A stretch of 64,000 nucleotides of DNA from Acholoe squamosa (lineage: Eukaryota; Annelida; Polychaeta; Phyllodocida; Polynoidae), in contig OX439044.1 in NCBI GenBank assembly GCA_949317995.1, positions 53,524,166-53,588,165 of the forward strand, in the 5' to 3' direction. The position numbers were made by a program, and so were the translations under genes. A model generated the notes under the pieces. That model did no database searches and had not been told where the DNA came from. It saw nothing but the letters and a program-made list of their open reading frames with translations. This document shows, piece by piece, positions 1 to 64,000 of this stretch. Each line of letters opens with the position of its first letter. The stretch's first letter is position 1.

Positions 1-1251
1 ACGGACATGATATCTGTGATACGTTAAAGTGACTATCATATTAGCTCATATGAACGTGTACGACAGCTCTGTGGTCCAGATTTGTGTGTTAGTGAGGCAT
101 GGTCCTTTAAGCTTTAAGTCAAACAGACATGAGATATGGACAGGTAGGACTGGGAGGGGGTGCTAAAGACAACCAACATGCCCCATCCTAACGATAAATG
201 GAGCAAAAACCAGTGTATATAGACCAGAGGCATGCAGACCAAAGCAAGTATAACCCTAGCTGTCATCTAAATAGTAATAATTTCAACTGGAACAAGGGTT
301 AAAATAGTAACCCTATAATAGAGGATTATCTAAGTAATGGGCATGGTCATGTTCAAATTGCAGAATAGATATGAAAAGGTATGTGTTTTTAAACACAGGC
401 CCTACATGGATATTTCCTTCCCATTTCCAATGATCAACACGTAGCCACTGAAGTTTAAAATCATAAAAATGCAGTCATTATGATTCAGAATCGAGGGAAT
501 TTAAATTCATATGTAATAGCACGTATCCAATGCCATCATTCCTAGTCGAGTTTTTATGAGAGGTAAACCCTGTTCATTTACGCACCTCACCTGCCAAAGG
601 GAACTTGGATGTGACATATCTACGTCACGATTCCGGCCACTGACGTACCTGTCACATATTGAGGCTTCCTGTGGTTATTCTGAGCTCCACATTCTGAGGT
701 AATGACAACCTCTGGATACCCATGGCTTCATCTGCATTGCAATCACGCCCATTGCACCATAAATATTACTATAGATATGACTGGCTATATGCCCAGGGTG
801 GGTGTATAATTATAATCGATGGAGAGGTCAATTAAAATTAGACCCAGTTATAAGGTTCTGCAACATATCAATGTGCCATAAAAATGGTGGCTACGTTGTC
901 CCGTAATGTCTCCCAATTTAACTACGAATCAAAGGTGATTCACAGTCATGGTATAAAGATAGCGATGAAGGACTGTAAGTCTTTATAGGGTGGCCTCTAA
1001 CAAACTTTTGCATGAATAATAAATCTTGGTCTGCTCTATTATAGCATTACATAAATGAACCTAACCGTTCATTAATGCAACGAGCAAGTCCAAAAAAAAT
1101 TGTTTATACGTTCCTCCTTCTTTCCTTCTTACCTTCTCCCTCCAGATTTTCCGCCCAGCCCTATAGGGCGAGGCGGAAATATTTATCATTTCCCTCTTCC
1201 GCCCCCAGCCCTTTTCGTAACACTCATTCTCCCTCATAATCTCTTCCTCCG
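1..1251. other. Non-coding, nothing recognised
   Basis: AT-rich sequence without splice-flanked frames, RNA genes or clear repeats; a pyrimidine-rich patch at about 1105-1240 precedes the first GC-rich TIR element. Confidence 0.6.
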
Positions 1252-1458
1252 TAGGGGCGTAGGAAAAGATGGGAGGGGGGCAGGGGGGCCTGCCCCCCCA
1301 ATCATAAAGGAGCTGGGGCCTGAGTATGTATGGGCCCCCAAAATTTGCCAAGAACTCAGGATAAAATGGACAAGAAGCTAAAACTTTGCATCTCAAATCT
1401 GATCAATATGGTGATGAGATGTGGATAATGAGGGTCTGATTTGCTTCCTATTCCTCTG
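1252..1458 (+). mobile_element. GC-rich TIR element, family A copy 1 (internally deleted)
   Basis: Begins TAGGGGCGTAGGAAAAG and ends TTCCTATTCCTCTG, with flanking ctccg/ctccc as a probable decayed 5-bp target duplication. The interior shares long stretches with copies 2 and 3 (gcccccaaaatttgccaaga and following) but lacks part of the right half. Confidence 0.75.
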
Positions 1459-2075
1459 CTCCCAGCTTTCATTATTGCCTTTCAGTTTCTCCCACCCATC
1501 TACCCTGGCTATGTTCCATCTGATCTTTATTGGATAGCTCATTATGGTTGTCTATAATGGTATGTACGATCGATGTACATGTATATTGGGGTCAGGTGTC
1601 CTCTCCTAGGGCTGCCTGGGGCTTACAGTAAGCGGATAAAGCACGTGTAAATGTCATCAACGTGGCACGTGCTTTGGTTCATGTGTTCTAAACGCAATTA
1701 TTAACTCCTTATATGCCAGGTTTCATTAAAAAAAAACCTTTATACACAAATGCTCCCGAGCTAGCCATTGCCTCGACAAGCATTTTGGTATTCCATCTAT
1801 GAATCAAGAGCGATATGTGTTGATTTTGATGTGCTATTTGATGTGTATGTCTAGTTTTCAACCCAGAATAAAGAGATCCTTGTACATGTGATATTCTGTA
1901 ATAATCCCTCTCCACAGTTTCATAGGGGATACCACCGGAATGAATCTTCCTGTTTAGGTTTATATGGAAGAGAGGACGTCCATTTATAGCATATCATAAT
2001 GACAGGGGTTATGGTTGAACCGTTAAAATTACAGGGTTTAACTATTCTAAAATCAATTTCACAATCTAACCCTAT
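1459..2075. other. Non-coding, nothing recognised
   Basis: AT-rich spacer between two copies of the same GC-rich TIR family. No frame or repeat that I can support. Confidence 0.6.
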
Positions 2076-2433
2076 CAGGGGCGTAGGAAAAGGGGGAACC
2101 AGGGTGGCCTGGTCCCCCCCTGGCCTGCCCCCCCAATCATAAATGAGGTGGGGCCTGAGTATTTCTGGGCCCCCAAAAATTTGTCAATAATTCATTATGA
2201 ATTGAATGAGAAGCTAAAACTTTGCATCATCAAAGTAGATTGATATAGTAACAGGATATGGAAAATGGGGGCCTGGGCCTCAAATGAGATTTAAAATTCA
2301 TCAAAAATTACTTTTCTATACAAATTTCATATAGGTATGTATAGGCGCTATTGCGCTTGAGCCGACAATTCAAGGTGGCCATGGTAAGGCCCCTGCTGGG
2401 CCCCCCAATGAAGATTTGCTTCCTACGCCTCTG
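2076..2433 (+). mobile_element. GC-rich TIR element, family A copy 2
   Basis: 358 bases from CAGGGGCGTAGGAAAAGG to CTTCCTACGCCTCTG, flanked by the perfect 5-bp direct repeat cctat (2071-2075 and 2434-2438). The terminal inverted repeat is about 13 bases, CAGrGGCGTAGGA. No coding capacity. CAGrG ends and a 5-bp duplication suggest a hAT-like non-autonomous family. Confidence 0.85.
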
Positions 2434-5400
2434 CCTATTGTAATGAAATATGGGAGGACCTAGCCAGCTGACAGGAGCACGTTCAACGTGGGCTATTTAC
2501 AGGGGTTTAAAATCTGTGAACAAAAATCACTTTAATTGATGGTCCTCGCTCACTTCAGGCCCATTCATTCTCTGCATGTGAGGAATCCGGTCCGCCTAGT
2601 TTCATACCTCCCTGACTGCATGCCTTGTAACCACACAGACAATTGTGAGGGTGGCTGAGGATGACCTCCTGGATCATCCTCTTTTAAAAGAGTTGTGTAG
2701 ACCTGTTTCTTTCATTTTAGATCTATACATTCAGTAAGGAGATTGAAGGGGTGAAATCTTGATATCATTTTTGATACTAGAGGAAATAGGATAAATTGAG
2801 GGGTGGGGGATCCAGACCTTGCATGAGAGCGGGGATTGGAAGGGATGAGTAGCGGGAATAAGTGACATAAGTGACATATGTGATATATTAATGTAACAAA
2901 TAGAGTATACATGCATAAGATAAACTAAAAGGAAAATGATGTTCATATAATACACCCACGGTTTGCAACGGCCATCTATAGTTAGCGGATCAGCTTCATG
3001 GATCACCTAGACTATAGGCCTACCCGTATAGCTAAAGGTGGAACCTCCAACTTGTTCTGTAGGTTGACCAACATGCAAGGAGGGGGTGTAGACACACACA
3101 GAAGGTGGGCCAGGGTCTGTCTAGCGTAAATATTCTCTCTTTGAGGAGAGCTCACATTTGGAAAGAAAATATCAAAAAGTCCTGTGAATTGAGGCCAGGT
3201 ACACGTATAAGGAAACAGCTGTAGACGCTACTCTTGCTTTTGCATTTGAACGAGCAGTGGAGAAAGTGAATAAAAAGAAAATGTGATTTTCACTGAGATG
3301 TGAATTAGAGTCTGACTTATTACATCGTCTGTTTTATCAATCGTTCTTTATTACTTGGAATAAACTTAATGTAGCTTTTTGTTTTTTTTTCTTTACCTAT
3401 GTATTTCGATGCTTTTGGGTCGCCTAGTATTTTCCTATTGTGTGTGGCTAGATATAACACTAATACCATGTACTGTTGGAGGAAGAGACAACTCTACTGT
3501 CATTTTATTCATGGCCAACACGTGAAATGGATATCCCTAGACAGTTCTTCCAAAGACCGCTTTTTTTCCTCAAGACCATTCTGTTGATGACAACTTGTAT
3601 GTAAACATATCCATAACCCAAAATCACTGACCATTGCCAACTAGAACTTGAACTTTCCTTCAACCTAACATATGTCTATAGGGCTAGGGACGACTGCCCA
3701 ATGATATACCATGGATGCGCTTATCTCCAACTCCAGGACTTCCTACTATATGAACCATAGAACAATATGCTTATCTAGACTACAGAAGGATAGAACTATC
3801 ACAGATCCACACTAAATGGATTGATTTATATTGTGTTTTTTGTTTGTTAACCTTTTATACCATGTGTTTATAATAAGTAGACAAGGTAAGAGCACTAATG
3901 GATTTCCTCTTTGCTCTTGAAAACAGTTTACAATTTCTTTTTAAAAAGGGAAATCCTGTATCATTTTTCTATTAAAAGACGACCGCTTCTCCCAAAAACA
4001 TAGACTGACTGAGAAGCTCTGACCCATCATCTTGTGCTTCCTTTTTACCTGGTGTGTGTAGACGGGAGTGGAGGCGAGGAGGGGGGGGGGGTAATGGCCT
4101 TGATATATAGCCTCTGTGCCTTGTTGAGGACAGGTTGAGGTAAGCCAGTAGGTGCCTCATAGCCTGCTGTGGGTGGAAAGACTGCCAGAAGCACTTCACC
4201 CAACCCTCACTCCGATAAAGACCCTTTGACAGCTCCCTTACTGCCTCCATCTGCAACCTGTCCTGACCAGGCTATCCTACAGGACTCTAACTTGGTTACT
4301 GGATACAGGGATGGGTCTTACAGCATCATCGGGATATACCTGACACACTGCTCAGTAACAATCTGTGCTTTAATTACTGAAGACTACTCTCGTTTTGGCT
4401 TTCGGAGACCTTAGGTCGAAAATCATAGAATGTTTGCATATGACGAATTAGGAGGTATTCCAGCCCCTACTCTTCGAATTTTAGTTTCCCCCTCTATTTC
4501 ATTGACTCAAAGTGTCAGGCTGGATGAGATCTTCATGTTACATATGGGTTTTGATGGTCCCATATGCATATTTTGGGCTCCAGGGGGTAAAATGTGCCCA
4601 AAATGACCAAAATTGTCTGGGCGAAATTGTGTCTGGGAGAATGACATTTGAGTTACAAGCCATGTTGAGGGCTTAATTTCCTACAGAAACAATCTTAATA
4701 CCTCCATGAAAATCTCAGGTCCAGACTATTTTGACCTGTAGATTAAGACAATAACATTACCATTTATGTCAGATGTGTCCTTGCTATTGTAAGAGAAGCA
4801 TACTTATAAGAATTCTTTTTCTGGGCACATGTCTGGGCGAATGACATGTAAAGCCCCATATGCACACTTTCTATGATTTGTAACCCTTAATTGACATGAT
4901 AATGATCATAATGTATACCCCATCATGCATTAGTATTGGTGAGAAAGATTAATATACAAAGATTTTGTAGTGAGTCTCATTGTTAATCCTTCCTGTAACA
5001 TTGGCTAATTTATACATTCTTACATTGGGAAGTAGTTCTATGGGCTCAGTCAGATACACTGAATGCCAATGAAAGTTAGATAAAAGCTCTGACTAGAGTG
5101 ATTTAAATACAGGGAATGAAATAAGCGACTTACCTTCCTTTTTTTCCCAACGCACTTAAATAAAATAATTATGGTGCCCAAAAAAAATATTTGGAACCTC
5201 CTTTTATATACCAGGAGTACAGGATAAAAATCTAATTAATAGACTTACCTTCATTACATATTATTTACAACCCTAAACATATATTGTATCCTAAGCAATG
5301 GACACGTTATCAAAATTATTGAAGACAGACAACGAAGATTTTATTCATTCGTTGTCCATATGCGGACAAGATGGCAGCCCCCACAGTATGATTCTTTATA

Positions 5401-7036
5401 GTAGTTAATGCATATTATGATGGGGGTGTCTGGGTGGCTGGCCAAGGTGCTATACTGCACGTTCATCTATTGCAGCACCACCCAATGGAAACCTGGCAGC
5501 ACTCTATATAGACTGATTGGTCTTGTTAGAAGCTACTTGAGACTAGAGGTGATGGAAAAATGGTCATACCTGTCCAATGTCTATCAACAGAAAAAGTTCA
5601 TGACACAGCGATGATGGCGAAGAGACCATGTATCAAACTATTTGAAAGTATATTTTATTTCTAACACCCCGGTGGTATAGGACACCCTAATATCCTGTTT
5701 GGTTCCAAGACGCAGGGTTCAGCATATGACTGTGCAGGGCTGTATGGCATAGACCATTGTACCCAGTGGCAAGGTTGTGTTTTGTAAAACATGGTACTCT
5801 GCCAGCTCTACCCGCTGGAAGATGGGCAGATATTGAAAGGTCCATCCTTGGTGCCACCTGGTGTCCATAGACCGCCAGCCAACCCAGCCATTATTGGGCT
5901 TCTCTAAGGGGGATACTGAGATGGCGACCGTATGCATGGCACTAGTAGGGGTAGAAGATGGTAGGTATAGGAGGAAGCCATATGAGTTCATGTAGCATTC
6001 AGGACCTCAAGGCTGCTTCTATAGCTATAGTAGTATTGCAACATGTCATGGATTGCAACTGGCATCTAACAATGCATAGTCTAACATTGCATAGCTGACA
6101 TGGATCATAAATTGATAACTAATTTGATAAGAACATAAACTATCATAGACATATTAACCTCTAATGAGCAATTAAGAATAATGCAATACAGATAGAGGCC
6201 AAGAAAATTGCTCAGCATCTTTATGTTATCCAATAGGACATGGGTCTAATGAAATAGAACCTGGCCTCTATCGTGACTTTGTAACAAAAAGAAATGATAT
6301 AGCTCTCTATTATATGGTGTCCAAAGTGATATCGTTATCAAGGTTGAAAGCAGAGGACACATGACCAGACACTATCTATACTGGCCTCTCGGAATGAGCC
6401 ACTTTAATGGTAACCCTTAGAACCCTAAACTTGCCCTCGTGCCCCCATCTCCCAACCATCTCACATTAAAGCATAAAACGGTGCTACCCTCAGCACCTAG
6501 CCTGCACAAATAGGGCCAACCCTCACCCAAGGTCATTGGTATAGTGCCCCCATTGGGTAGATCATGTCACTTAACCAATATTGGCTGTTCCAACGTAGCC
6601 TAGAGGCTACCCTTCTTTCATCTGTAACAATACTGTTGCTGCCATGTAAGGTCTGGGCTGTGCTAGAGCCATCTCTTTTGAAGCGAGAGGTAAAATGTCC
6701 ACCTCAAAATCTAGTCAAAAGACAAGTCTAATTTCCTCAAACTCCAATTGTTGGCTCGAGCAAATTAAATGAAGTGAAGACGGTGAAGCCAGTATTGTTA
6801 GGACAATTATTGTCATAAATCCAGTAGGAGATGAAATTTTATCTCAAGTTGAATATGACAGCCCCATAGGTTTAACTAAGAACCTCTGTATCACACCCCC
6901 CAGTGTGATAACCCTTTCCCGTATTACATTGCCAGGTAGGTCATTGCAAATGGTCACGTAACTAATGATGAAATGATTACTAATGCACAATAAATGAATT
7001 TTTGAACATTTCTAACAAAAATAACTTGAGATAAAT
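2434..7036. other. Non-coding, nothing recognised
   Basis: Only short stop-bounded frames. Around 4590-4870 a phrase of the ctgggcgaatgacat type occurs more than once, a possible old repeat. Confidence 0.55.
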
Positions 7037-7134
7037 ACAAAGGAGCACTCAAATTGGTACCCAGTGAGGGTACCACACTCGGCTTCGCCGCATGTGATAA
7101 CCCTCACTGGGGACCAATTCTTGTGCACCTTTGT
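7037..7134. repeat. Palindromic element, about 98 bases
   Basis: Two arms (acaaaggagcactcaaattgg; ccaattcttgtgcacctttgt region) are inverted copies, extending through ccagtgaggg. A GC hairpin (ggcttcgccg) forms the tip. It could fold into a long hairpin and is probably a small MITE. Confidence 0.7.
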
Positions 7135-8731
7135 CTATGGGTTGCTATAAGGATACTTGCCTCATTATAGAACGGTCGGAATTTGCTAGTCACATGGGAG
7201 CATCATTTACTATTGGCAGGTTGGGAGTATTGTTATGCCATAGGAACATACATCCATGGATGTGACACTGATGTGTGGCGGCCTGGGTCAGCAGACTGCT
7301 GCTTAATGGACTAATCAGAAAAAGCTATGAGACTAGACATCACATTGTCACGTTTCTCAGCTTACTTAGAATATGGCTACTCATAATCTATGAAGAATAT
7401 CAAGATTTGAATTAGGGAGGTTGTCAGAAAACATAAAAGTAGGAGAATCACTGAAAATTTGGCACATTACGGAAATGTCTCTCTTATTTCATTTTCTTTG
7501 GTTGGTTGGGGGTGGGGTAGGGAGAGGAGCACTGGTCATCTACTGCTGTCCTGGTAACCTGGTAAACAGTGAAAAAGGACGTTCAGTGCCTGGCTGCACA
7601 ATGCCCCTTTGCTAGCATGATGCATGACTGCAGATGACTGGTGCTGCATTCGTGGATATTGCCAACATTTTTATTCATACATATCCTCCGAGTGGAATGA
7701 TGTGCAACCTTAGAGCTGAAGGGTAGATTTCAATTACTCTCTTTTTGTGGTGTTTTATATAAGGAAAAATAAAGTGGATGGGAAGCCTTGCGCTGCCCTT
7801 GTAGGGTTATAAATATGAGTGGGTGTGGGGTTCTCTAACACTGTGAGAACCAAGGAGATCCTTGCTGTGTGTGCTTGTCGTGACTTGTGTTAAATAAGGA
7901 GGTGTGTTATTTGTACTGAGGTCATACTTAGCACATCCCATTACACCGACGAGTGTCAATATCCTACAGACAATATGACTCACTTAATGACTTAAAAAGT
8001 GTAAGGTAGTCACTTGTTTGTACATTCCTGTGTATGCAAATACTGGATATGCAGACTTACACCGATGTCTCAAAGGTATTAATATAGAAAAAAGAAAATT
8101 ATTAACTGCTTCTGATATCTCTTTAAACGGCTAGGGTTAACCAGGAAGAACTGGGTGCTGGTGCTGGTTGATATGACATTTGTACGGGAGGGGTAATATT
8201 TGGCAATCTGGTCTTCTACATCAGATATTCCAAACTGGCCTGCATCAAATCCAGCCTGTCCCAATTGCTTACAAATGAATCACTGCTAGTTCTGGGTATT
8301 TGGGCGAAGGGTGTGTCAAAGCTATACCCAGTTCATGATAGTTGAGGCTCCTGTGGTCCCAGGTGCACTGTGTGGTTTCCATGGTGACGACTGCCTTCAT
8401 ATCCTTTATGTTTCATGACAACTACAGTAAAAGTTGTTCAACGTTTTATCGGAAAGATAAGAGTTGCTTGAAAGATAATGCTAGTATATACAGCGACTTT
8501 GACTAAATTTAGGCTGTATTTCCTCAAATCATTATTGTTTTTAATTCCCTTAGGTTAATGTCCTCATGTGTGTGTTTTGCTTGTTTCAGTAACCGTCCAA
8601 CAACACCTCATCCTTTACCTACCAGAGAGTGCCTTAGCGGTAAAACAGTGAGTATACTTCCAATGTCACAACGCCAATTATTATTTCTCTCAGTGCATGT
8701 ATCAGCTTTGGCATAATGGAGTCAGCTAATG
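7135..8731. other. Non-coding, nothing recognised
   Basis: No coding or RNA signal. Spacer between a palindromic element and a TIR element. Confidence 0.55.
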
Positions 8732-9174
8732 ATTACGGGAATGACCGTACCATGGAATGATCGCACGTGAGAATGATCGTACCACTCTGTGCTTACCTGG
8801 AATGAACTTACCTCGTAGGGAAGAATGACTGTACCACCTCCTAACTTTTGGATCCACCCCTTGACTATCCCTTGCTGCCGAAGCCTGGCTGTGACAGTGG
8901 AATTAAAAAGATTTAGGATGAATAGTGAACTAAATAATCATACTCCAAGCTCTAAAAGAGCTAGAACAATTAAAGGGCTAAGGATAGTGTCCCTACGCCA
9001 TCCGTCAGTGACTGACTACCCCTTCTGGATCCACCCCTTTTCTATCATCATTCCTGGTAGATGGTATCGTTCCCAGAAGATGGTATGATTGTTCCCAGTA
9101 GATGGTACGATTGTTACTGTCAGTGTCTACAATCGTTCTGGTATGCTTGTTCCGTGGTACGATCATTCTGTAAT
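8732..9174. mobile_element. TIR element with subterminal repeats
   Basis: Imperfect inverted ends: ATTACGGGAATGACCGTACC on the left, and ATTACAGAATGATCGTACC read from the right. Both sides carry further copies of a ggtacgatygttcc-like word. The centre (8895-9014) is a module also found in the TIR element at 26 kb. Confidence 0.65.
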
Positions 9175-10235
<1,061 letters not shown>

Positions 10236-10619
10236 AAGAGCTGCTATGGAGTCCCCATAGTCCCTCGCCAACGACGTATATTTTGGAACATATACAGGAC
10301 ACTACCAGGTACTTAATGGAAAGATCATTGTTGTTGTGCACTAGGGTGGGATAGAGGAGGGAGTCAACAATAATGTGGGTCTCTCTAAGGCTTGAGGGGA
10401 GGTGGTTATAATCTCCTTCGAGCCAAAAAGTCCCACGAATGACTACATATGAGGGGAATAGGTGTCATAAAGAGAAGCACTAACCAACACCCCAACATTG
10501 ACTCAAATGACTAATCTCAGACACAAGTCATGACTGTACTGTGTAAGGGGAAGATGCAAATTCTCCTCGGTCTGTTAATTATCATGTTTTCCTTTTATAA
10601 AATATGCCGTGTGACTCAC

Positions 10620-11910
10620 TTAATGTCTTCACCATTCAGAACATGAATAGACCAGTGAATACCCGGACCAAAATGCAGTAGAAAAGCAGTACTAAAGCAG
10701 CTGGGAAACAGTGTGGTGTGACAGTAGTGATTCAGTGTGAAAGCAGCACCAGAAACAGTATTGTATCAGCATCTACTGGCATTCTACTGCTCAGCACCAC
10801 AAAACTTGCAGCAGTGGTACTGTAGTAGAACAGTAGTATTGGCAGCATGCAGGCAGTATTGAATCAGTTGTCCCAAATTAGATGGCAGCATTTGAACAGT
10901 ATCTACTTATATAATGCTGCATGACCATATGTGGGGTTGGGACAGTGTTCAATCAGCACTACTGCATGGCTGCTGCTACAGCAGTAGTTGAGCAGTAGAT
11001 CATACTGAAAACTACTGCTGGGGGCAGGTAGAAGCATAAAAGAAGCAGCCGCTGTTCTAGTACTGGCACTACCAATGCCTTTCTAGGTGGTCCATGCTGG
11101 ATTTGAACTTGGGATCTCTTGATTACTCTACCAACGCATCAGCCCCCTGAGCCACCACTGCATCAGCTATGTGGAGCGGTTACTACTTCCTAGTACTGCA
11201 TGCAAATCATGTAGGAGGGGGCTAGGGTAGTATTGATTCAGTAGTTCTGGGTAACTCTTACCATAGCAAAAGGGTAAGAGTAGACATATCTATAGAGTAC
11301 TGCTATAGTATAATGCCTTTCAGTTTACTGATGTTAAGATGATGAGACAAGCACTTTGTAATTATCAATGATACATGTATACTATGTAAACAAAAGTGTC
11401 ATGATGGGGACCACAAGAATACTTGATGATTCAGTATATTTGTGCCCTATATAAAGTCAGTGAGTAATTCCTCACTTTCATACACCCCAACATCCATGTG
11501 TATCCATTACTGGCACTGAATAAGATATTCATATGCAAAGGGGTGAAACATGCTTGTTTCCACAAACACTGGATAGTTTCATTATTACATTACTGAATCT
11601 TTTGATTGCTGTTCACAACAATACTGACATTCACACTATGGACTGTCTTAGAAGCATCAGGTAAATAATCCATGAATGGACAGAGTCATACCAGCAGACG
11701 TTCAGTAGACTACTGCATCTATGCTGCTGCACAGAGTGTATAATTTCTGGTATCTATTTACATTCAGTTGAGAGTCAGTAGACTACTGATTCTAGCCTGA
11801 AATGCAGTGCATATTCAGTTGATAGTCAGTACACCACTGAGTCTAGACTGAAAATGCAGTGTAGAGTCAGCTGTTTTGGAAGTATTTCAGCAGTACCTAC
11901 TGCAATATGT
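10620..11910. repeat. Degenerate CAGTA-rich domain
   Basis: Over 1.2 kb the words cagtagta, cagtact, gcagtag and their variants recur far above background without one fixed period. One part is a clearer tandem repeat: two units of about 52 bases at 11765-11869 (cagttgagagtcagtagact and cagttgatagtcagtacacc). No reading frame. A tRNA-like SINE head sits inside at about 11.1 kb. Confidence 0.55.
11083..11163 (-). repeat. tRNA-derived SINE head
   Basis: On the minus strand an A-box-like TGGCTCAGGGGGCTGATG is followed at tRNA spacing by a B-box-like AAGTTCAAATCC and a closing ggaccacc. The clover-leaf is not clean enough for a working tRNA gene. Confidence 0.6.
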
Positions 11911-12789
11911 AGTTGTTGATCAGCATATTCTCAGTAGCCACTGATAGGAGAAGTAGATACTGCCTTCTGGTCCAGGTACATAAAGTCAATAGGAGTAGAG
12001 ATTGGATAAAAATCATGGTGACCCCAGATATCAGAGATATTATAAAATTCCCCTCATCTGTGTTGATATTGCTACAGGTCATCATCTAGCAAGGAGCTCT
12101 GCAATACACAGTATATTGTGTAAGGTTATTCAAGTGGAAAAACCATTACAAAAACAAGTACATCTATAAGTAATATCGGCCTGTATTTCATCCATATCCT
12201 CTTGTCAATAGAATTAGTGACTAGACCTGGTGAAAAGTTCACGTTCATACACAATGCCAAACCTCATTGGTTGATACACTCCTTCATTTGAGTAAGTTTA
12301 TGAAGAGGGAGATGTAAGGTCCTTGAAGAGCTAGACTTTTAACAAAAGCGAAAGAAAAATCCACTCCCATTATATTACTCAGCCTCCTCAGTGTACCAGA
12401 GTTAGGGTCATTACTTTGTATGGTAGACATCTGAGGGACCTGGTATTCAGTGTGATTGGATGTTTCTGCCTTGTTGTCTAGTATAGGCAACACCCTGCAG
12501 AAGAAAGGAGATTGGTGCATGTAAAGCCCTCCTTATCAGAAGGTGAATGCCCAGTTGGACAACAACACAAAAGTGTTAGTTCATACCGTCTGACAGTATA
12601 ATGTATGATACAGCCAGTACACATGCAGAGAATGACAACCCCAAGCTATATAATATTTTCAAACTTCTCTTTCGTGTTTTCTCTCTGGCTTCCTATTTTC
12701 TTGGATGGCTTGGTAAAGCAAAAGACATGACTAATGTACAGTAGTATGGTGGAGTTAGTATAAGCAGCTTTCTACCTCTCCCGGAGCTC
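11911..12789. other. Non-coding, nothing recognised
   Basis: No supported feature; the last bases may be decayed upstream LINE sequence, but no RT motif is legible before about 12.79 kb. Confidence 0.5.
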
Positions 12790-12860
12790 TCCTCCTCAAA
12801 CCGTATCTATCTGATGTCTTCAATCAGGAGTCTGGAGTTCCACAGGGAGGCATTCTGTCA

Positions 12861-14621
12861 GTGACCCTATTTCTATTGAAGATCAACAACATCGTCTCTA
12901 AACTGGAACTGAAGCCAGAGATAGGCCGAACATTATATGTTGATGATTTCTTCATGTGTTTCCGTGGCAAGAGCCTGAGAACCCTTGAACGACACCTCCA
13001 ACTTGCCATAGATGAAACAGTGAAGTGGGCAGACCAAAATGGCTTCCGATTTTCTCTAGACAAGACATCAGTTATGCACTTCCACTACCGCACTACAACA
13101 GACAGACAACCAAATATTGAAATCAACAACAAACGTATTTCTGTAGTGGAAAATACCAAATTCCTTGGGCTAGTCATAGATCGCAAACTTATCTTTGATA
13201 AACATATTAAGTACCTCAAGGATAAATGTAACAAAGCTTTCAACCTACTGAAAGTAGTGGCACATCCATGCTGGGGTGGAGACCAGGACACACTCCTCAA
13301 ACTATATAGAGCACTGGTCCAGTCTCAACTGGACTATGGTCTGTGTATTTATGGATCAACCTGGGCGACATACCTAGCAATGGCAGAGCGGATCCAGAGC
13401 CATGGACTACGCATTTGTTTGGGAGCATTCAGAACATCCAGAATTAAGAGTTTGCAAGTCGCTGCTAGAGAACTACCCTTAGCCCTTAGACGAGAGAAAC
13501 TCTCCCTTGAATATGCTATCCGGATTGCCACAAATCCTAACAACCCAGCCGCAGCATTGTTGACAAACCCCAAGCACAAGGCAAAATATGAAGCAAAGAA
13601 GAACCAATACATTGCACCCCTTCGGGTGAGGGTATCCCACCTATTAGAAGAAGCGGGAATGTCTCTGGATAATGTACTTAATGTAGAGTACCCGGAAATG
13701 CCCCCATGGACATATCACAAACCAGAGGTCAGAATGGACCTGACCGTGCTTAAGAAAGGGGTAACATCTAGCACCACATATCAAGCAGCATTCAATGAAC
13801 TGCGTGACAGTTACAGAGATCACGTACCAATCTACACTGACGGATCACATATGGCAGACAAAACAGCATCTGCAGCCGTTCTAGGACCTCATGCCTTCAA
13901 AGAACGCCTGCCAGACGAAGCCTCCATCTACACAGCAGAGCTACATGCATTATACCTAGCACAAGATCACATTGAGACATCAGAAGGCAACAACTACCTG
14001 ATTGTATCTGACTCCAAATCATCACTGTCAGCAATGCAGCATAGCAAGTGGACACACCCTCTCGTGAAAAGAGTGTTGGAACGACACAATAGTCTTGCTC
14101 TAGCTGGAAAGAAGATAGCGTATGCTTGGGTACCAGGCCATGAAGGAATCCATGGCAATGACCTAGCAGACGTTGCTGCCAAGGATGCAACAAATCAAGT
14201 TCCAATAGATATGCCTCTACCATCAGAGGACCTCAAACGGAAAATCAGGAAATACATCCACCAAAAGTGGCAAGAGTCATGGGACGCTGAAAGAGACAAT
14301 AAACTCTACAAAATACAGCCCAAGATAGGCACAACCAAGAAAGCCAAATGCAAGAGCAGAAGAGAAGAAATTGTCATGAACAGACTAAGAATAGGCCACA
14401 CCAGACTAACGCATTCACACCTCATGAAGAGAGAACCCAGACCGCTTTGCAACAGGTGTCAAAAACACCTGACGGTGGAACATTTCCTTGTGGAATGTAG
14501 CCAGTGCCCCATCAGGGCACAATACCATCAATGTACAACACTGAAAGAGTTATTTGATACCTGCAGACCGGATACAATACTTGCATATGTCAAGAACCTG
14601 GGATACTACAGTCAAATTTAA
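12861..14621 (+). CDS. LINE ORF2 fragment: reverse transcriptase C-part plus RNase H
   Basis: A 586-codon open stretch inside the LINE; the frame is open upstream to about 12759, so 12861 is not a true start. It contains the RT active site YVDDF, the fixed block TKFLGLVIDRKL of the RT thumb region, RNase H (IYTDGS to HGNDLADVAA) and a zinc-knuckle tail. The function is target-primed reverse transcription with RNA strand removal. As a 5'-truncated copy it lacks an endonuclease and cannot mobilise itself. Confidence 0.9.
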   Translation: MTLFLLKINNIVSKLELKPEIGRTLYVDDFFMCFRGKSLRTLERHLQLAIDETVKWADQNGFRFSLDKTSVMHFHYRTTTDRQPNIEINNKRISVVENTKFLGLVIDRKLIFDKHIKYLKDKCNKAFNLLKVVAHPCWGGDQDTLLKLYRALVQSQLDYGLCIYGSTWATYLAMAERIQSHGLRICLGAFRTSRIKSLQVAARELPLALRREKLSLEYAIRIATNPNNPAAALLTNPKHKAKYEAKKNQYIAPLRVRVSHLLEEAGMSLDNVLNVEYPEMPPWTYHKPEVRMDLTVLKKGVTSSTTYQAAFNELRDSYRDHVPIYTDGSHMADKTASAAVLGPHAFKERLPDEASIYTAELHALYLAQDHIETSEGNNYLIVSDSKSSLSAMQHSKWTHPLVKRVLERHNSLALAGKKIAYAWVPGHEGIHGNDLADVAAKDATNQVPIDMPLPSEDLKRKIRKYIHQKWQESWDAERDNKLYKIQPKIGTTKKAKCKSRREEIVMNRLRIGHTRLTHSHLMKREPRPLCNRCQKHLTVEHFLVECSQCPIRAQYHQCTTLKELFDTCRPDTILAYVKNLGYYSQI

Positions 14622-14691
14622 ACAGTAGAAACTTTCTTCCATAAAACCTTTAGGCACAAATAGCCATCACCAGTAGCTGACGTGCCGTAAA

Positions 14692-14712
14692 ACACTAACT
14701 AACTAACTAACG
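14692..14712 (+). repeat. LINE 3' tail (CTAA)n
   Basis: Tandem CTAA units directly follow the UTR motif gctgacgtgccgtaaaacac. Short tandem tails are typical 3' ends of I/CR1-like LINEs and mark the insertion edge. Confidence 0.75.
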
Positions 14713-16775
14713 TATCTATAAAGACTCATAGCATGTCTATAATGAGAGTAGATATTCCCAAGTTCCACAACGAGACTGATAATAATAAGCATCTTTGCAG
14801 GATTGCTTTATAGAGAGACCTAACATCTCTCTCTGTAGACATATTACCTCTCCTGCGTGCCTACACCCTTTATCATACAAACCTACTGGAGGAGAAAATA
14901 TGAAGGGAATACCATAGACGTGGCACCAATATCATAGTGTTAAAGCTCTCATATGATACCCAGTAAATCAGCTCTAGGTGACCATCCATCGCCCCTCATG
15001 CCACACAAGTGGGACCTATTTAAGGACAAGTTTCTCTGAGCTGCGACCCATGCTGGCGACAGAGATAGGGATAAAATGTGGAGACTGGGTGATCTTGGAG
15101 GATTATTTTCTTTACAAAGACACCCGTTTGATACAAGAAGGTCATGGCAGGCAATGGTAGATATATATATATATATATATATATATCTACCATTGCCTGA
15201 ATATATGAATGAACGGAAGGGGGGGGGGCTATAGAAAGCCTCCCTTCTGTCAACATAAAAACAACACACATGTCTATATTAGGTACAGGAATAGAACATT
15301 ACAGGAAAAATGTAGCTTTGGCTGGTACTGTGGAGGGGTATCAAAGCTCACCTGTAACCCCCCCCCCATGGATGGAATGCCATCGCAGAACCAGAACCCT
15401 GCATGGCCTATTTTATGCATGAAATGAATCACTATGACTACCTCACACTACCCTTCATACAGCTGCACCGCCCCCTCAATATTCTGATGGGTGCCTGTGT
15501 CCTCTACACAAAGCATGCTGCCGGTGATTTATAGTATAACAAAGATGTCATATGAAGCCAGCACCAGTAAACCTAGTCTGCCCCACACCCCAAACATCTC
15601 CCAATTACCTGTAACTCTTTTGCTACCTCTCTGCCTATCTAGACCATCTCTACAGCTTCAGCAGGAGAGGGCTGATAAAGGTTCACAACCCACTGCATAC
15701 ATAAATGTTTGCAGGAACTTCGAGCCAACCGTTGACCATTATTTAACGTACATATATATAGCCCTACCAAATAACCCCACCATGCACCCTCGCGCAGTCT
15801 CCTTTCTTCTTGCTTGTTTATATATGTGATGATACAGTAAAATTCCAATACAACTAGCAGATATAATAGGTTTACCTGAAGGGTAATTTCAATGCATATA
15901 CTTTAATAAACAAGAAAATAGAGCTACAGTCCCTTCCTGAACTGAACAGATGGAGGTTTGGGCAGAGGTATATACATCTCATGGCAATGGGATAGGTAAA
16001 TTATGTGACCAGAGTGGCCTGTCTGATGGCCCTGTCATACCCGAGCCCACCACTCTCCTGCTGCTGGGTCCCCAAAGGGCAGGGGCAGCTCAGGGAGCAG
16101 CTCGCACACCTCAGTGAATAGCTCAGGCCTTGTCACACTGGTAGACACTGATTGCCCCTCACTGTATGTATGCTGACACACTCATCCTACTGCTACTCCA
16201 TGGCCCTCCAGAGTCTACAGCACAGATTGAACTATACAGAGTAGATACAACATGTCTATCATGGCCCTCTAGGGAATAAAGCATGGATTGCCATTTAAAT
16301 AACGCTGGAAATGGGTGTCTTCTTCGTGGATTGTAGTTGGTATTGATAGAGCTAGCTTCTCCTGTTGATCATTGCACATGGCGTGTTGCTTATTGCTTGT
16401 ACGTTATTAATTGTGAGTATTGGCAATAGAAATAAAAGTGTCCCAATATATTCTTAAGAGTCGGAAACATATGCGTATAATATATATGTATTCACAGGCT
16501 GATTCCCCCTGCTGTAATAACCAGCCTTAGGCATAGTCTGCATAGTCTGATGTAGTGTTTATTAATGGTACTTTCGCTATTTTGTTACATTCATTTGGTA
16601 CCAAGTAGTCGTGGGAGACTGACAACCCAGGAGATGATAGAAGTGGAAAAGTGCCAGGGACTTGTCTGTTCTGCTATTATTTACTATACCGACTGAGGCA
16701 ATAAAAAGATGTATAGTCTACGTGTTTACTGCTGATGATGAAGAATGGAGAAAAGGGGAGCTAGATAACCACCCT

Positions 16776-16777
<2 letters not shown>
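14713..16777. other. Non-coding
   Basis: Apart from the (TA)n palindrome at 15148-15199 I see no feature. Proline-rich frames around 15.5 kb have no family resemblance or splice context. Confidence 0.5.
15148..15199. repeat. Perfect palindrome containing (TA)n
   Basis: CAGGCAATGGTAGA, then about 24 bases of TA, then TCTACCATTGCCTG. The unique arms are exact inverted copies, so the whole 52 bases is self-complementary. Confidence 0.9.

Positions 16778-16846
<69 letters not shown>
16778..16846. repeat. (TA)n microsatellite
   Basis: About 34 uninterrupted TA units, immediately left of a TIR element. Confidence 0.98.
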
Positions 16847-16848
<2 letters not shown>

Positions 16849-16852
16849 ACAG

Positions 16853-17112
16853 CCCGGGGGCACTCCATATATATCTTTCCTATAGTTTCTATGTTCGAAC
16901 ATCCCCCCCCTAGATTTTGTACCCTAATCAAGGGGCCAAATAATGAAAATATAGGACCCTTTCCAAGGGTCAAAGTCAAATAATATACCTTAATCGGAGG
17001 TGACTCCTTGAAAAACGAGGGCCCGTGCCTATGGCCCAAAAACAGCCCCTTTCCCTTGAAATCGTGTTCGCATGTGCATAGTATTCAAAATTTGGGAAGT
17101 CCCCTCCCCGGG
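16853..17112. mobile_element. CCCGGGGGCACTCC-type MITE
   Basis: Starts CCCGGGGGCACTCCATATAT and ends gtcccctccccggg, giving GC-rich inverted ends around an AT-richer centre. This end sequence is familiar from non-autonomous elements widespread in marine invertebrates; that is from memory. Confidence 0.6.
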
Positions 17113-19768
17113 ATTTACGGCTTGATATACAGTGTACGTGATGCAGAATTGCCATCAGTCTATTACGCAAAGTATAAAAGAGAAAAGAAAAGAATTTATC
17201 ATGAGAATGGTATGGTCTGAGTACAGATGGATTAATACTAGCCTCTATCATTCTAATTAATCAACAAGTAGCTGATGTAAGAGAAGTGCAAATCTCTATC
17301 CACCAAAGGTATGTGTAGATTGCCCTTCAACTGGAGGATGGCTCTGGCTACAGTAAGATAAACACTGGCAGTTGGGCAGAGCTAAAAGGGTGTTACAGGT
17401 TTCACATGGGAAAGGTGTTGGTAATGCAAGATACACCTCTTTTTCAAACTACGACGATAAGAACTGTGTATTCTTTTGTGTATCAGCGATTTATTACAAC
17501 ATTCTAGATGCTAGGAATTGACCAGAAAATGAGCTTTAAAATGTCATAACCTATACAATCATTTTCTGTCCTTATAGCATTGAAGAATATATTGGCCTAG
17601 GTGACTACAAATGATTTAACGGTGCTAGCTGGCAGCTCCTCATAACCAACCCTCTGTGGCCTATTTCGTATAGCTAGCTGCGTAGTTTATCGACCATATT
17701 GATCTACAAGTTGTATAGTAGCAGGTTGGGGATAGCCATGCTCATGCCAGGGTACCTGCAGCCAGCACTAATTAAACATTAATAATGAAACAGGTATATA
17801 GTGGTATTATTAGACATGGGCCTCTGTGGTTTGTTCTGGAGAAGGTGATAGTGCATGTTGGTCATCATGTAGTCAACAAAGGGATCATACCATATACCAA
17901 AATTAGCTCTTCGATTAGTATCGCTGACGGGATGTTATCATGTGATTTAGTCTGGAGGGTGTTTCTCAATAGCCTGATGTTAATTAGCACTATTGGTGAA
18001 TAGCTCACCCTGTATTAATTCTGCCTTTAGGTTAATACATGGACGTTAGAACCATGATCAGATTGTTGTCTATGGGCAGTCCTTGGTGTGGCTCCTAGAA
18101 ACAAACATAATGATTAGAAATAAGGAACATGTAGTAGAGTGCTTTATATTGATCGACCTATTATAGCTCCTCTAAACGTTTCAATGTGAAAATTCTATTT
18201 TCATACTGATGCCTTTGAAGTGTGACATAGCTTCCTGGTATGATATCATGTATACACTCATGGTGATTTTATTTTAGCTGAGGGACCAGGAACAGTATGA
18301 AGTACTTCCTTATAATAAATAATTGAGCCCCTCAAAATGCTGCGCCCTACTCCCACTGCTGTGGTGAGTCCGGTGCTGGATAAGAACTCCCAATAGCTCA
18401 CACCCATAGCAAAGCCCTCCTACATAATTTAACATGCAGGTGTACAGAAGCCGGGATTACTCAGGAAAACTCTATGGTCGTTCAGGATAAATCTGCCAGG
18501 TACTGGCATATTAAAAGGCTAGATAGCACCAGCACCGTTGTGTGTCTTGGTTGTCTTTCATTGTACCTGAAACCTATTGAAATAGATGCTATGCCAGGGT
18601 TCACAAAGAAAGTTAGTCGGTGGTTACTTCAAAATAGGGATCTCCCTAATCTCCAGATGACATAGTTATTGCATTTACAATACATCTGCTGGTGTATATT
18701 CTGTATGATGTTGACCTATCACGGGGTCCTTAACATCATTTCATCTATAAGGTGATTCTCAATTTTGCTAATCGCCATTGTTGGGAAATGCCCTGCAGGA
18801 CCCACCCTATTGGTTTGAGGAGTCGGGAGCTGGAGTAAGGTCAATGCTGGGTCTGCCATCAGGAGGATGGCCAGTGTTCAGTATGGTAAGCCCTCCAGGT
18901 CAGGGATGTCCCAGATAGGCTTATCTCTGAGGTTAATGCCTCTGACTGACCGCAAGTTCTATGCTCTGATCTTATGTATAGAGAGTCCGCTTAAATTTAT
19001 TTATTTCTAATGTCTACTCAGTCTTTGAGATATCCAAAGATTAGATCGATTTTGAGTTGACATGAAAAAAATGAGTTAAGTATATGAACTCAGGATATAT
19101 ATTTGCCAGTAGTCCAGCGGTGTTAGGCAAAAGGAACCAGATCAGAAGCGAAATCAGTATCCCTTACTTCTGTTTGAAGTGGTAGTTCCAAGGATAAAGT
19201 TACATCATCATTAGTCTACATTTACAATAGACAGGTAACATCATACATTGCTGAATGATCGTACATTATGTAGTGATATAGTGTGAAATTCTATTACAAT
19301 GTAGATGAATCGGAGCTATTCCATTAGAAGATGTACCAACTTAACTAATGATACACATTAGCATTAATATGGCATTTTAGGCTATATGAGCCAGCCTGTA
19401 CATTTGTATTGTTGAAAGCCTGATTATGACATTGTTATCATGTGAGTGAAAGCCTTACATATTTTGTACATTCTCAGATAAAACAAAAAAGTAAACAGGA
19501 TGTCCCCATTTGCCATAGATGCCGCTTAGATGAGTAATGAATAGGCCTACACCAAAGGCATGAGATATTTAATGAGGTATTGTGCGCAAGATAGTTCTAT
19601 CCAATTTAAGGAGAAAAGTGTTTTGACAATTTCTTGGCGTCATAATTGTCACTACCATTTTATATGTGACCGGATGTCATGTGTCATTAATGGAAACCGA
19701 AGTTCTGGGTTAATTCCGAAGGACAGCAGAAGTGAAAAGATATCCGATCTATCTCCCCCGGATCATCA

Positions 19769-19770
<2 letters not shown>
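17113..19770. other. Non-coding, nothing recognised
   Basis: AT-rich, short frames only. Confidence 0.55.

Positions 19771-19844
<74 letters not shown>
19771..19844. repeat. (AT)n microsatellite
   Basis: 37 uninterrupted AT units. Apparent reading frames across it encode only alternating Tyr-Ile and are not genes. Confidence 0.98.
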
Positions 19845-19847
<3 letters not shown>

Positions 19848-22804
19848 CTGATAAAAACCAAAGTTGAGAGTGGTGGGGGGGGGGAATGGGGGGAGGTGAA
19901 AGGGGGGAGGGAGGCCGTGTGAGTGTTCTGCACAGAGTATCGTTTCTTCGTGACCACTGAGATTTTAATTGATACATGCATCATACCTGGTAGAACCGAT
20001 AACACATCACCTATTATCACTGATGCAAAGACATTTCTCCAATCTACAACCTCAGATTTGTATGATAGCAATACACTCATAACATCAAGCCTTTAAGGAC
20101 TATTTTGCTTTATTTAAAAGTTTTATACTTTTAGATTCCTTTTTTCCCATCACATTCTCCCTCAATCTATTCCCTTTTCCCTCTATGTCCCTATCTCATT
20201 CATGCTCCAAATAGAATCTAAACGCATCTCTAATATCATAAGTTTTTATTTTTAATCAATTCACCCAGCGTAAACATAAAACCTTACATGCGACCAACTG
20301 CAATAGGCGATAATGGAGAACAGATTCTAATTCATGAGACTACATGGTGGCAGCTGAGCCAATAATGTCAATTGACAAACTATAAATAGCTCCCAGGTGG
20401 TGCAGAAATAAACAAGCGCATTGTATAAAAAGGGGCATTTACCCCCGGCATTTACCCAGCCACATGTGTTTCCAATGGCACAAGGTACGTGATGTTTAAA
20501 AACAATGTTTTATTCAAATGAAGTTATTTTAATGAAAAACTCTATGAGGCAGCTCCCCTACAGATAACATAAAATGACATACAAAAACATGTGACATAAA
20601 ATACTGTTGTGCATAAAATGTAACATTAAATTTTCAAAAACAGTGTACATTGTGGACTCATTTGAAATTAATAAATTCATTCTCTTTTGGAACACAAGGT
20701 TTTAAACATTTTCAGAGTTCCTTACCTCCCAACTGGTTTGTTTAGACGAATGGACCTTCTCTTATGAGACCAGATTATTTTCGAAAATTCCTGCATCAAT
20801 GGCTATGATTTTTTGCGTCTATAAGGATTATATACTGTCCAGTATTGGAGAATTGGTCATAATGAATATGGCAATTCTATCATAATATTTAGCCAATGTT
20901 ACTATTACGCTACCTGTTAGGAAGAACTTCAGCTTTTCCCTGATCCTGTTTACCCCATCCAGTAATAATCAAGCTGTTCTAATTATCTTCTTGATAACCA
21001 CATCCAGGTGAGAATCTATAATGAAATGGTTGTATGACAAATAAATAAACTTACACCCTCTTCTGATAGGAAGTAGAAAAGAATCTAGGTGAAATATTAG
21101 CATCACTTTGCTATCTAACAGCGATTTCCCTCATAGATTATTAAAAGCTTCAAAAGCAAAGCCTGCGAGATTGAGGAAATTGATCCCAACAAAATGGGAA
21201 GAGGGAACAAAACGCCAATTACATTAAATTCCCGACATCAACGATCGATTGCTACGGCCTAGATACGCCTGGGACGAGGATTAGACAGAAGATGTTTTTA
21301 AGCTTCACAGTGATTTCGATAACTGAAATCTATCAAATGCACACAAGGTTTAGGAAATCAGTCTAGCATCATAATGTTTTTATCTTGAATCACACACTGT
21401 AACAAATATCGACATCTCCTCAACACTAGAATACATGGATACAGTGTGAAGCGTTGCCATGGTGACATTGTATGAATCTTATGAATACCAGAAGAGGACT
21501 CCACGGTTATGGTTAAACCAGATCACACCCCCTGTCCTCAGACCCCATCATGTAAATGTTCATGTAAATGCCGACTAAAGTACCCCCACTCAATAGTCTC
21601 TATGCACGGCATCAGCCTCAGATTGGCTGCCATCCGTGTAGCAACCCACCACTCACCCACCAGTGCACTGCTCTTGTTCTATAAGGTCAGGGCAGTAGCA
21701 GCACCTTTCTAGCTTCTGCTTTCAGTCCCACTAATTTTAATCCCACTTGGTACTGATACAAAATACAGGTTTATATGTGATAAATGAACGATTGAATATA
21801 GGCCTATTGGTATTCTAAAAGGAACTGTTTGTAATTGCCTAGCACTGTTACACTTTTAATGTCAGAAGGCCATTTCCTAAGGCACTACGATGACACACAG
21901 CACTACGACTGCAAATTCCAGTGATATTTCCTACCAAAATGGCACTGAAGTGGCTATATTGGTACGACCTGAAGGGAGCAGTGTGAAATAACCTCCAGGA
22001 CTTTCACCTCATTGAGGTCCATGCAGGACGGGACCACCATCTGATTGGTGCCGGATCCTGCCCTATCTGCTGGTACCCAACATGCCAGCCTCACCCACAT
22101 TGCATGTCCTGCAGTAACCAGCAACACCCCGGGCATGCTGGGTAGGCCAATTTGTCGCTGGTTGCACCAGTGCTGTACACCACAGTGGGGAATCAGCGAC
22201 AGGTAGATTTCACATTTTCCACTTTGTTCAGACTTGATAGACACTAGCCATGGCAGTGGGTTTATAAGATAAGCTTTAATACCTAAATGGGAGTTAGAGT
22301 GGATGGTTTTAATGTGTAATTTAGGTGATGGAAGAGAGCACTACCTGTCAATAGGAATGTAAAGATCCATACCGATTAAGATGAGCTACACAATACAAAT
22401 AATTAGTTCAGTATAGTGAGAATGAAAAGGATTTGCAGGGTAATAGATGACATCACTAAAATCAATCTAGACTCCATGGACATCTATGAAGATCCCTATA
22501 TGAATGCAGAATACCATGATCCCAGGAAATAGCTCAAAATTACTATTTCATCGTGTTGTTTTTTCTTTATTGGCGTTGTTTTTTTCTGGGGGTCTCTTTT
22601 GTTTTCTGGTGAAAAAATAACGTCATATTTGATCAGCTATGGCATTTTGTTGTAGGGCTTATAACTCTTAAACTTGTAATGTATAAGATTGTGCTGGAAA
22701 TGTATAATTTTCAGCAGGAGTGTCAGCTGGAGTCATGCCTATCTAGGGACCAATTGATAGCGACCTAATTAAATCCTGATTTAACAAACCGATCCCTATT
22801 GTTG

Positions 22805-22830
22805 CAGAGAGAGAGATAGAGAGAGAGAGA
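22805..22830. repeat. (GA)n short microsatellite
   Basis: About 26 bases of GA units with one interruption. Confidence 0.85.
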
Positions 22831-25180
22831 ATTCATGGCCAATTGTTTCCACATCGGCGTGCGACAGAAACGTTGCTGACACTGTCAGTGAGCCATGGCT
22901 AGAAGTGACACCCAGTGTGACAGCTTGTGTGCCATGTGACAGACGCCTGTGAACTCACCACATGGTGCTCACGTACAGATGACATAACATGCACATGGAC
23001 CCAGCTTCAATATTTACCTACAATTACCACAATAATATAAGTGGGGTCCACGCTTATCTGAGCAAGGGTGAGACTTGCCATTGTTAGTCAAACAGTTTAC
23101 ATAATGAAATATTACACTGGTGTACCATTGTCCAGAAGTGTTCAAAGTGAGATCTTTTCAGGGGATCGATTTATACAGATATGACAAGATTATCACCCCT
23201 TGCATACATGATGCACCACTACAGTGGCTTATCGTGTTAGTAGAGGGATAGAGGGTACCAGGAACTGGCTTTAGAATGTTAATGCAGGTTTAGAGATGAG
23301 TGTTCTTCAATTTGGATGCAGGGTTGCCAACCCCCTGTCGATGAACAATGCATGGATGTCTTCCTTGTTGGCATGTACACATAGGCAGGGGACCAAAGAG
23401 ACAATCTGGCACTGCACACTTACTATCTGTCCCAGTGTAGATAAAACATGCAGCAGTTGGGTCAATACTGAATATATAGATCTACATATAAAGGAGCTGA
23501 TATCAAGACGTATAGAGAATAAGGTTGGATGTTAGCTGTTCACATTCAGATGGTATCTGCACGTCTAGATTATCATAGAATTGATAGATTAGAATGGGTA
23601 ACTCTGAACAAAGATGGAGGTGTATTTTCTTAGACAATAGAATTAGCATGAATATATCGTATATCTATAATATTGTTAGGTGGAACTATTGGGTAGACAT
23701 GTATTATGTAGGCCTACCAGTTAGGGGTGCATAGTAGTTTTCGGGATGACACCTTTTAATCGTTCTGCATTATTATCTAGCTCCAATTACACCCCCATGC
23801 CCCCATGTTGTTAACATTCTGCAAATATTCCATCCTATCTAATATAACCATCATCTGATCATGTTGTCAACTACCAGCCTGGCGAATTAGTTGTCGATAA
23901 TAGACTCTGCATCTATAGATTATAGACTAGGACTGCATGGATGTACATGTACATCACTGCCTCGGTACATTACAATGGATTTAGTTGATGGTTTGACGTT
24001 GGAAGCCATCCATTAGTCAAATCTTTCAATCAGGTGTCTAAGTCTAAACCTAAGACAAGCTATTGTTATACATGGCAGATTTATCAACAAAGTAATTATT
24101 ATAATATTGTAGCAATTACAACCAACTATAGCTTGTATGAAGAGTAGAACAAACCTCCAACGGCTTCTAGGTAATGTAGGGATGCCTTAGTCAAGCCTTA
24201 AATGATGATAGAACGATGAAACTGCAATTTCCCAATGCCCCAGACTATACCTCGGGGACTGACTGGGTGATCCCTGAGTGAGCACGGGTAGGGAAGATGA
24301 TTTCGTCTGTGATTGCTTTGGTCATGCACTGGAGGGAGCAGCTTCTCCAGAACCTAGTAGTGCAAGACTAAGGAAAACAAAGCAGAAATAATTAAAAAGG
24401 TATCCCTGTCATGCATAATTGCCCATACCGAAAACAATGCAAATTTGAAATGTAACTTTAAGAGTAATTGCGCCACTTATCGTTTTTACTATATTGTAGC
24501 CCTTTGACTGGATATAAAGATTTAAAAGTAAGGATGCTAGTATAGAATGTGTCCTTATCTTCGTACTACGGTTAGTAAAAATAGGATCTAACGTACATGT
24601 ATATTGGCATTTTGGAACTGCCCAGTGTAGTCTTAATAGAAGTATATAGTGTCCCGTGTTGTTCATGATCAAATAATGGCCGGTCACATGGGAGCCCCTC
24701 TTTCATTCTTATATTTGGGTGCCTCAATAAAAGACACAAGCTGTACGGATCATATATATGTGATACTCATATAGGTAGCCCAAAATTCACTCTATACAGG
24801 TATATAGCACAGATCCTGACCCGCAGCTATGTTTAGAATATAAAAGGGTTCTCATATTTCTTTATCTGTAATCGGATACTACTCAACCTCCCCATCACCC
24901 CCCTCTCGGGATAATGTATAAAGCATATTTAGAATATGTACTCCTCCAATACTCGTAGTACCGACAATCGTTAGAATAAAACAGTGTAGGTATAATCACG
25001 TTTTAGGCAAGGAATAGTTTTTGACCCAAAGGGTTATCTCATGAGGCGAAAATGAGCAATTATTATGGCAACAATTACTAGTTGATGGAGCATGCATCAT
25101 TTTATTCCGAATCGGTACCTTATAAATCAGTAGCTGAGAGAATTTAAGGGGCGTGTTCTCTGTATAAGCAACATGTTGTA

Positions 25181-25300
25181 ATATGTGTCAGGTGTATGTA
25201 ACTTGTAAGGCACTTCACAACACTGATCAGTCCTATAGTGCCACATGGAGCAGGCTTTGAGAAGTCCTAAGCATATCTGCCTTTCTAACTAGTGATGCTA
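25181..25300 (+). repeat. Dispersed repeat, copy 1
   Basis: The stretch gtcaggtgta...aaggcacttcacaac...tgatcag...agtgccacatgg and gcaggctttga is repeated, diverged, at 37836-37955 in the same orientation. No TIR or tRNA head was seen, so the class is unknown. Confidence 0.65.
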
Positions 25301-26010
25301 GGTTCACACTAACGCACTGAGAAAGATGGGGAAGGAGATTGTAAACATCTAAGGCTAGCATAATGCTTCGGGCAGCCTGTTCCCATCACATGCACATTTA
25401 TTAACACAGAAATCATAGGCCTTAGTGCATGGTGCATCAGCTTGTACGAATGCATCAAGTCCATAGGTTCAGTATGACACCTCGATTTAGCATCAGTTGG
25501 TTACCCTTTAGAGCTTCAGGTCTCTACTTTTTACCCAAATAGTTTATATATGTCTAGACTTGTATTTTGAGGCGCTGGAGTAGAAGAGGTAAACCACCTT
25601 AAGATCAATGTGCACAGGCCAATAAATGACATTATGATGTATAGATATTCTGTACTACTGGAGTTTGTACCTGTTACTACTTTGGGTCCTCTATCTAAAG
25701 GATAAACAGCAGTATCAACATTCACTGACACCTTCTTTGGGAGCTCACAACCATACAGTAACAAGCGCCTGCACACTAATCCCAGCCTCTGAACTCAATA
25801 ATGCAATACTACATCTTATGTATTGGATGAAGCTAAAGTAAAGTATCTAAATATACACCCCAGGGGCCAGTAAAGGGGTATATTATAGTGTACTTGGTGT
25901 TATGAGAAGGGCGTGGTGGGTGTGGTCTTACTGAGGTGTTCAAAGATGGTATTAAGCAGATATAGTAGGACTCATTTTGATTGATGAGTGCACATGTGCA
26001 GCCCTGTATC

Positions 26011-26398
26011 GGGATCAGTGCCATAGCGATAGCATTGCAAATGAGATCAGTGCCTCGTGCTAGAAGCAGCTAGCCTCGTTTTCAGATAATGAGGTCACGA
26101 CGTCACAGGCAGCAATGGCAGCCAGCTGGCGGCTGGAGTCGGCCGCCAGTGTGTAGTGATAGTGGAATAAAAACCATAAGGGATGAATAGTGAACCAATT
26201 AATCATACTCCAAGCTCTAATAGAACTAGAAACAATTAAAGGGCTAATGATACTGTCCCTACACCATCCATCAGTGACTGACGGCCGTCAGTTGGCCATT
26301 AATCGGTGGTTTTGTTTGTGTTTACATCTCTGAGATCAGGTGCTTCTAGCATGAGGCACTGATCTAATTTGCAATGCTATCGCTATGGCACTGATCCC
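26011..26398. mobile_element. MITE with about 58-bp terminal inverted repeats
   Basis: Left end GGGATCAGTGCCATAGCGAT to about 26069 is the inverse of the right end (about 26341-26398). No coding. The core (26161-26282) matches the core of the element at 8.9 kb. No clear target duplication. Confidence 0.85.
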
Positions 26399-27494
26399 AA
26401 CGCCAGAGGTGGGTGACAATGTGTTTTGTCGTAAAGAATGCTAAAAATTGTCAAAAAGATAGTCAGTATGACCTATGGAATTGTAAGCCGATGAATCTAG
26501 CTCAGGTACCCCCCACCCCATAATCTGATTTGTTATGATCACCCTAGTAAATGCCCCTCCGGTTATCAGCTGGTTATTCCGGTCTGGTTGGTTCTCTGTT
26601 GTAGTTTGCCTTTGCCAATCCAGTAGTCCTTTGTTAAATGGAATACTGTGGGTTATTGCCATATATTTCATGTGTTTGGATATTTTGTTTTCCCTTATCA
26701 ACAATGCATGGATCGAGTATAATACACAGATTATGAAGTGACCATGATATACCACTGCAGACTGCTTTAATGTCACTGCACATGCTCAGTCACTGACCTT
26801 ACTCACTCGTGGCAGTTTCCGGTCTGACCCTGTGACATGGTCATGGTGCACTATGGGAAGGTACCTGAGGTCCTGATACACTATAACCCGTTATAACCCT
26901 AGATTATTTGATGATATGCTGACCAGCCCTCACCAGGGCCACTACATGGAAGACTGTAAAACACAATAATTGGATGTGGGATATTCCTATAATGGCTCCC
27001 CATAGGTAATAAATAGCAGCCAGGGGAAGGGAAAGGCCATTGAATGTATGCCGATGGTGATTTGGAAAGTACTATTGGAGCCACCAAATTTGCTCAACCT
27101 AAGATTTTTAGATAAGACCAATTTCCATCGAGGAGAGCCAACCCCTCACCCCATCATCTTTTTCTGTTGTTGTAGAAAATGCAACCCACATCTTACCACA
27201 GCTTCAATGAGATTTGATCCTTTTCTTGCATTTTGTACAGATAGTGGTCTTGTTTATGTTATGTAACAATGTGCAGTCTACCTGTAGGTCTGTCTGTTTG
27301 GAAATAATTATCAATAATCATTATTTTCGACAAGGGGAAGCAAGGGAATACTGATTGAGTCTTTTTATGAACCGATGCAATAGAAATGATGAATCCATAG
27401 ACATGGAAACAGTGGTTTATTGTCCTACACCTAATAAGATTTTGAGATTGAATCTTACTAAATCTTACCATCACCGTTCTTTTCTTTCCTTCAG
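26399..27494. other. Upstream region of tetraspanin 1
   Basis: It should contain the 5' non-coding exon and promoter or part of the first intron. I cannot place a transcription start; no clear TATA box or initiator. Confidence 0.4.
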
Positions 27495-27564
27495 GTAAAC
27501 CAAAATGGGTTGCGGGACCAGCTTCGCCAAGGTCTTGTTGATCATCTTCAACATTATCTTCTGG
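27495..27564 (+). CDS. Tetraspanin 1 exon with start codon
   Basis: A pyrimidine-rich tract and AG at 27493-27494 precede ten bases of 5'UTR and the ATG at 27505. It encodes 20 residues, the cytoplasmic N-terminus and first half of TM1, and ends before gtatgt. Gene 2 has the same exon with the same length. Confidence 0.9.
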
Positions 27565-30500
27565 GTATGTAAAATATTTACTCCTTCCCCCATCTTGTAT
27601 TCTCATCTATCTGACGTCATATCCCAGAATTACGGATTTTGATTAAATTATTATATCATTTCTCAGACCGATGCCCCCTGATAACCAAAGATCTTCAATT
27701 CAACCCGGCACCCCACAGCCTATATCTATATCGTCCTTTTTAATTTCAGTTATCGGGAGCAGCATTGCTTGGAGTTGGAATCTGGCTACTGGTGAATCCT
27801 ACCATTGTCCAATATCTGGAACTCCTCACCCTGGTGTCAGGAAGCAGTAACCTCCTAAGGTTTGCCGCCTACGTCTTCATTGGTGTAGGGGCCTTCGTAC
27901 TCATCGTTGGCTTCTTTGGATGCTGCGGAGCCATCAAGGAGAACAGATGCATGCTGGGAGTGGTAAGTTCAAATCTGAATTTTAATGATCATAAAATGGC
28001 CGTAAGACCCCGTGTACAAGCCGCACCCACGCCGAAGCAGCACACCTGAGGCCTGAAACGGTTGACCATTCCTTAGAATAGTCTATAGTAATATGCAAAG
28101 ATCCCTCATATAAGCCACATCCTGGCCTCAGGAAAATCGAATAATCCACAGTGTAGGCCTCTGAAATAGTCTATGATAATTAATCATAATGTTGAAAAAT
28201 GATGATGAGGTTTAAAGATAAGAATCTCTATAACCCTGCATATATGCACTATAGTGGGTATTGTATATCCCATTCATGTATACTATGATGGCAGAAAATA
28301 ATCATCAAAATGATGTCCGCACGTGATTATTATGATTCCACTCTAATATCTTTCCTGTCGGAAAGGTAATTTTGATATTCAAATGTTTCATTGGCATAAG
28401 CATATGAGTGTAAGTGTAACATTTCTGTAGTTCTATGAATGACTAACGTCACCTTCTGTGGCAGAGTGATCGTGTTAAAAAATCTCAGTCTGTACGTTGT
28501 GGGTTCAAATCCCCAGAAAACTTATTTTGTAAACTTCCTTTCCTGTGTACCTCCTTGTATTGTGTGGCTTGAATTACGACTAATTCTGTCTTTACCTTAT
28601 ATATGTTAATGGAACACCTACATTAATACACGCACACACCTTTCTTTCCACAGTACATCTTTTTGTTGGTTTTGATCATGGGTCTGGAGATCACCGGAGG
28701 AGTCTTGGCCATCATTTACAAGGATAAGGTATAGATAATTATTTCCCCCTTTCTATAGATACCGTATAGTAGGTCTAGTTCCAAACTTCCCAGTTATCGT
28801 CGTCCTTCTATAAAAACCCTCTTAAAAAAAACAGAATCAACCCTTCAAAATATTCAAGCTGCATGATTATCTTAGACGTCCAGTTTTAAAGTGGGCTTTT
28901 TGGATAGCAATGCCTTCTTGTGTACCTTTACACAAGAGGAGTCCAATGCATGTAGTCCAATGTCTGATAAAAAGGAATCCTTATGAACACTAGCATCCTT
29001 AATGAATGCCTACCCAGCATTACCAAGGCATTAGAGGGGTCAGGATGTATCTAGGTGTAACGTGTAAAGGCCATTATTTCTTACCATTCTAGACGAACAC
29101 GTTTCCTTACCTATGTCTTTCCTGCTTCAAATATGTCTTTCATATTGCCATACTTTCTATTCTTCACAAGATCGAGGAGACAATCACAGAAAAACTGAAA
29201 ACAACCTTTGACGACAGATACAACAAGAGTTCACCAGAGGCCAAGGCCTTCACTGAAACCATGAACTTCATTCAGGTCCAGGTAGGTCTATGTGCAATCT
29301 TACTAAGTTCTCTTATCAAAGGGCCATAACACTAATTATCAAAGATGCATACCAATGGTTCTGAATTATCGTTATATAAAGGCATAACAGTACAAATATA
29401 TCATAGATACCAGATGCTAATGGTTTTGTCCCTTACACAAAAGAGCCGCTGTGACCGTAAGACAGGCCCTCAACTCGAGAGAAAGCTATAAAGGACTTAA
29501 CTTTTAGTATTGTTTTAGAGTATATTCTCGCCTATAAGGCTCACCCCAGACCTTCTGCTGACCCTGTAAGGTGCACTTGGGGATGTACCCTTGTGTATAA
29601 GTTGAGTCTTATACGAGGGGCATTACGGTATCTTTCAATGTTTGACTAGTTATAAATGTATTATTATTCTTATGTTGCAGCTGAAGTGCTGTGGTGTCAC
29701 AGGCCCAAAGGACTATATGACCAATAACATGGAATATGTAAGATTTTCACTCTTTTAAGTACAACAGTAGAATCACTCTATCATTCTGAAATCGTTGATA
29801 TCCAGAGTAAAGCTGTTTGAAAGGCAAAACGATAAGAGTTTATAAACTCCAAATGGTATTGATTTATGGATTTAACATTGTTGTATTTCCTATACTGTTG
29901 AATAACACAAATTGTGGAACTTCACATATGAATTCAGTCAGAATTTTGCTTACAAAACTGATACTTATTGCATGTTCAGTCATTAATGACCCTTCACTTA
30001 TGAGTCTTAAATCTACGGAGTTGATTCATAAAGGACGAAACAGACTTTTGATATATTATGTGCTATAACACAGGGAATTTCAACTGTTCACCATCATAAT
30101 CACCCACCATGAACCTCTAGTAATTAACCAATAGTATTCTCATTTTAATATTGATACTCTTATTGTCTATGTTTAATGCAATTTAAGATTCTCAGAATCA
30201 ACAGAAGTGATGTACCAATTGCCCTCAAATTTTTCTCCCACAACTTCTTGACACAACAAAAAATCTCCCAAATTATACGTTGAGGGCTCCCTTAAATTGT
30301 TGCACAATATGTAAAGTATATATCCTCAGCTGTTTTATTGTACTCTGTCCTGGACTAGCCCATCCAATGCTGCAAACTGCAGCCCCAGTCAATGGACAAA
30401 GACCCCAACTCTCTAACTGACAAAGACATTGCCGACCTGAATGGTTGTCGGAGGGATGTGCCCGGCACTATCCACACAGGTGTAAGTGTGGACTTACAAG

Positions 30501-32098
30501 CCCCAACTGTCTGCACGGTGTTGTCCTAATCTACTACCCACCCCCCTGTCCTTTGGTGATGAATGTGGTCAGGGGCATGCACCGCCAACACCCAGTAGGC
30601 TTTTTTGTCAATTTCCAGCTGTCCCATGGTCCCCCAGCACATCCTGATTTAACATGAGAGAGAAGCAGTAATTTTCTTTATTTTCACAGTAGTTACTGTT
30701 ATATACATTGGGAAATCAGCATTAGAAATCATTTGGCAACGTAATTGCAACTGGCAAATCCTATCTGTATTTCTTTTTTGTTTTTTTTTTCTTTAAAGAA
30801 AGGAAAATTTACCTTAGGGTTAAATTCTAAGCATTTTTCATGCTAAACTTTAAGAATTGGTAGACCTTGATTTTACTTTTATTTGGCTGTAACCTAAGGT
30901 TGGCAAAATCTAATGGCAAAATCTTAATATATTTCTCTGTCCTGAATACGGTAACTTATTATCTTTAATCGCTTTGAATACGGTCTAAGTTGATTGATTA
31001 TCTTTCTCTTTTGCCACAAAATATACTTCTTTGCCCAAAGAAAAGCCATTAGTGTTTAGGATGCCTTTGGGTAAAGTCACTTTCTCCCTAAGATGCTGAT
31101 AGCTGATATCCTGAAGCTAGTTTTGTAAGAAAAAATGCACAGTTTAAAAAGTAATAAACAAAAGCAAACTCTCTTCAATGGGAGTGCTTATAAGGAAGAG
31201 TTGGGTAGTATCATGGGACAGCTCTTCCTGCCCCCACATCAGCCCCCTCCCCCACACCATCACCCCCGAGACTGGCAGTACCACCCTATCTATGCGCTCA
31301 TTTGGCAATGATTATTAATCAGACCTTAAAATTTGTAAGTTTACACAAAATTGAAAGGGAACAAAATACATAGCTAGATAAAAGGTGCAATTGCCAGTAA
31401 GGTGGTAGATGTGGATACCACTTATAAATGTTATCATTAGTCTGTGTTTGCGTATGTCTTCTCATTTCTATAGTGATGATAGTGTTGTTCGTGCATGGTG
31501 CATGTTGTTATATTGTAGCCACCCCAGTGTTGTGTTCTGACTGAAACCGGTAAGGGAAAGCCGATCCAAGACCTCAAAAAAGACACCACTGACTTAGTGG
31601 ATCCTGGACGCTGTGATGAGGCACTGATATCACTCAGAAAGGACGATTATGGCTATGGCGCAGTATGTTTATTGTAGTTACAAATATATTATAATACTAA
31701 CATCAGCGAAGGTGGAAGGGGATGGAGCTTTGACTAATAACCCGCCCTGTAGTTGAATTATATTGTGGGGCCAGCTATTTAATACACGCCTGGGGGACAT
31801 TTCAGAATAATAGCAATTGTTGTTATTTTGAAATACCCTCCTGAGCTGTTTTCTGCGCTCGTTTCTAGAACAAGTCATTAGAACAACATTCCAAGAATAC
31901 ATATGATATATAAAATCTAATTGACACTCATTAGCTGACAATGAAAAACACCACATGATATATGGATTTAAAACTGTCTAAACTTTAAAAGTTCAAATGG
32001 TGAAACTCCCGAGCAACACACTGTACAATGGACATATTTCAAAATCAAGTTACTTTAAAATCGAAAAGTCTTTGAAAAACGTCCAACTAATCTGTGTG

Positions 32099-32174
<76 letters not shown>

Positions 32175-33905
32175 ATATATTTAGGTTATTAACGTAAAAG
32201 ACATTTATTCAAATTCTGTATTCAGAAACAAAGTTATATTACATGAGGTAGAAGAAGAGAACCAATGGGGAAGCATGAAATATGATATCAATATTATAAT
32301 CTTCTGTCTACTATGAAATGGATACCTGATCAATATACGAGTGTGCTTTCCATTTATCTGGGGTTAACCTCATGAGTTAGAGGGTAGCGTAGACACACTG
32401 GAGCCACTATAATAAGGGGAGACATAATTGATAAACGAAGACCAAGATGGAGAATTAAAATTTTAATCTAGCGTTCGAAGTGTATGCATGTTCACTATTA
32501 CTTTTTCAGTAGCATTTAGAAATAGAACTAGCATGTTGGTGGTTATATATTTGCTTCCCTGTCATTCAAATTCATCAACATTCCGATCCCTTGTTTTGAT
32601 ACCTGTTCATTTCAGTAGAATAGAGTAGTTGTTGTTTATTTCTGTATTATAGTGGAGGCTCCACTACGCGATTTCTTGCTACATTCTCATGGAATGTTAT
32701 CCCTATAGTGCCTAAGGTATAGGGTGTTGACATCCCTATATTGTAAACATGAGATTCGAAATTGTAAACATGAGATTTCAGGGGTCATTTCATGGGTGAT
32801 CTCTTTCCTTGTGTGCCATATTTACAAACTAACCTACAACTGCATAGACTCGGTGATTGGGTGGGAGTTCAATGAAGGGAGTTCAATATATAAACATCAA
32901 CACAACAAAATATAAATAACAACACAGCAGTTACACAGACCACAGGGTCTTGAACTGTAAAAATCAAACCTGTCTGATTTTGAGTTGCATAGAGTCATCA
33001 GTGTGTAAGTCTGCAATATTTACATTAGGTCAGCTTGGTTTGGTAAACAAAAACATCTTTTCGACAACACAAGCATGCCTGAAATTGCACACAATGACAT
33101 CCCAACATAAACAAATGGCTCCTTTAACATACAATTTCTACCTTGCAATGATAACAAATGCCACTTTGAGTCTTTGTTTGAGTCTCATTTTGTGAGAATA
33201 GCTCCGATTCTCTGCAAAAATCGGGTAGTGGAGCCACACCTTATGGGGTTTTCTTTATGTACCCGTGTGCCATAATTGTATAATGTAATCGTATAATGAA
33301 TAAATGTATGACTGTTACTAACTTAATTATGATTAGGCTTCCTGCTAAATTGATATCTCTGAAGTTAAATCTATGATGTCATTATAATGTAGAATTTTCA
33401 AAAATGATAAAGATTAAAAAAAAAAAGAAAACGTAACAATTATTTTTCCTACCTCTTATACAATCTAGGGCTGTGAACCCGTATTCAAGGAATGGGTCCA
33501 GCTGCATGCCATCATTCTGATTGGCGTTGGAATAGGCATTGCTTGTCTTGAGGTATGTGTATGTTTTATCAATCTAGTCATACAACCTTTCGAATACCCT
33601 TGCATCTGCCAAAATAGATAAATAAAAATAGGTACCATTGGTACTAATCTCATACATTACTTCTAAGTTCCCAAAACCATTACTTATAGGAATATATTAT
33701 CTATGTTCCATTTAGCATAAAATCAATGTCAGTAAACCTACCTTGTTAAGACATCTGTTTCATTACAGTTATTATTATTCTAGTGATTGCTAAGAATATC
33801 GCTCTTATTGTACTTCATCCTGAAATGAATATTTCTTTTCTCTTGCAGCTCTTTGGCTTCATCTTCGCTGTCTGCCTGTGCAGAAGTATCCAAGACGATG
33901 AATAG
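27495..33905 (+). CDS. Tetraspanin gene 1, complete coding region in nine exons (two of them alternative)
   Basis: Tetraspanins are four-pass membrane proteins that organise membrane microdomains. Coding exons are 27505-27564, 27750-27962, 28654-28728, 29171-29281, 29681-29737, 30359-30481, 31519-31662, 33469-33552 and 33849-33905 (stop TAG). All junctions are AG/GT and phase 0. The start sits in a good context (aaccaaaATGG) just after a splice acceptor at 27493-27494, so a non-coding exon lies upstream. Visible parts: N-terminus MGCG; TM1 split over exons 1-2 (GVGIWLLV); TM2 ending FFGCCGAIKENRC, whose cysteines are likely palmitoylated; TM3 in exon 3; the large loop with CCG in exon 5, P-x-QCC in exon 6 or 7 and GC opening exon 8; TM4 over exons 8-9; tail CLCRSIQDDE. 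Exon 4 has an NKS glycosylation sequon. Length is 259 or 266 residues with one alternative exon, and 307 with both. The TM4/tail resembles the TSPAN1/TSPAN18 group from memory, so I give no symbol. Confidence 0.94.
27750..27962 (+). CDS. Tetraspanin 1 exon 2 (TM1 to TM2)
   Basis: It encodes 71 residues in frame between a ttcag acceptor and a gtaagt donor. It holds the rest of TM1, the small extracellular loop, and TM2 with the intracellular motif GFFGCCGAIKENRC that is diagnostic of tetraspanins. Confidence 0.94.
28460..28520 (+). repeat. tRNA-derived SINE-like fragment in tetraspanin 1 intron 2
   Basis: It has an A-box-like TGGCAGAGTGATCG and a B-box-like GGGTTCAAATCCC about 35 bases apart, within an intron. 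No acceptor stem pairs well, so it is a SINE remnant and not a tRNA gene. Confidence 0.5.
28654..28728 (+). CDS. Tetraspanin 1 exon 3 (TM3)
   Basis: It encodes 25 residues (YIFLLVLIMGLEITGG and following), a hydrophobic segment with the glutamate common in TM3. It is bounded by ttccacag and gtatag and is phase 0 at both ends. Confidence 0.92.
29171..29281 (+). CDS. Tetraspanin 1 exon 4 (start of large extracellular loop)
   Basis: It encodes 37 residues beginning IEETITEKLK, the first helices of the large loop, with an N-K-S sequon. The acceptor is cacaag and the donor gtaggt. Gene 2 has an exon of identical length. Confidence 0.92.
29505..29630. repeat. Remnant of an ATAAGxCxCACC / GCATTACGGTA element in tetraspanin 1 intron 4
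   Basis: It contains cctataaggctcacccc near the left and cttatacgaggggcattacggta at the right, the end motif of a common short TIR family. Related fragments seem to lie at about 27990-28150 and 37225-37395. Borders are approximate. Confidence 0.45.
29681..29737 (+). CDS. Tetraspanin 1 exon 5 (CCG motif)
   Basis: It encodes 19 residues, LKCCGVTGPKDYMTNNMEY, with the invariant CCG of the large loop. It lies between a tgttgcag acceptor and a gtaaga donor. Confidence 0.93.
30359..30481 (+). CDS. Tetraspanin 1 alternative loop exon 6A
   Basis: It encodes 41 residues starting PIQCCKLQPQ and ending PGTIHTG, with cysteines at the QCC pair and one NGC. Bounded by a ctag acceptor and gtaagt, phase 0 at both ends. 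It supplies the P-x-x-C-C step that the family needs between CCG and the final GC. Exon 7 supplies the same step, so the two are best read as alternatives. Confidence 0.85.
31519..31662 (+). CDS. Tetraspanin 1 alternative loop exon 6B
   Basis: It encodes 48 residues starting PPQCCVLTETGKGK and ending DDYGYGA, with the CC pair and one further cysteine (GRCDEAL). The acceptor is attgtag and the donor gtatgt, phase 0. It has the same role as the preceding exon but a different sequence; either joins in frame to exon 8, which opens GCEPVF. Confidence 0.87.
32101..32171. repeat. (TA)n microsatellite in tetraspanin 1 intron 7
   Basis: About 35 uninterrupted TA units, followed by a short impure tail. 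Confidence 0.97.
32649..33242. mobile_element. TIR element in tetraspanin 1 intron 7
   Basis: Left end tggaggctccactacgcgat matches the inverse of the right end (aatcgggtagtggagccaca). About 590 bases, no transposase. It contains a short direct duplication (ttgtaaacatgagatt twice at about 32740-32778). Confidence 0.7.
33469..33552 (+). CDS. Tetraspanin 1 exon 8 (end of loop, TM4)
   Basis: It encodes 28 residues, GCEPVFKEWVQLHAIILIGV and following, carrying the last loop cysteine and most of TM4. The acceptor is atctag and the donor gtatgt. Confidence 0.92.
33849..33905 (+). CDS. Tetraspanin 1 last coding exon
   Basis: It encodes LFGFIFAVCLCRSIQDDE then TAG: the end of TM4 and a short cytoplasmic tail with two cysteines suited to palmitoylation. 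The acceptor is tcttgcag. Confidence 0.92.
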   Translation, partial: LFGFIFAVCLCRSIQDDE

Positions 33906-35850
33906 AGCCTATTTCCATCCAACCGTCCCAACAATGAATGAAAGAAATCGCTAGAACTAGAACCCTAAATGGGCAACATGTTTCAAAGCAGATGTCAGAT
34001 GTAAAAAGAAAATAGTATTTGCATTTTTAATCATGGAAAAACAATCCTTTTGTGATTAGCAAAAGATGGGAAGTAGCAGCTTTGTTTACAGATATAAGTC
34101 AAAAATATTTTCTTCACACAACCTTTGAAAAGAAACATTTTTTTCTGATCGAGGCTATGAAGAGGGCAATTCTGTTGTTTTTCTTTTATTTTCATGCCTA
34201 ATAGAAAAAAAAACTATGTAAGTCAAAATTTGATGACCATAATTTTGTTAAATAGTATGCCAATTCATTAGTTTTGTAACCCCCTTTGTAATTAATAGCT
34301 ACTGCATGGACAGAGTTATTCTATGTTTATTACTAACTCTGTGTTAGATAGAAGAATCAGATTATTGTATATACTTATAGATGTGTAGTAGTGGGCACTA
34401 CAGGCTCATGTTGTTAGTTATTGTCAGATGGCAGAGGTCTATGCTTATATTTGTACACACTCCAAGTTGAGTATCCACATTTGGGATTCAGGCTACCTAC
34501 CCACCCTTTTAGCTTGGCTTACTGATTAACCATGAATGTTGTTCAGAATTTCTGAGACTGTCGCTGATTACTTTCCACAATTCACTTGTTTGTAGTGTAA
34601 ATGCTTATTCACAAGATAACATACCCTTGTTGTGCAAGCAAAGGTTGGCCAGTCAGTGATTGAGCATAATAAGCTTGGTCTAAAATGAACAATGCTGTGC
34701 ATTTAGTTATTAGTATTCTCACCAGGGGTCAGAGCCCTTTCTGGCATCTCTTCATTAGGAGGGGAGTGGATCCTGGCGACCTTCAGCCTTGACCCAGAGT
34801 TTGAGCTACCCCATTCTTGAGTCCCATCAATGATAAAGAAAATTACTTGTGTATCTCAACACCAACTATACCGTGTGTGTTTTATCATCACAAATTTTGC
34901 CAAAATCATCACTGTTTGTAAAGTACATTGTTGCACGAAGAAATGTCTAGAATTTCAACTGGTCGTGAAAGTTTGCTATGGTCAGAACTTAGTAAGATTT
35001 CTCTAGTAATATCTCATTAGAGCAATGATGTGTTCAGCATTTGATAACTAAGTAACCTTTCTTTGTTATGTAATTGAGTGAAAACACTGGGCTGAGGGAT
35101 ATCGTCAGGACATGAAACCAAGTCAGAAGGCAATGACCCCACCCTGCCCCCTGACTCTTCGCTTGTTGTCGCTTCCAATCTTATCTAATCATTTCAATTT
35201 CACATTATTTTCTTTAAAAAAAAAAGAAAAGAAAATGAAAACTATGTCTGAAAAAAATGGAAAACTGCCAATCATGTTTAAACTGTTAACTATACTGATT
35301 AGAATTGTCTTATCTTATCATTGTCAGGACGTTATAATTATAAATTTGATACTCTGACATGACATTTTCTTATAGGCAGGACATGCATGAATATCATAAT
35401 TCTGGGAGACATCCAATATTAGAAATATTGTGCATTATATCCAAAATTGACGAAGAAAGATTGGAAGAGGAACAAGTGTAGTTGTCAATATCAGAAATCA
35501 TTCAAATAAAATTTATTTAAATGATATATTAAATGTGTCTGTATATGAATAGTCATGCACATTCTCCTTCCTAAATGAACTTAGATTTCGCCCATAGACG
35601 TAGACGTATCTATCATTTCTACAATATAATCTTGGTGTTTTAAAACAGCTGCCAAGACATCTGCCCCTCCTGGGGGATCTGTTGTACTTTTCTAACTGTA
35701 TTTTTATATGCTGTGCTCTACAGGTGCATGAGATCTGAAGATATATATTGTAAACATCAAGTCTGTTGTTTTACATTTTTCATCATTTAGAATTGTATGT
35801 CATGTATAAACAGTGGAAGAAAATATATATATATATAAAGTCCGAATGAA

Positions 35851-35899
<49 letters not shown>

Positions 35900-35912
35900 T
35901 ATATACATATAT

Positions 35913-35969
<57 letters not shown>

Positions 35970-36803
35970 ATGATAAAAAGTAACACGTGACAGGCCTGTA
36001 CATTTTATGTACTGCTAAATATCGTTTTGTTTTTACAAATGGCAAGTACAGTTGATGGTAGGGTTATTTTTGTAATACAGTCCCATATGTCTCATGTAAA
36101 GAAATGTTTATTCTATTTCAGAATTTATAGAAGAGTAATTGTGTCATACCATTATGGATAAATATATTGTATGTATTACGTTTCATTTCTATGGGTACCC
36201 AGCCCTTTTAACAGGAAGGGATTATAAGTCCCAAATGAGTTAATAGTTATGGATATGGTGCAATTCAAGATTCAGGATATTTGGTCCATTTTCACATGTT
36301 GATGATTGGCTTGTTCAGATGCATATTGTTACATGTTTAGGATATTGACTGTTTTATACCAGTTAATCTGAATTATCATTGTTACTGTTAATTCTCTTGA
36401 TAAATCAATGAAATTGAAATAATTTAGATTATAGTACCCCTCTGTGCTACATCTGTTCATATGGAGCCATGTAAAGTGAATATTGTATATTACACAAAAA
36501 TGCTATTTGAACACTTTATGAGGTAAATAATTTGTGAATAGTGCTTTTTTAATTCATACATGTCTGGTGGATTATAATATTCTTTATTGAACTTATCGCA
36601 CTGTATGTACACATAATGTCAAATAGGGAAACAAATAGAGATTTAAATCATATATGAATTTAACTCATTTGACCACTTTAGGATGCCCACTCCAATCACA
36701 TTTTAAATAGAATTGATAAGTTAAGTTAATCACACTGTACATGTTCTAGCCTAGATTTTACCATGTTTATATATCATTCTGAAGGTAAAAGGTGTTCAAT
36801 AAA
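33906..36803 (+). other. Probable 3' untranslated region of tetraspanin 1 with two poly(A) signals
   Basis: There is no coding signal after the stop. AATAAA occurs at 35505-35510 inside an AT-rich stretch and again at 36798-36803. Either could end the transcript. A compound TA microsatellite (35823-35966) lies between them. Which site is used cannot be told from sequence. Confidence 0.45.
35823..35966. repeat. Compound TA/CATA microsatellite
   Basis: TA tracts interrupted by a short unique piece (gtccgaatgaag) and by acacatatatatatacatat units, within the probable 3'UTR of tetraspanin 1. Confidence 0.95.
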
Positions 36804-36962
36804 GAAACTAATCACTTTTATATAAAGTGTTTTCCTGTTCTTTCTTGATTCAGTTCTTTCACTTCACTGAAAAAAGCCTGATCGAAGTGATCATGCAAAA
36901 TCTCTCTATTAAATATTACAGCCTTGCCATACTTGGCTGCCAGGTCTATGTGATACATAGGC

Positions 36963-37113
36963 AAAGGTTCATGAGTTGGAGGAATTCCAGAGAGTTATTG
37001 CACGCACAGTTCAGTCCCCGTATCGCATGACGCCCGAAGGGCAGAGTGCAATGCGGGGACTGAACTGCAAGTGCAATAACCCTCAGGAATTGCTCCAATG
37101 ACTGTGCCTTTGC
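36963..37113. repeat. Palindromic element, about 150 bases
   Basis: Arms aaaggttcatgagttggagg...gagttattgca...cagttcagtccccg and their inverse (cggggactgaactgcaag to tgtgccttt) fold on each other, with a GC-rich tip (gacgcccgaagggcag). Probably a MITE. Confidence 0.75.
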
Positions 37114-37579
37114 ATTTATTTCATATTTTTCAAAGAATAACTGAAAATTCATGGACTTCACCCCTATCAATATGAAATGAATCCCCGATCCCCAATGTGG
37201 AATATGATGAAAACTTTTTCCGTACTAGGGTAGATTCTCGTATCTGAGGTGCACCCGGGGTTAGAGGATGTGCAGCTCATCTGGAGTCAAATGCTGCTTG
37301 TTTTAATACTGTTCCATAGTCAAATATCCTCACCTATAAGATGTACCCTGAATTTAGCCTTCCATATCAACTGCACATTATACACGGGGATGAATTATGT
37401 AGTATCCTAGTGGTATAGGGCAAATTATGAAAATAATCTTTGAGTAATCATTATAAAATACCATGTCAAAACCCCTAGCAACTCCGGAGAGAGGAAACTG
37501 TATGACAATGATACACCAAGTGGTTTATTAACCTAACAGAGTCGAGGGTGGAGCTGACTTGTATCGCATATATAACACC

Positions 37580-37825
37580 TTAGGGAGTGATCATTTTTTA
37601 ACAACAGGGGGGGGCAGGCGGGTTTGCGCGCGGATGCATGAAAAAATAATTGACCCCCAAAGGGCCGAAAATCGCATGCGAACGTGCCCTTTTAACCTAT
37701 AGTAATACGCTAGCGTTTATTATTGAAATTATATTGACCCCCTGTTCAAGGGGCGGAAAAGATTCTGAACTCCCATCAACCCTACCAGCCCCCCTCCCTG
37801 TTGTTAAAAAATTATCCCTCCCTTA
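37580..37825. mobile_element. MITE with about 40-bp TIRs
   Basis: Left ttagggagtgatcatttttt then aacaacagggggg; the right, read inversely, gives taagggagggataatttttt then aacaacagggagggg. 246 bases, no coding. Confidence 0.85.
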
Positions 37826-37835
37826 TGTTGGCCTA

Positions 37836-37955
37836 TGTGTGTCAGGTGTATATAAGGCACTTCACAGCTCCACCAGCAGTGATCAGCTGTCCAGTGCCAC
37901 ATGGGGCAGGCTTTGACAAAGTAAACTCAGAAGTCTTGAGCATCTCTATAACTGT
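37836..37955 (+). repeat. Dispersed repeat, copy 2
   Basis: Second copy of the unit at 25181-25300: gtcaggtgtatataaggcac then gtgccacatggggcaggctt. It abuts the right end of the MITE at 37580-37825. Confidence 0.65.
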
Positions 37956-38275
37956 AATGATGTGTTCATACTTACACTGCTTGAGTTAAAAGGGAGGTAC
38001 CAATTTGCATTACAGACACATCTCTTTTGAGCATAATATTGCATTGTTATATTTTGCCTCCAAAGAAACCATGAAATCGCTTTTGTTCTACTAAAAAGGA
38101 TTTAGGATCTATGAGTAGCTAGGGTTTAATGTTTACTAACTCTAATAAAACTGCAATCTAAATGCTGGTCTACAACCCTGATGCAGCATCTAGTCTTGTT
38201 CGAAGTTCCTGAATATATTGTATTCTCATCCCCCTTCACTGAAAATGGAGACTTATCGAAAACTCATCAAAAACT

Positions 38276-38530
38276 CATCAAGACTAATCAAAGTGATGAG
38301 TCTAGCATCATCAATTTTGCTATATTGGCTGAGCAGTTTTGCCTAATCAGAATGATGAGTACATCATCAAGGCTAATCAAAATGATGAGTCTATAATCCC
38401 CACTTTTGATGCATTCTCTGAGTAGTGTTAAATCATCAGAGTGATGATGTCTTCCCGACTAATCAAAGAGAGTAGTCATTATCATCACTTTTGCTGCACA
38501 AATCAGGACTTTTGTTTTATCAGAAATAAG
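38276..38530. repeat. Degenerate tandem repeat, period about 86-89 bases
   Basis: The block catcaagactaatcaaagtg...gatgagtct recurs at about 38365 and again at about 38455, with increasing divergence. Three units are discernible, with no coding frame. Confidence 0.7.
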
Positions 38531-38589
38531 ATGACGAGTCTTGTATATTTGCCAATGTATCTAGTCTTCAGATCTGTTGAAATAAGATA

Positions 38590-39216
38590 GGGTAATTTGC
38601 CCGGTTCTCGGACAGGTCCAATTCTCGGACGATTTTTTGGAGTTAGCTAAATGTTATTTCAGGCCATAAAACCTATTTTATTTTGATTTCCTCTCTGTTA
38701 TATCTAATAGATGTCTATTCCCAATGGCAAATTGATAAATTTCAAAGTGTGTGGTGCCCTCTGTTGGTATCACTTGAAACTTGTGTCCGAGAATTGGACC
38801 ATTGAAAATGCGGTGTCCGGTAATTGGGCACAATGACATGCCTATTTCCTGACAATTTTTATAATTGATATTCTAAAACCAAAATTAGAGTGAATATACT
38901 AGCAAATTCATCAAGACTTCTAGTTCATCAATATCTAATAATGGTGGTGAGCCTTCTTCAGCTTGTAAAGATATCTTTAAAATACAGAGGCTGTCCGTGA
39001 ACTGGTACACCTGTCCGAGAACTGGGCATTTTTGAATGTCTATTCAAAACCCCTTATAACAACTATAAATATTAGGCTTCAGCTAGGGATACTTTTCATT
39101 ATGATACCAAGGGGCCCTATCCATGCATCCTGCTGAGCCTAAATGTAGGAAACAGAGTTTGGCCAGTTTAGTAGTCTCCCAAAAATAAAACTGTCCGAGA
39201 ACTGGGCAAATTACCC
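38590..39216. mobile_element. TIR element with internal copies of its end motif
   Basis: Left gggtaatttgcccggttctc and the inverse of the right (gggtaatttgcccagttctc) match over about 26 bases. Inside are at least four further copies of a (c)tgtccgagaactggg / gtccgagaattgg word in both orientations. 627 bases, non-coding. Confidence 0.88.
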
Positions 39217-39405
39217 AACAACATGTTTATCAACAGTAAATACCTATAGGACACAAGATTCCAGTTTAGGTATGATTTATTTTATATACAAGATTTGTTT
39301 CATGAAGTATACATGTGCACATAATCTGCTAAACCATTCTTCGCAATGGTTTATCATTTATTTTGAGAGTTGAACAGCCAGCCTTCTAACACAGGCATCA
39401 AGCTT

Positions 39406-39636
39406 CTATACATCCATTCCAATCATCTTGCATATTATAAAAGAAAAAGTCCTTGAAAGTTTGCCTGGGAATTGAATATTAAATATGGCAGTGGACACTA
39501 TGGCCATACCTAGCGCTTCAAGCAAGTCTGTGGTTCTGCCATCTGTGGCTCCTTCAATCACCAGATTTATTCCACCTTGTCCCAAATCAGCATATGATCT
39601 GCTGATTTTCATGATATGAAGTTCTACTTCATCTCC
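39406..39636 (-). CDS. Probable terminal exon of an unidentified minus-strand gene
   Basis: On the minus strand a strong acceptor (a long T-rich tract ending ctgcag, 39637-39642) is followed by 76 open codons, GDEVELHIMKISRSYADLGQ to ICKMIGMDV, and a TAG. The protein looks globular, with a hydrophobic stretch (LGMAIVSTAIFNIQFP). The tail pattern FNIxxPxxLxxTFxFIxKxxG reminds me of the C-termini of multi-copy hypothetical invertebrate proteins, some probably transposon-derived; this is from memory. No upstream exon was recognised, and a large inverted repeat begins about 230 bases upstream. It may be a host exon or a remnant. Confidence 0.45.
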   Translation of the reverse strand, partial: GDEVELHIMKISRSYADLGQGGINLVIEGATDGRTTDLLEALGMAIVSTAIFNIQFPGKLSRTFSFIICKMIGMDV

Positions 39637-39866
39637 CTGCAGAAACAAACAAAACAATAAGCAAAATAAAGGTTGATTTTTCATAAAAAGCATTTATTTT
39701 CGATAATTAAGGGAATAGGTAAGCACTGGGTATAAGTATTATTTCCCTCTTAAGAATCCTGCTGCAGATAGAACTGGCTGCTATTGTTTTGCTGTCTTGT
39801 TCCATTTGTCATACAAATCATTTAGTAGAGCAGCAAGTCCTTCAAAAGAGCCATATTTTAGGAGTT

Positions 39867-40550
39867 TAATTCTTAAGATTACTGATAGCTATAAGTTGTT
39901 TTTTTATGTTGTCCAATGTCTGCGGGTATGGAAAAGTGATGTTTGACCAATGAAAGCTCGTGCAGTCACTGAGAAATCTGCAATTCTATACAACCATCTC
40001 TTGAAATTTTAGCCTTGTTTTTAAGAGCTAAAATACATATTGATCACCCTGTTCTGGCACTAATATTCATCTTACAACAATTTCAAAGGTACCTACCCCC
40101 CCCTAAATTGGACCTAATGATCGCATTGGAGCCAACCATTTGTTGCTAGGACAAGCGGTTACCTAGCAACAGCTGATTTTAGCTAGCAACGGACCCTTTC
40201 CGAGACAAAGAAAGACCATTCCTAGGAATGACTTACAGAATGGAGATCATGGATACTGTTTCTCATTTTGCTATTCAGAAGCTCCATGCAATTGAAAAAA
40301 AAAATGCAATATTGTACCAAAATACAGTGTGCTGATCAGAAAATATAGAAAAAAAAGATAGACTTATAGCAAGTATGATGAAAACATGCAACTTCAGCAT
40401 TATCCTCTATTGGCAAAATATTCTTTACTAGACAATTGTAGTGTGTCTTATATCTTGAAAATGATGAAATGAGAATACATCTGAGGTTTTACTCTACTTG
40501 TGGGGCAGTGATTCCTTAGCAACAAATTTACATAGCAACTTATACAAAGG
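39867..40550 (+). repeat. Left arm of a large inverted repeat
   Basis: Roughly 680 bases that recur, diverged and inverted, at 44018-44683. Shared landmarks are aagattactgatagctataa, gtgatgtttgaccaatgaaa, gttacctagcaacagctga, ttcctaggaatgacttacag and attgtagtgtgtcttatatc. Outer edge near a TTAA. Confidence 0.85.
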
Positions 40551-40707
40551 AGCTTGTTCATAGATAAATATGTATTATTGTGAAGAAAGTTAACCATCAT
40601 TGGACTCAATTTATTCAGAACTGAGTAGATCTTGTTAGAAATATCCCTAATGTAATAGGAAATGTGTCAGATAGTTGTTCAATACTCAAAGAGTTGGCAC
40701 TTACTTA

Positions 40708-40768
40708 AACCTTGCTAGCTTTTGTTTAGCAAGTGGTGAAACCTTGCTAGCTTTTGTTTAGCAAGTGG
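40708..40768 (+). repeat. Tandem duplication, about 30 bases twice
   Basis: The unit accttgctagcttttgttta then gcaagtgg occurs twice in a row. Confidence 0.85.
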
Positions 40769-40909
40769 CTCACCAACAGACAACTGCTCTACTCAGATAT
40801 AAAAACATGATTATGGAACCCATCAATTTATAAAGAAAATAAATCTTAAATTGTGCTGCCAAAGCCTTATTGCTAGACCTGTTTACATCTTAGCAATTAA
40901 ATATTTGCT

Positions 40910-41212
40910 AAGGGGCCATTCAAAAATTACGTAACACAGTAAGGGAGGGGATCATGAAGTTTGTTACACTTTGTTACAGAGAGAGGGGGGGTCTGCCCAA
41001 GTGTTACATGATAAAAATGAGGAATACATCACATGGCTAAATTTGACAATTTACAAGCATTTTAATGTGATTTTAGAGATCATCCTATAATTCTTGTTAA
41101 ATTGAGAAGGATCAAATAAATTTAAGAATATTGATTAGAAGGCCCATATTGTTACAATATGGGGGGTCAAAAAGTGGTCAAAATTGTGTTACATAATATT
41201 TGAAAGGCCTTT
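40910..41212. mobile_element. MITE, GGGGCCATTCAAAAATTACG type
   Basis: Left aggggccattcaaaaattac then gtaacac; the right, read inversely, gives aaaggcctttcaaatattat then gtaacac. 303 bases. This end sequence is familiar from MITEs in many animals, from memory. Confidence 0.85.
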
Positions 41213-41598
41213 AAGCAGCATTACTCTAAATTATGTTATTTATAATATTATATAGATTTTGATCAGAATTAGATATAATGTGTGATGATTATTCTGTCAC
41301 AAACCTTCTCTAGATGTTCCACTAAGGAAATCTAGCTTAATCTAGCAGCATCAGATAACTGTGATTGCATGGATCTTGCAATTGATATCATCATTCTGTC
41401 AATGGTGAATAAGATCATTTCTGTTGGCAGAAGTGGACCTTTCCAGAGCCTTACTGGTAGGACTCAGCTATAAGTACAAGCCATATGATCCAACAAACAG
41501 AAAGTGCCTAGCAAACTAACCAAAAGACCCTACCTGTGACCATTCTCCTTGCTGGAAGGTCATGTTACAAGACATTAGCTAGGACTTTAGATATGTTT

Positions 41599-41936
41599 TT
41601 AACTCTTTCCAGCCAGCTCTATCATTGTTAAAAGTCCCTAAAATACAGCAGATTGAGGTCCCGGGCAAATTTATATTGATACATGGTGTAAGGGTGACCT
41701 CAGGAATAGAACCAATGTTTGTGAAATGTATACAAAAATGACTGATTAGTAATCTGTATGTAGTTTCCTTTCATATGATACCATGATACCTGGCATTACT
41801 TATTGAAAATAATTATTGATGGGGCCCAGAATAATGTTATTAGATACTTTAAATGCTCTCCTCATAGTGCATTAATGTACAAGCCATATTTGACCTGGTA
41901 GTGCATTAATGCACTAGCCGGCTGGAAAAAGTTAAA
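41599..41936. mobile_element. TTAA-flanked MITE
   Basis: TTAA then CTCTTTCCAGCCAGCT on the left, and the inverse AGCCGGCTGGAAAAAG then TTAA on the right. TTAA duplications are typical of piggyBac and Kolobok elements. Also contains repeated tagtgcattaatg words near the right end. Confidence 0.82.
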
Positions 41937-44017
41937 AAGACATAGACCATCTGTCTGTCACCAGTGATCATCATCTACATGATGGAAACATCCATATAAC
42001 AATTAACATTCTATCCAGATATGTTCAAAGTGAAGTGATGGAACTACTATAGCCTACATATTTTAGGGCATTGCCACATGTACATTCATAATATGCTTTA
42101 GCATTTGAATATTCATTTTTACACTCCACCTTCTCAATTGGTACTAAGGGTTGGCATGATACATTGATGCAGCATTTGCTAAAGGACTGACCAGCATTTC
42201 ATTGGAGAAGAATGACATATGAAGGCATTGAATGACCATAAGGAGGTAATTTCATCACCCTCTACACACACCCAAAGTCACAGACCAATACTGTAAGCAT
42301 TGGCCTAAGGTAATTGACTTGAGGCTAAGGCTACGAGGCACAGGGGCATCCTACATTGTATATGACAAGACAAGGGTTGGATTCATGTAGAAGCCATGCC
42401 ATTTACACATGATTCTATGGTAGTATTAGGTACATAAGAAGTTCCTTCTTGTTACAGTTCCTATAATTCTAATCCTTGGTCGTTAATATATTCTAATAAT
42501 GTTGCTAAATATCACTCAAAAGGATTAATTGATAGGTAGATACATACTGGAAGCAAGGTATTTACCAAGCCTCGGATTACCCAAGATATTCTTTGTATGC
42601 TTTAGAATGAGAGAATTCAAGATGGTGTTCTGTATGATGGCATGTCACATCACACAGGGGCAATATTTAATTTTAGCCTTACCATTTTGGTGGGAGAGCT
42701 TTGATCATTATCAGTAGGTAATTTGAATCAGTCTGTATATTTGATATGACTTTGTATACACAGGTATATGCCTTGTGGTTGATATTAGGATATCATCTGT
42801 GTTCTGAGACTCACATGAGATGTACATAAATCACAGACTGACCTGTCACCTCAACCTGATACATAAACTGCTTTCAATGATACTTTGCTGATGTTATCTT
42901 TAGCCAAAGTAGTGACAGTTGATTTTGTATTTAAGTCTGCAGAACCTGTATGAAGCCCCTGTATAAGGTGTGGCTTATAGGTCATTTCAGGCTCTGGCTG
43001 CAGCTCAAATTATATTACTCAAAGTACCATACTATAGAATAGTAGTAATCTGAATATTTGTAGGCTGCTAGGTATGGTTTATATTATTTTCCAAAATAGA
43101 AAAAGGAAATGAGTTGCTGGGTGATTTCTTTTTTTTTCTATGGGGTCATTTTATGATAGGATCATATATTTCAAGCAAATATAGCTGACTAATATTTGAA
43201 TCTCATCTCATTGGATCTACATATACACATGTGCATGAACTTGGCTATCACATGGTCCTTGGAATGTGGTTGGTTTACAAACAATACACTCATGATGTCT
43301 CTTGCCCAGCAATAGACATATTTAGTAAAAAAAAAAAAAAACCTGTGATCACTAGAATACCTGGCGGATATCTTTTCATATCTGGAGCATCTGTGTGTCA
43401 GTTGGTAGGTTACTTGCTATGCAAAAGCTAGTACTTTCTAAACAATAACCAACTGCACGATTGTTAAATATAATTATTTCCTATTTTGGGGGATATTTTG
43501 AGGTATAATTGTTTTCAAATACATTGAGTCCATGGATTCTTAGTTCTCATCAAATCCAAATGTCTTTTTATGAATATACTTCTCAATTTTCTTAGGTTTG
43601 AAAAAGTGTTTATTTGAACTTCTCACAAAATTAAATGTGGATAATCGAAGTCCAGCTTGCAGCATAAATCTCAATATTACAATTAGTTCCAATTTTAACT
43701 ATATAAACCATCACATCAGCTGTTACTTGATATTCATTACATCAAACAATAGAATTTTATATACGCACATGAGACACAGGGGCATTGACACAAGGGCATT
43801 GACATACAGACATAGAAGACAGCCCAAGAAAGAGAAAATAAGATATAACAATTTAACACCATCGACCCCTGTTCCCAATAAATTATTCATTAAAGACCAC
43901 GAAGCTTAAGCTCAAGAGAACTTATAATCCAAGAACAATATATTCATTCATCCGGTAACTTGTAGCTAGTTCATATGGACGTGCAATATGCAATGTGCAT
44001 TATGCATTACGCATCAT

Positions 44018-44683
44018 GTCAATATAGGTTGCTAAGTAAATTTGTTGTTGCTAGTCAATTGGCTACTCTAGGAGTAAAGTGAAAGCCTCAGAGGTTTTTG
44101 AGGATATAAGACACACTACAATTATCCAGTATATAATATTTTTCCAATAGAAGATAATGCTGAAGTTGCAAGTTTTCATCATACTTGCTATATCATTTTT
44201 TTTCTACATTCCCTGATTAGCACACTGTGTTTTGGTATAATATTGCTACAATGGCATGGACCTTCTCAATACCAAAATGAGAAGCAATAGCCATGATCTC
44301 CATTCTGTAAGTCATTCCTAGGAAAAGTCTTTCTTTGTCTCGGAAAGGGTCCGTTGCTAGCTAAAATCAGCTGTTGCTAGGTAACCATCTGTCCTAGCAA
44401 CAAATGGTTAGCTGCAATGTGATCATTGGGTCCAATTTAGGGGGGGGGGTAGCTACCATTGGAATCGTTGTAAGATGAATATTAATGCCAGAAAAGGTAG
44501 ACCAATGTGTATTTTAGCTCTCAAAAAATGAGGCTAAAATTTCAAAAGATGGTTGTAAAGAATTGCAGATTTCTCAGTGACTGCACGAGCTTTCATTGGT
44601 CAAACATCACTTTTCCATACCCAGAGACATTGGACAACATAAAAAAACAACTTATAGCTATCAGTAATCTTACAAATTAAATG
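44018..44683 (-). repeat. Right arm of a large inverted repeat
   Basis: Inverted partner of 39867-40550, also with TTAA near its outer edge. Arms plus the 3.5 kb interior span about 4.8 kb. The interior holds MITEs but no recognisable transposase. Confidence 0.85.
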
Positions 44684-44745
44684 ACCCCAGAGGGCCCCCT
44701 GTGCTGCTCCTCTAATTATAATATATCTATGCATATATCTATATC

Positions 44746-44748
<3 letters not shown>

Positions 44749-44811
<63 letters not shown>
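44749..44811. repeat. (TA)n then (GT)n microsatellite
   Basis: About 42 bases of TA followed by about 20 bases of GT. Confidence 0.95.
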
Positions 44812-44874
44812 ACACGATCTGCGAAAAGGGCCCTTAGTGCAGGGGGGTATAAGGGCCCCTTTCCCAGTACATAT

Positions 44875-44877
<3 letters not shown>
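44810..44877. mobile_element. Small palindromic MITE flanked by TA tracts, copy 1
   Basis: The unit gtgacacgatctgcgaaaag then ggcccttag...aagggcccctttcccagtac...tatcaca is an imperfect inverted repeat. TA tracts lie on both sides. A second copy is at 46755-46829. Confidence 0.65.

Positions 44878-44919
<42 letters not shown>
44878..44919. repeat. (TA)n microsatellite
   Basis: About 21 TA units directly right of the small palindromic element. Confidence 0.95.
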
Positions 44920-44921
<2 letters not shown>

Positions 44922-46377
44922 CTATAGCTTTTAATGCACAATACTTACACTATTCAGGTGCAACAGATTTTCTGTGTCCTCTCCTAGCAGGCATAGGAGA
45001 CCCAGAATGGAAACATAACCAAGTAGGGCTGTATACAGACAATAAGCATATATAATCAGCTAATATGTGTATACTGTGACATTCAACCACAAATCATAAC
45101 ACCTTGTGACACGAAAGAAACTCCCTCAACAGGGGAATAATAAACATAGTAAAAAATATGTTTTTAAATCTGCTAAAATGTTGAGCAGAATGCTAAATTT
45201 TTATTGCAAATTGAAGTATTGGTTCATGGTTGAAAGTTTGTACCTAGCTTGGTATCCTCATCTTCTTTGTGGTCTGCATTTTCTTGCAAGGATACTCATC
45301 CTAATATCACTTCCAAGTGTCTGAAGCCCCAACTGGAGGCAGTCATAGAGCCTTGTCTTCTTCATCTTTCCAGGCTAGAGCCGATTGAATTCTGTGAAAA
45401 GCTATACAAAAATCTGTTACTAAAGGACCTGGATCTTATCAAAGCCTTATCTCCCTAACTTCTTTCTATAACACATGTCCACTATGATTACAATGCCTTT
45501 GCCATATGTATGAAAGAACACACGGAATTCTGTATAGTGTAGGAATGTCCATAATATGCAATTCATTTCTGGGTGTTTTTCAACACAGGTTCTAATGGCC
45601 TTGATGTTGGCCATTTAGTAGCAAAACAATGATTCAAATAGTGCAATTTGATAAAAAAAAATATCAACACTTGTTTACTAAATTTCCCAGATTAGAAATT
45701 TGGCCAATTTAAGGTGTCTTTTAATGTTGTCGAATATATCCACTTGGTGTTTTGCAAAATTATTTTTACAACAACTTTTGATTCAAATGTTTACATCATT
45801 TCTTTGTTTGAATTGGACCATCCAGTGATAAAAGAGCTGTGTTGAATCTTTAAGATATATATTGATGTTAGAGACAATATTTCCACTGGGTAACAAAAGG
45901 TATATCCACTGAAATAATGCCCATAAATTTCTTAATGACTTTTTCAATCTGTACACTTGCCTGTTGATCTGTTAGAAATTGATATTTTTCTAGCACTTCT
46001 GAAAACGTATGTACCATTTACAAGAATGTCCTGATGTCAGTTGAAAAATGTTACATTTATCCATACTTTTGGTTTTCGGCCCTCACCTACCCCCTGCACA
46101 GTGACACACACAGTGTGGCACTCTGCCTGTGGGATAGACTGACTTGTAGAACACCACCCCCCAGGCAGGGGTGTGAGCTGGGTGCTTTGACAAGAGTGCA
46201 CTGACCTGGAGCCCTATATAAAGGCCAGTGCCCTTTGCTTATCCTCAACGGTAGAGAGTGTAGGGCGATTACCCCCTAATAGAAATAATTATCCACAAAT
46301 CATTAAAACCCCTTAATAGAAAGGTTAATATGTCTGTTGAACAATGCTGCAAAGCCCATGTTGATGTCTCTTATGGT

Positions 46378-46448
46378 TATTGAGATATTAAAAGAAATGT
46401 GAGGCAAAGTCAGTTGAGATATTAAAAGAAATGTGAGGCAAAGTCAGG
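46378..46448 (+). repeat. Tandem duplication, about 36 bases twice
   Basis: The unit ttgagatattaaaagaaatg then tgaggcaaagtcag occurs twice without a gap. Confidence 0.9.
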
Positions 46449-46754
46449 CTTTTTTATTTTTTTTAAATTCCCCATACAAACTGTAGGCAGAAAGTGGTCA
46501 TGGTCTGTGTACACACTACCACTCCACCAACCACACCATACAGGGCTATACACAGGGCCCAGCAGTGCAGGTGAACATCCTAGATGATGTACTTTAATTG
46601 TTCATTACACATTTAATATTGATTATTTCTTTGAAATTCCTGAAGTGGACTAAGACTAATGCATTACCCAATGAGCACTACTGGTCTACTTTGTCATTCC
46701 TATATACATGTTTATAGTCGATGCTAGCCCCCCAATGGATTGATATCAACGGTA

Positions 46755-46829
46755 TATGTGACGCAATCTGCAAAAAGAGCCCTTAGTTTAAGGTGCATTT
46801 AAGGTCCCTATTTCCAGTATATGTCACAA
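46755..46829. mobile_element. Small palindromic MITE, copy 2
   Basis: Runs atgtgacgcaatctgcaaaa to tccagtatatgtcaca; similar to copy 1 at 44810 with about the same length. Confidence 0.65.
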
Positions 46830-47496
46830 TTATGATGCAGTACATTTACAGCTTCCATGACAATTGTTATCCTTTTCTGTAATAAATATTTATCAAACAT
46901 TTCCTTTATGAAATTAGGTAAAAAGGTTGCCTCTTTATATAAAATCAGTTTCAGTAAGCCAACCTACAGTTGTGTATAATTTGAGTTACAGTAACCAATT
47001 GATTACCAATTCCCTTTCCTGTAACCACCACCCAAATGTCCCATAACATTCCACAGATGTCCCACACCATCAGGAGAATTTGAAAGTAAACCTACAGTAA
47101 TAACAATGGGATAGGCACCCAGGCTGAGTATAAGATAGGTAATTGGTCTTGCAAGTGAACTCAAATACCACATAGGGATTTCACAAATGTTATGCTAGAG
47201 TATGTCAAAAGCAGTCTACTGGTGGATAAGATTGCACATAGAGTGTTATCTGTTGTGTTCTATCTTGCAAAATTATTGTATTCTTTGCATGAAAATGTGT
47301 ATACTTTTTTTAATGTGTGGTAACATTGTACGCCTACTGTGTTCTGACTAATAAAGTACCATTTGAGCATAATAAATGAAGGATTCCTAGTGTAGATGAC
47401 TACTTCAATTTTTTTTTTTGTGCTCACGTTATCACAATAGCATGGTTAAGGTAATATCTCTTAATAGAGAATAATGATATCCGGTTCAGTCCATAA

Positions 47497-47869
47497 GGCC
47501 TAAAACAAAAAGGGTTGTTTCCAGTTACCCGACCGACCCTAGCAAAACAGGGCCGATCCTGTAATAGTTTTTTTTTTCATTTTGTGAATTTTTGCCATGA
47601 TTTTCATATTTTTTCATCAATTTTTTGTGGAGCTTATCTAGGCCCTCATCTATTGGTATACAGTTCATAACAGTCATTCATATCTTTTAAATGTGTTTCA
47701 CATTTCTTGTGTTTTTCATTATTCTACTGTAAAAATCATAAAATCCAACATGTCTGCCGATACATTTCTGTACAATATAAAATGAAAATAAATAAATAAA
47801 AAATCTGACCTAACGACCCTAGATATTTGAGGCATTTAACTGGAAACACAACTTTTTTTATTTTGGCCT
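47497..47869. mobile_element. MITE with about 35-bp TIRs (AGGCCTAAAAC)
   Basis: Left aggcctaaaacaaaaagggt then tgtttccagttac; the right, read inversely, gives taggccaaaataaaaaaagt then tgtgtttccagtta. 373 bases, AT-rich centre. Confidence 0.8.
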
Positions 47870-50739
47870 AACCTTGGAAAAATGACTTTATTCTTTCATA
47901 GGTATTAACGTATCTCTATACTTAACCGCTGATGTAGGAGTGGATCATGTCCGTTGGTCGTCATGATGCCCCAATGAAGTGCCAAACTACAGGCTTCTAT
48001 CTACAAATTTACAGGGGAGAGTCTGAAATCTACGATTTCAGACAGAGTGTAAAACCAAGGTCAAAGTTATTCACTTTCCATTGCCAGGAAAACAATCGGG
48101 GTAAGACCATTTTGCTATTGGTGTAAGTTAGGTCCCTGGAGAGGACCAAGCATTCAGACATACAGGGTAACATGGTGTCTTTAGACTTACCTATTGCCAG
48201 GGTAACCACAGGGGTTACAACATTTTGAAAATGGGAACCTTATAACCTTATGCCCCTGAATGGGGTTCAGCAGGCATGTATTCAGATCAAGGCTAACCAC
48301 TATATTAGTACAACAGGAGAGAACATTATGAGAACTGTACCAAGTTTTTTTTTTGTTGAATTCTTGAGTTTGAAACTACCTTGACATTGGTAAAAGTGAA
48401 ATTAAAAAGAAATGCATTTATTTGGGTCAAAGAGATTCATCCTCACACAAGTTTATAGAGTTCTATCTGTAAGAAGATGGTAAAATACTAGATTTCTCAA
48501 GAGAACCAAATCTGACCTGACCTTTGACTTTTGACCTCGATTTTCATCATGTTTGGACACCTTGATCTTTGGTAAATGTTTGGAAAATGAAAGTATGTTG
48601 TATAAGGACTTAAATATCATGGAATAGGCATAAGCCAGAGTAGGCTCTCACAGAAGGCCTTCCCAAATTCAAAACTATCATTGAGAGTTTATTTGAAATG
48701 TTTCATAAATGTTAATTGATCAATCTGGAATACACATCCTATCATCTCATCTCATCATTTCTCACGTGCACACTGATAGGTTTTCGATACCATAAAACCG
48801 CATTAGATTTAACCCAATAAACACTTTTAAAAGGTCGTATCTCTTTTTGTATCCCTTCCACATCAGATACCTTTCTCCACATGAATTAGGTAGTGATTCG
48901 ATCTACTGTTCTAGTTGTGTTTCTTGTACACTTACCAGAAATTGTAGGTGTAAGTACCGCTATCTTGGCTCAGTTCCTGCTGTGGTATGTTAAGTGCATG
49001 ACGTCTTGATTCCCCATGCAAGTCATCCTATGGAGCCTCAGCCTGCAAGTAGGTCTCACCAATCGAACGGCTTTTTGGCATAACCTGGAAAGAAACCACT
49101 CTGGTTGACACATATAGCCATTTTATATGCCGTGTACCTCTATACGCCAGTATTTATGAGTGGGCGTGGCAAAGCGGGTAAGAAAGGCAGCAGTTAAAGA
49201 GACTAAGACGCTTTAGCTCATATCGTGATTATATGTTATGGGATATAAAAATCCCTTAGGCTATTCTATATTATGTTAGTATTGCCGATTACAGGATGAC
49301 CACCTTCACTTCCACAACCCAATCCTGCACTGCATTAGTTTTCCGCCTAACGGAAATGATAAATATATATCTAGTTGCAATTTTATTGCATACTATCATG
49401 TTTTTACTACTATCATTCATTTGAACACTGTGTGGTACAACAGCCACATTCTTATAAATACAAGGATATCATCTCCCCAGTCGAAAAAGAAAGTAAACAA
49501 TCAATCAATCTAGTGTAGGTGTTTTGAAGAGAAGATTTTGCGTTGACTGTACAATTTAGGGTCACCAGTTTACTGCTCCCCAGTGAAGCAGTTTTTACTT
49601 TCTCCATGTATATGAACTTATACTTCATGTCCAAACATACATTATAGTGTCACCTCACATTTTGGATACACCTTTTCTTCTTCAGGGAGTGGTCATGTTA
49701 GCACAAGCACAGGGAGGGTTGAGGATATGGACAAGTATAGGGTAAATTCATTTGATGGAACCTAATAAAATTCATTTGATGGAACCTAATAAAATGTCTT
49801 TTATGTACCGATTGCAGGGTTCAATCAATTTTTATATAAATTTTTTACAACTGCATCTAGGTATAATTTCTCAATTTAGTGCCAAGCCTCAACCAACCAA
49901 AAGACAATTCAGGAACCACGATTAGCCAAATTAAAAAGGAAGGACAAGGGGAAATGATCCCTTCGGGTAGGAGCAGAAAGATTCTCCAATGCGAAATTCC
50001 ACTAACTAATTCCACCAAGCACCCCCCCCCCACCCCCACAACTTGTTAAAAGCTGTTCACTCCCTAAAGGGTGGGAGAGTTTAGACACAAGTAGAGCGAA
50101 GCAGAAGATTTATGCATAGGTAAAGTGGGGCGTGTAGGCGAGGTAGGGGTACACTTGGATATATCGTTAAAAGAGAGAGGACTCTTAGTGCCAGGACTCG
50201 TCCAGACAAACCAGATTTATCCTTCCAATATCCACAAAGGTAGGTATTTATAAAATATTACTCTATTATAGATTATGATTCATGATTAAGTGCAGGGGCT
50301 GTGTCACCTTTTGGCCGGTATGAATTCAAGTTTGGTACAGTTATAGAATAGGAAGTGGGAGAGGTTTTCCGAACTGTGTCACAGGTATTCAAAATCTTCA
50401 CAGTTAGTATCAAACATATCTTCTTAGAGATTGTCCTCCGACCTGCGGGAGTTTAGACTGACATAGATCTAGGTGCAATATTCCTCTACTCCCCTTCTCA
50501 CAGAAATGTACAAAGCAATAAAATCACATAGAATTACTGAAGAGGGAAAAAAACCTGCTTTCAATTTTTCCTTTCCCTACTTAGGTGTGTCCTCTACGAC
50601 AGTTTTTTTACATAAAGAAGAGTTATATATTATAAATTTCCAGCCATAGGTGTGGCCAATGGTTCCCTGGTTTATGGCCCTGAAGACAAACAGCCCCCAG
50701 ACATTTAGCCCCACTTCAAATAGCCAAAAATAAAATAGC
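47870..50739. other. Non-coding, nothing recognised beyond a short tandem duplication
   Basis: No coding, RNA or TIR signal that I can support. Confidence 0.5.
49744..49793 (+). repeat. Tandem duplication, 25 bases twice
   Basis: aattcatttgatggaaccta then ataaa occurs twice in a row. Confidence 0.9.
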
Positions 50740-51055
50740 CGAAAAGCACTTGGCCGAAACGACACATGGCCGAAATGACACATGGCCGAAAAGACACATG
50801 GCCGAAATAGTGTCGTACCCTCTATACGACACCATACCACACTCATACCACACTCATACCACACCATACCACACCATACCACACAATACCACACCATACC
50901 ACACAATACCACACCATACTACACCGTACCACACTGTAACGTGGTGTGGTCATATTTTGATCTTATGGTAGAGTATTTATGAAAAATTTCGGCCAAGTTG
51001 AATTTCGGCTAAATTATATTTCGGCCATCCGTCTTTTCGGCCACTTATTTTTCGG
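50740..51055. repeat. Convergent GGCCGAAA arrays around a TACCACACCA minisatellite
   Basis: At 50740-50805 tggccgaaa recurs with short cacatggccgaaa units. At 50985-51055 the inverse ttcggcca recurs. Between them (about 50825-50940) a 10-base unit, taccacacca and variants, repeats about ten times. The whole behaves as an inverted repeat with a tandem core. Confidence 0.8.
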
Positions 51056-51474
51056 CCATATGACGTAGGGCTATAAGATTTAAGGCTATTTGTGTTATAG
51101 GCTATGTGCCTGGAAGTCGTGGCCAATAGCTTTTGTCCAAAGTCAGGGAGCGAATTATGCATGTGTGGCTTATACTTGCCGTTTTATCAATGATTGTACA
51201 GTATAGGATGGGTTACTCCATACATCTTTGAAATATTTTCTTCATCAAACCTCATTTTTGGGTACTTTTATTCAATTTCTGATAATCAAAATCACAAAAT
51301 TCAAATTCAGCAGGTTTTTCTGGTCATGATGCTTCCTTCTTCCCCTTTAGTATCACCCTGATAAAGGAATACCACAGCTCCATAAACCACCTAATCCTCT
51401 ATAGAAATCAACAATGAAGACACAGGGGCACCTAGTTTCATGGGGGTGGGGGGGTGGCCTTTTACACTCTACCC

Positions 51475-51820
51475 CAGAGGCGTAGGAAGCAAATCTTCAC
51501 TGGGGGGGCCCGGCGAGGGCACCATCGCGACCACCTTTAATTGTCGGCTGATGCGTGATGGCGTCTATATATGCGCACTTAGAATTCATATAGAAAAGTG
51601 ATTTTTGGTAAATTTTGGATCTGACTTTAGGCTCAGACCCCCATTCTCCCTATGACATCACCATAATAATCTAATTTGAGATGTAAAGTTTTAGCTTCTT
51701 TTCCATTGTGTTTATGAGTTCTTAGAAAATATTGGGGGGGCCCAGACATACTCAGGCCCCACCTCCTTCATGATTGGGGGGGCCCAGGCCCCCCTGGCCC
51801 CCCCTTTTCCTACGCCCCTG
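51475..51820 (-). mobile_element. GC-rich TIR element, family A copy 3
   Basis: 346 bases in the opposite orientation, from CAGAGGCGTAGGAAGC to TTCCTACGCCCCTG, flanked by the perfect 5-bp repeat taccc (51470-51474 and 51821-51825). Aligns over most of its length with copy 2. Confidence 0.87.
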
Positions 51821-51941
51821 TACCCATAGACTATGCTCTCAGTGACTCCTCCTATAGTATCTAAACTTCTTGGTTTTATGGTAAGTGCAGGGAGAGAGAA
51901 GCTACGAAATTAATGTCTAGGACTTTTTTTCCCTTCTTCTA

Positions 51942-52054
51942 CCTATAGTCCACTGGGCCTCTTCGGCCAATTTTGGCCATACATTCCCTACACAAAATTT
52001 TGGCCATACATTCCCTACACAAAATTCGGCCGAAGAGGCCCAGTGGACTATAGG
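51942..52054. repeat. Near-perfect palindrome with duplicated core
   Basis: Arms cctatagtccactgggcctc then ttcggcc and their exact inverse enclose two copies of tttggccatacattccctac then acaaaat. 113 bases in all. Confidence 0.9.
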
Positions 52055-52754
52055 TATTCACAAAACAGGATTAGATATAGAGAGGATGTCTGGATCAGTA
52101 CAGACATACCTTCGGTCGAATTACGTCTGGGTGTAAGGATCCACGGTTAAAAATTAATTCACCGTGGTTATAATCATACAAAAATGTAGTACATAAACAG
52201 GGGTCCACAAGCATCATAATTAGCAACATTAACTCTCATTCTATACTCTCTTAACAGCTATTAGGATTAATTAGGCCAGAGGGACATTAATGGATTCTGT
52301 TTTATATTCTAACCCTATTATTTCACAGCCCTATGACCTAATAGGTTTAAGACAATTCTCTTAAATGTAACTCATTAGTCTCTGATGACAGCCATTTTAC
52401 CTTGTTATATTAAGAATTTATATTTGTGAACTTTAGATGGTTATGTAGCAAAACATGCCCTAGGCTAAGTCATGTCCAGAATGAATAAAGGAGCTATCAA
52501 TCAAAAGTTATGCAAACTCAATGTTCGTCATTAGTTCGCCTGAGAAATTCTGTTTGGTGACATTTGATTGCCTATTTGAGTCTATTTCAAGTCGTTTCGT
52601 GGAAGAATCGGTGTCAATGATAAAATTTTAGTAGGATGTTTCAGGCTATTTTGATGACACAAAAGCGAATTGAGCCTTGAAAAAGTACATGTACAGTCAT
52701 GCTTCGATGAATTGATGAATCAGTCTTGGATAAGTCTTATGACTCCCCGACCAA

Positions 52755-53049
52755 GAGGGTCTTGCCAAAAGCCAACAAGGGAGAACCTCTGTAAATTCTT
52801 TCAGAGAGTAGTGAGTAAAACGTGTTTTCATAGTATTGACCAAAAGAAGTTTATAGTAGAATGCATGGAAAACTCTTTCTGAGGTGTCAAAAAACGTGCA
52901 CGTTTTTGTATTGCTAAAAGATTGTCTTGATAATCGTTTAAATAAAACTAAAACGTGCACTTTTTTTGACACCTCAAAAACAGTTTTCCATGCATTCTAC
53001 TATATTTTTTTTCCTTTTGTGGCTCACGTTTCTCATTTGGCAAGACCCT
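52755..53049. mobile_element. Hairpin MITE
   Basis: Outer ends agggtcttgcc/ggcaagaccct, and inner arms of about 54 bases (52852-52906 and 52950-53005) through gtagaatgcatggaaaac and gaggtgtcaaaaaacgtgca. About 45 unpaired bases at the centre. Confidence 0.8.
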
Positions 53050-53386
53050 CCAGAGCCGCACACCGATCCCTTTAAACGCGTTCCCGTAGGGAGTGGTGTG
53101 TGGGGGGGGGGCACTCGCCATATTATGTTGTACACAGGGGTGTGCGGCTGGCAATGTTCCTTTTTGGTGAAAACATACCAGTCACCTAGGGTAACTTCTT
53201 TTTGCCAAAATCCCCATGATTGGCCCAAAATGTACTTTTGTACACACAAAAAAAAACTATGATATGGATTATAGACACTTCCCCTCACTATAGAGACCAT
53301 GTTATGCCTATGATATGTACCGTATTGGTGCCTCCCAGGAGGTTTATCCGAATTAATCATGGTTATCACCAATTTCTCTTTTCCAG

Positions 53387-53458
53387 AAATCGTCCACCAT
53401 GGGATGTGGAGCAGGTATTGCACGGGTCCTCTTGATCATCTTCAACGTTATATTTTGT
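53387..53458 (+). CDS. Tetraspanin 2 exon with start codon
   Basis: The acceptor is ttttccag and the ATG at 53399 has a CCACCATGG context. It encodes 20 residues (MGCGAGIARVLLIIFNVIFC) and ends before gtaaga. Confidence 0.88.
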
Positions 53459-56400
53459 GTAAGAATTATCATTATAATATGTTTAGGATGAAGGTTTAAG
53501 TGAGAGTGTATACTAGTGGCATATCCATGAATTTGAAAATGGGGATAGTGTGCCATTAAAGAATGTCTTCCCGAGGGTATTCTAGGGCAGATTTAACATT
53601 AGAAAATTAAAGTTTTCTCCCCAAAACGGAGGGTGCCTCAGCGCCCCCTCAAAATCTGCCACTAACCAACATGCAGCAATTTGTAAGCAAGAATCTATCC
53701 AAACGAACACTTTACACATAATTTGTCACAGTAGGAAATGCCATTGATCTGTTCCACGCCCCTTGGCAGATCTATGCCCTCATGTATACTTAACTATACA
53801 TTGTATATAGTTCTGATCATTCACTTGAAATGGTTGGCCTTCCCCATTCAAATGCCATAATTTATCTATACCAATAAAATCACATTTAGAAATCCCACCT
53901 GCCAAGCGATTTACAAAATCTGACGATCTTTGTGTGGTCAGATAGTGTATTCAGAAGCAAGTGTTTTATATTGGAAAGATTGCGATATTTTGAAAAGGTT
54001 TGCATTTCCAGTGATATATAATATATGCATACCGTAATGTCCCGTATAAGCGCCGGGGCGCTTATTAACTTCAAACAGGCAATACCCCCGGCGCTCATTC
54101 AAGACTTAAACCACAGTGGATTTTCAAATTTCAATACTCCTTTATCCCTGGCACTTATTCAATACCGGCGCTTATTCAAATACCCGGCGCTTATTCATGC
54201 CAATACAGTAGTTAACATTAGAATAGTAGACATATAGGAATATCAGTTATCAACTTAAGTAGACCTCCTGGGGTGACCGTTGGATCCTGATGAAAATTTC
54301 AATTATATTTCGGGATGTTTTATGAATCACATTCTAGATGACTTTCTCCTTCAAAATGTCCATTTTCATAAACTCCTTCACCTTGAGCACCCTTCAATCC
54401 GTCCCATATGGACACTTGGTCACCCACCTCAAGAACACAAAACTGATGAGTTTTGGACCTTAACGCTATGGGATTTTCCTCAGTGTCTGCGTGTGACATC
54501 ATGCCCTCGTGACCTAGTTGGACCTGAAAATGAGGCTCGCTGCAAGCAGCTCCATGTAGCTGCAGCCTGATTGAAATCAGCTGCCTGTGGCCTTAGCAGT
54601 GATGAAAACTCTCATAGTTTTAAGATCCAAATTGGATCAGTGGTGCAAGCTAGAGGCACATGCAAAGGCACGTGATTGCTATCCATAGGGCTGCCAAACC
54701 TTAGCCTGACCTGCTCTGTGCACAGCATTTGAGATATTCATTCATGTTTCTGTTTGTAGTTGTCTGGAGCTGGACTGCTGGGCGTGGGGATCTGGTTGTT
54801 GGTGGACCTGAGAGTTGGGCATCACCTGAATGTGTTTGCTAGTGAGGCGGCCCTCCTCCAATATGGCGCCTATGTCCTCATTGGTGTTGGGTGCTTCGTG
54901 TTCATAGTTGGCTTCTTTGGTTGCTGTGGAGCTATAAAAAAGAACAGATGCCTCCTAGGAACGGTAAGTTGTAAGGTGTTTTATTTTTAAAGCCTAGATT
55001 TCATCAAAGGAAAAACTGGAAGAGGAGAAACACAATCAATAATTATATTTACGATGCACTGAAGCAGTGTCTTTTTACCAATCCCTAAAAACAGTCTAAT
55101 AAAGAGCGTTTATGAGCAATATCCTTGAAAATAACAGTGAATTCTATGTTCCAAATTTGCCAGAGTACCTTTGTTACATCATGACAGCATTTTAGCAGAA
55201 TAGAGACCAGGCAAGCTAAACACCCCTCTGCAGGGAAATTCATTATTAAACTTCATCTCAAGATCTTTAAAATGGGACATCATTGGCTTATTTATTTCTA
55301 AATACATCATAACCATAATAATGTCTAAAACACAATAAATGAAACCTTTTCATAAAAATACAGGATAATATAATGATTTTTATTATAGATTTTGATCTAG
55401 AAGGAGTTTTCCATTCCTGTTTTCAGTTTTGGGTTTTCGTTGAAAATCCCCTAAAATGGCATAAAATATACAAATTAAGATTATTGGAATGGTTGCCATG
55501 ACAACTAGGAACAGGCATATATGCCGATTTTTTCATAAAAAAAAAAATTTACCTTCCAAATATGGGACATTAACAAAAAGTGGGGCGTTTTAAATGAAAC
55601 CATTGAATTCTACATCGCAAATTAGCTTAAGGTATTTTAATAATCATTTTAGAGTTATTTTGCCACAAAAATGCCCCCTGGTGGCCAAATGGGGAATTAA
55701 AAATCCCCTACAGAGGGGTCTTCTCCCTTGTTGAGTCACTTATAGGTTATTCATTTTCATCTATAGGCCTGGGTATATCATAAGGATCCTTAGATTATAC
55801 TAAAGACGTACTAGGCCGTGAACTTACATTACATTAAAAGATACATCTGCATACCATAAGATACAGAACATTCTTTACTTGAACATTTAAGTTCCTCCCT
55901 TTAAGATCATATGTAACTCAAAAATTAGACACCATACCAACTTGTGTATGGTTGCCATGGCAACCAAAAGACAACAAAGTATAGAAAATGGCAAAGAAGA
56001 GACTTAGAAAATTGATCTGATCATTTTATTGCATAACTTAGACTTTGGTGTTCAAAGGTTATTTAATTATGTAACAGTAATAAGCAAGTATTATGCATAT
56101 TCTTCAAAAGTAAAACATGTTACTCATTAGGAAAATAGGGGTGTGTTTTCCAATACGATGTATATAGTTATGTATTTTGTATAGATATGAATTAAAATGT
56201 CATCCTCTAATATTTCATAATGGCTTATCCTAATTTTATCAAAGCTTGACATTTAGTAAAGCTATATGGCCCTCATATTTGAATCTTATATGAGTGACCT
56301 TGGTCAAGGTTAAGGTCATTACGTATGACCTTAAAAGTTCTAAACTCATTGCATAAAATGATGTTTATGACCTATGTAGGTCCACACATTGGATTCTCTT

Positions 56401-57032
56401 AGAGATCTACATGTAGGTCAGAATTGAAAACTCTATATCATTGGGCATTTTCATCCGATCACCACAAAATTTGAAATCATTTTTCTCTTGTCTCAGTCGA
56501 AAGATTGAATATTTCAATAGTCTCTGATTGTTTTTATTCTATGTAACATTTACATTATATCTATAATTAGCCTGTGTTCTATCATTGGGTTAATATTTAC
56601 TTGCAGTACATCTTTCTGTTGGTTATTGTCATGGCGCTTGAACTTGCTGCTGGAATTCTCGGCGTCATCTTTCGAAACAAGGTAGATTATATATTATTGA
56701 CATAATCACAAAGCTGAAAGGACAAACAGCAATATCTGATTATTGTATTTTCTTTTATTAAGTGTGATTTCCCATAATAACCAATATGATGCTCTCTGTA
56801 GATGATGATTTGAATTATGGATGGTCTTACCTAAATTAATGATCTATCAAATAATGCAGACAACAAAAACATATCTAAATTCCATGAATCATGTAACATC
56901 AAAATATCCTTCCGATTCCAGATCGAAGGGGAACTTGAAGAAAAACTGCTGGAGGCATTCGCAACGAACTACAATGGCACTGAAGGACCGAACATGGCAT
57001 TCACAACTGGGCTCAACTATTTGCAAGCTACT
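53387..57032 (+). CDS. Tetraspanin gene 2, 5' half (four coding exons; gene continues beyond the window or is truncated)
   Basis: A paralogue of gene 1, 26 kb downstream on the same strand. Coding exons are 53399-53458, 54760-54963, 56607-56681 and 56922-57032, all phase 0 with AG/GT borders. The ATG has a near-ideal context (gtccaccATGG) after an acceptor at 53385-53386, so again a 5' non-coding exon is expected. It encodes 150 residues: MGCGAGIARVLL, TM1 (GVGIWLLVD), TM2 ending GFFGCCGAIKKNRC, TM3, and the start of the large loop with an N-G-T sequon. Exon lengths of 60, 75 and 111 bases equal those of gene 1, and exon 2 is 204 against 213. I find no CCG exon from 57033 to 64000; that space holds mobile elements. 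The gene may resume past the window or may have lost its 3' half. Confidence 0.88.
54030..54210. mobile_element. TACCGTAATGTCCCGTATAAGCGCC-type MITE in tetraspanin 2 intron 1
   Basis: Starts taccgtaatgtcccgtataa and ends caatacagta. The word ggcgcttattcaa repeats four or more times inside, in both orientations. 181 bases. Confidence 0.75.
54760..54963 (+). CDS. Tetraspanin 2 exon 2 (TM1 to TM2)
   Basis: It encodes 68 residues between a tttgtag acceptor and a gtaagt donor, with GVGIWLLVD and the tetraspanin signature GFFGCCGAIKKNRC. Confidence 0.93.
55673..55688 (-). promoter_or_regulatory. CTCF-like core motif in tetraspanin 2 intron 2
   Basis: On the minus strand TGGCCACCAGGGGGC matches the conserved bilaterian CTCF core without mismatch. 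Occupancy is unknown. Confidence 0.4.
55950..55965. promoter_or_regulatory. Perfect RFX/X-box-type palindrome in tetraspanin 2 intron 2
   Basis: GGTTGCCATGGCAACC is a full palindrome matching the RFX-family consensus. A one-mismatch copy, GGTTGCCATGACAACT, lies at 55491-55506. Binding is inferred from the motif only. Confidence 0.4.
56607..56681 (+). CDS. Tetraspanin 2 exon 3 (TM3)
   Basis: It encodes 25 residues (YIFLLVIVMALELAAGILGV and following), the same length as the gene 1 exon. The acceptor is acttgcag and the donor gtagat. Confidence 0.92.
56922..57032 (+). CDS. Tetraspanin 2 exon 4 (start of large loop)
   Basis: It encodes 37 residues (IEGELEEKLLEAFATNYNGT and following) with an N-G-T sequon. 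The acceptor is attccag and the donor gtgagt. Length equals gene 1 exon 4. Confidence 0.9.
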
Positions 57033-59438
57033 GTGAGTACAGCGAGTTAAGCTTGAATCTTCTTTGACTTTTTAGAAGTCTTTGGGTTCTCAGTGTTCTC
57101 AGTCGGGTCCACCTCCATGGATGTTTCAGACTCGAGAGGAACCTCCACGTTTGGGATTCAGTGGCTGACCAGGCAGGGGTGGAGGCTTCGGAATGAAAGA
57201 CGTCTCGGGTTTCCCCTTGGTACCTTCCTCAGTAACCACATTGATTTCCGAATCCGAGTCCAGCAAATAGTCCTCCTCCTTCATTACATGCAGAGCTTCT
57301 GCTATGTTTACAAAGACCCGGTCAGTAAGTATCTATTGAAATACTTGACCCAACGTGTACCGAGAGGGCTATCCCAACTGCAACGGCTAGAATTTCTCAG
57401 TAAAACAGTGAGGCGTGCTCAAATCAACGGTTCCTCTAAACTAGAGATACCGAGCAGTAGGTATGTCTTATCTCCATGTAGGGACAAGTCACATCTCAAT
57501 ATAATTATAGAGGGGGCTATCCGGTGACCTTACCTACTTCTTGACCAATCAGAGCACAGCGCCCAATTGTTTACACACTCGTGTGATTGTCCAAATATGG
57601 AATTTGAACCTTCCTGTTATGGCTTCTCAGTTGGTTCACAATAGAAAATATATACAATCCCGATCTGTGGTGTAATCAATGTAGAACTAATTCTAACAAT
57701 GATGGCGACGCCAAACACACGTTCAAGTATAAAATTCTGCTCCCATTAGAACATAGTATTACCAGAGGTGGTACAGCTCATCAGTACTTCTTGTTGTGTG
57801 TAATTCTTTTATATATACTCATAAGGCAAGTTAAATTATCCCCGCATGGAGATATCCTAGGACATTAACCTTTTTGTGCCCAGGATTATTTGGCCTTTTT
57901 TGGTTTATTCCTATATGGCTGCTTTAATTTTGATGGTCACATGCGTGTACTGTCTGCAAATCATTTCTTAAGCACCATTTTTAGATTGAATGCTCCATTT
58001 GTTTCATCTCTTCAGACCTCCTTTACGAAAATTAAGGATCTTGTGTCATACCAGGAATATGTGTGTATGATCAAGTTGTCATATGAGAAATATCATATGA
58101 CTAGTGGCTATAATGAGTAAGAATATCAAGCTCTTATAAAATGTAGCAACTTTACCCTCTTGTAGATGGATGGTAGAAGATAGCCTCTGGCCACAAGTGG
58201 GGTTTAGTCCTATGCCTGGCTGATATAGTCTAACCCAGCAGAGTGTTCTTGTGACAAGAGCATGGCAGGTACAGGAGAGCTGGACTGGAGATGGTGTTTC
58301 TTAGGTGACTCTCTGGATACTGTCTGGATGGAGGGTAGGGTTGAGCTTAAGTACCCTAGCCTAGCTTCCTTCCTCCAGACTAGCTGGAGCCAGTGGCAAC
58401 TGCCACTGCCACTGTTCATTAGTGCTGAGTCTTTGATGTCCTTGTGGATATATAGGACACCCCTATCATCAGTACGGCATCCCCAGTGTCTCCGTCAGTT
58501 TGGCATGTTCAACGGCCTGTATCTTGATGATGCTTGCGCCTGGGCATGTCTAACTGCGCATGTGGGGAAGGGTACCTGTCAACTACCTGTAGGCCATCTC
58601 GTGTGCGCACAGGTCACGCTGGTTTGTCTGTGGTGCACCGAGAGCTCAAAACAGCTTCCGCTGGCTTAGCTTCCTTAATAATGGGTCTTTTGACACTGGA
58701 TTAAGTCCATTGAATGCGTCATGGACGGGCGCATCCATCATCTGGACCATGACATCCATGAGATGGTATTTGCAATGCCAGAAGTTCACGACATCGTCAC
58801 CTTTGTAGTCTATTGTTAGTGTATGGTGGTCAGCGGACTGTGACAGCGGAATGGATTGTCCTTAAACAATTATATAAACTATTGTTCATGGTCAGTGAAC
58901 CATGAGGTCAGACCTTTTGGTCCTTAAACAATTATATACACTATTGGTGTGTGAGACGAGGCGTGCTGGGGTTGATGACGCTACCTTTGTGCGACCATAC
59001 TGTGAGCCCGCACACTCTCCCTCCCAACCTTTATGGAGAGTGAGGTTGCTCCAAACTCCAACATAACCCAAGCTGTGATTGGCCCGCTGGCCTCTCACCA
59101 AGGGCCCAAGGCCCTGATTGGTTCAGGGTTTCCCGCTCACTTGCTGGTCCCCAGCTGGTGTTGTATGCAGTGTGGATACTGCCACACACCAGCTTCAGCA
59201 CCCTTAGTTCCGTGGTGAGCCATCAGAGGGCACCACTGGGTGGTGAACTGGTTACTGAAGGGGAGTATCTCCCAATTGGTACTGGTGGTAAGAGTGCTGT
59301 ACACTAGGTGGCAGCAAGGCGAAAAGGGGGGTTTTAAGGTCTACACTGTACATAGAAAAGGGCTATAGCACCCACCCCCTACCGAGATGGTGGTTGCTGC
59401 GGGCGCTATGGAGACCTAGAGGCTTAATAGGCGGGTGT
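57033..59438. other. Start of tetraspanin 2 intron 4: unclassified, probably repeat-derived
   Basis: GC-richer than the flanks. A minus-strand frame at about 57130-57310 (AEALHVMKEEDYLLDSDSEI, PKPPPLPGQPLNPK) looks protein-like but unknown. At 58859 and 58921 a phrase ccttaaacaattatata repeats. No CCG-type tetraspanin exon was seen. It may include the terminal repeat of the Penelope-like element or another element. Confidence 0.4.
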
Positions 59439-59493
59439 AAGACTATACACCTCAGCGTGGTTTCGACCTTACGCGGTCTCATCGGCTGGTCTT
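59439..59493 (-). ncRNA. Degenerate hammerhead-ribozyme-like fold next to the Penelope-like element
   Basis: On the minus strand: AAGAC, CAG, CCGATGA, GACC, loop GCGTAA, GGTC, GAAA, then CCACGCTGAGGTGTA and GTCTT. Stem II (GACC/GGTC) and stem I (AAGAC/GTCTT) pair perfectly, and a short stem III can form with one bulge. The hammerhead core CUGAUGA...GAAA is matched except that U4 is C, so this copy is probably inactive. Penelope-like elements are known to carry hammerheads in their terminal repeats. Confidence 0.4.
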
Positions 59494-59982
59494 GCATTGC
59501 AACTAAGCAGCCACAGTGTAAAGCAGTAGTCCCTGAAAACTATTAGCGGTCCTACAAAGCTGATAGAGGGATTGGAGAAGGTTGCCCGGGGTAACCCAGG
59601 TACTGGAGTTGAGTGTGCAGGCTCAGCTGGAGGGGGTCTAGGGGTGCAGGTAAACAAATATGTTTATGTAAATTTTTGTCTTTCGCCTAAAAAGGCTACT
59701 CGAAAAAAGGTTTTTGACAAGGCATAAATGGCACCACTAGCCGTATTTATTATCCATCGTGTTCATGATGAGTGTGATTTCATCCTCTGGATCCAGTGGT
59801 TCTCCACAGTCCTTCGCAGTGTCTTTGCCCTTTCCCCTCTGGGATGGCAGAAAATGAAGTCTAATATGTAGACTTTCACATCATGTTCCCCATTGTGTCC
59901 TTCACTGTTGAAGTGCATGGGGACATCATTTTTCCATCTCTTATTACGAATGTAACTGGTATCCTTTCTTTCATCATACATA

Positions 59983-60842
59983 GGGTCTGGAGGTTAATTC
60001 AAAAGGTCCTGGGATCACTACCTCAGCAATCTTAGGAATTATTCTGCCTTATCCAATTAAGCGATCTTAAGATTAGACTGTCTTGCCTTTTCACAGCCAG
60101 CACTAAGATCGCAGTGATCTTAGCCTCAGCCCTCGTAGGACTTCCCTAGCCCACTTAAAAGGGTCTATTTCTCCTCTTTCCTATCCCCTCAGGATGTGTG
60201 TGGTGCACATATGCGTGGGCACCGACACATTCCTCTGTGAATTTGTGTAATTTAGTTCTCGCCATGAATATGACCTTAGCTGTCGAAATGGCGTTAAACA
60301 TCTATTACTCACTCACTCAGCCCTCGTACACCATTCCAAGTAGAACACACTGTGCACAGAGGCAAGAGGCCCATACTGAAAGAATAGCAGTGGAAACACT
60401 CCTTCTCACAAGGGTGATTACACAAGCATTTCCCCCCCCCCTTATATGAGCCACTTATAGAGTATAGGGTGCAGTTGACCTCGTACAGTATTCAAGTGCA
60501 CTTCATGCCTGAGTAGCCTGAAGAGCCCTCAAGGACTCTCAGCAAACATCCTCCCTCCCCTCTATAATTATGTATACAGCAGGGGCATTCACTCTTGGGT
60601 GTAGGAGTGCTCCCTGTGAGTGCTCTTGTACTCAGGTGAAACCACTATGCAATTATTTCAGTAAGATTGCAGTGATCTTAGTGCTGGAAAAGGAATAGTG
60701 AAGTGATCTCAGGACTTGCTTTGCCTGACTGGCCTGCAACCACTGCATTAGATAGGGTAGACTGGCTAGGTCTTATGATATGTGCCTACACTAAGATTGC
60801 AGGGGTAGAAATCCCAGGACCTTTTGAATCAACCTCCTGGCC
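59983..60842. mobile_element. Non-autonomous TIR DNA transposon inside the Penelope-like element
   Basis: Inverted ends of about 50 bases: the left (from 59989, ggaggttaattcaaaaggtc) matches the reverse complement of the right (ending about 60836) through CAAAAGGTCCTGGGAT and GCAATCTTA. The element cleanly interrupts the GIY-YIG coding region. TA lies at both outer edges (59981-59982 and 60843-60844 region), which suits a Tc1/mariner-like target site. No transposase is visible. Total about 860 bases. Confidence 0.75.
60225..60318 (+). repeat. SINE 3' tail fragment
   Basis: The string atgaccttagctgtcgaaat then ggcgttaaacatctatt followed by (ACTC)n resembles the 3' tail of tRNA-derived SINEs common in molluscs, amphioxus and echinoderms. 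A similar stretch ends the LINE at 14.7 kb. No convincing tRNA head was found upstream. Confidence 0.45.
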
Positions 60843-61659
60843 TAAGTACTGGCTTTCGCATTTCTTGCATTCTATGCAGTAGATGATATTGGAGCTTTTG
60901 CATGTGACATTGTGTTTGGTTTGGAATTTTTCTCCTGATTCTTTAGAAGTAATTTCTCCTGATTTGTCCAGTAGCTTGCAGTACTTGCAGTTGCGTTTTC
61001 TGCATCTATTCCTGTCACTGGCTGGGATTTTCACTGAGTCTTCCCTGGGCATGTTGTAGCATATCCTTGATCTAACTAGGTGATCCTTTAGGTTCTTTTG
61101 GCGTTTATAATCCTTGAAATCTTGGTATTATATAACTTCTTGGTTGTGGCTGACCTGCCCAGAATGTCCTTGTTCCCTTCCACTATTTCTGCCAGGCGAT
61201 TGCCAGTGGCTTGGGAGGTCCTGATCAAGAACAGTTTGTCTTCCTTATTTTTGTCTGGAAGTTTCTTCTCTTGCAGTATCTCATTTCTAGTTTCCTCGTC
61301 TACTCTAGCTTTACAGTCTAGTAGTAGCTTTAGAGGATACCTCTTTTCCAGGAACTCCTCTATCTTCTTTTTGCACTCTCTCTCACAGTCCAAGTCCAAT
61401 TTACAAATGCGCCGTAATCTGAGGAACTGGGAGTAGGAAGACTGTGTTTGGTTGCCGGTGGGTGGGCTGATGTGTAGTTCAGGTAGGTAGGTATTGACGT
61501 CTGACAGTTTCCTGTACAAAGTGGTGTACATAGTCCTGTTAGTACCTATCCTGACCGTGGTATCCAGGAAGTTTATCTCTTCTTTTGAGTACTCCATGGT
61601 GAATTTGATTGAGTGGTGTCATCAATGAAGCGAAGCCAGATCATAGGCTTCAAGGGGCT

Positions 61660-61791
61660 TGTAATGAGTTGAAGGAATAACCAAGACCTTACAATTTGGT
61701 GCTAGACTAATGTTTAATTCAGGTATTATCACTCAACTTCCGGTTCCCGGTCTCCTTAACATTCTACACAGAAGACGGCGCATATGTTACA
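61660..61791 (-). repeat. 3' LTR of the Gypsy-type element
   Basis: On the minus strand a purine-rich tract (61792 to about 61815) is followed by TGTAACATATGCGCC. The repeat ends TCATTACA exactly where recognisable Penelope-like RT sequence begins. It is 132 bases long with TG/CA ends. The partner LTR is outside the window, so the limits are not proven. Confidence 0.65.
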
Positions 61792-64000
61792 TCTCCCATT
61801 TTCTCTTTTTTTTTAAACAGAGAAGTTACTATATAGCACAACCATCAAATGCACCAATGAACATGACTTAACCAGTCTTCAATATAGCAAAGGCTACTTT
61901 GATGTGAAAAAGAAATCAAGTGTCTGTATTCTTTTCTTGAACAGTCTCATTATAAACGATGCAAAATACCATAATATCAAATCCCTTTGGATCACTTATA
62001 GTTTATGTCACAATGACTAACTAAACAGTCCTTTTGAAGATAACACATAAATGTGTCATAGATGGAGCTTTTTGGGTGGTTTGCTCAACCTGCCACTACT
62101 GGTGCGATATGGAGCACCATCACCTTGAGCAGAGTCTTTTTTGCAAGTAGGAGTTGGAGGCACTTCTTTTGGGCAACTAACAGTAACAGTTGGGTGAGGT
62201 GATTTCTGTGGCTTAGGTGGAGATGGTAAATCAGCAGGTGTTTGTGGTATGATATCAATAGGTGGTATGTTCACAGTTGTTCTCTGGGCCACAGTAGCCC
62301 TAGTTATTTCAGAAGTACAGTTATTGTTAGCATTCTTGTTGGCATCATGTGTTGCCAATCGTAGATGCTGACTGTTTCTCCGATTCTTTCGCCCTTCACG
62401 CTCCACCACATAAGACCTTGGCTCCTCATGATGTCCCACAACAGTCCCTGGCACCTATTTCTTAGATCCTAGGAATGGTGACATTCTTACTGGATCACCT
62501 ACTTTAAGTTGTGGTAGGTCACTTGGGTGCTTGGCATCATGATAATGTTTCTGTGACCTTTTAGATTGGTCCAAGGCCTTTCTCACATCCTTAATGTCTA
62601 ATCTGTTTTGGGTTTAGTAACTCTGTAGCTATTGGAATCATGTTACGTGGTCTCCTGCCCATACTCAGCTGTGCCGGTGACAGGCCACAACTCTCCATCG
62701 GTGTTGTTCTATGATCTATATTTGTCACTGGCTTTGGCCCAAAATATTTTCATTGTTTGCACTGCTCTTTCGTCCTCCCCATTAGATTGAGGGTAGTTTG
62801 GAGATGATGTGACATGTGTAATGTGTCTTATAACACAAAATTGTTTAAAGTCCTGACTGGAAAACTGAGGTCCATTATCTGTCCTAAGAGTCTCTGGTAG
62901 GCCAGGAACTGCTGGTTGGTGCATCAGAGTTTCTTGTGTAGTTGCCGATAACATGTCATGCAGTTTGTCTACTTCAATAAATTTAGTCATATAGTCTACA
63001 GTCAGCAAATAGTTTTGTCCTTTCCACTCAAATATATCACTAGCAACCTCCTGCCAGGGGTGTTGGGGTGTTGGGGTGTTGGGGTTGGACATAGGGTCTC
63101 TGATGGCTGCTTATTCACTGACCAGTTCTTCGCTTCTTTGGCTTATCCCTGGCCAGTACAGTGCTTCCCTCACTCTCTGTTTACACTTTGTGATGCCAAG
63201 CTGGGATCCATGAACCTGGGTGAGCATCTCTGCTCGAAGACTAGGTGGCACCACAATCCTCATCCCTTTATACACAATGCCATCCGAAACTGCAAGCTCA
63301 TCTCTAATGGACCAGTACTCCCTTATACTGTGTGGCACTTGTTCTTTTGTATCTGGCCATATTTTAAGTATGATGCTGTACAGCTCTTTCATCTCATCAG
63401 CTGTTGTTTCTTGGAAACTGCAATACCGGGTTGGAGTAACAGCAATAAAGTTAACCATGTTAACTGTAATGTGTTCTATGTCTTCTTCTGCTTCTGGCAG
63501 GTTTGCCCGGCTCAGTGCATCTCCTATAGGAATATCCTTTCCTGGAACATAGCAGACATTTAGGTCATAGGGCTGAAGGGGTAGCATCATCGTCTGGAGT
63601 CTCATTGGCGCTGCTAACATAGGTTTCATGAAGATCAATTAAAGTGGTTTATGGTCTGACTGCACAACCACTTCTTTGCCAAAGGCATAGTAATGAAATG
63701 TCTTGCAACAGTGGACAATAGCTAGCGTCTCTTTTACTATCTGAGCATATCCTCGTTCTGTGCTTGTCAGGGCCCTTGAGGTATATGCCACTGGTTTGTC
63801 ATTTTGGAGCAACACACCTCCTAGCGCATAGCTGGATGCATCACACTGAATCTTGACTGGTTTCCGCACATCATAGTATGCCAGTACTGGGGCATTGCAA
63901 CACAGGTTTTCAGCTTCTCGAAGCTGCACTGCTCAGGCTGTTCCCACACAAACTCTGAGTCTTTCTTTGTGAGTGCACGTAGAGGTACTGCAATCTCACT
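61660..64000 (-). mobile_element. Gypsy/Ty3-type LTR retroelement, 3' part, broken fossil
   Basis: Reading the minus strand from the window edge leftwards, the parts are the end of RT and RNase H, the integrase zinc-binding region, the integrase core, the integrase C-terminal region, a polypurine tract and the 3' LTR. The family is Ty3/Gypsy, close to the Mag/K02A2.6-like group common in marine invertebrates. Its gag, protease, most of RT and the other LTR lie outside the window. The copy is broken, with a handful of breaks, and of intermediate age by eye. It sits inside the Penelope-like element, in the same orientation, so it is the younger of the two. Confidence 0.9.

Follow-up and report, generated by a model that had tools for sequence, protein, structure and literature searches.

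A tetraspanin gene with two loop exons

The window, by which we mean the whole stretch of 64,000 nucleotides analysed here, contains on its forward strand a tetraspanin gene of nine exons at positions 27505-33905, termed TSP1 in the following, and further downstream the beginning of a second tetraspanin gene, TSP2 (Table 1). Two consecutive exons of TSP1, 6A and 6B, are placed between exon 5 and the exon encoding the GC motif, which is exon 7 in our numbering and exon 8 in that of the original prediction. Both have open reading frames, are bounded by GT-AG, have phase 0-0, and are separated by an intron of 1,037 nt. The original prediction regarded them as interchangeable and probably mutually exclusive loop exons. 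Rereading the exons and frames confirmed the coordinates, phases, cysteine counts and product lengths on which it was built: the products comprise 259 aa (with 6A), 266 aa (6B), 307 aa (both) or 218 aa (neither), all in frame, and their large loop contains six cysteines with either exon and nine with both. Since 6A and 6B each bring three cysteines of their own, each exon represents a complete module. The proposed common slot holds as well, because each exon encodes PxQCC...C and fits between the CCG of exon 5 and the GC exon.

Table 1. Positions of the TSP1 and TSP2 features within the window
Feature	Position	Strand	Content
TSP1 exon 1	27505..27564	+	ATG and most of TM1; 3' splice site 10 nt upstream of ATG
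TSP1 exon 2	27750..27962	+	Remaining TM1, small loop, TM2
TSP1 exon 3	28654..28728	+	TM3
TSP1 exon 4	29171..29281	+	Large loop begins
TSP1 exon 5	29681..29737	+	CCG motif and DY (CCGVTGPKDY); stops before PxxCC module
TSP1 intron between CCG and PxxCC	29738..30358	+	Intron of this kind in 5 of the 12 tetraspanin genes that could be read in the genome
TSP1 exon 6A	30359..30481	+	123 nt, 41 aa; PIQCC...C variable-loop module
Two TGCATG hexamers (RBFOX motif)	31492..31504 (starts 31492, 31499)	+	15-27 nt upstream of exon 6B
TSP1 exon 6B	31519..31662	+	144 nt, 48 aa; PPQCC...C, candidate alternative variable-loop module
TSP1 exon 7	33469..33552	+	GC, loop end, most of TM4
TSP1 exon 8	33849..33905	+	TM4 end, C-terminal tail, stop
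TSP2 exons 1-4	53399-53458, 54760-54963, 56607-56681, 56922-57032 (span 53399..57032)	+	Tandem paralogue, runs past the window

The two loop exons of TSP1 are real. We composed an exon pattern that requires an acceptor AG followed by P-x-x-C-C, a pyrimidine-rich tract, a donor in frame at 90-210 nt, and exactly three Cys. It matched twice within 29738-33468, at 6A and 6B, and at no other place on the two strands of the window. Dinucleotide shuffles of the same 3.7 kb gave no match in 4,000 attempts; as the pattern was devised after the exons had been seen, this result gauges the rarity of 6A and 6B and does not represent a blind discovery. We also applied a codon-usage score; its training set of 1,481 codons contained the other TSP1 exons. 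Exon 6A scored 0.097 and 6B 0.266, while the 56 open intronic segments of at least 40 codons reached a maximum of 0.085 (mean -0.40) and the seven other TSP1 exons ranged from 0.218 to 0.694, placing 6A below all seven and 6B below all but one. Exon 6A was outscored by its own +1 frame (0.145) and by an antisense frame (0.173), and an antisense frame of 6B came close to the true one (0.243). Because shifted or antisense frames score as high or nearly as high, the codon signal is weak for the pair.

These scores bear on the possibility that one of the exons, 6A or 6B, is a fading copy, so that TSP1 effectively has a single isoform, with the other exon being skipped or seldom used. The narrow lead of 6A over the intronic maximum and its deficit against its own shifted and antisense frames would fit such decay, but both exons outscore every intronic segment, both frames are open, and the three cysteines and the splice dinucleotides are intact in both. 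We hold a fading copy to be unlikely, and return to it below with the paralogues and the splice sites.

When the 1.48 Gb genome was searched at the protein level, 6A and 6B were each found at their own place only, with one extra match to 6B at E 3.9. This search finds close copies only, as shown by the TSP2 loop exon, which went unreturned; its result therefore means that neither exon has a close second copy. A duplicate locus or haplotype copy is, within the same limit of close copies, unsupported. No third loop exon emerged from the TSP1 introns among the CC-containing open segments listed. A 6B-like 'PPQCCIL' at L012:1751 (E 0.30) falls within an intron-like part of a gene that by eye looks P450-like; we discounted it as a chance match or a relic. 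In the mitochondrial contig of this genome (L033), the COX1 frame is interrupted by stops when read with the vertebrate code but open with codes 5, 9, 13 and 4; comparison with COX1 sequences (AAA as Lys, AGA/AGG as Ser) favours code 5, that of invertebrates, and speaks against a vertebrate, an echinoderm or a tunicate.

Loop composition and fit to the tetraspanin family

Either TSP1 isoform carries the loop CCG--[DN][WY]--PXXCC--C--GC, composed of CCGVTGPKDY from exon 5, PIQCC..C or PPQCC..C from the loop exon, and GC from exon 7. This is the 6-cys-a type, which includes CD63, CD151, TSPAN4 and others (PMC2965184, Table 1). With 6-cys-a tetraspanins both isoforms have in common the loop pattern, the tetraspanin profile as a whole, and introns of phase 0; TSP1 differs from them in having two candidate alternative PXXCC--C modules in one gene, and in the intron that divides CCG from PXXCC. 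Vertebrate tetraspanins are described in a passage of PMC2965184 as being without internal module duplication. In an alignment of isoform A with TSPAN7, exon 6A spans PPSCC to just before GC, which lies in the variable region, and nearly all known partner contacts of tetraspanins sit in the variable part of the large loop, according to a section of PMC2650405.

We scored all four possible products against the Pfam Tetraspanin profile (cut-off 32.1). Isoforms A and B reached 198.5 and 200.6 bits, respectively, in both cases with an unbroken match to profile positions 2-224 of 225. With both exons the total was highest (202.7 bits), but the match fell into two stretches; with neither exon a single stretch of 168.9 bits remained, corresponding to a loss of about 30 bits. 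The expectation that a single exon yields a complete six-cysteine loop was borne out, and each exon alone completes the match in one stretch. Likewise, the double-inclusion product looks abnormal, as had been anticipated, given its odd number of nine cysteines and its split match.

The tetraspanin disulphide pattern implies that nine loop cysteines leave one unpaired, and that two PxxCC modules compete for one CCG partner. These considerations weigh on the reading that both exons are constitutive and TSP1 encodes a tetraspanin of 307 aa, whose loop would be enlarged and contain nine cysteines. The frame is kept in this product and its total Pfam score is slightly the highest, but the break in the match, the odd cysteine count and the competition of the modules for the same CCG partner all argue against it, as does the lack of a serial second module in the 11 other genes read (two of which, L026 and L028, were not followed to the GC exon). 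We therefore consider constitutive use of both exons very unlikely.

The shared phase 0-0 of 6A and 6B had been cited in favour of interchangeability, and this argument has to be dropped. All exons read in TSP1, TSP2 and two further paralogues, T4 and T5, are phase 0 and have a length divisible by three, and ancestral tetraspanin introns are of phase 0 as well (PMC2650405, in part). The phase is therefore uninformative, and no exon combination is eliminated by a frameshift. The same source, in its account of novel tetraspanin introns, places 24.0% of them in the variable loop (PMC2650405), and a new intron at this place is therefore nothing unusual in itself.

Loop exons of other tetraspanin genes

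A Pfam search found at least 39 tetraspanin-matching places in the genome. We drew 28 stretches from the genome (L-numbers), with a sampling that favoured contig C10, and both CCG and PxxCC were readable in 12 genes; L014/L015, L016/L017, L023, L024, L029/L034/L037, L036 and L039 were not counted because the motif pair was unreadable. The two motifs are split by an intron in 5 of the 12 genes, all of them on C10: TSP1, TSP2, T4 (L020), T5 (L018/L019) and T6 (L035). They lie within one exon in the other seven, L021 and L040 on C10 and L022, L025, L026, L027 and L028 elsewhere. L040 has CCA where the others have CCG. The GC exon was also seen, and the loop thereby covered, in ten of the genes, L026 and L028 being the two not followed that far. 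A second PxxCC module was seen in none of the 11 readable genes other than TSP1, again with the loops of L026 and L028 read in part; two modules are thus present in 1 of the 12 readable genes, and in 1 of the 5 in which the module is isolated. From the exon positions we infer that the module came to stand in an exon of its own through an extra intron, whether acquired within the subfamily or already present in its ancestors, and that this exon later became twofold in TSP1.

TSP2 has one loop exon (L010:10000 to L011:137) between its exon 5 and its GC exon, and no 6B-like second exon was found in that interval. Exon 6A aligned to this TSP2 exon with a local score of 58 (z 7.6; z 2.5 past the CC motif), and 6B with a score of 25 (z 0.3). 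As 6A is closer to the TSP2 exon than 6B is, it is likely its counterpart, judging from the alignments. For the fading-copy reading these results cut both ways: the missing 6B-like exon in TSP2 would suit 6B as the dispensable copy, but the resemblance of 6A to the TSP2 exon speaks against decay of 6A.

Exons 6A and 6B have little in common beyond the motif (z 3.1; p 0.12 with the PxxCC start removed). Higher values were obtained for 6B with the T4 exon (z 4.3) and for 6A with the T5 exon (z 3.9), and a global alignment with other gap costs returned 6A as the best partner of 6B among those compared. With a best local DNA match of 10 bases for the two exons, or 14 once their flanks are added (raw lengths in both cases), a recent tandem duplication was rejected. 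Exon 6B may be an old copy, a fast-changing copy, or a capture from another tetraspanin, three origins that the comparisons do not separate.

We compared the pair with the criteria for mutually exclusive exons used by Kassiopeia, namely the same frame, lengths that differ by no more than 20 aa, splice sites that are compatible, and a similarity reaching 15% by default or 10% in the relaxed setting, as set out in a section of PMC3923563. Exons 6A and 6B agree with the first three (phase 0-0, 41 and 48 aa, GT-AG), and their similarity ranges from 9.8 to 16.2% depending on gap costs and direction. Some annotated human mutually exclusive exons are without homology, and the human atlas of such exons is defined by bridging junction reads for each exon together with no reads joining the two, according to parts of PMC5740500. 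Tandem-duplicated mutually exclusive exons, as described in portions of PMC5740500, PMC3923563 and PMC9741552, resemble 6A and 6B in being adjacent, in the same frame, of similar length, bounded by GT-AG, and encoding the same protein segment. The TSP1 pair differs from them in that its similarity is at the threshold edge and in being a candidate pair, read from genome sequence.

Splice signals and the choice between 6A and 6B

Splice sites were scored with position matrices, for which four paralogues supplied 25 donors and 28 acceptors, a small and non-independent set. The donor of 6A is strong (above 18 of 25), and its acceptor, at -4.8, is below all 28 reference acceptors, the lowest of which scores 0.0. 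In exon 6B the donor is moderate, outscoring 6 of 25, and the acceptor is weak, outscoring 2 of 28. Regulated exons often have weak acceptors. Within the reference set, the single loop exons of T5 and TSP2 have the two lowest acceptor scores; weakness at this site may therefore mark the loop exon itself and not its alternative use. For the same reading of 6A as a fading copy, its acceptor below all references is a further point in favour.

Ungapped pairing among the three flanking introns, assessed after removal of a long AT repeat, was matched or surpassed by 57, 157 and 25 of 200 shuffles. Docking and selector RNA pairing as a basis for the choice between 6A and 6B was rejected, since the ungapped intronic complementarity is no better than in shuffles. 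Frame, the length of the intron between the exons, the GT-AG sites and ungapped pairing thus revealed nothing that would enforce strict exclusivity. Since all combinations are in frame and neither a steric barrier nor pairing above shuffles was found, strict exclusivity is not established. Of the original term "mutually exclusive", the interchangeable slot and the complete six-cysteine loops stand, but its exclusive sense is weakened, because the products with both exons and with neither keep the frame.

The same observations bear on a reading of 6A and 6B as independent cassettes, with A, B, AB and neither all made as a four-state mixture and no switch. In favour of such cassettes, all four products are in frame, and the features inspected showed neither incompatible splice sites nor an intron too short for joint use nor competing ungapped pairing. 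But the form with neither exon is without PxxCC...C and about 30 Pfam bits down, and the AB form splits the match, so two of the four states look structurally poor. We regard independent cassettes as quite improbable.

Our preferred reading, which we rate slightly better than even, is that TSP1 is a 6-cysteine tetraspanin with alternative loop exons 6A and 6B, mostly one per transcript. Use of the exons one at a time is inferred from the gene sequence: the variable-loop module would reside in its own phase-0 exon, present in two versions, and a transcript with mostly 6A or 6B would give a protein of 259 or 266 aa with the same membrane scaffold and a different partner-contacting variable region. 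This is supported by the Pfam results, since either exon completes the profile in one stretch and both together split the match. It is opposed by the in-frame AB and neither forms, by weak acceptors that are not special to this pair, and by the fact that 6A and 6B are not mutual nearest relatives.

Human and mouse tetraspanin splice variants, as far as described in parts of PMC6773723, have a shortened or removed large loop. Splicing would alter the large loop in TSP1 as it does in these variants, but by exchanging it for another version instead of shortening or removing it. A search of the open literature, over titles and abstract openings, listed no tetraspanin whose loop exons are described as alternative or as excluding each other. 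The main texts of PMC5740500 and PMC9741552 mention neither "tetraspanin" nor "TSPAN", and that of PMC3923563 does not mention "tetraspanin". If the preferred reading is true, one gene re-targets a membrane organiser by splicing and provides a natural paired experiment, with one scaffold and two loops; it would also suggest a route from an intron inside a disulphide-bonded loop to an exchangeable module.

Two TGCATG hexamers are located in the last 60 nt before 6B, a density reached in 11 of 20,000 shuffles of that intron. They were spotted by eye and late in the analysis, after which eight motif classes were examined around 31 exons; once the eight motifs and some four flanks are taken into account, the chance of such a pair is about 0.02. 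TGCATG occurs in the scanned flanks of 3 of the 31 exons, and only 6B has two (no other exon has two within 100 nt upstream). The hexamer is common in the window, with 70 occurrences against 52.6 expected. RBFOX recognises UGCAUG, with an effect that depends on position (PMC7404189, in part). The motif pair hints, weakly, that RBFOX possibly controls the choice between 6A and 6B, and we offer this as a guess. RBFOX bound at the 6B acceptor would block 6B, and 6A would be taken in RBFOX-rich cells; without RBFOX, 6A with its poorer 3' splice site would be passed over and 6B taken.

In the egl-15 gene of C. elegans, exons 5A and 5B are switched under the control of FOX-1/ASD-1 and SUP-12. The arrangement in TSP1 would be similar, with UGCAUG acting as a repressor site ahead of one member of an alternative exon pair; it differs in the gene family and in that the regulator of TSP1 is proposed from the motif alone. 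Taken in full, the proposal reads as an RBFOX-controlled swap of the partner-binding half-loop, made feasible by the intron between CCG and PxxCC that turns PxxCC...C into a self-contained exon, and TSP1 would then depart from what has been stated for vertebrates, namely that tetraspanins have no internal module duplication. In this complete form we think it doubtful. An RBFOX-like RRM exon is present in the genome (83% over 35 residues).

Tetraspanin genes on one contig

Of the tetraspanin matches that a Pfam search detected in this genome (39, a lower bound), contig C10 carries 18. All five tetraspanin genes in which an intron was seen between the CCG and PxxCC motifs of the large loop are located on this contig (5/5), a share drawn from sampled stretches that are biased to C10, and the same intron is missing in two C10 tetraspanin genes.

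Tandem terminal exons in T4

The paralogue T4 carries two terminal exons in tandem, LFGIIFACCVRSEINKGEYA and LFGVIFACCVRKEILKSERGL, spaced by about 100 nt, each with a separate acceptor and ending in a separate stop codon. This pair is a second case of a duplicated exon within the tetraspanin family and could provide alternative C-terminal tails.

TSP2 and remnants of a third tandem copy

Coordinates of tetraspanin features
Feature	Location	Strand
T4 terminal exons, two	L020 4746-4684 and 4580-4515	minus
Third-copy remnants: exon 3, exon 5, decayed exon 8 (exon 8 by eye)	L011 ~7204-7278, 8227-8292, 9080	
TSP2 intron 4	window 57033-64000, on to L010:9695	

Leftovers of a third tandem tetraspanin copy are present in L011, another stretch of the same genome, where no complete gene for this copy was seen. 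In the tandem paralogue TSP2, the donor of the loop exon (L010:10000 plus L011:1-137), GAG|GTGCCC, is very weak and scored at the bottom of 25; the 3' end of this exon is therefore uncertain. From the coordinates, intron 4 of TSP2 is approximately 16.7 kb long. Within it, the minus-strand sequence near 61500-64000 of the window appeared retroelement-like by eye.
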